Assembly (NCBI GenBank): GCA_019750465.1
Contig: JAIEOP010000194.1
Coordinates: 1-43,313 of the forward strand
DNA from: Acetobacteraceae bacterium
Lineage (GTDB): Bacteria; Pseudomonadota; Alphaproteobacteria; Acetobacterales; Acetobacteraceae
Length of the DNA stretch: 43,313 nt
Direction of reading: 5' to 3'
The position numbers were made by a program, and so were the translations under genes. The notes beneath the pieces were generated by a model. It made no database searches. It saw nothing but the letters and a program-made list of their open reading frames with translations, and was not told where the DNA came from. Shown here piece by piece: positions 1 to 43,313 of this stretch; positions within the stretch are counted from its first letter, which is position 1; each line of letters opens with the position of its first letter.

Positions 1-2
1 CC

Positions 3-785
3 GCCGCGACGGCAGCGCTGCTGGCGGCGCTGGTCACGGCCCCGGCCCTGGCCCTGGCGCAGCCGCGCGGCGCCGAGGCCGAGGGCGGCTATGCCCTGGC
101 GACCCGGCTGGCCTACGTCGCGACCGGCGACGCGGCGCTGGACGAGACGCTGCGCATGGGGCTGGTCGGGCTGTCGGACTTCGTGAACCGGCGCACCGCG
201 GCGGCGCTGGCCGACCCGGCGGCGGTGACGCCGGGGGTGGACGACCTCTCGGTCTTCCCGCTGCTCTACTGGGTGGTCACGCCGGAGGCACCGCAGCCGG
301 ACGCGCAGTCCGTGGCGGCGCTGAACACCTTCATGCGCCAGGGCGGGATCATCCTGTTCGACACGCGCGACGAGGGCACCGGCGAGGGCTATGCGCCGGG
401 CGCGAAGGCGGCGCTGCGGCGCGTGACGCGCGACCTGGCGATCCCGCCGCTGGCGCCCGTTGCCGACGACCATGTTCTGAAGCGCGCCTTCTACCTGCTG
501 CCGGAGCTGCCGGGGCGGTTCTCCGGCGGGTCGGTCTGGGTGGCGCGCGACCAGGACCGGGCGAATGACAGCGTCTCGCCGGTGATCATCGGCGGTCATG
601 ACTGGGCCAGCGCCTGGGCGATCGACGGGCGGGGGAACAACCCCTACGCGACCATTCCCGGCGGGGCGCGGCAGCGGACGCTGGCCTACCGTTTCGGCGT
701 CAACCTCGTGATGTACGCGCTGACCGGCAACTACAAGGGCGACCAGGTGCACGTGCCGGCGATCCTGGAGCGGCTGGGGAATTGA
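3..785 (+). CDS. DUF4159 domain membrane protein, 3' part (5' end outside window)
   Basis: The reading frame is open from base 3 to the TGA at 783-785, so the true start lies upstream. The visible 260 residues begin with a hydrophobic Ala/Leu stretch (a membrane segment), followed by the DUF4159 fold, with features such as the GGIILFDTRDEG strand and a C-terminal AYRFGVNLVMYALTGNYKGDQVH block. In alphaproteobacteria such proteins carry an N-terminal BatA-like region of about 90 residues and lie downstream of a MoxR ATPase and a DUF58 protein. Those parts would be upstream of this window. The VWA-like partner follows at 1532. The cellular role of this operon is not well defined; an envelope or aerotolerance-like function is only suggested by the Bat resemblance. 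Family assignment is fairly secure, function is not. Confidence 0.8.
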   Translation, partial: AATAALLAALVTAPALALAQPRGAEAEGGYALATRLAYVATGDAALDETLRMGLVGLSDFVNRRTAAALADPAAVTPGVDDLSVFPLLYWVVTPEAPQPDAQSVAALNTFMRQGGIILFDTRDEGTGEGYAPGAKAALRRVTRDLAIPPLAPVADDHVLKRAFYLLPELPGRFSGGSVWVARDQDRANDSVSPVIIGGHDWASAWAIDGRGNNPYATIPGGARQRTLAYRFGVNLVMYALTGNYKGDQVHVPAILERLGN

Positions 786-788
786 GGC

Positions 789-1067
789 ATGGCTGACGGT
801 GGTGGGCCATCCGGCGACGACATTCGTCTCGTCGAAGAGCGCGTCACGATGCTGGAGCGCAGGACGAAGACACTGGAGAAGGCGCTTGCGCGAAGTGCGA
901 GCGTTTCCGGCTACAGCGCACACGCGTTGCTGCCGGCGACCATCGGCATTCAGGAGCGGTTTCCCCATCTCACCTTCTCACCCGATACCATCGATCCCGT
1001 GAGAGAGCTGAAAGACAAGCTAGCCGACCTGGTAAAGGCGGTCGAAGAGGCTGTAGATGTCGAGTGA
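789..1067 (+). CDS. Small coiled-coil hypothetical protein
   Basis: A 92-residue ORF begins 3 bases after the stop of the DUF4159 gene, so translational coupling is likely. Residues 13-35 (VEERVTMLERRTKTLEKAL) have a heptad-like pattern expected of a coiled coil, and the C-terminal 25 residues (VRELKDKLADLVKAVEEAVDVE) are another charged amphipathic helix. There is no signal peptide, membrane segment or cysteine. I do not recognise the family. The position inside an operon and the amphipathic pattern argue that it is real; a soluble oligomeric or adaptor role is conceivable but unproven. It is unusual for this neighbourhood, where the VWA-like protein normally follows directly. Confidence 0.6.
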   Translation: MADGGGPSGDDIRLVEERVTMLERRTKTLEKALARSASVSGYSAHALLPATIGIQERFPHLTFSPDTIDPVRELKDKLADLVKAVEEAVDVE

Positions 1068-1189
1068 TACGCCGTTCAACGATGCGTTACGCGACCTGCG
1101 GAGACTCGCATCCGGAGGGGGACCACCCAGAGCGGGATGCGTTGAGGCAGAATCGCCGCAAACGCCGAATCCCGCGGCCCAGCAAAGGC

Positions 1190-1231
1190 TGGAGCGTGTT
1201 GCGTGAGCGCATGCGAACGCAACACGCTCCA
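1190..1231. repeat. Perfect 15-bp inverted repeat
   Basis: The arms TGGAGCGTGTTGCGT (1190-1204) and ACGCAACACGCTCCA (1217-1231) are exact reverse complements around a 12-base centre, which itself contains the palindrome CGCATGCG. The element sits in the 208-base gap between two small genes. No T-run follows, so a simple intrinsic terminator is unlikely. It looks like a dispersed palindromic (REP-like) element or an mRNA hairpin. Confidence 0.75.
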
Positions 1232-1243
1232 GACCGCCTGTCG

Positions 1244-1261
1244 CGTCGCCGAAGGGCGACG
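1244..1261 (+). other. Hairpin just upstream of the small membrane protein gene
   Basis: CGTCGCC (1244-1250), a GAAG loop and GGCGACG (1255-1261) form a 7-bp stem that ends a few bases before the purine-rich GAGGAAG ribosome-binding region of the gene at 1276. Together with the inverted repeat at 1190-1231 it makes a structured leader. A role in RNA processing or translation is inference. Confidence 0.45.
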
Positions 1262-1275
1262 AGGAAGATCCCGAT

Positions 1276-1518
1276 ATGGAACACCGCATCACGCGTCTCG
1301 AGGACGATGTGCGCGCCATTCGCTCCGACCTCGCCGGCGTCATGTCCCGCCTCGGCGCCGTCGCGGGCAAGCTCGACCTGCTGGTAACGCAGATCGTTGC
1401 CAGGATTCCAAGCAGCCTGCAGCTCTTCAGCCTGCTGGTCGGCACGCTCGTCGCGATCGTCTCGATCCTCGGCGGAGCAATTGCGCTTGCGCAGTGGCTG
1501 CGCCTGATCCCACGGTGA
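1276..1518 (+). CDS. Small coiled-coil membrane-anchored protein
   Basis: This 80-residue ORF starts at an ATG preceded by GAGGAAG. Residues 1-37 (MEHRITRLEDDVRAIRSDLAGVMSRLG...) form an amphipathic helix with heptad spacing, and residues 48-75 are a single hydrophobic segment (FSLLVGTLVAIVSILGGAIAL) ending in a short basic tail. The shape, a coiled coil with a C-terminal membrane anchor, is common among small alphaproteobacterial proteins related to phage-type hemolysin XhlA-like families. That similarity is only by shape. It lies 13 bases before the VWA-like gene and is probably co-transcribed. The function is unknown. Confidence 0.65.
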   Translation: MEHRITRLEDDVRAIRSDLAGVMSRLGAVAGKLDLLVTQIVARIPSSLQLFSLLVGTLVAIVSILGGAIALAQWLRLIPR

Positions 1519-1531
1519 TGGCCGTTCCCGC

Positions 1532-3658
1532 ATGACCCAGGTCGTCGCCGGCATCGATTTCGCCCCCGTCCTGCCGCCCTGGCTGCTCGGCGCGCTGGCA
1601 GCCCTTGCGCTGCTCGCGCTGCTCGCCGCCTGCATCCGGCGCGACGCCGCCGGGCTGCGCCTCGCCCCCGCGCGCGGCCTGCCGTGGCGGGCGCTCACCT
1701 TCGCCGCGCTGCTGCTCGCGCTGGCCAATCCCCGCCTCGTCGAGGAAACGCGCGAGACGCGGCCCGACATCGCGCTGCTGGTGGTCGACCGCAGCGATTC
1801 CACCCGCGTCGGCACCCGCGCCGCGCAGATCGAGGCGGCGCGCGTTGGGCTCGAAGCCCGCGCCGCGCGCCTGCCCGAACTCGAACTCCGCACCGTGGAG
1901 GCGCCGGAAGCCGGCAACCAGGGCACGCGCCTGTTCTCGGCCATCGAGCAGGCGTTGGCCGATATCCCGCGCGCCCGCCTCGCCGGCGTGATCGCGCTGA
2001 CCGACGGGCAGGTGCATGACGCGCCGGCGCAGACCACGCTCGACGCGCCCTTCCACGCCCTGCTGCCCGGCCGCCCGGGCGAGACCGATCGGCGCCTGCG
2101 CGTCATCGAGGCGCCGGGCTTCGGCATCGTCGGCCGTTCGGTGGAGTTGCGCGTCACCGTCGAGGATCTCGGCGTCGCCAACCCGGGCGGCGCGGCGCGC
2201 CTGTCGATCCGCCGCGACGGCGCCCCGCCGCGCATCGAGAGCGTGCCCGTCGCGCGCGAGCACCGCATCGCCGTCCCCATCGAGCGCGGCGGGCCGATCG
2301 TCGTCGAGCTCTCCGTCGAGCCGCGGCCCGGCGAGGTCTCCGAGCTGAACAACCGCGCCGTCGTCACCATCACCGGCGTGCGGGACCGGCTGCGCGTGCT
2401 GCTGGTCAGCGGGGAGCCGCATGCGGGCGAGCGCACCTGGCGACGCCTGCTGAAGGCCGATCCCGGCGTCGACCTGGTGCATTTCACCATCCTGCGGCCA
2501 CCGGAGAAGGACGATCTCACCCCGCTGAACGAGCTGGCGCTGATCGCCTTCCCGGTGCGCGAGCTGTTCCAGGTGAAGCTGCGCGAATTCGACCTGGTGG
2601 TCTTCGACCGCTTCGCCAACCGTGGCATCCTGCCGCCGGCCTATCTGCGCAACATCGCCGACTACGTGCGCAACGGCGGCGCCCTGCTGCTCTCCGTCGG
2701 ACCCGAGTTCAGCGGGCCGGCGAGCCTGGCCTTGACGCCGCTCGGCAGCGTGATGCCGGCGCGGCCCGCCGCCGGGCCCGGCCAGTCGGCGGTGGCGGAG
2801 GGTGCCTTCCGGCCGCGCGTCACCGCGATCGGTGCGCGCCACCCGGTGACCGAGGGGCTGGTCGGTGCCAATGCCTCCGCGCAGGCCGACCCGAGCTGGG
2901 GCCGCTGGTACCGCCACCTGCGCGCCGACCTGCGCGGCAACGGCGTGCCGGTGATGGAAGCGGGCCGCGACGGCGCGCCGCTGCTGCTGCTCGACAGGGT
3001 GGGAGAGGGGCGGGTGGCGCTGCTGCTCTCCGACCACATCTGGCTGTGGTCGCGCGGCCATGACGGCGGCGGCCCGCAGGCCGAGCTGCTGCGCCGCGCC
3101 GCGCACTGGCTGATGCGCGAGCCGGAGCTGGAGGAGGAGGATCTCGCCGCGCAGATCGAGCGCGGCCGCCTTGCCGTGCAGCGCCGCAGCCTCGATGCCG
3201 GGCCGCCGCCCGAGGTTTCCGTGATCGCACCGGACGGCACGACCACCCGTCATGCGCTGACGCCACGCGAAGGCGGCCGCGCCACACTGGAGATCCCGGC
3301 CGAGCAGCCCGGCGTCTGGCAGGTGGGCGACGGGCGCCGCGCCGCCTTCGCCGCCGCCGCTGCCACCAACCCGCCCGAGGTCGCCGACCTGCGCGCCGAC
3401 GGGGCACGGTTGGCACCCGTCCTCGCCGCGACGGGCGGGGCGCTGCGCTGGCTGGGCGCGGAGGCCAGCCCGGCGCTGCCGGAGCTGCGCCGCGTCGGTC
3501 CCGGCCGGGACACCGGGGGCAGCGGCTGGATCGGGCTGCGCCGCAACGGCGACCACACCGTCACCGGCATCGCCGCCCTGCCGCTGCTGCCGCCCTGGCT
3601 GGCGCTGCCGCTGGTGCTCGGCCTGGCCGTTCTGGCATGGCGCCGGGAGGGGCGCTGA
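1532..3658 (+). CDS. VWA-like / glutamine amidotransferase-like membrane protein
   Basis: This 708-residue protein has two N-terminal membrane helices (about 15-34 and 52-67), a large presumably periplasmic part and a C-terminal helix (about 688-704) before a basic tail. Residues 79-90 end in DRSDS, which matches the DxSxS metal-binding (MIDAS) motif of von Willebrand A domains, and a later LTDGQ supplies the typical third MIDAS segment. A region near residues 390-420 (DLVVFDRFANRG, YVRNGGALLLSVG) resembles the class I glutamine-amidotransferase-like fold found in such proteins. The family accompanies DUF4159, DUF58 and MoxR proteins. Its stop TGA shares a base with the next ATG at 3658. Function in the cell is unknown; a MoxR-assisted envelope complex is the likeliest reading. 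Confidence 0.8.
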   Translation: MTQVVAGIDFAPVLPPWLLGALAALALLALLAACIRRDAAGLRLAPARGLPWRALTFAALLLALANPRLVEETRETRPDIALLVVDRSDSTRVGTRAAQIEAARVGLEARAARLPELELRTVEAPEAGNQGTRLFSAIEQALADIPRARLAGVIALTDGQVHDAPAQTTLDAPFHALLPGRPGETDRRLRVIEAPGFGIVGRSVELRVTVEDLGVANPGGAARLSIRRDGAPPRIESVPVAREHRIAVPIERGGPIVVELSVEPRPGEVSELNNRAVVTITGVRDRLRVLLVSGEPHAGERTWRRLLKADPGVDLVHFTILRPPEKDDLTPLNELALIAFPVRELFQVKLREFDLVVFDRFANRGILPPAYLRNIADYVRNGGALLLSVGPEFSGPASLALTPLGSVMPARPAAGPGQSAVAEGAFRPRVTAIGARHPVTEGLVGANASAQADPSWGRWYRHLRADLRGNGVPVMEAGRDGAPLLLLDRVGEGRVALLLSDHIWLWSRGHDGGGPQAELLRRAAHWLMREPELEEEDLAAQIERGRLAVQRRSLDAGPPPEVSVIAPDGTTTRHALTPREGGRATLEIPAEQPGVWQVGDGRRAAFAAAAATNPPEVADLRADGARLAPVLAATGGALRWLGAEASPALPELRRVGPGRDTGGSGWIGLRRNGDHTVTGIAALPLLPPWLALPLVLGLAVLAWRREGR

Positions 3659-4020
3659 TGCGCTGGCGGCTGCCTGGCCTGGTGCTTCCGGCGCTGCTGC
3701 TGCTCGGCGCCTGCACGCCGCTGCCGACCCTGGGGGAGCGGCTGCAGCCCTGGATCGGCCGCAGCGAGCTGGATCTGGTCTCCGCCTTTGGCGTCCCCTC
3801 CGGCACCTACGAGGTGGAAGGGACGAAATTCTTGCAGTTCGTGCAGCAGCGCACCATCTTCGCGCCCGCCGACTACCCCTACTACCGGCCCTATGGCCGG
3901 TTCGGACCGCTCATGGGACCGGCCTTCCCGCCGACCGTGGTCGTGGGCTGCGAGGTCACCTTCGCGCTGCGGCGCGGGGTGGTGGAGTCCTTCTCCTTCC
4001 GCGGCGAGGGGTGCCGCTGA
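3658..4020 (+). CDS. Putative outer-envelope lipoprotein
   Basis: The ATG at 3658 overlaps the preceding TGA (TGATG), indicating coupling; an upstream in-frame ATG at 3637 is rejected because it would put a basic, non-signal stretch in front. The 120-residue product starts with MRWRLPGLVLPALLLLGAC, a clear lipoprotein signal (lipobox LGA before Cys19). The mature part contains GRSELDLVSAFGVPSGTYEVEGTKFLQF, which resembles the short DxxxxxG-P segment seen in SmpA/OmlA-like envelope lipoproteins, and a Pro/Tyr-rich stretch. Two later cysteines (VGCEV and GEGCR) could form a disulfide. It probably sits in the membrane facing the periplasm. No specific role is assigned. Confidence 0.75.
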   Translation: MRWRLPGLVLPALLLLGACTPLPTLGERLQPWIGRSELDLVSAFGVPSGTYEVEGTKFLQFVQQRTIFAPADYPYYRPYGRFGPLMGPAFPPTVVVGCEVTFALRRGVVESFSFRGEGCR

Positions 4021-4064
4021 CACGGGTGGTTCCAGCCAAGCCCGCCGCAGGGTAGGAAACCCGC

Positions 4065-4757
4065 ATGAGACGCTCGCTGATCCGCTCCGTGCCCTTGCCC
4101 TGGCTGACCGGCCTGCTGCTGCCGGCGACCCTGGGTGCCGCGCTGGTCGCCCCGTCGCCGGCCGGGGCGCAGGGCGCTTTCCGCGGCCCGGTCGCACCAC
4201 AGCAACAGGCACCCCGGGCGGCGCCGCCGGCGCTCCCCGGCCTGCAGGGCCGCCGTGCCGCGCCGGTGATCCCCGCGAGCCCCGAAGCCGCCGCCATGTC
4301 GCCGAACGACGCGCTGTTCGATGCCATCAACCGCGGCGACATCGCGGCCGCGCGCGAGGCGGTGGGCCGCGGCGCCGACATCGATTCGCGCAACGTGCTC
4401 GGCCTGACCGCCATCGACTCGGCGGTGGACCAGGGGCGGACGGACATCCTGTTCTACCTGCTTTCGGTGCGCGGCACGGCGCGGGCCGGGTCCGGCCCGC
4501 CGCCGGAAGCCGCTGCCGCGCCGCGCCCGACTCCGCAAACCCGGCGCGCCGCCGCCGCCGCGGCGCGCGAAGCCGAACTGGCCGCCGCCGCAGGCGCACG
4601 CCCAGGTCCGCCGGCAGCACGCCTGCCGCGCCTCTGGGCCAATGATGGCGGCGCGCCGATTCCCTCCATCGGCTTCCTGGGCTTCGACGCCGGCCGCCCC
4701 TCCGGCGGGCCGCCGCCGACACAGGGGCGCACGCCCGCGCCGCGCGGGCGTGGCTAG
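4065..4757 (+). CDS. Secreted ankyrin-repeat protein
   Basis: The 230-residue product has an N-terminal signal peptide (MRRSLIRS..., hydrophobic core, cleavage probably after SPAGAQG near residue 36). A Pro/Gln/Ala linker comes next. Residues about 80-135 form ankyrin-like repeats (NDALFDAINRGDIAAAREAVGRGADIDSRNVLGLTAIDSAVDQGRTDILFYLLS), followed by a long Ala/Pro/Arg-rich low-complexity tail. Only one and a half to two repeats are recognisable, so the fold may be small. It starts 44 bases after the lipoprotein gene on the same strand and ends 6 bases before the kinase-like gene. Ankyrin proteins usually bind other proteins; the partner is unknown. Confidence 0.75.
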   Translation: MRRSLIRSVPLPWLTGLLLPATLGAALVAPSPAGAQGAFRGPVAPQQQAPRAAPPALPGLQGRRAAPVIPASPEAAAMSPNDALFDAINRGDIAAAREAVGRGADIDSRNVLGLTAIDSAVDQGRTDILFYLLSVRGTARAGSGPPPEAAAAPRPTPQTRRAAAAAAREAELAAAAGARPGPPAARLPRLWANDGGAPIPSIGFLGFDAGRPSGGPPPTQGRTPAPRGRG

Positions 4758-4763
4758 CGTGCC

Positions 4764-5804
4764 ATGACCGGGCCGCCACCTGGCGACGCCGCGCCGGAGT
4801 TCGATCTGGCCAGGCTGGATGGCTTCCTGAGGAGCCGGGTCCCTGGCCTCGACGGCGCGCCGGTGCTGGCGCGGATCTCCGGCGGCCAGTCCAATCCCAC
4901 CTTCTTCCTCACCTACGCCAACCGGCGTCTGGTGCTGCGCAAGAAGCCGCCGGGCGAGACCCTGCCCTCCGCCCATGCCGTGGACCGGGAGGCACGGGTG
5001 CTGCAGGCGCTGGCCGGCAGCGCCGTGCCGGTGCCCCCGGTGCTGCTGTTCCACGCCGAGGCGGACGTGATCGGCACGCCCTTCTACGTCATGGAGCGCG
5101 TCGAGGGTCGGGTCTTCCAGACTGCCGACCTGCCCGGCGCGCCGCGCGCGCAGCGCCACGCCATGGTGATGTCCTTCGCCGAGACCCTGGCGCGGCTGCA
5201 CGAGGTGGACTGGCAGGCCGCGGGGCTCGGCGATTTCGGCCGGCCCGGCAGCTACTTCGCCCGCCAGGTCGCACGCTGGACCCGCCAGTGGGAGGCGCAG
5301 CGCTTCCGCGACATCCCCGACCTTGCGCGGCTGGCCGCCTGGGTCGGCGCCAACATTCCGGAGGATGATGGCGAGACGGCGCTGGTGCATGGCGACTACC
5401 GGCTCGGCAACGTTCTGTTCCACCCGGAGCAGCCGCATGTCGTCGCGGTGCTGGACTGGGAGCTCTCGACGCTCGGGCATCCGCTGGCGGATATGGCCTA
5501 TGCCGCGATGACCTGGCGCAGCGCGCCGGAGGAATATGGCGGGCTGCTCGGCCTCGATCTGGAAGCGCTGGGCATGCCGGGGGAGGAGGCGTTCGTCGCG
5601 CGCTACTATGCGGCCCGGACGCGCCCGGCGCCGCGCTTGACGCGCTTCCACATGGCCTTCGCGCAGTTCCGCTTCGCGGTGATCCTGGAAGGCATCGCGG
5701 CACGGGCCCGCAGCGGCACGGCAGCCTCCGCGGATGCGCTGGCAGTGGGCGAGCTGTCGAAGGCCTACGCGGCGCGCGGCTGCGCCACCATCGACGCGGG
5801 CTGA
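4764..5804 (+). CDS. Phosphotransferase (APH/choline-kinase fold, ACAD10-like)
   Basis: This 346-residue protein has the aminoglycoside-phosphotransferase fold. It has a GGQSNPTFFLT nucleotide-loop equivalent at residues 40-50, a Lys-containing strand (LVLRKKPPG, 57-64), the Brenner motif HGDYRLGNVLF with H209, D211 and N216, and the metal-binding D231 in VLDWELSTLGHPLADMAY. The last pattern is typical of the ACAD10/11-like subfamily found with acyl-CoA dehydrogenases and enoyl-CoA hydratases. These enzymes are thought to phosphorylate hydroxy-acyl substrates, not antibiotics. No acyl-CoA dehydrogenase is adjacent, but a crotonase lies 2 kb away on the other strand. Its 3' end overlaps the convergent hydrolase gene by 40 bases. 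Confidence 0.85.
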   Translation: MTGPPPGDAAPEFDLARLDGFLRSRVPGLDGAPVLARISGGQSNPTFFLTYANRRLVLRKKPPGETLPSAHAVDREARVLQALAGSAVPVPPVLLFHAEADVIGTPFYVMERVEGRVFQTADLPGAPRAQRHAMVMSFAETLARLHEVDWQAAGLGDFGRPGSYFARQVARWTRQWEAQRFRDIPDLARLAAWVGANIPEDDGETALVHGDYRLGNVLFHPEQPHVVAVLDWELSTLGHPLADMAYAAMTWRSAPEEYGGLLGLDLEALGMPGEEAFVARYYAARTRPAPRLTRFHMAFAQFRFAVILEGIAARARSGTAASADALAVGELSKAYAARGCATIDAG

Positions 5805-6787
5805 TCCGCGGGGATCTGTGCGGCAGCGGCGACGCCCTCGATGGCGCTGACCACCGCCTCCGGCGCGGAGTGGTGCAGCATGTGGCCCAGGCCGGGCAGG
5901 ATGTGCAGCGTGCTGCCCGGGACCATCGCATGCAGCCGCCGCGCGCTGCGGGCAAAGACGACCCGGTCGCCCTCGCCGGCGAGGATCGCCACCGGCAGGG
6001 CAAGCTCCGGGTAGCGCCGGCGCAGCCCCACCGCACCCGGGATCATGAGCGCGCCGTCCTGGGAGGTGGCGCGGATCTGCGAAGGGCGGAGGGCCATCTC
6101 GGCGGAGAAGCCCTGCCGGAACCGCCGCGTCACCGGCGCCGGCGCGAAGATGGCGCGGTTGAGCAGCGGCATCAGCAACCGCCCCAGCATCGGCGAGACG
6201 GTGTAGCGCAGCAGGTCGCCAAGTCCGGGAAGGGCCGGCGGCACCACCAGCAACACGTCCGGCCGCAGCGTCCAGACATAGTAGCCGGAGACCAGGACAA
6301 GGCCGGCCAGGTCGGCGCCGGGCCGCGCAGCCATCGCCAGCGCGACGATGGCGCCCCAGGAATGGCCGGCCACGATCGGGCGCTCGACACCGAGCTGGCG
6401 CAGCGCGCCGTGCAGCAGTTCCGCCTGCTGCGCCGCCGTCCAGAGCCGCCCCCTCGGCCGCTCGCTGTGCCCGAAGCCGGGGCGGTCGATGATGATGACG
6501 CGGTGGTGCGGCAGCAGCGCCGGCGCGACGCCGGCGATGTCCCAGTCGGTGCCGGTCATGACGTTGCCGTGGATCAGCAGCACCGGCGGCCCCTCGCCAC
6601 AATCCATGACATGGAGGCGGACGCCCTGCACGGTGATGAACCGCCCCGCGGGCGGGTTGCGGCGCTCCGCACGGCGGGCGGCAACGTGGTTGACGAGCGC
6701 CAGCGCCCCGAGGGCGGCTGCGGCGAGCGATGCGCCGGCGAGGCGCCTCCGCTGGGATCGGGTGAGTCGCAAGGCAGGCCCTTCCAT
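5765..6787 (-). CDS. Alpha/beta hydrolase, membrane-anchored
   Basis: The chosen ATG at 6787 gives 340 residues; a longer frame would run into the CobW gene and adds only low-complexity sequence. Residues 16-34 are a hydrophobic segment after basic residues (signal anchor). The fold is the alpha/beta hydrolase type: LLIHGNVMTG (oxyanion loop, 71-79), IIIDRPGFGHSERP (98-111), nucleophile elbow GHSWGA with S143, acid D274 in GEGDRVV, and H302 in GLGHMLHH. This is a complete triad. It resembles the haloalkane-dehalogenase / epoxide-hydrolase / lipase-like superfamily; the substrate cannot be read from sequence. It follows CobW by 61 bases on the same strand and its tail overlaps the convergent kinase-like gene by 40 bases. 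Confidence 0.85.
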   Translation of the reverse strand: MEGPALRLTRSQRRRLAGASLAAAALGALALVNHVAARRAERRNPPAGRFITVQGVRLHVMDCGEGPPVLLIHGNVMTGTDWDIAGVAPALLPHHRVIIIDRPGFGHSERPRGRLWTAAQQAELLHGALRQLGVERPIVAGHSWGAIVALAMAARPGADLAGLVLVSGYYVWTLRPDVLLVVPPALPGLGDLLRYTVSPMLGRLLMPLLNRAIFAPAPVTRRFRQGFSAEMALRPSQIRATSQDGALMIPGAVGLRRRYPELALPVAILAGEGDRVVFARSARRLHAMVPGSTLHILPGLGHMLHHSAPEAVVSAIEGVAAAAQIPADQPASMVAQPRAA

Positions 6788-6848
6788 GCTGCGGTGCAGC
6801 GCCGGGTTAGCCTGCCGAACAGCCGGGACGCCGGACGGTTCCCGCCGG

Positions 6849-7874
6849 TCAGCCCGCGCCGAGGCCCAGGACCGCATCGAACAGCGCCGCCACCTGCCCG
6901 CGCGCCAGCCCGTTGCGGGTGATGCAGACGAGGCGGCTGCGGCGGTCGGCATCGGGCCAAACCTCCAGCTCCAGCGGCCTGTGCAGGATGTGCTGCACGG
7001 CGTGCACCACCACGGGTCCCGTGCAGCCCGCCACCGCCGCCAGCCCCTTCACCCGCAGCAGGTCCGGCCCGCGCAGCTCGGTCAGCAGCCCGAGCGCCGC
7101 CGTCAGCGTACGCCAGGCGAAGGGACGCTCGAAGGTCAGCGTGAAGGTGGCGAGGTCCGGCACATGGGCCGGCGCGTCGGCCATCAGGGGGGACGCCGGA
7201 GGCGGCGTCGTCTCGGCCAGCAGGAATTCCGGATCGATGCGGCCCTGTGCCGCCACGCCGATTGGCGCATGCGGATCGAGCGTGCGCAGCCGCGCCATCA
7301 GGGTCGCGACATCGGGCGCAAGGTCGGTCTTGCTGATCAGGATGCGATCAGCGAGCGCCACCTGGCGCCGCGCCTCCGGTGCCGTCTCCAGGTTGGCGAG
7401 ACCCGTCGCCGCATCGACCACGGCGATGATCGCCTGAAGGTGGAACGCGTCGCCGAGGGCCCGTTCGCTCAGGAAGGTCTGCAGCACCGGGCCGGGGTCG
7501 TCGGCGCCGGAGGTCTCCAGCACCACGCGCCGGAAGGGCGGCACCGCGCCGCGGGCGCGATCGGTGAACAGCGTGCGGAAGGTGGTGTCGAGGTCGCTGC
7601 GGATGGCGCAGCAGAGGCAGCCATTGCCCAGCAGCGCCACCGTGCCGGTCGCCGCCGGCGCCAGCAGCGCCGCGTCGAGACCGATCTCGCCGAACTCGTT
7701 CACCACCACGGCGGTATCGCGGCCCTCCTCCGTGCCCAGGAATTCGCGGATCAGCGTGGTCTTGCCGGCGCCGAGGAAGCCGGTGACGAGGATCACCGGC
7801 ACCCGCGCGCCGCGCGGCGTGCGCTGCCGCCGCCCGAAGGGGCCGCCCGCCGCGCCGCTGGGAAAAACGCTCAT
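6849..7874 (-). CDS. CobW/COG0523-family GTPase (metal chaperone type)
   Basis: This 341-residue protein carries the COG0523 hallmarks in order: Walker A GFLGAGKTT (32-40), NEFGEIGLD (59-67), the metal-binding NGCLCC motif (84-89), the ETSG segment of the G3 region, and SKTD as the guanine-specificity loop. The C-terminal CobW_C domain follows, with LRVKGL and HAVQHILH. Family members use GTP to deliver zinc, cobalt or iron to target proteins. No Zur-box or zinc-dependent paralogue is visible nearby, so the metal is undecided. The ATG lies 13 bases downstream of the crotonase stop, indicating an operon. An N-terminal 24-residue extension rich in Gly/Arg precedes the domain. Confidence 0.9.
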   Translation of the reverse strand: MSVFPSGAAGGPFGRRQRTPRGARVPVILVTGFLGAGKTTLIREFLGTEEGRDTAVVVNEFGEIGLDAALLAPAATGTVALLGNGCLCCAIRSDLDTTFRTLFTDRARGAVPPFRRVVLETSGADDPGPVLQTFLSERALGDAFHLQAIIAVVDAATGLANLETAPEARRQVALADRILISKTDLAPDVATLMARLRTLDPHAPIGVAAQGRIDPEFLLAETTPPPASPLMADAPAHVPDLATFTLTFERPFAWRTLTAALGLLTELRGPDLLRVKGLAAVAGCTGPVVVHAVQHILHRPLELEVWPDADRRSRLVCITRNGLARGQVAALFDAVLGLGAG

Positions 7875-7887
7875 GCCGGCGCCCCGG

Positions 7888-8685
7888 TCAGGCCCCGGTG
7901 AAGCGCGGCGTGCGCTTGGCGACGAAGGCGGTCACGCCCTCGATTCCGTCCGGCGATTGCGCCATCTCGAGAATGCAGCGTGCCTCGCGCTCCATCTGCG
8001 ATTCCAGCGTGTCGGCCAGCCCGGTCTGCAGCAGCCGCTTCACCCCGCCATGGGCGCGCGTCGGCCCCCCGGCGAGCTTCGCGGCCAGTGCTCCGGTTTC
8101 CGCCGCCAGGGATGCCGCCGGCACCACGCGGTTGACGATGCCCCAGTCCAGCGCCTCCTCCGCCGTCAGCACGCGGTCGGTCATGTGCAGCTCGGCGGCG
8201 CGACGCGGGCCGATCAGGCGCGTGAGGAAGGTGGTGGAGCTGCCGTCGGGCGTCAGGCCGATGCGGGTATAGGCGCTGGTGAAGCGTGCCGTGTCGGCGG
8301 CGATCACCAGGTCGCAGGCGGCCGCCAGGGACAGGCCGGCACCGGCGGCCACGCCGTTCACCGCGCCGACCAGCGGCGCGCGCATCCAGGCGAAGCGGCT
8401 GATGGCCATGTGCAGCGCCGCCGTCATGCGCTGGATCAGCGGGGCGATCTCGCCGCTCTCCATGGCGCGCGCGAAGCCGGCGACGTCGCCGCCGGCGCAG
8501 AAGGCGCGGTCGCCGGCGCCGGTCAGCAGCACGCAGCGCACGGCGGGGTCGGTGGAGCAGCGGTTGGCGACATCCAGCAACTCCTCCATCGCCGTGAGAT
8601 CGAGCGCATTGAACTGCGCCGCGCGGTCGATGGTGACATGCGCGACGCCCTCGGCGACGGCGAAGCGCAGGCAGGTGTAGGTCAT
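7888..8685 (-). CDS. Enoyl-CoA hydratase/isomerase (PaaG-like crotonase)
   Basis: The ATG at 8685 is preceded by GGGAGA at a good distance and gives 265 residues, the usual crotonase length. Oxyanion-hole segments are AFCAGGDVAGF (61-71) and NGVAAGAGLSLAAACDLVIAA (110-130). The active-site region reads YTRIGLTPDGSSTTFLTRLIGP. An Asp (D147) takes the position of the second acid, and no Glu is found at the hydratase positions. This pattern is typical of PaaG-type epoxyphenylacetyl-CoA/enoyl-CoA isomerases, so isomerase activity is more likely than classic hydration. It is transcribed with the CobW gene 13 bases downstream. No other phenylacetate genes are present, so the pathway is open. Confidence 0.85.
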   Translation of the reverse strand: MTYTCLRFAVAEGVAHVTIDRAAQFNALDLTAMEELLDVANRCSTDPAVRCVLLTGAGDRAFCAGGDVAGFARAMESGEIAPLIQRMTAALHMAISRFAWMRAPLVGAVNGVAAGAGLSLAAACDLVIAADTARFTSAYTRIGLTPDGSSTTFLTRLIGPRRAAELHMTDRVLTAEEALDWGIVNRVVPAASLAAETGALAAKLAGGPTRAHGGVKRLLQTGLADTLESQMEREARCILEMAQSPDGIEGVTAFVAKRTPRFTGA

Positions 8686-8781
8686 GGCGCGTCTCCCGCT
8701 GGCGGCGCCACAGCTTGGCGGGAATGCCGCCCGGCGGGAATGCCCGCACATGGCCCGGAGCTGGCCGGCCCAGCCCCGGGA

Positions 8782-9420
8782 TCAGCCCGGGCGCGCCGCG
8801 AGCGGGCGGGCCGGCACGCCGCCGACCGTGGCGCCCCGCGCCACGTCCTCGGTCACCGCCGCGCCGACGCCGACCACGGCACCCTCGCCGATGGCCACAT
8901 AGGGGCGGCAGGCGGCACCGGCGCCGATCAGCGCGCGGGCGCCGACCCGTACGCCTCCCGGCAGCACCGCGCCGGGCCCGGCATGCGCAGCCTCGCCAAG
9001 CACCGAATCGTGTTCGAGGATCGCCCCGGTATTCAGGATCGCCAGGCGGCCGAGCCGCGCGCCTGCGCCCAGCACGGCGCGCGGCAGCGCCACCGCGCCC
9101 TCCTCGGCCACCGCGCCGCCGCCGACGATCACGCTGGGGTGCAGCAGCGGCGGCAAGGTGAAGCCCAGCGCCAGGAAGCGCGCCGCCGCGGCCAGGCGGG
9201 CGCCGTTGTCGCCGATCGCAATGCAGGCCAGTGCCACGCCCTGGCGGCGGAGCGCCGGCAGCACCGCCTCCGTCCCCAGCACCGGGACGCCGAGCGGCGG
9301 CGCCACCCCCGGCGCGGCATCGACCACCCCGACCACCGAATGGGCACCGAGGTCGCGCAGCAGGGAGATCAGGGCCCGGCCATGCCCGCCCGCACCCAGC
9401 ACGAGAATCGGCTCCTTCAT
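8782..9420 (-). CDS. NeuD/PglD-family sugar O/N-acyltransferase
   Basis: The start at 9420 (MKEPILVLGAGGHGRAL) gives 212 residues and places the N-terminal Rossmann-like GAGGHG motif at residues 9-14. From about residue 93 the protein is a left-handed beta-helix of hexapeptide repeats. The segment ILNTGAILEHDSVLGEAAHAGPGA carries H137, the general base in PglD-type acetyltransferases, and the chain ends with the usual GVPARPL. Relatives acetylate amino-sugars or bind their lipid-linked forms for polysaccharide or glycoprotein synthesis. No glycosyltransferase is adjacent, so its substrate is unknown. It is transcribed away from the gene at 9554 and lies 96 bases upstream of the crotonase, possibly in the same operon. 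Confidence 0.85.
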   Translation of the reverse strand: MKEPILVLGAGGHGRALISLLRDLGAHSVVGVVDAAPGVAPPLGVPVLGTEAVLPALRRQGVALACIAIGDNGARLAAAARFLALGFTLPPLLHPSVIVGGGAVAEEGAVALPRAVLGAGARLGRLAILNTGAILEHDSVLGEAAHAGPGAVLPGGVRVGARALIGAGAACRPYVAIGEGAVVGVGAAVTEDVARGATVGGVPARPLAARPG

Positions 9421-9553
9421 GGCGGGAGGATTGCCGAATCGGTGCTCCGCGTCACCCATGGTCCGATCCAACGTTGGCGTCCGCCCCGTCCCGTCCGATA
9501 TTGGGGGCAGGACCGACGCCCACCCCCGACTCGCGGAGCGGACCGCATTCCAC

Positions 9554-10525
9554 ATGGACAGTGACTGGGAAATCCCCCGCGACCTGCAGCCCGACCCGGC
9601 GGAGCACGACTTCGACGTGGACGCGGCGCTGCGTTCCGTGGTCGGCGTGAAGGCGCTGGTCCCGGCGGATGGCTTCACCGCCCAGACCCTCGGCACGGAG
9701 CGCACCGGCTCGGGCGTGGTGATCCGGCCGGACGGGCTGATCGCCACCATCGGCTACCTGGTGACCGAGGCCGAGACGATCTGGCTGACCACGCATGACG
9801 GACGCGCCATCCCCGGCCATGCCCTGGCCTATGATTTCGAGACCGGCTTCGGCCTGATCCAGGCACTGGGGCGGCTCAACCTGCCGGCCCTGGCGCTGGA
9901 GGACGGCGCTTCGCCGCAACCCGGCGACATCTGCATCCTGGCCAGCGCCGGCGGCAGGAAGCATGCGGTGCGCTGCACCGTGGCGGCACGGCAGGAATTC
10001 GCGGGCTACTGGGAATACATGCTTGAGGAGGCGATCTTCACCGCGCCGGCGCATCCCTCCTGGGGCGGGGCGGGTCTGCTCGGCGGGGAGGGCAAGCTGC
10101 TCGGCGTCGGCTCGCTGATCATGCAGCAGCAGGACAGCAAGGGGCGGCGCATCGACCTGAACATGGTGGTGCCCTCCTCCCTGCTGCCGCCCATCCTGGA
10201 CGACATGCTGGCCTATGGCCGCCCGAACAAGCCGGCGCGGCCCTGGCTCGGCCTCTACGCCGCCGAGGATGACCGGGGCGTGGTGGTAAACTCTCTGGCG
10301 CGCAACGGCCCCGCCGAGAAGGCCGGCATCGAGGAGGGCGACCGCGTGGCCGCGGTGGAGGGCGTGCGCATCGCCGACCTGCCCGGCCTGTGGCGCGCCA
10401 TCTGGGGCAGCGGCGCGGCCGGCACCAAGGTGCGCCTGACCATCGCGCGCGAGCGGGGCAAGCGCGAGGTGACCATCCCGTCCATCGACCGGCGCTCCTT
10501 CCTCAAGGCGCCCCGACTGCATTGA
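9554..10525 (+). CDS. Trypsin-like (S1C) PDZ protein lacking the catalytic triad
   Basis: The ATG at 9554 gives 323 residues; upstream in-frame codons run antisense through the acetyltransferase and are not used. The architecture is that of DegP/HtrA: a chymotrypsin-like domain (about 25-215) and one PDZ domain (about 228-312). The triad is missing. The segment that should contain the His reads GYLVTEA (67-73), the Asp segment reads YDFETGFGL (93-101), and the serine loop reads SWGGAGLL (169-176) in place of GNSGGPL. There is no signal peptide. Proteolysis is therefore not expected; a scaffolding or peptide-sensing role is inference. Similar degenerate proteins are known to me in other alphaproteobacteria, so this is probably a conserved non-peptidase branch, not a local mutation. 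Confidence 0.8.
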   Translation: MDSDWEIPRDLQPDPAEHDFDVDAALRSVVGVKALVPADGFTAQTLGTERTGSGVVIRPDGLIATIGYLVTEAETIWLTTHDGRAIPGHALAYDFETGFGLIQALGRLNLPALALEDGASPQPGDICILASAGGRKHAVRCTVAARQEFAGYWEYMLEEAIFTAPAHPSWGGAGLLGGEGKLLGVGSLIMQQQDSKGRRIDLNMVVPSSLLPPILDDMLAYGRPNKPARPWLGLYAAEDDRGVVVNSLARNGPAEKAGIEEGDRVAAVEGVRIADLPGLWRAIWGSGAAGTKVRLTIARERGKREVTIPSIDRRSFLKAPRLH

Positions 10526-10547
10526 GGCGGGCGGAACCATCGACCGC

Positions 10548-12170
10548 ATGACCGATCTCGGGCGGCTCGCGCTCAACCGCCATGCGGAGCGCCTGCTGGC
10601 CGCCTGGGACGGCGCCGACCGCCCCGGCGCCACGATCGGACTGGTGCGCGACGGCGCGCTCGTCGCGCACGCCAGCGCCGGCATGGCAAGCCTCGAGCTC
10701 GGCGTGCCGATCGGGCCGGCGACGCGGTTCCGCATCGCCTCGGTCAGCAAGCAATTCACCTGCGCCGCCATCCTGATGCTGGCCGAGGCCGAGCAACTCA
10801 GGCCCCGGGATCCGGTGCAGGAACACCTGCCCGAACTGCCCGATTTCGGCGTGGCGATCACCCTCGATCACCTCATGCGCAACAGCTCCGGCCTGCGCGA
10901 CATGCTGGAGCTGATGCGCTGCGGCGGCGCCGACCTTGCGATGCCCTGCGGGCCGGAGGCGCTGCTCGCGGCGGTGCGGCGGCAGGCGACGCTGAACTTC
11001 GCGCCCGGCGAGCGCTTCCTCTACTGCAACACCGGCTTCATGCTGCTCGGGCGCGTCGTCGAGCGGGTCACCGGCGAGCCCTTCGGCCGGTTCCTCGATC
11101 GCCGCATCTTCGGGCCGCTGGGCATGAGCCGCACGCGCCACACGCCCGCCACGACGGAGGTCGTGCCCGGCCTGGCCACCGGCTACCTGCCGCGCGGCCG
11201 CGGATTCGTCAGGGCGCAGCACGGATTTCCGCTGGGTGGCGAGGGCGGCCTCGTCTCCTGCGTCGAGGATCTGGCACTCTGGGACCAGGCGCTGGCGACC
11301 GGCCGGGTGATCGGACGTGGCGTGGCGGAGTCGCTGATGGCGCAGGCGCCCTTCGAGAACGGCATGATGAACGCCTATGCGCGCGGCCTGGAGGTGGCCA
11401 CCTACCGAGGCCTGCGGACGGTGGACCATGGCGGCCTGTGGCCCGGCTTCCGCACCGCCTTCCTGCGCGTGCCGGACCGCGCCATCACGGTCATCGCCAT
11501 CGCCAATCACGGCGGCGTCGATGCGCACCTGCTGGCGCACCGCATGCTGGACGCGGCCATCGAGGGGCTGCCGGGCGTGCATCCTGTGCCCGCGATGCCG
11601 CCGCGCGACGCGCTGGAGCCGCTGCTCGGGCGCTGGATCGAGGCGGATCGCGCGACGACGGTGGAATTCTCGCTCGACGCCGAGGGCCAGCCGCAGGCGA
11701 TCCAGCACGGGGTGCCCTTCGCGCTGGTGCCGGCCGATCACGGCCGGCTGGCCGCGCGGCGCGGCAGCTTCGTGTTCGTCGTGACGCCGCCGGCGGCGGG
11801 CGAAGACCTGCTTTCGGTCGAAACCAGTGCGGGGTACCTCTCGCAATTCCGGCGCGCGCCGGAGCGGGCCGAGCTGCCGCGCGAACTGGCCGGGCGCTGG
11901 CGTTGCGCGGAGCTCGACACGGTCTGGACCTTCGTGCCGGAGGAGCCGGGCCTTGCGGTGCTGGTGCAGGGGCCGGTCGCCACGGCCGGTCCCTGGCCGG
12001 TGACGCCGATCGCGCCCGACGCCATCCGCATCGCCACGCCGGGCACGCTGGCCCTGGGCTGGCTCGATGGCCGCCTGGTGCGGGATGCCGGCGGCGCCGC
12101 GACAGGACTTGTGGTCAGCGGCGCCCGCGCCCTCGACCTGCGCTTCGAGCCGGAGGCGGATCGCCCATAA
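10548..12170 (+). CDS. Serine hydrolase of peptidase family S12, D-aminopeptidase-like
   Basis: This 540-residue protein matches the layout of D-aminopeptidase (DAP) of Ochrobactrum: a penicillin-binding catalytic domain followed by two beta-barrel lipocalin-like domains. Catalytic motifs are S65-V-S-K68, the tyrosine motif Y159-C-N161 and H294-G-G296. The local sequences SVSKQFTCA and NSSGLRDM are close to those I know from DAP. DAP removes D-amino acids from peptide N-termini; some relatives are esterases or beta-lactamase-like. No signal peptide is visible, so it is probably cytoplasmic and acts on imported peptides, possibly from peptidoglycan. It lies 22 bases after the degenerate protease gene, with 70 bases to the HExxH gene. 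Confidence 0.85.
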   Translation: MTDLGRLALNRHAERLLAAWDGADRPGATIGLVRDGALVAHASAGMASLELGVPIGPATRFRIASVSKQFTCAAILMLAEAEQLRPRDPVQEHLPELPDFGVAITLDHLMRNSSGLRDMLELMRCGGADLAMPCGPEALLAAVRRQATLNFAPGERFLYCNTGFMLLGRVVERVTGEPFGRFLDRRIFGPLGMSRTRHTPATTEVVPGLATGYLPRGRGFVRAQHGFPLGGEGGLVSCVEDLALWDQALATGRVIGRGVAESLMAQAPFENGMMNAYARGLEVATYRGLRTVDHGGLWPGFRTAFLRVPDRAITVIAIANHGGVDAHLLAHRMLDAAIEGLPGVHPVPAMPPRDALEPLLGRWIEADRATTVEFSLDAEGQPQAIQHGVPFALVPADHGRLAARRGSFVFVVTPPAAGEDLLSVETSAGYLSQFRRAPERAELPRELAGRWRCAELDTVWTFVPEEPGLAVLVQGPVATAGPWPVTPIAPDAIRIATPGTLALGWLDGRLVRDAGGAATGLVVSGARALDLRFEPEADRP

Positions 12171-12240
12171 GGGCGATTTCGGCGAAGCCGGACCCGGCCA
12201 GTGTAGCGCCATCGCAGCCACGCCAGGATGGGGATCCGCC

Positions 12241-12729
12241 ATGCCGAGCATCAATCTGCCTGCCGCCGGCCATGCCGGCCCCGTCGTTCCCGGAGGGCAT
12301 GCCTACCAGCCCTTCGCCAACGCCGGCTTCGTCAGGCTCGTGCAGGACGCCTTCGCCATCATCACGCCGCGCATCACCGGCCACGCGCCGTGCAACGCCG
12401 CGTTCCGGGCGCTGCCGAACGGGCGGACCTTCGCCGCCCTCTGGGTCGATCCCGCGATCTGGATCAACTTCGATCCGCGCAACGTCTCGGGCGACTTCGG
12501 CGCCACCTCGGGCAACGACATCACCATCACCGCCTTCTCCCTCGGCATGGGGAAGTGGACGGTGGCGGCGACGCTGGTGCACGAGATGGCGCATGTGAAC
12601 GGCGCGCCGGGCAACACCCACGCCGCCGAGGGCACGCTGCGGAGCTGCCTGCTGGCGGACCACGAGAACCCCGCGATCATCGGCACGCGGCTGGACCCCG
12701 TGCTGCGCATCCGCACCGCCGCGGCGTGA
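12241..12729 (+). CDS. Putative zincin-like metalloprotein (HExxH)
   Basis: The start MPSINLPAAGHAG at 12241 is preceded by GGATGGGG; the longer frame overlaps the D-aminopeptidase gene. The 162-residue product has the motif LVHEMAH (H114-E115-xx-H118), the zinc-binding helix of metallopeptidases, followed by H127 and E130 (NTHAAEGT) as candidate third ligands. A beta-rich stretch precedes it (TFAALWVDPAIWINFDP, NDITITAFSLG). There are two cysteines (C51, C136) and no obvious signal peptide. I do not recognise the exact family; the core resembles minimal zincins of about 150 residues. The next gene starts one base after its stop and encodes a TIMP-like protein, so the two are surely co-translated. 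Peptidase activity is inferred from the motif only. Confidence 0.65.
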   Translation: MPSINLPAAGHAGPVVPGGHAYQPFANAGFVRLVQDAFAIITPRITGHAPCNAAFRALPNGRTFAALWVDPAIWINFDPRNVSGDFGATSGNDITITAFSLGMGKWTVAATLVHEMAHVNGAPGNTHAAEGTLRSCLLADHENPAIIGTRLDPVLRIRTAAA

Positions 12730-12730
12730 G

Positions 12731-13141
12731 ATGCGCGCCCTGCACACCGCCGCGCTGGCGGCCGCGGCCTGGCTGGCCGGCGCCTCCGCCGCCCAGGCCT
12801 GCCGTTGCATCGAACCCGAGGCGCCGGTTGCCTATCGTGCGGCCGGGGTGGTGGCGCTGGTGCGGGTGACCGAAGCCTCCGCGCCGGGTGCGGCCGGGGC
12901 GCAGGAGGCCGTGGCGGCGGTGGAGCGCGCGTGGAAGGCGCCGCTCGGCCCGGTGATCAGCCTCGCGACGGGCGGCGACTGTCCTTTCCTGCTGGAAGCG
13001 GGCGGGCGCTATCTGCTGTTCCTCGCGCCCGCCGAGGGAGCCGCGGCGCATGCCGCCTATCGCTGCCGCGGCAACCGGCCGGAGGCAGCGGCCGGGCCGG
13101 CATTGCGCTGGCTTGCGGCACATGGGCGACGGACGCGATGA
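12731..13141 (+). CDS. Secreted TIMP/NTR-like protein
   Basis: This 136-residue protein has a signal peptide (MRALHTAALAAAAWLAGASAAQA) whose predicted cut after Ala23 leaves an N-terminal Cys-Arg-Cys. Tissue inhibitors of metalloproteinases also begin with a mature Cys-x-Cys, and its first Cys chelates the target zinc. Four cysteines exist: C24, C26, C84 and C112, that is 1, 3, 61 and 89 in the mature form. This mirrors the 1-70 and 3-99 disulfide pattern of TIMP N-domains. A central VERAWKAPLGPVISLATGG..C..LLEAGGRYLLFL segment matches bacterial proteins annotated as TIMP-like. A lipobox is unlikely because the residues before Cys are AQA. It directly follows the HExxH gene (one base apart). 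Inhibitor function is inference. Confidence 0.75.
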   Translation: MRALHTAALAAAAWLAGASAAQACRCIEPEAPVAYRAAGVVALVRVTEASAPGAAGAQEAVAAVERAWKAPLGPVISLATGGDCPFLLEAGGRYLLFLAPAEGAAAHAAYRCRGNRPEAAAGPALRWLAAHGRRTR

Positions 13142-13238
13142 GCGCGGTGGCGGCGTAACGCGACGTGCCCCGCCGGCGAAGCACCCGTTGACAGCCGCCC
13201 GGGCAGGTAGATCCGGCGGCACGCGGAGACCACGCCCG

Positions 13239-13745
13239 ATGACCCCAGCCTCCATGCCGAGTCCGCGCGCCGCCGCATCGCTGGCCCCGGGGAAGCCGTT
13301 GCCGCGCATCCTCGGGCTCCTCGCCTGGGGAGCGGCGCTGTGGATCGCCTATGAGTTCCTCTGGTACCTGCAATACAAGCTGGCGGGGCCGACGCTGATC
13401 TTCGAGGTCCTCTCGACCTGGAGCGGCATCCCGGAGAAGCCCTTCCGGCTGTTCGTCGCCGCCATGGAGATCAGTGCCGCGACCCTCGTGCTGATCCCGC
13501 GCACGCAGGCGTTCGGCGCGCTGTTCGCCATGGGCGTCATGACCGGCGCGATAGGTTTCCATCTTTTCACGCCGCTCGGCGTCGATCCCTATGAGGATGG
13601 CGGGCAGCTGTTCAAGGAAGCCTGCTTCACCTGGCTGATGGCCGCGGTGATCGTGGCGATCCGGCGGGCGGAGCTGCTGGCCCTGGCACGGCGCCTGCTC
13701 GGCAGGCTGGGCTGGCGGGACACCGGGGCGGCGCCGGCCGCGTAA
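13239..13745 (+). CDS. DoxX-like small membrane protein
   Basis: The start MTPASMPSPRAA at 13239 (or ATG 13254) gives 168 residues with four hydrophobic helices: about 32-50 (LGLLAWGAALWIAYEFLW), 75-92, 98-118 and 135-153. The sequence YLQYKLAG, with an acidic/aromatic loop and FRLFVAAMEISAATLVLIPRTQAFGALFAMGVMTGA, fits the DoxX/DUF-like superfamily of four-helix inner-membrane proteins. Some members work with thioredoxin-like or oxidoreductase partners; others have no known role. It is followed by the OpgC-type gene 52 bases downstream on the same strand. Family assignment is moderate and the role unknown. Confidence 0.65.
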   Translation: MTPASMPSPRAAASLAPGKPLPRILGLLAWGAALWIAYEFLWYLQYKLAGPTLIFEVLSTWSGIPEKPFRLFVAAMEISAATLVLIPRTQAFGALFAMGVMTGAIGFHLFTPLGVDPYEDGGQLFKEACFTWLMAAVIVAIRRAELLALARRLLGRLGWRDTGAAPAA

Positions 13746-13797
13746 CCCATCGCGGCACCGCGGCGAACCGCCCGCATCGCCGGAGAGGGAGACCCGC

Positions 13798-14919
13798 ATG
13801 CCGCCGCAGCCGACCGCTGCCCGCCTCGCCCGTCCGCCGCGCGACACCCGCCTCGATGTCATGCGCGGCTGGATGCAGGTCTCGATCTTCGTCGCGCATG
13901 TCGGCGGCTCCGTCTTCGCCTGGTTCATCCACGCCGCCTGGGGGCTCTCCGACAGTTCGGAGCAGTTCATCTTCCTCTCCGGCTTCACCCTCGGCTCGGT
14001 CTTCGCGCTGAAGGCGGCGCGGGATGGTTTCCCTGCGGCGCGGGCCGACATGATGCAGCGCACGCGCCGGCTCTATGTCACGCACCTGACGGTGTTCGCC
14101 ATGTTCGCGGCGCTGGTCTTTGCGACCGGGCTCCACCTGATCCCGGGCGAGGTGGCGCGGCTGCACTGGACGTTCCTGGCTGAGCAGCCCTGGTTCGCCA
14201 TCCCGGCGGCCGCGGCGACGCTCTACCAGCCGGCCTTCATGGGCATCCTGCCGGTCTTCGTCTGGTGCATGCTGCTGCTGCCGGGCTTCCTCTGGCTGAC
14301 CGACCGGATCGGTGCCTGGGCGCTGCTGCCGCCGATCCTCGCCTATGCCGGCGTGCAGCTCGGGTTCTGGGCGACGCCGGAGCTGTTCGAGAACGGCATC
14401 GCCTTCGACCCGCTGGCCTGGCAGCTGCTGTATCTCACAGGCGTCTGGTTCGGCCGGCGGGCGCTGCTCGCCGGCGCGGCGGTGGAGCGCAACCCCTGGC
14501 TCATCAGTGGCGCGGTCGCCGTCGTCGCCTTCGGCCTCTGGGCGCGGTTGATCGAGCATGGCGCCATCCCTGGCCCGGATCTCGCGACTGCCGCGCTGAT
14601 GCACAAGGAGGGGCTGGCGCTGCCACGGCTGCTGCACGCGCTGTCGCTGGCCTATCTCGTCGCCGTGCTGATGCCGCGCGAGGCGCGCTGGATGACCACC
14701 CGGGCGGCGCAGGCCATGGCGGCGATCGGCCGGCACAGCCTGCAGGTGTTCTGCCTTGGCCTGTTCCTGGCCTGGGGCGCGACCAATGCGCTGCGGCTCT
14801 GGCCGGAGGAGGCGGCGTGGCTCGATCCGCTGGTGGTCGGCCTCGGCGTGGTGCTGCTCTGGGGTCTCGCCATCGCGCGGGACCGCCGGGCGCGGCGGCC
14901 GCGCGCCGCCGCCGCCTGA
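13798..14919 (+). CDS. OpgC-domain membrane acyltransferase
   Basis: The ATG at 13798 follows GAGAGGGAG. The 373-residue protein has about ten membrane helices and starts its domain with RDTRLDVMRGWMQVSIFVAHVGGS, the conserved opening of the OpgC family (RxxRLDxxRG). The acyltransferase signature continues with FIFLSGFTLG. OpgC proteins succinylate osmoregulated periplasmic glucans; the wider family transfers acyl groups to envelope polysaccharides. OpgG/OpgH are not in the window, so the glucan substrate is not shown here. It ends 73 bases before the small protein gene at 14993. The relationship to the DoxX-like gene upstream is probably only positional. Confidence 0.85.
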   Translation: MPPQPTAARLARPPRDTRLDVMRGWMQVSIFVAHVGGSVFAWFIHAAWGLSDSSEQFIFLSGFTLGSVFALKAARDGFPAARADMMQRTRRLYVTHLTVFAMFAALVFATGLHLIPGEVARLHWTFLAEQPWFAIPAAAATLYQPAFMGILPVFVWCMLLLPGFLWLTDRIGAWALLPPILAYAGVQLGFWATPELFENGIAFDPLAWQLLYLTGVWFGRRALLAGAAVERNPWLISGAVAVVAFGLWARLIEHGAIPGPDLATAALMHKEGLALPRLLHALSLAYLVAVLMPREARWMTTRAAQAMAAIGRHSLQVFCLGLFLAWGATNALRLWPEEAAWLDPLVVGLGVVLLWGLAIARDRRARRPRAAAA

Positions 14920-14992
14920 GTGGGTCTGCTACGCGGCGCTGGGCGGCACGCCGCTTGCCGCACCTCGCGGGGCGGACAGAGGGCGCAGCGGC

Positions 14993-15223
14993 ATGAGCGA
15001 GTCCATCACGCGCGGCATCGGCGACAATGGCGGGCCGCCGCTGGAGGAGCCGCCGGACCCCGGGCTTTCCTGGCGCGGCTGGATCTGGCGGCGGGCGCAC
15101 AGGCGGGCCTGGAAGACGCCGCCGCGGGAGATCGCGCTGCGCCGCCTTGCCCGGGCCGACGCGCTGGGGATGAGCTACCGGGCCTATGCGCTGGAGATCA
15201 TGGAGCGCGGGCGGTTCCTGTAG
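14993..15223 (+). CDS. Small basic protein with GDNGGPPL motif
   Basis: This 76-residue ORF starts MSESITRGIGDNGGPPLEEPP. The GIGDNGGPPL(E/D) box followed by a Trp/Arg-rich basic segment (WRGWIWRRAHRRAWKTPPREIALRRLARADALGMSYRAY) recurs in many short alphaproteobacterial proteins of unknown function, some phage-derived. The C-terminal part (ALRRLARADALGMSYRAYALEIMERGRFL) looks helical. No membrane helix or cysteine is present. The codon pattern and motif support a real gene, even though it sits between two opposite-strand units. It converges with emrA, 13 bases apart. Confidence 0.65.
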   Translation: MSESITRGIGDNGGPPLEEPPDPGLSWRGWIWRRAHRRAWKTPPREIALRRLARADALGMSYRAYALEIMERGRFL

Positions 15224-15236
15224 CGCGCCGCGGCGC

Positions 15237-16376
15237 TCAGTTGGCCCGCGTCGGCTGGCCCGCGGCGGCCTCGGCCTGGCCCGCCGCCTGGGCGCTGCCG
15301 CGGAACAGGCTGGAGACCGGCGCCAGCACGTCGCCGAACTGCCGCTGGCGGCCGGTATCGATGGAAACGGTGGCGGTCACGCCGGCGCGTAGCGGCGGCT
15401 CGCCCTGGTGCGGCAGCAGGCGGATCTTCACCGGCAGGCGCTGCACCACCTTCACCCAGTTCCCCGATGCATTCTGCGGCGGCAGGATGGCGAATTCCGC
15501 GCCAGTCGCGGGGCTGATGCTGTCCACCACGCCCACCCAGGCGACGTCCGGATAGATGTCGAGCACCACGCTCACCTGCTGCCCGACCGAGACATGGGTC
15601 AGCGTGGTTTCCTTCAGGTTGGCCTCGACCCAGGGCCGGACCTCCGACACCAGGGAGAACATCGGCGTTGCGGCGCGCACCTGCTCGCCGGGCTGCAGCT
15701 TCAGGTTCACGATGGTGCCGCCGGCCGGCGCGGCGATCACCGTGCGCTGCAGGTCGAGCGCGGCGCGGTCGCGCTCGGCGGTGCGCTCGCGGACGGTGGG
15801 GTGCTCGTCCACCGGCAGGTCGGGGTCGCCCTTCAGCGTGGTGAGCAGCCGCACCAGGCGCTGGCGCACCACGTTGATGCGCTCGCGCGCCACCTGCGCC
15901 TCGGTCAGCGTCTCCTCCAGGCGCGTCGCCGGCGCGACGCCGCGGGAGGCGAGATCCTGCTGGCGGCGGGCCTGGCGCGCGAGGAGGTCGGCCCGGCTTT
16001 CCAGCTCGCCCAGCTCGCTCTGCGTCTCGCGGTAGGTGGCGCGCGCCGTCTCGACCAGGGTGCGGGCCTCGTCCAGGTCCGCCTCGGCCTTCTGCAACGC
16101 CAGTCGGAAGGGGGCGGGGTCGATGCGCAGCAGCACGTCGCCGGCGCGGACCTCGCCATGGTCGCGCACCGCGACCTCCAGCACCCGGCCGGAGATCTCC
16201 GGCGCGACCTGCACGATATGCGCCTTCACATAGGCGTTCTCGGTGGTGATGTAGCGCCCGCCGCGCTGCCAGACGACGAGGATGCCGGCGAGCACCAGCA
16301 GCGGCATGCCGAGCAGCAGGACGGGCCGCAGCCAGCGGCGCCCGGGCTTCACCGCGCTTTCGGTGTCGCCGCTCAT
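15237..16376 (-). CDS. emrA: EmrA-type membrane fusion protein of a drug efflux pump
   Basis: The ATG at 16376 overlaps the marR stop (ATGA), so MSGDTES is the likely start (379 residues). A single membrane helix (about 20-38, LRPVLLLGMPLLVLAGILVVW) anchors a periplasmic adaptor. The first barrel/lipoyl half reads YITTENAYVKAHIVQVAPEISGRVLEVAVRDHGEVRAGDVLLRIDP. A long coiled-coil hairpin (about 90-200), the second lipoyl half (VIAAPAGGTIVNLKLQPGEQV) and the beta barrel follow (WVEANLKETTLTHVSVGQQVSVVLDIYP). This is the HlyD/EmrA layout. EmrA joins the EmrB transporter to an outer-membrane channel to expel hydrophobic drugs. The transporter is encoded divergently at 17036. Confidence 0.9.
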   Translation of the reverse strand: MSGDTESAVKPGRRWLRPVLLLGMPLLVLAGILVVWQRGGRYITTENAYVKAHIVQVAPEISGRVLEVAVRDHGEVRAGDVLLRIDPAPFRLALQKAEADLDEARTLVETARATYRETQSELGELESRADLLARQARRQQDLASRGVAPATRLEETLTEAQVARERINVVRQRLVRLLTTLKGDPDLPVDEHPTVRERTAERDRAALDLQRTVIAAPAGGTIVNLKLQPGEQVRAATPMFSLVSEVRPWVEANLKETTLTHVSVGQQVSVVLDIYPDVAWVGVVDSISPATGAEFAILPPQNASGNWVKVVQRLPVKIRLLPHQGEPPLRAGVTATVSIDTGRQRQFGDVLAPVSSLFRGSAQAAGQAEAAAGQPTRAN

Positions 16377-16888
16377 GGCCAAGCCTCCGCGGCAACGGCG
16401 TGGTCAGGGCGGTCGGTCCGCGGCGCGGGGCCGGACGCGGGAGTCCGCGGCGGCATCGCCAGCAGCCGGGTCTTCACCCGTTCCAGCATCTCGGTCAGCG
16501 CCTCGCGCTCGCCGGGGTGCAGGGTGGCCATGGCGTCGTCGATCATCTCGGCGGCGATGCGGCCCATCCCGGCCTGGACCGCCTCGGCCTCCACGGTCAG
16601 GTGCAGGCGGTAGGTGCGGCGGTCGGCGGGGTCGCGCCGCCGGCGCACCCAGCCCTTCTGTTCCAGCCGGTCGATCAGCCGCCCGGCGGTGGCGCGCTCC
16701 ACCTCCAGCATCTCGGCCAGCTCGGACTGGCTCAGGCCGGGGCGGCGATGCAGGATCGCCAGCACCTGCCATTGCGCGCGGGTAAGACCGATGCGTCGCA
16801 CCCGGCGGTCGAAGGCGGAGCGCATCATGCGGGCGACGTCGGCGATCAGGAAACCGACTGTGCGTCGCTCATCGACGAGCAGGGACAC
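16373..16888 (-). CDS. MarR-family transcriptional regulator
   Basis: A GTG at 16888 is chosen because GGAG lies 8 bases before it and the product then starts directly at the dimerisation helix (VSLLVDERRTVGFLIADVARMMRSAFDRRV), giving 171 residues. The winged helix-turn-helix is clear: LTRAQWQVLAILHRRPGLSQSELAEMLEVERATAGRLIDRLEQKGWVRRRRDPADRRTYRLHLT, including the DxRxR wing typical of MarR proteins. Such regulators repress efflux genes and release DNA when bound by aromatic drugs. It overlaps emrA by 4 bases, and its own promoter region faces emrB, so it probably controls both directions. Confidence 0.9.
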   Translation of the reverse strand: MSLLVDERRTVGFLIADVARMMRSAFDRRVRRIGLTRAQWQVLAILHRRPGLSQSELAEMLEVERATAGRLIDRLEQKGWVRRRRDPADRRTYRLHLTVEAEAVQAGMGRIAAEMIDDAMATLHPGEREALTEMLERVKTRLLAMPPRTPASGPAPRTDRPDHAVAAEAWP

Positions 16889-16958
16889 GGGGCGTCTCCA
16901 ACAGCCTGATCCGTCTCGGCGCCAGGGACGCCACCCGGGATCGGCTGAATTGTTGCCA

Positions 16959-16989
16959 TGATCATTATCACGGGCGATACTTTCGTCAA
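16959..16989 (-). promoter_or_regulatory. Candidate marR-emrA promoter and operator
   Basis: On the minus strand TTGACG (16989-16984) and TAATGA (16967-16962) are spaced by 16 bases and could serve as -35 and -10. The symmetric TGAT-4-ATCA (16959-16970) overlaps the -10, a place suited to MarR binding. This patch is markedly AT-richer than the surrounding DNA. The call rests on pattern only. Confidence 0.4.
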
Positions 16990-17035
16990 GCTTACGAGAC
17001 CCCCATGCCAGCTTCCCCTTCATAACGTTTCCGGC

Positions 17036-18556
17036 ATGTCCGACCTGCCCGACCGGACCGAGCTTCCCGTGCTGCGCCGGATCCTCATCCTGGCGGCCTG
17101 CGTGCTGGGCTCGACGCTCTACGCCACCACGCTGCTGGTCGCCTCCACCCTGCTGCCGCAGATGCAGGGCAGCTTCGCCGCCACCCCGGACGAGATCGCC
17201 TGGACCACCACCTTCAACATCCTGGCCACCGCCATCGTCACACCGATGACGGGCTGGCTGGTGGCGCGGTTCGGGCGGCGCCGCACCATGGTGGCCTGCG
17301 TCGCCGGCTTCACCGTGGCCACCTGGCTCTGCGGCCAGGCCGAGAGCCTGGAGACCATCGTGCTCTGGCGCATCGTCCAGGGCGGGGTGGGGGCGCCGGT
17401 GATCCCGCTGTCCAACGCCATCGTGCTCGACAGCTTCCCGCGCCGCCAGGCGGGGCTGGTCAGCTCGATCTTCGGCATGACGGTGGTGCTGGGGCCGGTG
17501 GTGGGGCCGGCGGTCGGCGGCTGGCTGGCCGAGATCTACAACTGGCGCTGGGCCTTCTACATGATCGTCCCCGCAGGGGTGCTGGCCACGCTGGCGCTGC
17601 GCTTCACCCTGCCGGCCGACCAGCCCGGCGAGATCCGTCGCGTGCCACTGGACTGGACGGGCTTCCTCGCGCTGGCGACGGCGATCGCCTGCGTGCAGCT
17701 CATCCTTTCGCGCGGGCAGCGGCTGGACTGGTACGAATCGCCCGAGATCATCGCCGAGACGGTGATCGCCATCCTGGCCTTCTGGGTCTTCCTCGCGCAC
17801 AGCCTGACGGCGGAGCGGCCCTTCCTCGACCTGCGCCTGCTGCGGGATCGCAACTATGCGCTGGGCCTGCTGCTGGTGTTCATCTACGGCATGGTGAACT
17901 TCACCCCGATCGTGCTGCTGCCCACCCTGCTGCAGAGCTATGCCGGCTACCCGGACAGCATCATCGGGCTGATCGTCGGCTACCGCGGCATCGGCGGGAC
18001 CATCGGCTTCGGCCTGACGCTGATCATCGGCCGCTGGGATCCGCGCATCGGCATGACGATCGGCTTCGGGCTGATGGGCCTGTCCGGGCTGTGGCTGATG
18101 ACCCTCGACCTGAACGTGAACCTCGAGCTGCTGCTGTGGAACTCGGCGCTGCAGGGGCTGGCGACCGGCATCATCTGGGTGCCGCTGACGGTGCTGACCT
18201 TCGCCACCCTGGACACGCGCCACACGGCGGAGGCGATGTCGCTGTTCCACCTGCTGCGCAACCTCGGCTCCTCGCTGTTCATCTCGCTCAGCGTGACGGA
18301 GATCGTGCGGTCCACCACCCGGAACTACAGCCGGATGACCGAGATGGTCTCGCCCTACAACCGCGCCCTGCAACTGCCCGACGTGATGGGCGGATGGACG
18401 ATGGAGACGCTGCAGGGGCTGGCACGGCTGTCGCGCGAGATCGACCGGCAGGCGGCGATGATCGGCTATGTCAACGCCTTCGGTCTCTACACCGCGGCGT
18501 CCGGGGCGGCGATCCTGCTGGTGCTGACGGCGCGGCGGGCGCGGCGGGCGGCATAG
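17036..18556 (+). CDS. emrB: EmrB/DHA2-family multidrug efflux transporter
   Basis: The start MSDLPDRTE at 17036 gives 506 residues; the earlier ATG at 16958 would lie within the putative operator. About fourteen membrane helices are visible, the DHA2 (14-TM) type of the major facilitator superfamily. Motif A-like GWLVARFGRRRTMVA joins helices 2 and 3, and the motif C-type GMTVVLGPVVGPAVGG lies in helix 5. The product pumps lipophilic compounds with proton influx and works with EmrA. Unlike the usual emrAB operon, here the transporter is divergent from marR-emrA across 147 bases, which permits one MarR site to govern both. Confidence 0.9.
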   Translation: MSDLPDRTELPVLRRILILAACVLGSTLYATTLLVASTLLPQMQGSFAATPDEIAWTTTFNILATAIVTPMTGWLVARFGRRRTMVACVAGFTVATWLCGQAESLETIVLWRIVQGGVGAPVIPLSNAIVLDSFPRRQAGLVSSIFGMTVVLGPVVGPAVGGWLAEIYNWRWAFYMIVPAGVLATLALRFTLPADQPGEIRRVPLDWTGFLALATAIACVQLILSRGQRLDWYESPEIIAETVIAILAFWVFLAHSLTAERPFLDLRLLRDRNYALGLLLVFIYGMVNFTPIVLLPTLLQSYAGYPDSIIGLIVGYRGIGGTIGFGLTLIIGRWDPRIGMTIGFGLMGLSGLWLMTLDLNVNLELLLWNSALQGLATGIIWVPLTVLTFATLDTRHTAEAMSLFHLLRNLGSSLFISLSVTEIVRSTTRNYSRMTEMVSPYNRALQLPDVMGGWTMETLQGLARLSREIDRQAAMIGYVNAFGLYTAASGAAILLVLTARRARRAA

Positions 18557-18571
18557 GGCGCACGGCGCCGC

Positions 18572-19315
18572 CTACAGTCCGAGATACACGCGGCGCACCA
18601 GCTCGTTGTCCTGCAGCGCCGCGGCCGACTCGCCCTCGAAGGCGATGTGGCCGTGCACGATGACATAGCCGCGGTCGGCGATGCGCACCGCCTGGTGGAA
18701 GTTCTGCTCCGCCATCAGCACCGTCAGGCCGAGCCGCGCCTTCATCTCCGCGATCATCTCCATGGTGCGCGCAACCAGGATCGGGGCCAGGCCGACCGAG
18801 GGCTCATCCACCAGCAGGATGCGCGGCTGCGACATCAGCGCGCGGGCGAGGGCCACCATCTGCTGCTCGCCGCCCGACATGCTCCCGACAAGCTGCGCGC
18901 GGCGCTCGGCGAGGCGCGGGAACAGTTCGTAGGACAGCGCGAGGTTGCCTTCCAGCGTCGCCCGCGCCGCGGCGCGGAAGGCGCCGAGCCGGAGATTCTG
19001 CTCGACGGTGAGGCGCGGGAAGAGCCGCCGTCCCTCCGGCACCAGCACGATGCCGAGATCCACCACGGCCTCCGGCGCCAGGCCGGCGAGATCGACGGCG
19101 CGGCCGTCCAGCGTGGCGCGCACGCTGCCGGCGCTCGGCCGCACCTGGCCCATGATGCTGCGCATCAGCGTGGTCTTGCCGTTGCCGTTGGTGCCGAGCA
19201 GCACCACCGTCTCCCCCGCCGCAACGTGCAGCGAGACGCCTTCCAGCACGCGCACCGCGCCATAGCCGGCATCGAGGCCGCTGATCTCCAGCGCGGCGCC
19301 GCTACTGCCGGCCAA
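18572..19315 (-). CDS. livF: Liv-type ABC transporter ATP-binding protein LivF
   Basis: A TTG at 19315 is accepted as start because GGAGG stands 8 bases before it; the gene then overlaps livG by 14 bases. The 247-residue ATPase has Walker A LLGTNGNGKTT, a Q-loop-type region, the signature MSGGEQQMVALARAL and Walker B ILLVDEPSVGLAP followed by the switch region. EGRRLFPRLTVEQNLRLGA is the typical LivF segment. Together with LivG it powers the LivHM permease. It is the last gene of the seven-gene operon beginning at 25150. Confidence 0.92.
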   Translation of the reverse strand: MAGSSGAALEISGLDAGYGAVRVLEGVSLHVAAGETVVLLGTNGNGKTTLMRSIMGQVRPSAGSVRATLDGRAVDLAGLAPEAVVDLGIVLVPEGRRLFPRLTVEQNLRLGAFRAAARATLEGNLALSYELFPRLAERRAQLVGSMSGGEQQMVALARALMSQPRILLVDEPSVGLAPILVARTMEMIAEMKARLGLTVLMAEQNFHQAVRIADRGYVIVHGHIAFEGESAAALQDNELVRRVYLGL

Positions 19316-20021
19316 GGTAGGCGTCCTCCACTTCCTGCATGGCCAGCACCTCGCGCGGCACCCCGTCGGCGATCTTGCGGCCGGCGACGAAGACCACGAG
19401 GCGTTCGGCGAACTCGGTCACCGCGCGCATGATGTGCTCGATCATGATCACCGCGGTGCCCGCCGCGTTGAGCCGCAGCAGCAGGGCGAGGATCTGGTCG
19501 ATCTCGGCATGCGAAAGCCCGGCCATCGCCTCGTCGGCGATGAGCAGGCGCGGGTCGAGCGCGATGGCGCGGGCGAGTTCCAGCCGGCGCTGCTCCACCT
19601 GCGTCAGCTCGCGCGGCAGCTTCTCCGCCTTGCCGGCCATCTCGACCTGTTCGAGGCATTCCATCGCGCGGCGCGTCGCCTGCGCGGGATCGGCGCCGAA
19701 CAGCAGGGGGACGCGCACATTCTCCAGCACCGAGAGGCTGGCGAAGGGCTGCGGCAGCTGGAAGGTGCGCGCCAGGCCGAGCCGCGCGCGGCGGTGCGGC
19801 TTCAGCCCCTCCAGCGCATGGCCGCCGAGCGTGACCTTGCCCTCGTGCTGGGCGAAGTCGCCGCTGATGCAGTTGACGAAGGTGCTCTTGCCCGAGCCGT
19901 TGGGGCCGATCAGCCCCAGCCGCTCTCCGGGGCGCAGCGTGATGTCCACGGCCTCCAGCGCGATGAAGCCGCCGAAGCGCTTGCCGACGCCCGCCGCGTG
20001 CAGCAGCACCGCGCCGCTCAC
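19302..20021 (-). CDS. livG: Liv-type ABC transporter ATP-binding protein LivG
   Basis: The GTG at 20021 overlaps the livM stop (GTGA) and has GGAGG a few bases upstream, giving 239 residues. Motifs are Walker A LIGPNGSGKST, the LivG-typical GLARTFQLPQPFASLSVLENVRVP, an ABC signature degenerated to LPRELTQVEQRRLELARAIA, and Walker B LLIADEAMAGLSHAEI. The signature reads LTQVEQ where LSGGQ-like residues are expected, and Walker B has ADEAMAGL instead of DEPxAGL. Such variants occur in one branch of LivG proteins. It pairs with LivF. Confidence 0.92.
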   Translation of the reverse strand: MSGAVLLHAAGVGKRFGGFIALEAVDITLRPGERLGLIGPNGSGKSTFVNCISGDFAQHEGKVTLGGHALEGLKPHRRARLGLARTFQLPQPFASLSVLENVRVPLLFGADPAQATRRAMECLEQVEMAGKAEKLPRELTQVEQRRLELARAIALDPRLLIADEAMAGLSHAEIDQILALLLRLNAAGTAVIMIEHIMRAVTEFAERLVVFVAGRKIADGVPREVLAMQEVEDAYLGRQ

Positions 20022-20989
20022 CGGCGCCTCCGGAACCAGCCCATGATGCCGCGGGGAAACAGCGCCACGAAGACCACCAGCATCCAGCCGACGATCCACA
20101 GGTTCAGCGCCGAGGAGATGGTCACCGTCGCCGCCTGCTGCAGCGTGCCCAGCAGCACCGCGCCGATCACCGGGCCCGCCCAGGTGCCCGCGCCGCCGAT
20201 CAGCGGCATGGCGATGGCGTTCACCGCGTAGGAGAGGCTGAACGCGGCATCCGGGTTCAGGTAGCCGCTGTAGTAGGGCAGCGGCGCGCCGGCGACGCCC
20301 ATCAGCGCGCCGCAGAGCGTGGTGGCGATCAGCTTCAGCCGCAGCGTCGGCACGCCCACCGCCTCCGCCGCGCGCTCGTTGTCGCGGATGGCGGCGAGGC
20401 CGGCGCCGATGCGCGAATGCTCCAGCGCGCGCGCGATGCCGACCGTGCCGATGGCCAGCACCAGCATGACCACGAACATGTACTCGCCCCAGGAGACGAA
20501 GGGCGGGATCTCCATCGGGTTGACGATGTAGGCGCCGCGCGAGCCGCCGACATAGTCCCAGTTCACCACCAGCGTCTGCAGCACCACGGCGAGGCAGAGC
20601 GTGGCGATGGAGAAGAACACGCCGCGCAGGCGCAAGGTCAGGTAGCCGGTGCCGAGGCCGAGCAGCCCCGCCACCACCGCGCCGGCGAGGATGCCCGGCA
20701 TGAGATCGAGCCCCGTCGCCTTGCGCAGCGCGATCGCCGTGTAGGCACCGGCCGCCATGAATCCGGCCGCGCCGAAATTCACGTAGCCCGCGTAGCCGCC
20801 GAGGATGTTCCAGGCGCTGGCGAGCACCACGTACTGCAGGATGAAGTAGCCCGCGAAATAGCCGTAGTCGTTGCCGATGGCGCGCAGGATGACCAGCAGC
20901 GCCACGCCGAGGCCGATGGCGCCGAGCCAGAACACCGCATGCCGCGGCGGCGCGGCGATGGCGGCGCGGGTCAGGGTGGTCGCGCTCAT
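20018..20989 (-). CDS. livM: Liv-type ABC transporter permease LivM
   Basis: The ATG at 20989 overlaps the livH stop (ATGA), giving 323 residues with eight to ten membrane helices. Family landmarks are YFAGYFILQYVVLASAWNILGGYAGYVNFGAAGFMAAGAYTAI, LRLRGVFFSIATLCLAVVLQ and the EAA-like cytoplasmic loop AIRDNERAAEAVGV. It forms the inner-membrane channel with LivH. The imported compound is not told by the sequence; the linked ring-cleavage enzyme suggests an aromatic or related carboxylate in place of branched-chain amino acids. Confidence 0.92.
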   Translation of the reverse strand: MSATTLTRAAIAAPPRHAVFWLGAIGLGVALLVILRAIGNDYGYFAGYFILQYVVLASAWNILGGYAGYVNFGAAGFMAAGAYTAIALRKATGLDLMPGILAGAVVAGLLGLGTGYLTLRLRGVFFSIATLCLAVVLQTLVVNWDYVGGSRGAYIVNPMEIPPFVSWGEYMFVVMLVLAIGTVGIARALEHSRIGAGLAAIRDNERAAEAVGVPTLRLKLIATTLCGALMGVAGAPLPYYSGYLNPDAAFSLSYAVNAIAMPLIGGAGTWAGPVIGAVLLGTLQQAATVTISSALNLWIVGWMLVVFVALFPRGIMGWFRRRR

Positions 20990-21867
20990 GCCGCCCGCCC
21001 GAACAGGCCCTGCGGCCGGAAGGCCAGCACCAGCAGCAGCCAGCCGAAGGCGACGGCCGGCGACCAGGACGGGCCGTAGAAGGTGGCGGTGACGTTCTCC
21101 ACCACGCCGAACAGCAGCGCCGCCGTCACCATCCCCGGCAGGCTGGCCATGCCGCCCATGATGACGATGGCGAAGACCCGGCCGATGAAGATCTGCCCGG
21201 AGGATGGCTCGACCGGCTGCACCACCACGAGCGCGCCGCCGGCCATGCCGGCGAGTGCGATGGAGATGCCGAAGGCGAGGCGCTTGATCTTCACCGGATC
21301 CACCGCCATCAGCCGCAGCGCGTCCGCATCCTGCGCCACGGCGGCGATGGCCAGCCCGGTGAAGCTGCGCCTGAGCCACAGGATCAGCAGCCCCACCACC
21401 GTGACCGCCAGCGCCGCCGGCACCAGCATGCGCAGCGGCAGGTCCACCTCGCCCAACCGCCAGGTGATGAAGGCGTAGGGTGGATCGAGGAAGCGCTGCT
21501 CCGGACCGAAGGCCATGACCAGCCCGACCTCTACGATGAAGATGACGCCGAAGAAGAAGGCGAGGCCCTGCAACGCTTCCTCGCCGCGGCGTTCGAAGAA
21601 GTGGTGGTAGAAGCCGTAGATGCCGATGCCCACCAGGTAGAAGAGCGGCGCGACCAGCAGCGCCACCAGCAGCGGGTCGAGCCCGAGCGCGGTGCCGATC
21701 GCAACCACCACGAAGGCGCCCATCACCATCAGTGCCGGATGCGCGATGTTGACGATGTCCAGCATGCCGAAGGAGATCGCCAGGCCCGCCGCGGCGGCGG
21801 CGTAGAGGCCGCCCAGCAGCAGGCCGCTGACGATCCCGTTCAGCAGCAGCGAGAGTTGCGGATCCAT
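20986..21867 (-). CDS. livH: Liv-type ABC transporter permease LivH
   Basis: The start MDPQLSLLLNGIVSGLLLGGLYAAAAAGLAISFGMLDIVNIAHPALMVMGAF at 21867, with GAGGGAG directly before it, gives 293 residues. This opening is the LivH signature (nuclear hydrophobic core followed by the NxAHG/P loop). The cytoplasmic loop AVAQDADALRLMAVDPVKIKRLAFGI is the coupling helix. It starts 5 bases after the binding protein gene, so binding protein, LivH, LivM, LivG and LivF are translated as a chain. Confidence 0.92.
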   Translation of the reverse strand: MDPQLSLLLNGIVSGLLLGGLYAAAAAGLAISFGMLDIVNIAHPALMVMGAFVVVAIGTALGLDPLLVALLVAPLFYLVGIGIYGFYHHFFERRGEEALQGLAFFFGVIFIVEVGLVMAFGPEQRFLDPPYAFITWRLGEVDLPLRMLVPAALAVTVVGLLILWLRRSFTGLAIAAVAQDADALRLMAVDPVKIKRLAFGISIALAGMAGGALVVVQPVEPSSGQIFIGRVFAIVIMGGMASLPGMVTAALLFGVVENVTATFYGPSWSPAVAFGWLLLVLAFRPQGLFGRAA

Positions 21868-21872
21868 CTCCC

Positions 21873-23129
21873 TCAGGCCGGCGCGCCGTAGGGCGTGCGC
21901 AGCGTGCCGGACTTCAGGTTGGCCGGGTGCAGGATCACCTTGGCGCCCGGCCGCTTGTACTTCTCCAGGTCGCCGTCGCGGATGCCCTGGAACTGCACGA
22001 AGAGGTTGCGCTCCTCCGCCCATTCGCCGAGCGCGCTGAACCGGATGTCGCCGACCACGGTCTTGAACTCGTTCGCGCGCATGTCGGCGGCCAGCGCCGC
22101 CTGGTCGATGCGTCCGACACGGCCGAGCGCCTGCTCCACCACCTGCATCTGCGCATAGGCGAAGGGCTGCAGGTAGTTGCCGAGCGGGTCAACCTGCTCG
22201 GCATGGGCGCGGGCGCGGTACTTCTCCTGGAAGGCCTCGATGCCGGGGAAGCGCATGGTGGGCTCGGGCGAGTAGACGTCCCAGTTCACCAGGTTGTTCA
22301 GGATCGGGCCCATCTGCTGCTGCACGGCGGCGATCTGCGGCCCGATCATGCCGCCCCCGAGGATCGGCGCGGTCATGCGCTGCTCGCTGATGGCGCGCAG
22401 CAGGCCGTTGGAATCCGGCGGGTAGGAGGCGAAGAACACTACGTCCGGCCGGGTCGCCGCGATGGCGCGGATGGTCGGCGCGAAATCCACCGTGGTCGGC
22501 GGGTAGGAGCGGTCATAGACGACGCGCAACCCGCGCTGGCGCCCGAGATGGCGGACGCTCTCGGCGGCCTTCTGCGCGAACTCGTTGTCCACGGCAAGTA
22601 TCGAGACCGTGCGCGGTGGCGTCGGCAGGGTGAAGGCCACGTCGAGGAAGCCGCGCCCGTAGGTGCCCTTGATGTCGTCGCCGGCGACGTTCATCGAGAA
22701 GTAGCGGTCGTACTTGAAGGCCTCGTTCACGCCGGCGCCGAACAGCGACACGTAGGTCATCCGCCGCTGCATGATCACCGGCATCGACGGCGCGATCATC
22801 ACCGTGGCGTAGGGCGAGACCACGATGTCCACCCGGTCCACGTCGATCAGCTTCGTGTAGAGCGCCGGCACCGTGCCGGGGTTGGTCTGGTCGTCGTAGA
22901 AGACCAGCTCCACCGGCCGGCCGAGGATGCCGCCCCTGGCGTTCACGTCCTCCTGCCAGATCTTGTGCGCGAGCAGCGAGGACCGGCCATTCGCCGCCAG
23001 CCCGCCGGAGAGCGACATGGCGTAGCCGATGCGGATCGGGTTGGCGCCTTGGCCAAGCGCGGCGGGCGAGACGAAGGCGCCGCCCGCAAGCACGAGCCGC
23101 CCCAGATCGCGGCGGGTGATGGTGCTCAT
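21873..23129 (-). CDS. Liv-type ABC transporter periplasmic binding protein
   Basis: This 418-residue protein has GGGAGG before the ATG at 23129. Its N-terminus (MSTITRRDLGRLVLAGGAFVSPAALGQG) has a twin-arginine-like RRDLGR and a hydrophobic core, so export by Tat or Sec is likely, with cleavage near residue 26. The mature protein is a type I periplasmic fold of the Leu/Ile/Val-binding class: IRIGYAMSLSGGLAANGRSSLLAHKIWQEDVNARGGILGRPVELVFYDDQTNP is its typical opening. The ligand is probably not Leu, because a ring-cleavage enzyme gene lies just upstream in the same operon. An aromatic acid or amide-type ligand is inference. Confidence 0.9.
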   Translation of the reverse strand: MSTITRRDLGRLVLAGGAFVSPAALGQGANPIRIGYAMSLSGGLAANGRSSLLAHKIWQEDVNARGGILGRPVELVFYDDQTNPGTVPALYTKLIDVDRVDIVVSPYATVMIAPSMPVIMQRRMTYVSLFGAGVNEAFKYDRYFSMNVAGDDIKGTYGRGFLDVAFTLPTPPRTVSILAVDNEFAQKAAESVRHLGRQRGLRVVYDRSYPPTTVDFAPTIRAIAATRPDVVFFASYPPDSNGLLRAISEQRMTAPILGGGMIGPQIAAVQQQMGPILNNLVNWDVYSPEPTMRFPGIEAFQEKYRARAHAEQVDPLGNYLQPFAYAQMQVVEQALGRVGRIDQAALAADMRANEFKTVVGDIRFSALGEWAEERNLFVQFQGIRDGDLEKYKRPGAKVILHPANLKSGTLRTPYGAPA

Positions 23130-23162
23130 TCTTGTCCTCCCTTGCAGTCCTTCCGGCCGCGT

Positions 23163-24077
23163 CTATTCGGCGGCGGGCATGATGCGCGATGGGTCGGCGC
23201 CGACCCGCCCGCCCGTCTCGCCGGCGGCACGGCGGGAAAGGCGGAAATCGTAGCGGATCGCCGGCAGGTCGGCCCTTGGCGCGCCTGGGACGCCCATCGC
23301 GGGCGCGACCACCAGCGACTGCGAGACGCCGAACACCGTGTCGCTGCCGATGTTCGGGTCGTCGGCCAGGTAGAGGGCCGTGACCAGCTCCCGGTAGCCC
23401 GGCGCGGCGACCAGGACGTGGATGTGCGCCGGCCGCATGCCGTGCCGGCCCTGGCGCTTCACGAAGGGGCCGACCGGCCCGTCCATCGGGATGGAGTAGC
23501 CGACGGGCTTCACCGTACGCATGTGGAAACGCCCGTCCGCGTCGGCACGGAAGCGGCCGCGCAGGTCCATCACCGAGGCATCGGCCGCCTGCAGGTCGTA
23601 GAGACCGGCGGCATTGGTCTGCCAGATGTCTATCTCCGCCCCCGGCACGGGCCGGCCCGCGGCGTCCAGGATCTGGCCGAAGATCACGATCTCCTGCCCG
23701 TCCGTCGCGTGCACCGCGATGCTCTCGCCGGGCGCGAATTCGGGCGCCTGCTCCCGGAAGAACGGGCCGAGCAGGCTGGTTTCCGTGCCCGCCGCCTCCC
23801 GTCCCGTGGCATCGTGCATCACGTTGACGAGGCGGGAGAGGCCGAGCACGTCCGACAGCAGGATGAACTCCTGCCGGTGCGGCGTGCAGGCCTGGCCCAC
23901 GGCGGTGAGGAACGCGATGCCGGCCAGCCATTCCTCCGGCGTCAGCTCCACCTCGCGCGCGAAGGCGTGCAGGTGGCGCACCGCGGCCTCCATCACCGTG
24001 CGCAGGCGCGGATCGGGGGTGGTCGCCATCTGCGCGAGCACTTCGCGGGTCACGCCCTCATGGTCGAGGTCCTGCAT
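23163..24077 (-). CDS. Intradiol ring-cleavage dioxygenase (hydroxyquinol/catechol 1,2-dioxygenase type)
   Basis: The 304-residue protein has the N-terminal helical dimerisation domain of catechol-type dioxygenases (LTPEEWLAGIAFLTAVGQACTPHRQEFILLSDVLGLSRLVN, about 45-86) and the catalytic beta-sandwich. Fe(III) ligands are recognisable as Y160 (GLYDLQ), Y194 (VGYSIP), H218 and H220 (RPAHIHV). The enzyme opens the ring of a 1,2-diol between the hydroxyls using O2. The N-domain and the SLLGPFFRE segment resemble hydroxyquinol 1,2-dioxygenases more than benzoate-pathway catechol enzymes; this preference is judged by eye. No maleylacetate reductase or muconate enzyme is in the window. It lies 33 bases before the binding protein gene and 71 after the Fe(II) oxygenase. 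Confidence 0.85.
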   Translation of the reverse strand: MQDLDHEGVTREVLAQMATTPDPRLRTVMEAAVRHLHAFAREVELTPEEWLAGIAFLTAVGQACTPHRQEFILLSDVLGLSRLVNVMHDATGREAAGTETSLLGPFFREQAPEFAPGESIAVHATDGQEIVIFGQILDAAGRPVPGAEIDIWQTNAAGLYDLQAADASVMDLRGRFRADADGRFHMRTVKPVGYSIPMDGPVGPFVKRQGRHGMRPAHIHVLVAAPGYRELVTALYLADDPNIGSDTVFGVSQSLVVAPAMGVPGAPRADLPAIRYDFRLSRRAAGETGGRVGADPSRIMPAAE

Positions 24078-24148
24078 CGGCGTTCGCTCCCGGGGGGCAT
24101 CCCTTCGGGCGCCCTGTCACGCAGGATGCGCGCCGGGGATCGCCGCGG

Positions 24149-25150
24149 TCAATCGGCTTGCTGCGCCTGCCGATGCGCGAAATTCGCGCGGTTCAGCGCC
24201 AGGCGGTGGTCGAGGTAGCGCAGCGGCGGGTAGCGCGGCGGAGCGTCCGGGCCGGTGCAGCTCGGCACCACGCGAATCACCGCCTCGTTGTCCGGGCCGT
24301 AGAAGAAGGGGATGGCGTAGCGCGGCTCCCGCCCCGCATTCACCACGCGGTGCGGCGTCGGCGCGAAGCGGTCGTTGGAATAGCGGCCCAGCATCTCCGC
24401 GGTGTTCACCACGAAGGTGCCCGGGATGGCCGGTGGGCGCAGCCACTCGCCTTCCGGCGTGCGCACCTCGAGGCCGGGCAGCCGCGACTGCGCGAGGAAG
24501 GTCGTGAAGTTGGTGTCGATGTGCGGCGCGAAGCCGAACTGGTCCCCGGCCTCCTCCGGCTGCGGATCGTAGCGGATCAGCCGCAGCGTGCAGGTGGGGT
24601 CGCGGAAGTCGGGATCGAAATGGTCTGGCGGCAGGTCCAGTGCCGCGGCGAAGACCGGCAGCATGCGGTGCGCCAGCGCCTGCATCGCCGTGAAATAGGC
24701 CATGGTGGCGGCGCGGAACTCCGGCATGCCCGCCGGCCAGCGGTTCGGCGCCAGCATCGGCTTGGCCGCAAGGATGTCGGGATGGTCCGGCGGCAGGTCC
24801 TTGATGATGTAGAAGCTCTCGTTGAGGTTCGGCTTGCGGTTCGCATGGATGGTGGAGGTGCGGATCATCTGCGCGCCCTGCGGCAGGTAGCCGACGTTGA
24901 TCTCGCCCACCTGCAGCGGCAGCTTGCGCTCCGTCGGCAGCGCGAAGAATTCGGCGGCGGCGGCGAAGCAGGCATCGGGGAGCGCCTGGGAAACGCCGTG
25001 ATTGGCCAGCACCAGGAACCCGGTGTCGCGGCAGGCGCGCGCGACGTGCCGCGCCAGCGCCGACAGCGCGCCCGTCCCGCCGGCCAGGAAGGGGCCGATG
25101 TCGAGCACCGGGATGCGCCCCCCGCTCGCATCCTGCGTCCCGCCATCCAT
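24149..25150 (-). CDS. Isopenicillin N synthase-like Fe(II) / 2-oxoglutarate oxygenase
   Basis: The ATG at 25150 follows GGGGAGA and gives 333 residues; the longer frame adds unrelated sequence. The N-terminal DIOX_N part begins IPVLDIGPFLAG and includes TGFLVLANHGV. The double-stranded beta-helix carries the iron triad H210-x-D212 (APHIDTNF) and H267 (TPHRVVN). The co-substrate site normally reads R-x-S but here reads R277-Y-A279 (PRYAIPFF), which is noteworthy. Family members oxidise small molecules using 2-oxoglutarate or, in IPNS itself, the substrate. It is the first gene of the operon with an intradiol dioxygenase and a Liv importer, so a catabolic hydroxylation is inferred. Confidence 0.85.
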   Translation of the reverse strand: MDGGTQDASGGRIPVLDIGPFLAGGTGALSALARHVARACRDTGFLVLANHGVSQALPDACFAAAAEFFALPTERKLPLQVGEINVGYLPQGAQMIRTSTIHANRKPNLNESFYIIKDLPPDHPDILAAKPMLAPNRWPAGMPEFRAATMAYFTAMQALAHRMLPVFAAALDLPPDHFDPDFRDPTCTLRLIRYDPQPEEAGDQFGFAPHIDTNFTTFLAQSRLPGLEVRTPEGEWLRPPAIPGTFVVNTAEMLGRYSNDRFAPTPHRVVNAGREPRYAIPFFYGPDNEAVIRVVPSCTGPDAPPRYPPLRYLDHRLALNRANFAHRQAQQAD

Positions 25151-25347
25151 GCGCCGTCTCCCCGACCATCCACCGTCGAACGAGGCAACCACCGCACGGC
25201 TTTCCACCCGTGCAAACTCGAACACCGTCGGGCTACACTCCGTCGGCATCGGGGACACTCCCTCTGCGTCGTGGTAAGTCTTTCCCGCAGAAGAACTTTC
25301 GCCGATTCAGAGCCCCGATGCACCTGACTCTTGCGAGAAATCCGGGA
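25151..25347. other. Upstream region of the catabolic operon
   Basis: No convincing gene lies here. It should hold the promoter of the minus-strand operon that starts at 25150, but I see no clear -35/-10 pair. Part of the region (about 25240-25340) is less GC-rich than neighbouring genes. Short reading frames across it have no supporting start site or recognisable motif. Confidence 0.4.
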
Positions 25348-25491
25348 TAGCAGCCTGTCGGATTTGGGCTCCCTACGCATCAACTTTGCGGCCAGACGGC
25401 CACCTGCGCCACAACGATTCTCTGGGATACGGCGACGCGCAACGTGCGGCCGTTTGGTACGGAACGATCGAGCGAATCCGACAGGCTGCTA
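25348..25491. mobile_element. MITE-like non-coding element with 15-17 bp terminal inverted repeats
   Basis: TAGCAGCCTGTCGGATT (25348-25364) and its exact reverse complement AATCCGACAGGCTGCTA (25475-25491) enclose 110 bases with no protein-coding potential. If the outer TA pairs are taken as target duplications, the element is 140 bp (25350-25489) flanked by TA, the pattern left by IS630/Tc1-mariner-type transposases. It would be mobilised in trans. The right end abuts a second palindrome. The transposase source is not in the window. Confidence 0.6.
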
Positions 25492-25538
25492 GAGCAATAT
25501 CCGATCGGGTGGATTCACCTGATCGGAGGCTGCTCTAG
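25489..25538. repeat. 50-bp imperfect palindrome of the alphaproteobacterial intergenic type
   Basis: CTAGAGCA (25489-25496) pairs with TGCTCTAG (25531-25538). Inside, TCCGATCGGGTG and CACCTGATCGGA pair with one mismatch around a short loop, after three unpaired bases on each side. The GAGCA...CCGATC...GGTG arrangement is like dispersed palindromes I know from Rhizobiales and other alphaproteobacteria. The outer arm supplies the TAG stop codon of aspS. It can form a strong RNA hairpin at the aspS 3' end and may act as a transcript-end structure. Confidence 0.7.
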
Positions 25539-27328
25539 CCCGGGCTCGTCCCGCCTTTCGCCGGCGGAAGGTCCACCCGGATGTGCAGCTCCTTCAGCCG
25601 GGCCGGCTCCACCACGGAGGGCGAGCCCATCATCAGCTCCTCCCCCTGCTGGTTCATGGGAAAGAGGTTCACCTCGCGCAGGTTCGGCTCCTCGGCCAGC
25701 AGCATGACGATGCGGTCGATCCCCGCCGCCATCCCGCCATGCGGCGGCGCGCCGTAGCGGAAGGCGTTGAGCATGCCGCCGAAGCGCTCCTCCACCGCCT
25801 GCGGCGGGTAGCCCGCCAGCCCGAAGGCCTTCACCATGATCTCGGCGCGGTGGTTGCGGATGGCGCCCGAGGCCATCTCGTAGCCGTTGCAGACCACGTC
25901 GTACTGGAAGGCCGGAATGGTCAGCGGGTCCTGGGTCTCGAGAGCCTGCATCTCGCCCTGCGGCATGGAGAAGGGGTTGTGGCTGAAATCAACCTGGCCC
26001 GTCTCCTCGTTCAGCTCGAACATCGGGAAATCGACGATCCAGCAGAAGCGGAAGCCGGAGGTCTCCGAGAGGTTCAGGTCGGTGCCAAGCTTGAGGCGCG
26101 CCTGGCCGGCGAGCTTCGCGGCCTCGTCCGGCTTGCCGGCGGCGAAGAACACCGCGCCGCCGGGCCCGAGGCCGCAAGCCTCGCGGATGGCCACGGCGCG
26201 CTCGGCTTCCAGGTTGCGCGCGATCGGGCCCTTCGGCCCCTCGGCGTCGAAGGTGATGTAGCCGAGGCCGCCGGCGCCCTGCTCGCGCGCCCACTCGTTC
26301 ATCCTGTCGAAGAAGCTGCGCGGGTTGGCGCCGGCGCCTGGCGCCGGGATCGCGCGCACCACGCCGCCCCCGGCCGCGATCTTCGCGAAGAGCCCGAAGC
26401 CCGATCCGGCGAATTGCGCGGTGACGTCGCGGATCACCAGCGGGTTGCGCAGGTCCGGCTTGTCCGTGCCGTAGTCGAGCATCGCCTGCGCATAGGGAAT
26501 GCGGCGCCACGGCCCGCCATCCACGTGGCGCCCCTCGGCGAAGCGCTCGAAGGTGCCGCGCAGCACCGGCTCCATCGTCGTGAACACGTCCTCCTGCGTG
26601 ACGAAGCTCATCTCCACGTCGAGCTGGTAGAACATCAGGGTCCGGTCGGCGCGGCCGGCCTCGTCGCGGAAGCAGGGGGCGATCTGGAAGTAGCGGTCGA
26701 AGCCGGCCACCATCGTCAGCTGCTTGTACTGCTGCGGCGCCTGCGGCAGGGCGTAGAACTTGCCGGGGTGCAGGCGCGCCGGCACCAGGAAGTCGCGCGC
26801 GCCCTCCGGCGAGGAGACCGTCAGGATCGGCGTCTGGAACTCGTTGAAGCCGGTGGCGATCATCCGCTCGCGGATGTCCTGGATCACCTGCGCGCGCAGG
26901 ATCATGTTGCGCTGCAGCCGCTCCCGCCGCAGGTCGAGGAAGCGGTAGCGCAGCCGCATCTCCTCCGGATAGTCCTGCTCGCCGGCGACCTGGAAGGGCA
27001 GGACGTCGGCGGCGGACTGCACCGCAAGCTCGCGTATGCGGAGCTCGATCGCGCCGGTGGGCAGGCGGGGGTTCACCGTCCCCGCCTCGCGCGCCACGAC
27101 GTCGCCGGTCACCGTGATCACGCTTTCGGGCCGCAGGCGGTCGACGGCCTCGAACACCGGCGAGCCCTGCGGCACCACGCACTGGGTCAGCCCGTAATGG
27201 TCGCGCAGGTCGATGAACAGCAGCCCGCCATGGTCGCGCTTGCGGTGCACCCAGCCGGAAAGGCGCGCCGTGCTGCCGGCATCGGAGGCGCGGAGCGCGC
27301 CGCAGGTGTGCGTGCGATAGGCGTGCAT
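25535..27328 (-). CDS. aspS: Aspartyl-tRNA synthetase (probably non-discriminating)
   Basis: This 597-residue class II synthetase has the N-terminal OB anticodon domain ([26 protein letters not shown]), motif 2 ([10 protein letters not shown]) and the bacterial GAD insertion with [15 protein letters not shown]-terminal motif 3 reads [19 protein letters not shown]. It charges tRNA-Asp. In the anticodon loop-recognition site it has His at residue 33 (RDHGG), where E. coli has Leu30, and a Gly in VTGDVV. In Pseudomonas His31 and Gly81 mark an enzyme that also charges tRNA-Asn, which GatCAB then amidates. By that rule this enzyme would be non-discriminating. The start [10 protein letters not shown] is well conserved. 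Its stop lies in a palindromic repeat. Confidence 0.95.
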
Positions 27329-27402
27329 GGGTGTCGGGAGCCCCGGGTGATCTGCGCGGGGTATGAGCGGGCGGCCGTGCCCCCCGTCAACCCTGGCGCT
27401 GA

Positions 27403-27453
27403 TTGAAAACGGCGCCGTGCCCGCTTATTCTGGCTATCCGGTAGCCATAAGGA
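27403..27453 (+). promoter_or_regulatory. Toxin-antitoxin promoter with palindromic operator
   Basis: TTGAAA (27403-27408) and TATTCT (27426-27431) are spaced by 17 bases and fit a sigma-70-type promoter. TGGCTA (27431-27436) and TAGCCA (27442-27447) form a 6-bp inverted repeat with a 5-base spacer immediately after the -10. This is the expected place for an autoregulating antitoxin. AAGGA (27449-27453) is the ribosome-binding site 7 bases before the ATG. Confidence 0.6.
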
Positions 27454-27460
27454 TTGGGCC

Positions 27461-27748
27461 ATGGCGCTTTACAGCGTGGCGGAGGCGAAGAACCGGCTGC
27501 CCGCCTTAATCGCGGCGGCCGAGCGGGGCGAGGCGGTGACCATCACCCGGCACGGCAAGCCGGTGGTGGAGATCCGAGCCGTCGGGGCGCCGACGCCGGT
27601 GCGCAGGCGCAGCCCGGCCGAGGGCCTTGCCTGGCTGCAGGAGGAGTTGGCGAAGCTGAACCTGCCCCGCTCGGACGTAGACAATGTCGCGCTGATCGAT
27701 GAGATGCGCGAGGCGGATGTCGATCCCGGGATTGCCGACCGCTGGTGA
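27461..27748 (+). CDS. Phd/YefM-type antitoxin of a VapBC-like module
   Basis: This 95-residue protein opens MALYSVAEAKNRLPALIAAAERGEAVTITRHGKPVVEIR, the DNA-binding Phd/YefM fold, in which AEAK..L..L......G....ITR.GKPV is the family pattern. The C-terminal half (about 50-95) is a flexible, Pro- and Asp-containing tail that would wrap round the toxin. It binds its own promoter (see the palindrome at 27431-27447) and neutralises the PIN-domain toxin encoded next. Its stop TGA shares bases with the toxin GTG start. Confidence is high for the family. Confidence 0.88.
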   Translation: MALYSVAEAKNRLPALIAAAERGEAVTITRHGKPVVEIRAVGAPTPVRRRSPAEGLAWLQEELAKLNLPRSDVDNVALIDEMREADVDPGIADRW

Positions 27749-28173
27749 CCACGCTCGACGCCAGCGCACTCGCTTCGATCTTCATCGAGGATGCCCATAG
27801 CCCAACGGTGCGAGCCTGGCTGCGGGTCCAGTCGAGCGCGCCGGCCGTCAGCAGCTTCGCCGCGGCGGAATTCGCCGCGGTGGTGGGCAGGCGCCTCCGC
27901 ATGCGGCTGCTGCCGCGCGACGCTGCCGCGTCCCTGCTTGCCGTCTTCGACACGTGGCTGGCAGCCGAGGCCGAAGCGGTGGATGTCGTCCCCGAGGACC
28001 ACCACGTCGCGGCCACCTTCGTCCGCCGCTTCGATCTCGGCCTGCGCCTACCCGATGCGCTGCATCTCGCGGTGGCGCTGCGCCTCGGCCTGGAGCTGCT
28101 CACTTTCGATGCGCGCCAGGCCGCCGCGGCGCGGGCGCTCGGCGTGGCCTGCGACCCCGCCAGCGCGGCCTGA
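27745..28173 (+). CDS. vapC: PIN-domain ribonuclease toxin (VapC-like)
   Basis: A GTG at 27745 overlaps the antitoxin stop (GTGA). The 142-residue protein has the four acidic metal-binding residues of PIN domains: D5 (TLDASAL), E42 (AAAEFAA), D104 (LPDALHLA) and D122 (LTFDARQA). VapC toxins cleave tRNA or rRNA and stop growth when the antitoxin is degraded. The arrangement antitoxin-toxin with a 4-base overlap is standard. The module separates aspS from rnd and meets the aldo/keto reductase gene tail-to-tail, 6 bases apart. The RNA target is unknown. Confidence 0.88.
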   Translation: MTTLDASALASIFIEDAHSPTVRAWLRVQSSAPAVSSFAAAEFAAVVGRRLRMRLLPRDAAASLLAVFDTWLAAEAEAVDVVPEDHHVAATFVRRFDLGLRLPDALHLAVALRLGLELLTFDARQAAAARALGVACDPASAA

Positions 28174-28179
28174 CCGGCG

Positions 28180-29133
28180 CTACGCCGCGCTTGCCGCGTC
28201 CAGTGCCGCCACGTCCTCCGCGGCCAGACGCAGCTCCGCCGCCTTTGCAAGCTCCGCCAGCTGGTCCGGGTTGGTCGCGCTGGCGATCGGCGCCGTGATC
28301 CCGGGCTTCGCCAGCTGCCAGGCGAGCGCCACCTGCCCCGGCGTCGCGCCATGCCGCGCCGCCACCGCATCCAGCGCCGCCAGCACCCGCATGCCCCGCG
28401 CATCCAGGTACTTGCTCATGCCGCGGGCGCCGCGCGGGCTCTTCGAGAGGTCGGCCTCGCTGCGGTACTTGCCGGTCAGGAAGCCGGAGGCCAGGGCATA
28501 GTAGGTGATGATGCCCACCCCGTGCTCGATGCAGAGCGGGACCAGGTCGGCCTCGATGCCGCGTTCCATCAGGTTGTAGTGGGGCTGCAGGCTCTCGTAG
28601 CGCGGCAGGCCGTGCTTCGCACTGGCCTCCAGCGAGGCGCGCAGCCGCGCGGGGCTGAAGTTGGAGGCGCCGATGGCACGCACCTTGCCGGCCTCCATCA
28701 GCGCCTGGTAGGCGCCGAGCGTCTCCTCCGGCGGCGTCACCTCGTCGTCGCGGTGCGACTGGTAGAGGTCGATGCGCTCGATGCCGAGCCGGGCCAGCGA
28801 ATCCTCGACGGCGCGGGCGATGTAGGCGGCCGAGAGCCCCTTGCCCTTGCCCGGCATCTCGATGCCGCACTTGGTGAAGATCAGCACCCGGTCCCGCACG
28901 CCGGGCCGCGCCTTCAGCCAGGCGCCCATCAGCCGCTCGGATTCGCCGCCGCTGTGGCCGGGCACCCAGGCGGAATAGACGTCGGCGGTGTCGAGGGCGA
29001 CCAGGCCCCGCTCCACGCAGCCATCCAGCAGGCGGAAGGTCATGGCCTGGTCCGCCGTCCAGCCGAAGACGTTGCAGCCGAAGATGATCGGCGGGACCTT
29101 CAGGCCGGACCGGCCGAGCTCGCGGTGTTCCAT
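28180..29133 (-). CDS. Aldo/keto reductase
   Basis: This 317-residue protein is a TIM-barrel NADPH-dependent reductase with the full catalytic tetrad: D48 (LDTADVY), Y53, K88 (FTKCG) and H127 (LYQSHRDD). The C-terminal IGASNFSPARL and PIASATNPDQL segments bind the cofactor. It belongs to the AKR subgroup often annotated as Tas- or YghZ-like, reducing aldehydes or ketones of unknown identity. It is monocistronic on the minus strand, divergent from rnd. The start at 29133 (MEHRELGRSGLKVPPI) is the family start. Confidence 0.9.
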   Translation of the reverse strand: MEHRELGRSGLKVPPIIFGCNVFGWTADQAMTFRLLDGCVERGLVALDTADVYSAWVPGHSGGESERLMGAWLKARPGVRDRVLIFTKCGIEMPGKGKGLSAAYIARAVEDSLARLGIERIDLYQSHRDDEVTPPEETLGAYQALMEAGKVRAIGASNFSPARLRASLEASAKHGLPRYESLQPHYNLMERGIEADLVPLCIEHGVGIITYYALASGFLTGKYRSEADLSKSPRGARGMSKYLDARGMRVLAALDAVAARHGATPGQVALAWQLAKPGITAPIASATNPDQLAELAKAAELRLAAEDVAALDAASAA

Positions 29134-29255
29134 GGCAGCGTCTCCATTGCGGGGGGAAGCTTGCCCCCGGCCCCGCGGCAGCGCCAGGGGTGGGGGGATC
29201 GCCTGCCCCGGACGGAGGTTTCGCCGGATCGCGCGCCGGGCTAGAAGGGCTGCAC

Positions 29256-30479
29256 ATGAGCCGCCGTTCCCCCGGCCACGGAGTCGCCTCCGTTGCCGCC
29301 CGCCCCGCAGGCGCCAGCCCCGCGCCCGTCCTGATCACCACGACCGAGGACCTCGCCGCCCTGTGCGGACGGCTGGCGCAGGAAGCCTTCGTCACGGTCG
29401 ATACCGAGTTCATGCGTGAGCGGACCTATTGGCCCGAGCTCTGCGTGGTGCAGCTCGGCGGCGCGCGGGAGGTCGCGGTGGTGGACGCCCAGGCGCCGGG
29501 GATCGACCTCGCCCCGCTCGGCGCCCTGCTGGCCGATGCGCGCGTGATGAAGGTGGTCCATGCCGCCCGGCAGGACGTGGAGATCTTCCTGCTGAAATTC
29601 GGCGCCGTGCCGACCCCGATCTACGACACCCAGATCGCCGCCATGGTGGCCGGATTCGGTGACCAGGTCAGTTACGACCAGCTCTGCCGGTCGCTCGCCG
29701 GAATCGGCATCGACAAGGCGCACCGCTTCTCGGACTGGTCGGCGCGGCCGCTCTCGGCCAGCCAGATCGCCTATGCCGCCGCCGACGTCATCCATCTGCG
29801 CCGGATCTACGCTGCCCTGACCGAGCGGCTGGAGCGCGAGGGCCGCACCGCCTGGGTGGCGGAGGAGATGGCCGCACTGGCCGAGCCCGCCACCTACCTC
29901 GTCGATCCCGACAGCGTCTGGGAGCGCATGAAGCCGCGCACCCACAACCGCCGCTTCCTCGGCGTGCTGCGGGCCATTGCCGCCTGGCGGGAGCGCGAGG
30001 CGCAGCGCATCAACATCCCCCGCGGCCGCCTGGTGAAGGACGAGACGCTGCTGGAGATCGCCGCGACGGCGCCGGAGACCGTGGCCGAGCTGGCCCGCGC
30101 CCGCGGCATCTCGGAGGGCTTCGCCAAGGGCAGGAGCGGCACCTCGCTGCTCGCCGCCATCGCCGCGGCCAAGGCCCTGCCCGAGGATGAGCTGCCCGAG
30201 GCGCCGAAGGAGCAGCGCCGCGGCCCGCCGCCCTCCCCCGCCCTGATCGCGCTGCTGAAGGTGCTGCTGGCCGCGAGGAGCGAGGAGCATGGCGTGGCGC
30301 CGAAGCTGCTGGCCAGCAGCGACGACCTGGAAGCCCTGGCCGCCGATCCGGAGCCGGACCTGCCGCTGCTGCATGGCTGGCGCCGCGCCGTCTTCGGCGA
30401 CAGCGCCCTGGCGCTGAAGGCCGGGCGCCTCGCGCTCGGCGTCGATGGCCGCAGGATCGTGCTCATCCCGGCGCGCTGA
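29256..30479 (+). CDS. rnd: Ribonuclease D
   Basis: The ATG at 29256 gives 407 residues; the alternative upstream in-frame start adds low-complexity sequence. The DEDDy exonuclease domain is complete: D49 and E51 (VDTEFMRE), D107 (HAARQDVEIF), and Y173 with D177 (AYAAADVIHL). An HRDC domain follows (about 215-290). The enzyme trims 3' ends of tRNA precursors. In alphaproteobacteria rnd stands beside aspS, as here, but an aldo/keto reductase and a toxin-antitoxin pair lie in between. The N-terminal 20 residues are a Ser/Pro/Ala extension. Confidence 0.92.
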   Translation: MSRRSPGHGVASVAARPAGASPAPVLITTTEDLAALCGRLAQEAFVTVDTEFMRERTYWPELCVVQLGGAREVAVVDAQAPGIDLAPLGALLADARVMKVVHAARQDVEIFLLKFGAVPTPIYDTQIAAMVAGFGDQVSYDQLCRSLAGIGIDKAHRFSDWSARPLSASQIAYAAADVIHLRRIYAALTERLEREGRTAWVAEEMAALAEPATYLVDPDSVWERMKPRTHNRRFLGVLRAIAAWREREAQRINIPRGRLVKDETLLEIAATAPETVAELARARGISEGFAKGRSGTSLLAAIAAAKALPEDELPEAPKEQRRGPPPSPALIALLKVLLAARSEEHGVAPKLLASSDDLEALAADPEPDLPLLHGWRRAVFGDSALALKAGRLALGVDGRRIVLIPAR

Positions 30480-30530
30480 CGTCGCCCCCGGCGATCGGCT
30501 TGGATGCCGCCGCTCGTGGCGACCGGGCCG

Positions 30531-31859
30531 TCAGGGGCCGGGCGGCGGCCGGAGCGGCGCGCTCGGCAGCACCGCCGGCGCGGCCCCCGTCGGCAGCGGC
30601 GCGCGCAGCCTGCCGGCGACGCCGTCCACCATCGCCTCGATCAGCGTGAACACCGCCTCCAGCGCGAAGCCCACGAAGAAGGCGACCGCCGCGAGCGAGA
30701 GGGTGAGATCCGCCACCGTCACCGGATGGTCACCGCTCCAGACCGCGCCGAGCAGCCCGCCGAGCACCGTGGCGAGCAGCACGCGCAGCACCGAATGCCA
30801 GCCATCGCGGATTTCGAGCGTATGGTCCGAGAGCCGCTGGTCGAGCCGGCGCAGCACATAGGCGCAGCCGCCGATGCTGCCCATCAGCAGCGGCAGCACG
30901 AAGCCGGAGAGCACCGCGATGATGCCGCCGGTGCGCATCTCCGTCCGGTTCCAGTCATGTGCCCCCACCGGCGATCCGGCGGGGATCGGCGGCACCTCGG
31001 TATCGGCGCAGCTGTTCCCGGCGAAGCGCCACAGCGGCACGAAGCGCTGCGTCCGGCAATTCCAGTCCTGCAGGCGCAGGAACACCAGGGCCTCGCGCTT
31101 CGCCGCCTGCGCCCATTGCGAGCACAGCGCCTGCGCCTGGGAGCCCGCCTCGCCGCCGGCGGGGGCACGCCAGCGGCGCTGGTCGCCCTCGCCCTCGGGG
31201 CTGCAGAAGGGCAGGAAGGCCGTCGGTGCCGCGCCGCCGGCCGCGCCGGATACCCCGGCGGGTCCCCCGCCCTGCGGCTGCGCGGCAGCCGCCGGCTGCG
31301 CGATCCAGGCGGCCTGCGGCAGCTTGGCCAGCTCGCCGAAGATGGTATCCAGCTGGGTCCGGACCTCCTGCAGCTGCTGCATCATCCGCCGCCCGTCGTC
31401 GACATGCGCCAGCAGCGCCAGCGCGCAGAGCATGGCCACCGCGACCCAGGCGATGATCAGCTTGACGACGAGGCGGAGGCGCCAGACGCGGGCGCGCACC
31501 TCCTCCGGCGGCTCGTTGCCCTCCAGCGCCGTGCGCAGGTAGGCGCTGGTCAGCCGGATCGTGCTCGCATTCGCCGGCGCCGCCTGGCGGCTCAGCACGT
31601 CCACGCAGGCGGCAAGCGCCTCGATCTGCGCGTGGTCGGCGGCGATCGCCGTCGGATCCGCGGTCAGCACGTAGAGCGCCGAGTTCCCGACCTCCGGGCC
31701 GGAGACGGCGACGCCGAGCGCCCGGTCCGTGCGGCGGGCCACGTGGCGCAGCAGCAGCCGCCCGTCGTGCTGCAGGTCGCGCACGAAGTCGATGGCGCCG
31801 GACGCGTCGGCCCGCGGGCCGGCCTGCGACAGCGGCGGCAGCGTCGAGTCGTCGGGCAT
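30531..31859 (-). CDS. Hypothetical four-helix membrane protein
   Basis: This 442-residue protein begins at ATG 31859 (MPDDSTLPP) and is not a family I recognise. The first 130 residues are soluble and helical. Membrane helix 1 is at about 131-152 and is followed by an amphipathic coiled coil and a Gln/Gly/Ala linker. A loop domain then carries four cysteines (219, 246, 268, 284), probably two disulfides, facing the periplasm. Helices 2 to 4 are at about 311-336, 357-375 and 386-411, and a Pro-rich tail ends it. It sits between rnd and ppx. Unlike its neighbours it is not part of the well-known ppk-ppx set. A sensing or channel role is possible but unsupported. Confidence 0.7.
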   Translation of the reverse strand: MPDDSTLPPLSQAGPRADASGAIDFVRDLQHDGRLLLRHVARRTDRALGVAVSGPEVGNSALYVLTADPTAIAADHAQIEALAACVDVLSRQAAPANASTIRLTSAYLRTALEGNEPPEEVRARVWRLRLVVKLIIAWVAVAMLCALALLAHVDDGRRMMQQLQEVRTQLDTIFGELAKLPQAAWIAQPAAAAQPQGGGPAGVSGAAGGAAPTAFLPFCSPEGEGDQRRWRAPAGGEAGSQAQALCSQWAQAAKREALVFLRLQDWNCRTQRFVPLWRFAGNSCADTEVPPIPAGSPVGAHDWNRTEMRTGGIIAVLSGFVLPLLMGSIGGCAYVLRRLDQRLSDHTLEIRDGWHSVLRVLLATVLGGLLGAVWSGDHPVTVADLTLSLAAVAFFVGFALEAVFTLIEAMVDGVAGRLRAPLPTGAAPAVLPSAPLRPPPGP

Positions 31860-31951
31860 GGTCGGGCGCCTCCGGACCGGTTCAGTGCCGATCCTAGCGC
31901 CATCCTGGGCGCCCCGCGCATCCCGTGAATGCATGACCCGCGGGCAGGCGC

Positions 31952-33553
31952 TCAGCGCGGCCGGTCGCCGCCCACCCGCACCTCCGGCTCCAGGCCGAGC
32001 GAGGCGGCCAGCGCCTCCACCCGGCGCAGCACGCTCTCGCCGGCGAAAACGCCGCTGCCCTCGGTCAGGGTCAGCACCAGCCGCCCGCCCGCGCGCGCCA
32101 GCCAGGTGCCGGCCAGCAGCACCGGGGTGCCGCCGCACAGCGTATAGGCCAGGCGCAGCGCCGCCCCGAGCGCCTCGGCCCGGCGGATCGTCGGCACGTC
32201 CAGCAGCACCCGCGTCGGCGCCAGGCAGGGCGCGTCCGGCCCGGCCTCGTAGCGCAGCGCCGCGGTGAGGGCGAGGAAGGCGCGGGCATGGTGGTCGAGC
32301 CCGACGCCGTGCTGGCGCAGGACGCGCAGGAACACCTGCTCCGCGCGGTATTCGGGATGGTCGTGGCTGCCGCTGTCGGACACCCAGCAGGCCGCTTCCC
32401 GCAAGCCCCGGTGCCGCGGCTCCTCCCCCGGGAACAGCGGATCCGTCCAGGCCAGCAGGGCCTGCGGCAGCCCGGCGTCGCGGCCCCAGCGATAGGCCAC
32501 CTCCCGTGCCGCCGCGAGCAGCGGGTCGAGCGCCCGCTCGGCCGGGTCGAGCAGCCGCGCATACCAGCCCTCGCGCAGCCCGTTGGCCGAGAACACCACC
32601 CGCGCCGCACCGGTCACGCGCAGCAGCCGGCGCAGCACCACCGCGGCGAAGGGCAGGTCCGCGAGCCGCTTCTGCGGCGCGCCCGGCATGCGTTCCAGCA
32701 CCCGCCGCGACGCGGCGAGGACCACGCTGGAGAGGTCGCGCGCCTCCTCCCGCCGCAGCACGTAGTGGTGCACGATGGCCAGCGGGTAGTTGGTCTGGGC
32801 GATGTGCATGCGGGCCAGCGCGCGGAAGGCGCCGCCGACGAGGTAGAGATCCCGCCCCTCGCCCTCGCGCAGCCATTTCTGGCGCGCCAGCTCCTCCTCG
32901 GCGATGGCGCGGGCGCGGACGACGTCGCCGCCCGCGCGATCCGAGAGCCGCAGCGACCCCAGCGGCAGGGAGGCGCAATGGCCGATCCCCCCGTCATCGA
33001 GGCGCACCAGCTCGAGCGACCCGCCGCCGAGGTCGGCAAGCACGCCATCGGCGCCGGGGAAGCCCAGCAGCATGCCCTCGGCCGAGAGCCGCGCCTCCTC
33101 CAGCCCATCGAGGATGCGGATCGGCACCTCCGGCATGCGCGCGCGCAGCGCCTCGACGAAGGCCGGGCCGTTCACCGCATCGCGCACCGCCGCGGTCGCC
33201 AGCACCTCGATCGGCTCGGCGCCCATGGCGCGGGCCACGGCGTGGTAGCGGCCGAGCACGGTCAGCGCGATGCCGATGCTCTCCTCGTTCAGGCGGCCGG
33301 TCTGCTGCAGCCCGCGGCCGAGGGCGAGCACCGCCTTCTCGTTGAAGATCGCCTGGGGATTGCGCCCCTGTCCCTCGAAGACCACGAGGCGGACCGAATT
33401 GGAGCCGAGATCGACCACGCCGCTGCGCGGCAGACGTTGCCCTGTCCCGCCGGACAGCGCGCCATGCCAGCCGAAACCGTTCAAGGCGCGAGACCCATCC
33501 TGTTCGCCCGCTTGTGGCGGAGCCGGCGCGCCCGCGCCAGCCCCGGACGCCAC
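31952..33553 (-). CDS. ppx: Ppx/GppA-family exopolyphosphatase
   Basis: The GTG at 33553 stands 3 bases after the ppk1 stop; the product is 533 residues. The ASKHA-fold sequences are GVVDLGSNSVRLVVFE (about 45-60), LATAAVRDAVNG, LEEARLSAEGM and the phosphate-binding LADLGGGSLEL. An HD-like C-terminal domain follows, with HHYVLRREEARDL and DSGSHDHPEYRAEQVF. The enzyme removes terminal phosphate from polyphosphate or hydrolyses pppGpp. The N-terminal about 40 residues are Gly/Ala/Pro-rich and poorly conserved, so an internal start is possible. ppk1-ppx is an established pair for polyphosphate turnover. Confidence 0.9.
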   Translation of the reverse strand: MASGAGAGAPAPPQAGEQDGSRALNGFGWHGALSGGTGQRLPRSGVVDLGSNSVRLVVFEGQGRNPQAIFNEKAVLALGRGLQQTGRLNEESIGIALTVLGRYHAVARAMGAEPIEVLATAAVRDAVNGPAFVEALRARMPEVPIRILDGLEEARLSAEGMLLGFPGADGVLADLGGGSLELVRLDDGGIGHCASLPLGSLRLSDRAGGDVVRARAIAEEELARQKWLREGEGRDLYLVGGAFRALARMHIAQTNYPLAIVHHYVLRREEARDLSSVVLAASRRVLERMPGAPQKRLADLPFAAVVLRRLLRVTGAARVVFSANGLREGWYARLLDPAERALDPLLAAAREVAYRWGRDAGLPQALLAWTDPLFPGEEPRHRGLREAACWVSDSGSHDHPEYRAEQVFLRVLRQHGVGLDHHARAFLALTAALRYEAGPDAPCLAPTRVLLDVPTIRRAEALGAALRLAYTLCGGTPVLLAGTWLARAGGRLVLTLTEGSGVFAGESVLRRVEALAASLGLEPEVRVGGDRPR

Positions 33554-33556
33554 TGG

Positions 33557-35773
33557 TCAATCCTGCGCCATCCGATCCGGCCGCAGCCGCTTCGGCATGG
33601 CGGCGGCGCCCTGGCGATGCAGCGCGCTGCCGCGGCCGGAGAGCGAGGGGTTCGTCATGAAATATTCGTGTGCCGAGACCGGCTTCGGCCCCGCCGGCAG
33701 GCGGCGCCATGCGGCATCGGGGCCGAGCTGCCAACTCTGTGCCGTGTCCTTCAGGTTCACCACCATGATCTGGTCGAGGATCTGGGCATGCACCGTCGGA
33801 TTGTGCACCGGCACCAGGGTCTCCACGCGCCAGTCCATGTTGCGGGCCATCCAGTCCGCCGAGGAGATGTAGACGCGGGCGCGGCGCGAGGGCAGCCGAT
33901 GGCCGTTGCCGAAGGCGTAGATGCGGCTGTGCTCCAGGAAGCGGCCGACGATGGACTTCACCCGGATGTTCTCGGAGAGGCCCGGCACCCCGGGGCGCAG
34001 GCAGCAGATGCCGCGCACCACGCAGTCGATCTTCACCCCTGCCCCGGAGGCGCGGTAGAGCGCGTCGATCAGGATCTCGTCGACCAGGCTGTTCATCTTC
34101 AGCCAGATGCCGGCGGCCCTGCCCTCCCGCGCGTGGAGGATCTCCTGCTCGATGAGGCCGAGCAGCGTCGGGCGCGTGGTCAGCGGGCTGAAGGCGAGCC
34201 CCGACATGCTCTCGGGCCGGGCATAGCCGGTCATGAAGTTGAACAGCTTGGCGGCGTCGCGGGTCAGCGCCGGATCGGCGGTGAAGAACGACAGGTCGGT
34301 GTAGATGCGCGCCGTGACGGGGTGGTAGTTGCCGGTGCCGAAATGCGCGTAGGAGCGCAGCGCCGCCCCCTCCCGCCGCACCACCAGGCTCACCTTGGCG
34401 TGGGTCTTCAGGTCGACGAAGCCGTAGACCACCTGAACCCCGGCCGCCTCCAGCTCGCGCGCCAGGGCGATGTTGCGCTCCTCGTCGAAGCGGGCCTTCA
34501 GCTCGACGGTGGCGGTGACGCTCTTGCCGGCCTCCGCGGCCTCGATCAGGGCGCGGGCGATCGGGCTGTCGCGGGAGGTGCGGTAGAGCGTCTGCTTGAT
34601 CGCGACCACCGCGGGATCGCGCGCCGCCTGCCGGAGGAACTGCACCACCACGTCGAAGCTCTCGTACGGGTGGTGCACCACGATGTCCTTGGCGCGGATC
34701 GCCGCGAAGCAGTCGCCGCCGTAGTCCAGGATGCGCTCCGGGAAGCGCGGCGTGTAGGGCGTGAACAGCAGGTCCGGGCGGTCGTCCACGATCAGGTGCC
34801 GCAGGTCCGAGACGCCGAGCAGCCCGTCCACGACGAAGACGCCGGCACGCTCGGAATCGAGCTCCTCGGCGACGAAATCGACCATGTCGGCATCGGTCTC
34901 GGCACTGACCGAGAGCAGGATCGAGCGCCCGCGGCGGCGGCGCTTCAGCGCGCTCTCGTAGGAGCGCACCAGGTCCTCGGCCTCCTCCTCGAACTCCACG
35001 TCGGTGTCGCGGATGATCCGGAACAATCCCTGGTCCGCCGGCACGAAGCCGGGAAACAGCTGGCCGAGGAACAGCGTGATCAGGTCCTCGAGCAGCACGA
35101 AGCGGATGGTCCGGTCGGCGGCGTCGAGCGCCGGGAGGCGGACGAAGCGGTCGATCTGCGGCGGCAGGGGGATCAGCGCCCGCATCGTGCCCGCATCCTC
35201 CTCGCGCACCAGCTTGAGCAGCATGCAGAGCGCGAGGTTGGCGATGAACGGGAAGGGATGCGCCGGATCGACCGCCAGCGGCGTCAGCACCGGGAAGACC
35301 CGCTCGGCGAAATACTCCTCCGCCCAGGCGCGGTCGGCGGCGGTGAGCTCCTCGAGCGTGCAGACCACGAGGCCGGCGTCGCGCAGGAGCGCCCGCAGCG
35401 TGCGCCATTCCTGCTGCTGCTGCTCGATCAGCGCCACCGCGCGGGCGTGGATCTCGGCGAGCTGCTGGATCGGCGTGCGCCCGTCCGGCGAGAGCTTGGC
35501 GAGGCCCGCGCGCTCCTGCCCCACCAGCCCGGCGACGCGCACCGAGTAGAACTCGTCGAGGTTGGAGGCCGAGATCGCCACGAAGCGCAGCCGCTCCAGC
35601 AGCGGATGGCGCAGGTTGGCCGCCTCCTCCAGCACGCGGGTGTTGAAGTCGAGCCAGGACAGCTCGCGGTTGATGAACCGCTCCGGCGAGTCCGGAGCGA
35701 TCGCCGGCGTCTCGGCCTTGCTGGCCCGCAGCGGCGCGAGGGGCGACAGGGTCTCGGGCTCGGCAAGCGACAT
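33557..35773 (-). CDS. ppk1: Polyphosphate kinase 1
   Basis: The ATG at 35773 (MSLAEPE) has AAGGAG 11 bases upstream; a GTG at 35785 would lie inside that site. The 738-residue product contains the PPK N domain ([37 protein letters not shown]) and the middle domain. Its C-terminal PLD-like domains bear the two essential histidines, in [10 protein letters not shown] (autophosphorylated His) and [11 protein letters not shown]. It makes polyphosphate from ATP, reversibly. hdaA lies upstream on the same strand and ppx follows at 3 bases, so polyphosphate synthesis and breakdown are co-expressed. Confidence 0.95.
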
Positions 35774-35799
35774 CGGCGGGAGCACTCCTTCCCGCCAGC

Positions 35800-36555
35800 C
35801 TACAGCAGCGGTGGCGTCCGCGGCGAGGACCCTCCGGAAATCGCAACCGAATCGTCATCGACGGTTGCGGCCCCGCCCTCCGCAAGGTCGGCGAGCGCGG
35901 CCAGGGCCAGCCGCCTGGTCAGCCTCCCGCCCGCGGCGAGGCAGGCGCTGTCGAGCCGCGCCGCCGCCGCGGCGATCGTGGCGGCGTCGCGTGGCAGCCG
36001 GGCCAGCAGCCAGGCGCGGAACCCGCCATCCACCCGCAACTGCCGGTCGGCGAAGTGCTTCGCCAGCAGCGCATCCAGCAGCGCCTCCCCAGGCGGATGG
36101 ACGGGAACCGCGGCGGTGCCGCGCAGCCGCGACCGCAGGTCGGGCAGCTCTACCGGCCAGCGCGCCGGCGGCACCCGCCCGGCCAGAAGCAGCCGCACCC
36201 CGCGTTCGGCGCAGAGATTGATCAGGTGGAATAGCGCCGGCTCATCGGTCACGCGGTCGGCGTCGTCCAGCACCACCCCGGCCGCCGCGGGCAGCTCGGG
36301 CAGGTCGCGCAGCGTGGGCCCGCCGCCGGGCAGGGCCGCGAAGCCGTGCCGGGCGGCGGCCCAGGCCAGCAGGTGGGTCTTGCCCGATTTCGGCTCGCCC
36401 CAGAGCGCGATGCGGCCGAACGGCCAGTCCTGCGGACGATCCAGCCAGGCCAGCGCCTCGGTATTCGAGGCATCCTCGATCAGGTCGGCCGGGTCGTAGG
36501 AGGCCGTCGCAGCCGGCAGGGGCAGGGGCAGCTGGGTCGCGCGGGTTCCGCTCAC
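35800..36555 (-). CDS. hdaA: HdaA, DnaA-related regulator of replication initiation
   Basis: The GTG at 36555 has GGAGG 7 bases before it and yields 251 residues; longer frames run into decayed DNA. Residues 8-14 read QLPLPLP, the sliding-clamp-binding motif of Hda proteins at its usual N-terminal place. Walker A is [11 protein letters not shown] (53-63) and Walker B is VVLDDAD (94-100). The rest is a truncated AAA+ module like DnaA domain III. HdaA with the clamp triggers ATP hydrolysis by DnaA after replication starts. In alphaproteobacteria hdaA is often upstream of ppk, as here. Confidence 0.88.
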
Positions 36556-36809
36556 TGGTGCACCTCCGGGCTGTCGGGCGCTGGGCCGCGGAGCGGCGTG
36601 GCGTCCGGCCGCCCGAGCCCCTGGCGTGACGGCCTGCTCCGCGCGCCGCCGGACGGCCAGGCCGAGACCAGCCGCACGCCAGGCGCCGGGAGATCGCGAC
36701 GGACCACAGGGCGGTGCGCCAGGACCGGCCAGCCAGAGCGCCAACCGGCGAGCGATCCGCGCGACCTCCCAGCCCGGGCAAGCCTACCCCGAACCGAGGA
36801 GGTCGGCCC
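36556..36809. other. Non-coding region beyond hdaA
   Basis: The hdaA promoter should lie here. I see no supported gene. The open frames that cross it have no recognisable domain and the composition is like that of decayed coding DNA. It merges into the pseudogene block that begins at about 36810. Confidence 0.4.
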
Positions 36810-36920
36810 ATGCCATTCTTCGCCGGTCCCGACTCGTCGCCGGTCCCGACTGGGGCGGCACCGCGCATGCCGCCTGCGTCATCGATGCCAGCGGCGCAGC
36901 GCCCGCGGAGGGCTTCTGGC
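36810..36920 (+). pseudogene. IS110-type transposase N-terminus, frameshifted
   Basis: An ATG at 36810 with GAGGAGG nearby opens MPFFAG, then the frame breaks. CGCCGGTCCCGACT occurs twice (36821-36834 and 36838-36851), a 17-base tandem duplication. Removing one copy joins MPFFAGPDWGGTAHAACVIDASG, which looks like the start of an IS110-family transposase (a DWG-containing first catalytic segment). Downstream resemblance fades after about 25 codons, so only the 5' end survives. The family call is moderately secure. Confidence 0.5.
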
Positions 36921-37030
36921 CGGGTGCCGACGAAAAACTGGCGGACCAGGCCTGGGCCTGCGGCTCGGTGGCGCCCGCGGCACCGTGCAGCCTGAAAGCA
37001 CATGCGGCGCGCGGCCTTGGGAAATCGTGC

Positions 37031-37222
37031 ACCAGCCCCAGTCGTCCGGACGCCCGACGGCCCCCGCTCGAACCGAGAAACGCCGAGTTCGTCCCCGGGC
37101 CCGCTGATCCGTCGGCTGGCGACGGCGGCCGTGAGCTTCGCGGCCCGAGCCGCGAGGCGGATGCTGCCATGACGCCCGACTTGGACCGCGAGCTGAAGAG
37201 CACGGCGTTTGATCGACACGTC
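37031..37222 (-). pseudogene. LysR-type regulator HTH fragment
   Basis: On the minus strand a frame reads ALQLAVQVGRHGSIRLAARAAKLTAAVASRRI, then DELGVSRFERGPSGVRTTGAG. This matches the helix-turn-helix and following segment of LysR regulators (AVAEHGSxRxAARxLxLSQPAVSRRI..LEDELGxxLFERGxxGVRLTxAG), with several changed residues and one short indel. The remaining two-thirds of a regulator is absent. It lies 108 bases from the oxidoreductase remnant on the same strand. Confidence 0.55.
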
Positions 37223-37330
37223 CAGCTGCCCACGTTCCGGGGCGGAACTGCGCGTCCTGTCCGTCACCGCTGGTCACGACCCCTGTGTTCCTCCACGCCA
37301 TGCCTGTCTTCATCCTGCTCCGACGCACCG

Positions 37331-37712
37331 CACGTCCCACTTGAGTTCCGCCACCGGCGGAATCGAGGATGACGTCGCAGCTGCCGACCCGCGCGGCTTC
37401 GGCCATGCCGCGAAAGACCGTGGCGCGAACGACGCCATCGCGCTCCGGGAGCCCGGCGAGGTCCGGGCGGCGGCTGTTCGCGCAAACCTCGGCGCCGGAC
37501 AGCGCTGCCAGCTGGCACGCGAAGCGGCCGACGCCGCCCGCCGCCACGGGAAGCGATGCCGCCTGCGCATCGGTGACATGGGCCGGGATGACGGCCGGCG
37601 CATCGCCGCGTGCGCGGGCGAGCTCCGCCCAGCTGCCCGGCGGCGTGAACCCGAAGACGCGTGACTTCGCGGCCGCGCCGCGGCCGTCAGCGGCCGCCGT
37701 CTCGATCACCGC
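37331..37712 (-). pseudogene. Quinone oxidoreductase (MDR) remnant with internal deletion
   Basis: The minus-strand frame contains RVFGFTPPGSWAEL, then VIPAHVTDAQAASLPVA, then GGVGRFACQLAALSGAEVCA, and DVILDSAGGG. These are segments of medium-chain zinc-less alcohol dehydrogenase / quinone oxidoreductase proteins. About 25 residues normally between LPVA and GGVGRF (the start of the cofactor fold) are missing, and no proper N- or C-terminus exists. It is a decayed gene. Confidence 0.6.
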
Positions 37713-37736
37713 TGTGGCCTGCAGTCGGCTCCGGCG

Positions 37737-37824
37737 TGGTGCGGGCGGTCGGGTTCGAACCGACACTCTGGACTCCAGAAGCGGATTTTAAATCCGCTGC
37801 GTCTGCCAATTCCGCCACGCCCGC
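37737..37824 (-). tRNA. tRNA-Leu (anticodon UAA), CCA encoded
   Basis: Read on the minus strand, the acceptor arm GCGGGCG (37824-37818) pairs with CGCCCGC (37747-37741), followed by discriminator A and CCA (37740-37737). The anticodon stem GCGGA/TCCGC encloses TTTAAAA, with anticodon TAA. The long variable arm (CTGG-AGT-CCAG) is the class II feature of tRNA-Leu. The T arm is GTCGG-TTCGAAC-CCGAC. All stems pair fully, so the gene looks functional. Confidence 0.95.
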
Positions 37825-37965
37825 GATACTGCCGCCAGCCGCTTCCGCGCGCCTCGCACCCGGGGCCATTCAGACGTCCCCGGAGGCAAGGTTCCCGCGC
37901 GCCGCAACCTACTGCCGAAACTGGGAATTCTCAACTCGGCGCGATGTCTCCGGCGGGGCAGGCAA

Positions 37966-38010
37966 GGTGCCTTTCAAGTCCGCTGCGCCTGCCAATTCCG
38001 CCACGGCCGC
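37966..38010 (-). pseudogene. 5' half of a tRNA-Leu-like sequence
   Basis: Minus-strand bases from 38010 to 37966 repeat the first half of the intact tRNA: acceptor 5' strand, D arm and 5' anticodon stem (GGCGGAATTGGCAG is identical; 2 changes before GCGGACTT). It stops before the 3' anticodon strand, so it cannot form a tRNA. It is a partial tandem copy. Confidence 0.65.
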
Positions 38011-38174
38011 GACGTTGCCGCCGTGCGTTCCCGGGCGCCCCTCAGCTGCGCCGCGCCAGAGGCACGCCCAAAGCCCGCGGATGCATCGCTCTGACGCCTG
38101 CCAGCCGACTGCCGGGATTGCTGATTCCAGATTGCTGATTCAGGCCGTCACCATCGCAAGGCGGGGTCGACAAA

Positions 38175-38219
38175 CCATGCCTTCAGTCCGCCCCGTCCGC
38201 CATTCCGCCGGGCGGGCGC
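38175..38219 (-). pseudogene. Weaker third tRNA-like copy
   Basis: The minus-strand stretch 38219-38175 shares GGCGGAAT-GGC-GACG and GCGGACT-GAA-GGCA blocks with the 5' half copy at 37966-38010, at lower identity and with small gaps. It appears to be a further decayed copy of the same tRNA start. Similarity is by eye and could be chance. Confidence 0.4.
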
Positions 38220-38315
38220 AGGCTTGTCGGGCGTGACGCAGGGCCAGGGTCCGCCCCGGACCCCCTGCGAGCGGCGCCACGGGGATTCCGCTGCTCCATG
38301 CGGGGCACGCGAATG

Positions 38316-39236
38316 CTACGTCCCCTCCTTCACGATCCGCCGGCAATGCTCCAGCGCCGCCTCCATCAGGTTGTCGCTGGCCTCGGGCGTGCGGAAGGCG
38401 GCGTGCGGCGCCAGGGTGGTGTTGCGCAGCCCCCACAGCGGGCTGTCCGCCGGCAGCGGCTCCACGCCATAGACGTCGAGCGCGGCGTGGCCGAGCCGGC
38501 CGCTGCGCAGCGCCGCGGTCATCGCGTCCTCGTCGACGATCGCGCCGCGCGCCGTGTTCACCAGGATCGCGCCCGGCTTCATCTGCGCGATCCGCTCGGC
38601 GGAGAGGAAACCCCGCGTCCCGTCGCTCAGCAGCAGGTGCAGCGAGACCACGTCGCTCTCGGCCAGCAACCGCTCCAGCGGCACGAATTCCACGCCCGGG
38701 ATCGCCCTGGGCGAGCGGTTCCAGGCGATCACCCGCATGCCGATGCCGTTGCAGAGGCGCGCCATCTCCGCGCCGATCCCGCCCGTGCCGATCAGCCCCA
38801 CCGTCTTGCCGGTGAGCTGCATTCCCACCGTCCGCGGCCACTCGCCGGCACGCACCGCGGCATCCATGGCGGAGATCTGCCGCGCCGCGTCCCACATCAA
38901 CGCGAAGGCGTGCTCGGCGACCGCGGTGTCGCCATAGCCCTTGATGATGTGCACCTCGACGCCGCATTCGTCCCGCAGCGCATCCGGGTCCATGTAGCTG
39001 CGCGCGCCGGTGCCGAGGAAGACGATATGCTTCAGGCCGGTGCAGCGCTTCACGACCTCGACGGGGAATTGCGTGTGGTCGTCGATGGCGATGGCGTGGC
39101 CCTCCAGCAGGCCGGGCAGGTCGGCGGGGGTGATGTCCGGGTTGCGGTGGATCGCCACCGGCGGGTCGTCCGCGCGCAGCAGCCGCTCCGTCACCGCGGC
39201 GAGCGAGTCGTTGGCGTCCACGAAGATCGCGCGCAT
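38316..39236 (-). CDS. D-2-hydroxyacid dehydrogenase
   Basis: The ATG at 39236 has GGAGAGG close before it. The 306-residue NAD-dependent enzyme has the Rossmann glycine motif GTGGIG (150-155) and the three catalytic residues R230 (NTARGAIVDED), E259 (GVEPLP) and H278 (APHAAF). The family reduces 2-oxoacids such as glyoxylate or hydroxypyruvate; the substrate is unknown. It stands alone on the minus strand between the tRNA remnants and an IS fragment, so it may have arrived with the accessory DNA, but it is intact. Confidence 0.9.
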   Translation of the reverse strand: MRAIFVDANDSLAAVTERLLRADDPPVAIHRNPDITPADLPGLLEGHAIAIDDHTQFPVEVVKRCTGLKHIVFLGTGARSYMDPDALRDECGVEVHIIKGYGDTAVAEHAFALMWDAARQISAMDAAVRAGEWPRTVGMQLTGKTVGLIGTGGIGAEMARLCNGIGMRVIAWNRSPRAIPGVEFVPLERLLAESDVVSLHLLLSDGTRGFLSAERIAQMKPGAILVNTARGAIVDEDAMTAALRSGRLGHAALDVYGVEPLPADSPLWGLRNTTLAPHAAFRTPEASDNLMEAALEHCRRIVKEGT

Positions 39237-39266
39237 GGCCCTCTCCTGTCCTTCGGCGTTCTTCTA

Positions 39267-39560
39267 GAGCCTGTTACTGACCATAGGCCAGAGCGGCGCG
39301 ATGGAGCACGAGGCAGGCGAAGCCGATGAAGTGCAGGCCGGCCACGGTCTGCGGCAGTCGCTCGTAGTCGCGGACGAGGCGGCGGAAGCGCGTGGCCCAG
39401 GCGAAAGAGCGCTCAACGACCCGGCGCCCGGGCAGCAGGACGACGCCTTGCCTCGCCTCGGGCAGCGTGACGACCTCGAGTTGGATGCCGTGCTGGGCGG
39501 CGGCCTCGGCGGGCTTCTGGCCCCCATAGCGCTGGTCGGCGAAGGCGACATCGACGCTGG
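39267..39560 (-). mobile_element. IS5-type transposase C-terminal remnant
   Basis: The minus-strand frame ends at 39274 and reads FADQRYGGQKPAE, then VVERSFAWATRFRRLVRDYERLPQTVAGLHFIGFACLVLHRAAL. This is the C-terminal third of IS5-family DDE transposases; the E of VVERSFAW is the last catalytic residue and the D of FADQ probably the middle one. GAGCCTGTTACTGACC at 39267-39282 is a plausible element end. The N-terminal part and the other terminus are not seen, so it is truncated and inactive. Confidence 0.75.
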
Positions 39561-39937
39561 ACCTCGCCGGTGACGTCCTGGACGGCCGCTCCAATTTCGG
39601 CGAGGGATGCAACCCTGGCCGATCGGCGACGCTCACGCCTTCCACCATGGCAGAGCCCTGAACGTGTCGGATCCCGTGGACGCCCAACCGGAGGCGGAAT
39701 TCCTTCTTGTCGAAGGCTGGATGCTGGGAGCGGCCATGGATGAGGCGGCCATGAGCGAGGTGATGCGGGTGCCGCCCGCCAATGACGCGTAACCCCCCGG
39801 CAAAGTCCTAACCGGCGCTGGCGCGGAGCGTCGGCGGCGTCGCCCCTTGAGAACGACACTGCGTTGAGGCCATGATCGCGGCACCGCATCGGCCTTTCTG
39901 TTGCCGAGAGGACAGGTTCGCACCGTCCCCGCGCAAA
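39561..39937. other. Unassigned stretch downstream of the IS fragment
   Basis: I find no supported gene. A 61-codon plus-strand frame (39607-39792) has an ATG but no clear ribosome-binding site or homologous motif. It may be decayed IS or host DNA. The stop of the neighbouring binding protein gene marks the right end at 39938. Confidence 0.4.
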
Positions 39938-41188
39938 TCAGCTCCGTGCCAGCGCGCAACCGCCGTCCGCCATGGGGCGGAAGGCCTGCTCCGGCGGCGT
40001 TGTCTGCAGCACCTTGTAGAGATCCCAAGCCCCGCGGCTCTCGTCGGGCCGCTTCACCTCGAACAGGTAGGCCGGGTGCAGCTTGCGGCCATCTGGCCGG
40101 ATGCTGCCGGCCCCGAACGCGTCATCCTCCGTCGGCAGCGCCTTCATGCGCGCCACGGCCTCCGCACCGCTCGCCTTGGCTGCGGCGACGCCCATCTGCG
40201 CCGCCGCCTTCAGGTAATGCAGCGAGGCCGCGTAGGCCCCCGCATGCGTGCTGGCGATCCCGTTCGCCTCGGGCACCAGGGTGCGGGCGCGCTGCGTGAA
40301 GGCGCGGGTACGGTCGTTGAGATCCCAGTAGAAGCTCTCGGTGCAGATCAGCCCCTGCGCGGTGCGCAGACCGAGCGAGCGCACCTCGGTCAGGAACATC
40401 AGCAGCGTGGCGAGGCGCACGCCGCGTCGGGTCAGGCCGAACTCCGCCGCCTGCTTCACGCAATTCGTGGTGTCCGTCCCGGCATTCGCCAGCCCGATCA
40501 CCTTCGCCCCCGTCGCCTGCGCCTGCAGCAGGAAGGAGGAGAAGTCCGTCGTGCCAGGGAAGGGCGTGCGGACGCTGCCCAGGATGCGCCCGCCGGCCTG
40601 CCGCACGAAGTTGCCGGTATCGCGTTCCAGCGCATGGCCGAAGGCGTAGTCGGCGGTGATGAAGAACCAGGTGTCGCCGCCGGCCCGCACCGTGGCGCCA
40701 CCCACCGAATTCGCCAGCATGTAGGTGTCGTACGTCCAGTGCACGGTATTCGGCGTGCAGGCGCGCCCGGTGAGGTCCGAGGTCGCGGAGGAGGTGTTCA
40801 GCATCACCTTGTTCTTCTCGCGCACCACCTCGTTGACCGCGAGCGCCACGGAGGAGGCACCGATATCCACCACCGCATCGACGCCGGCCTGGTCGAACCA
40901 CTGCCGCGTGATGTTCACGCCGATGTCGGCGCGGTTCTGGTTGTCGGCGAAGACGACATCGACGTTGAAGCCGCGCCCGGCGAATTCCTGCGCCGCCAGG
41001 CGGGTGCAGGCGACGGAGGTGGGGCCGGTCACGTCGCGGTACATGCCGGACATGTCGGCCAGCACGCCGATGCGGATGGTGTTGGCGGCCTGCGCGCGGG
41101 CGCTGCGCCAGGGCAGCCCGCCAAGGCCGGTGCCCATGGTGGCGGAGGCTGCGGCGCTCGCCAGGAGCGCGCGTCTTGCGATGGTCAT
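39938..41188 (-). CDS. Liv-type ABC transporter periplasmic binding protein (second)
   Basis: The ATG at 41188 gives 416 residues. MTIARRALLASAAASATMGTGLGGLPWRSARAQA is an export signal with ARR and cleavage near residue 34. The mature type I binding protein reads NTIRIGVLADMSGMYRDVTGPTSVACTRLAAQEF, followed by VDVVFADNQNRADIGVNITRQWFDQAGVDAVVD. The C-terminal GRKLHPAYLFEVKRPDESRGAWDLYKVLQTTP is typical of the amide/BCAA-like binding group. No permease or ATPase lies beside it. It may serve a transporter elsewhere or be an orphan sensor. It is divergent from the amidase at 41441. Confidence 0.88.
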   Translation of the reverse strand: MTIARRALLASAAASATMGTGLGGLPWRSARAQAANTIRIGVLADMSGMYRDVTGPTSVACTRLAAQEFAGRGFNVDVVFADNQNRADIGVNITRQWFDQAGVDAVVDIGASSVALAVNEVVREKNKVMLNTSSATSDLTGRACTPNTVHWTYDTYMLANSVGGATVRAGGDTWFFITADYAFGHALERDTGNFVRQAGGRILGSVRTPFPGTTDFSSFLLQAQATGAKVIGLANAGTDTTNCVKQAAEFGLTRRGVRLATLLMFLTEVRSLGLRTAQGLICTESFYWDLNDRTRAFTQRARTLVPEANGIASTHAGAYAASLHYLKAAAQMGVAAAKASGAEAVARMKALPTEDDAFGAGSIRPDGRKLHPAYLFEVKRPDESRGAWDLYKVLQTTPPEQAFRPMADGGCALARS

Positions 41189-41440
41189 GGCAGCAGCCTT
41201 CCCTGGACGGCGGTCTCGTATGGCAGCCGGAATGGCCGAGGGACCGCTTCGTCCCACCGGATATAGGTTGGAAACCACGCCGGTGCGAGCCATTTGAGAC
41301 GATGGCCGGGCCTGGCGACCGGCACCCCCGCACGACCGCCGCTTCGGTGACACCACCGGGGCGGCCGGCGCATGGTCCCGTCGCATGGCGCCCTGCCCTG
41401 GCCGCTTGCCGTCCTTCCCCTGCGCAGCCAGCATCGCAGC

Positions 41441-42790
41441 ATGCAGCACATCGCCGACGCTGCGGCCGCGCTGGAGCATGGCCGCGTCTCCGCCTCCGCC
41501 CTGTTCGAATCCGCCCTCGGCCGAATTGCCGACCCCGGCGGGGAGGGCGCCCGCGCCTTCACCGCCGTGCACGCCGAAAGCGCGCGGCGCAGCGCCCAGG
41601 CGATGGACGCGCTGCGCCGTGCCGGGCGCGCGCCCAGCCCCTGGGCCGGCATCCCGGTCACCATCAAGGACCTGTTCGACGAGCGCGGCCACCCCAATCG
41701 GGCCGGCTCCGTCGCGCTGCAGGGCGCAGCCCCGGCCGCCGCCGACGCGCCGGTGGTGCGGCGGCTGCTGCGCATGGGGTTCATCGTGATCGGCCGGACG
41801 AACATGGTGGAGTTCGCCTTTTCCGGCCTCGGCGTGAATCCGCATTTCGGCACGCCGCTGAGCCCGTGGGACAGGGCGACGCGACGGTTGCCGGGCGGCT
41901 CCTCCTCCGGCGCCGCGGTCGCCGCGGCGGACGGGATGGGATTCGGAGGCCTCGGCACGGATACGGGCGGCTCCTGCCGCATTCCGGCGGCGCTCTGCGG
42001 CGTGGTGGGCTACAAGCCGACGGCGCGGCGCATGCCGATCGCGGGCGTGCTGCCGCTGGCGCCTTCGCTCGACAGCGTCGGGCCCATCGCGCGCAGCGTC
42101 GCCTGCTGCGCGCTGCTGGATGCCGTCATCGCCGGCGAGGAGGATCCGCAGCCGCTGCCGCATCGCTCCGTGGCCGGGCTGCGGCTCGGCCTGCCGCGCG
42201 GCACCTTCCTGACCGAGGACATGGAGCCGGCCGTGTCCGCGGCCTTCGAGCGCGCGCTGGCCCGCCTCTCCGCCGCGGGCGCGCGCATCGAGGTGTTCGA
42301 CCTGCCGGAGTTGGACGAGATCTCCCTGGTGAATGCCACCGGCGGCTTCGCCGCCAGCGAGGCCTGGGAATGGCACCGCGGCCTGATCGCCCGCGCCGGC
42401 GACCGCTACGACCCGCGCATCCTCGCCCGCATCCGCCGCGGCGAACGCATGGCGGCGGCGGACTACGTGGCGCTGGTGAACGCCCGCGCCCGCATCATCG
42501 CGGCGGTGGCGCGGCGCACCTCGGCCTATGACGCCATCATCGGCCCGACCTGCCCGCTGGTGCCGCCCCCCGTCGTGGCTGTCGAGGAGGAGCGCGAGTA
42601 CAACCGCATCAACATGCTGCTGCTGCGCAACACGGCAGTCGGCAATTTCCTGGATCGCTGCTCGATCAGCCTGCCGGTCCATCGCCCCGGCGAGGCCCCG
42701 GTAGGGCTGATGCTGACCGGCGAGGCCATGGCGGACCGGCCCCTGCTGACCGTGGCCGCCGCGGTGGAGGCCGTGCTGGCCGGCGCTTGA
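41441..42790 (+). CDS. Amidase-signature family amidohydrolase
   Basis: The ATG at 41441 (MQHIADAAAALEHG) gives 449 residues. The Ser-cisSer-Lys triad is complete: K76 (VTIKDLFD), cis-Ser154 in GGSSSGAAVA and nucleophile S178 in GTDTGGSCRIPAALCGVVGYKPT; the 24-residue spacing between the serines equals that of FAAH. The family hydrolyses amide bonds of small molecules. It could equally be a GatA-like protein, but no GatB/C is near. The adjacent divergent binding protein for an amide-like ligand suggests uptake and hydrolysis of one compound, which is inference. Confidence 0.88.
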   Translation: MQHIADAAAALEHGRVSASALFESALGRIADPGGEGARAFTAVHAESARRSAQAMDALRRAGRAPSPWAGIPVTIKDLFDERGHPNRAGSVALQGAAPAAADAPVVRRLLRMGFIVIGRTNMVEFAFSGLGVNPHFGTPLSPWDRATRRLPGGSSSGAAVAAADGMGFGGLGTDTGGSCRIPAALCGVVGYKPTARRMPIAGVLPLAPSLDSVGPIARSVACCALLDAVIAGEEDPQPLPHRSVAGLRLGLPRGTFLTEDMEPAVSAAFERALARLSAAGARIEVFDLPELDEISLVNATGGFAASEAWEWHRGLIARAGDRYDPRILARIRRGERMAAADYVALVNARARIIAAVARRTSAYDAIIGPTCPLVPPPVVAVEEEREYNRINMLLLRNTAVGNFLDRCSISLPVHRPGEAPVGLMLTGEAMADRPLLTVAAAVEAVLAGA

Positions 42791-43149
42791 GCACGACCCT
42801 GCGGGGAAGCGCCGCCCCGCCCGCGTCGGGCCACGCCATCCGGCATCACGGTCCGCGGCATCAACGCCGCCGGCGCGGCGGCCCTCGGCACGATCCGGGA
42901 CCGTCCTGCGGATCGGCCGTGAATCTTCCTCAAGCTCGCGCGTCCGGGACCCGAACCCTGCCGTCCAGCGTGTGTTGCGACCGCACGGCGCGGACGGGAC
43001 GGCGCGGACGGGACGACGCGGGCGGCAACCCGGGCGACCAGGGTCAATCCCGGCCCATGATGGCACCAGGCACTCCGCCGTCCACTCCTCCGTCCCGCAC
43101 GCGTCGCGCCATCCGCACTGAGCCGCCGGAAGCGGCAAGGAGACAGGCC
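42791..43149. other. Intergenic region with a short tandem repeat
   Basis: No gene is supported over these 359 bases. GGCGCGGACGGGAC occurs twice in direct succession (42987-43000 and 43001-43014). AAGGAG just before 43150 belongs to the next gene. A promoter for that gene must be here but is not evident. Confidence 0.5.
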
Positions 43150-43313
43150 ATGACGCAGACCACCCCGAATTCGGTTCCGGCCGGCGCACGGCGCCGCCGC
43201 AGGCGGCCGCTCGCGACCGCCGCCTCCGTCCTGGCGCTTGGGCTGGGCGGAGCGGCGATGGCGCAGACCCAGCCCGGCACGGCCCCGGCCTCAGGCACGG
43301 CGCCGGCCACGGG
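43150..43313 (+). CDS. Secreted protein, 5' part (runs off the window)
   Basis: The ATG at 43150 follows AAGGAG at 8 bases, a strong ribosome-binding site. Fifty-four codons are visible. They encode MTQTTPNSVPAG, a basic run of arginines, the hydrophobic core LATAASVLALGLGGAAMA and a likely cleavage site before QTQPGT. A Thr/Pro/Ala-rich linker then begins. The protein is exported; nothing of its domain is visible. Confidence 0.75.
   Translation, partial: MTQTTPNSVPAGARRRRRRPLATAASVLALGLGGAAMAQTQPGTAPASGTAPAT

What the first reader, a model, noticed from the sequence alone, without database searches (positions are those of the whole stretch)
12241..13141. HExxH metalloprotein paired with a TIMP-like secreted protein
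Two genes one base apart encode a small zincin-like protein (HEMAH at residues 114-118) and a secreted protein whose mature end is Cys-Arg-Cys, with four cysteines at 1, 3, 61 and 89. In TIMP N-domains the first Cys chelates the protease zinc and the disulfides are 1-70 and 3-99; the spacing of the later pair differs by one residue only (28 against 29). This suggests a bacterial protease/inhibitor (or protease/partner) couple, which I do not know as a described system. A caution is that the HExxH protein lacks a visible signal peptide, so it may be in another compartment.
Basis: partly seen in the sequence, partly recalled or inferred. Interest (0 to 1): 0.72.

Follow-up and report, generated by a model that had tools for sequence, protein, structure and literature searches.

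The report
Bacterial TIMP-like protein beside unrelated zincin
An alphaproteobacterium carries a real relative of animal metalloprotease inhibitors (TIMPs) right behind a gene for a small zinc-protease-like protein, but the two genes are neighbours in this genome only, so they are probably not a dedicated protease/inhibitor couple.

Summary
P0001 (12241-12729) has HEMAH at 114-118. P0002 (12731-13141), one base later, has an AQA|CRC signal-peptide end and cysteines at 1, 3, 61 and 89. P0002 is a genuine TIMP/NTR-fold protein: a profile of its bacterial family finds human TIMP-2 at 4e-9, and its predicted structure matches only TIMP/NTR domains at the top of the PDB list. P0001 belongs to a sparse, unnamed zincin family with invariant HExxH, a downstream Glu130 and two cysteines. 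It has no signal peptide and lacks the metzincin signature. The 'couple' is not supported. In 299 genomes of the family, 7 hold the zincin and 3 a TIMP-like match (one weak), and only this genome holds both. None of seven zincin loci has a TIMP-like gene within about 5-6 kb, and none of seven TIMP-like loci has this zincin. The flanking gene blocks lie apart in relatives. A bacterial metzincin/TIMP-like pair is already described (Mtz-Tim of Listeria), with both proteins secreted and linkage conserved, unlike here. Best reading: an exported TIMP-like protein with unknown partner, next to an unrelated, probably cytoplasmic small zincin.

The parts
12241..12729 (+). Small zincin-like protein P0001 (162 aa), no signal peptide; H114/E115/H118 of HExxH, E130 the likely third metal ligand, conserved C51 and C136
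12580..12594 (+). HEMAH motif (residues 114-118)
   Evidence: invariant in all 8 family members (H, E, H)
12628..12630 (+). Glu130 codon, candidate third zinc ligand (invariant AE)
   Evidence: E in 8 of 8; the alternative His127 only in 5 of 8
12731..13141 (+). Exported TIMP/NTR-like protein P0002 (136 aa; mature about 113 aa)
12731..12799 (+). Signal peptide of P0002 ending AQA, cut expected directly before Cys1
   Evidence: sequence; (-3/-1 residues fit signal peptidase I in 9 of 9 family members)
12800..12808 (+). Cys-Arg-Cys N-terminus of mature P0002

Best explanation
These are two independent small proteins that happen to be adjacent, and probably co-transcribed, in this genome. P0002 is a Sec-exported member of a widespread bacterial TIMP/NTR family. 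Signal peptidase removes the signal peptide after AQA to leave Cys1 as the free N-terminus, and disulfides Cys1-Cys61 and Cys3-Cys89 clamp it to an OB-fold barrel (inferred by homology). It most likely acts as a periplasmic or extracellular binding/inhibitory protein toward an unidentified, possibly foreign, metalloenzyme. P0001 is a minimal gluzincin-like zinc peptidase: H114, H118 and E130 bind the metal and E115 is the general base (inferred). It belongs to a sparse family without signal peptides and so probably acts inside the cell. The two are not a dedicated protease/inhibitor couple.
For: Fold and family of P0002: profile hit to TIMP-2 at 4e-9, starting exactly at Cys1; the top 22 PDB fold matches are all TIMP or NTR; a leave-out HMM scores it 19.9 bits against at most 11.9 for 998 shuffles. 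P0001: homologues; invariant HExxH...E; predicted fold hits are zincins. Unlinked: (7 zincin loci and 7 TIMP-like loci, no shared neighbour); only the window's genome has both among 299 of its family. Neighbouring blocks are separate in relatives. No export signal in 7 of 8 P0001-family members; the eighth lacks its N-terminus.
Against: One-base spacing suggests translational coupling, and there is no terminator or promoter-like site between the genes (such a scan is weak in a 72% GC genome). The genome has no exact HExxHxxGxxH metzincin motif, so no obvious classical target for P0002 exists elsewhere in it. The two conserved Cys of P0001 would fit an oxidising compartment. The homologue sample is small.
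Confidence: 0.7

Rival explanations
1. A dedicated couple: P0002 inhibits, or is cut by, P0001, as proposed for Listeria Mtz-Tim, with Cys1 at the zinc.
For: One-base spacing and same strand. P0002 keeps the TIMP N-terminal CxC with a signal-peptidase cut right before it. A metzincin/TIMP-like gene pair exists in Firmicutes. No metzincin motif elsewhere in this genome.
Against: No linkage in any relative and no co-occurrence. P0001 lacks a signal peptide and is not a metzincin: Gly at the third His position and no Met after the motif. Residue 2 is Arg rather than Thr/Ser, although an Arg2 TIMP-1 variant with a swapped AB loop still inhibits MMP-2 (PMC9409782).
Confidence: 0.12
2. P0002 protects the cell surface against foreign secreted metalloproteases of competitors or hosts, with no partner in its own genome.
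For: Exported. The mature Cys1 N-terminus needed for metal chelation is conserved across the family. TIMP-like genes in seven other genomes stand alone, without a convincing HExxH metalloprotease gene nearby. No metzincin motif in the genome.
Against: No functional data. Family members are divergent (11-29% identity), and one is fused to TPR and pentapeptide repeats, which suggests other roles.
Confidence: 0.3
3. P0002 is an NTR-fold binding domain that inhibits nothing, as in agrin, netrins and complement C345C; the CxC is structural only.
For: The best fold matches include agrin NtA and other non-inhibitory NTR domains. A domain fusion exists in a relative. Arg at position 2.
Against: The sequence profile prefers TIMPs over agrin (4e-9 against 0.66), and the Cys1 N-terminus is conserved.
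Confidence: 0.4

Closest known systems
Bacterial TIMP-like/NTR proteins (Pfam TIMP PF00965 / NTR PF01759)
   Same: Signal peptide ending at CxC, WK(G) motif, two later cysteines, OB-fold; profile reaches TIMP-2 at 4e-9 and fold matches TIMPs
   Different: No N-TIMP third disulfide and no C-terminal domain; P0002 alone gives no Pfam hit; Arg at position 2
Mtz-Tim pair of Listeria monocytogenes (PMC8235301)
   Same: A zinc-peptidase gene followed directly by a TIMP-like gene
   Different: Mtz is a secreted metzincin (HExxHxxGxxH/D plus Met-turn) and linkage is conserved across Firmicutes, often on mobile elements; here the zincin is no metzincin, has no signal peptide, and linkage is absent in relatives. 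No match of P0001 or P0002 in 50,697 phage records
Minigluzincins (abylysin, selecase) and aspzincins (Lys-N)
   Same: Small zincin fold with HExxH helix; top fold matches of P0001
   Different: Weak matches only (E 0.007 to 1, TM-scores about 0.3-0.5); no sequence similarity

Membership tests
TIMP/NTR family (P0002) | OB-fold N-TIMP/NTR domain | tested here: met
   top 22 PDB hits all TIMP/NTR, probability 1.00
TIMP/NTR family (P0002) | Mature N-terminal Cys-X-Cys directly after the signal peptide cut | tested here: met
   (cut inferred from the AxA rule, not measured)
TIMP/NTR family (P0002) | Cys pairs 1-70 and 3-99 (TIMP numbering) | tested here: inconclusive
   cysteines present at equivalent places 61 and 89; bonds not shown
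TIMP/NTR family (P0002) | Inhibits a metalloprotease through Cys1 at the zinc | not testable with these tools
   needs biochemistry
Zincin (P0001) | HExxH on a helix in a zincin fold | tested here: met
   (helix 105-119)
Metzincin (the class TIMPs inhibit) | HExxHxxGxxH/D plus Met-turn | tested here: not met
   HEMAHVNGAPG; the third His position is Gly124 in 8 of 8, and no Met follows in P0001
Gluzincin | Glu as third zinc ligand downstream of HExxH | tested here: inconclusive
   E130 invariant in 8 of 8, but ligand geometry was not examined
Mtz-Tim-type pair | Conserved adjacency of the two genes | tested here: not met
Mtz-Tim-type pair | Protease carries a secretion signal | tested here: not met
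   (hydropathy and sequence)

The most novel reading that the evidence does not exclude
A TIMP-fold protein that regulates a small non-metzincin (gluzincin-like) peptidase, as a recently assembled bacterial couple, with P0001 leaving the cell by an unrecognised route.
Probability: 0.1. Interest if true: 0.6.

Novelty: new member of a known kind. Interest (0 to 1): 0.33.

Why it matters
Bacterial TIMP-fold proteins are almost unstudied; the Listeria paper found no earlier record of bacterial proteins structurally similar to TIMPs. This one shows that they occur as solitary exported genes in Pseudomonadota with the metal-chelating N-terminus conserved, so whether they inhibit metalloproteases is directly testable. 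The zincin defines a small unnamed family. The pairing itself carries little weight.

Tried and rejected
Single-sequence searches with P0002 in 100 relatives gave only composition-driven false hits; the frames of L004-L007 show nothing TIMP-like. The Pfam TIMP model alone finds nothing credible in 150 family genomes. Viral, plasmid and phage collections hold no relative. SprT-like (PF10263) hits to four P0001 relatives are weak (best E 0.0045) and reflect the HExxH helix. PDB profile hits of P0001 (MrdA, TetR) are chance. A metzincin-like motif in L051 is an antisense reading of the TIMP gene itself.

Full report
Observation. The two frames are exactly as described. P0001 runs 12241-12729 (162 aa, HEMAH at 114-118). 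P0002 starts one base after its stop and runs 12731-13141 (136 aa), with a signal-peptide-like N-terminus ending AQA, then CRC, and cysteines at mature positions 1, 3, 61 and 89. The codon statistics of P0001 (third-position GC 0.94) look native to the window. P0002 is less biased (0.84), and an antisense ORF shares P0001's third positions, but protein homology fixes the strand.

What P0002 is. Pfam, NCBIfam and PHROGs give nothing significant for P0002 alone. A generic bacterial TIMP-like consensus, used only as a probe, found P0002 as its best hit (E 1.3e-14) plus matches in eleven other genomes of the phylum, some of them weak. Eight rows aligned give a profile that finds human TIMP-2 at 4e-9, with the match starting at Cys1; TIMP-3 and TIMP-1 follow. 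Because the homologues were gathered with a remembered consensus, I ran two further checks. An HMM built without P0002 scores P0002 at 19.9 bits against a maximum of 11.9 for 998 shuffles that kept its first 24 residues. The predicted structure (pLDDT 86.5, pTM 0.75) has TIMPs, agrin NtA and the PCOLCE NTR domain as its top 22 PDB matches, all at probability 1.00. TIMP-like is therefore shown at the level of fold and family. In 9 of 9 family members the residues at -3 and -1 before CxC fit signal peptidase I. The free Cys1 N-terminus on which TIMP inhibition rests is thus conserved; that the cut falls there is inferred. Position 2 is Arg, where most relatives have Ser. Residue 2 enters the S1' pocket in MMP/TIMP complexes (PMC9409782).

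What P0001 is. Its family was collected by profile: six other genomes of the window's family and a Methylobacterium copy whose N-terminal part is broken by stop codons. It was rare or weak in the rest of the class and phylum. C51, F55, L58, HExxH, G121, G124, A129-E130 and C136 are invariant in eight sequences. H127, the other candidate ligand, is not (5 of 8). A gluzincin-like H-H-E site is therefore the best guess (inferred). The model (pLDDT 76.5) places the motif on helix 105-119, and its PDB matches are almost all zincins: Lys-N, abylysin, selecase and M1 aminopeptidases. None is strong. It is not a metzincin. No member whose N-terminus is present starts with a signal peptide.

Are they a couple? 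The linkage test fails. Searching all frames of about 12 kb around seven zincin loci and seven TIMP-like loci with both profiles, only the window has both. Among 299 genomes of the family, 7 have the zincin and 3 have a TIMP-like match, one of them weak. Only the window's genome has both. In relatives the upstream block (HtrA-like serine protease and the PF00144 aminopeptidase-like gene; both together in one relative, the latter alone detected in another) and the downstream block (DoxX-like and OpgC) occur in different places without the pair, so the adjacency looks like a local rearrangement or insertion. Compartments also disagree. In favour of a couple there remain the one-base spacing, the lack of a recognisable terminator or promoter between the genes (weak in this GC range), and the absence of any exact HExxHxxGxxH motif in the 95%-complete genome.

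Comparison with the known. There the metzincin is secreted and cleaves the TIMP-like lipoprotein (PMC8235301). The window pair shares the gene order only; it fails the metzincin, secretion and conserved-linkage tests. In the Pseudomonadota sampled here TIMP-like genes are solitary, and one is fused to TPR and pentapeptide repeats.

Verdict. The sequence observation is confirmed. The TIMP-like and zincin-like calls are supported. The couple is probably coincidental. The complex was not modelled.

Noticed in passing
window 27461-28173 (+): Overlapping Phd/YefM-type antitoxin and PIN-domain toxin genes: an ordinary type II toxin-antitoxin pair.
   Followed up: partly
L043:1321-2745: In a relative (G331) the TIMP-like domain is the N-terminus of a 475-residue frame that continues with a TPR-like stretch and pentapeptide repeats: an unusual domain combination.
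   Followed up: partly
L044:1000-1689 (-): A genome of the same genus has an exported protein weakly like the TIMP-like family (E 0.006) whose mature end would be a single Cys (ACIAYRP) rather than CxC: possibly a degenerate relative.
   Followed up: no
L008:5840-6351: Methylobacterium sp. BTF04 carries a close relative of P0001 whose N-terminal part appears frame-shifted: possibly a decaying gene.
   Followed up: partly
window 12303-12716 (-): Long antisense ORF opposite P0001 with stronger third-position GC bias than the real gene; an automatic gene finder could call the wrong strand here.
   Followed up: yes
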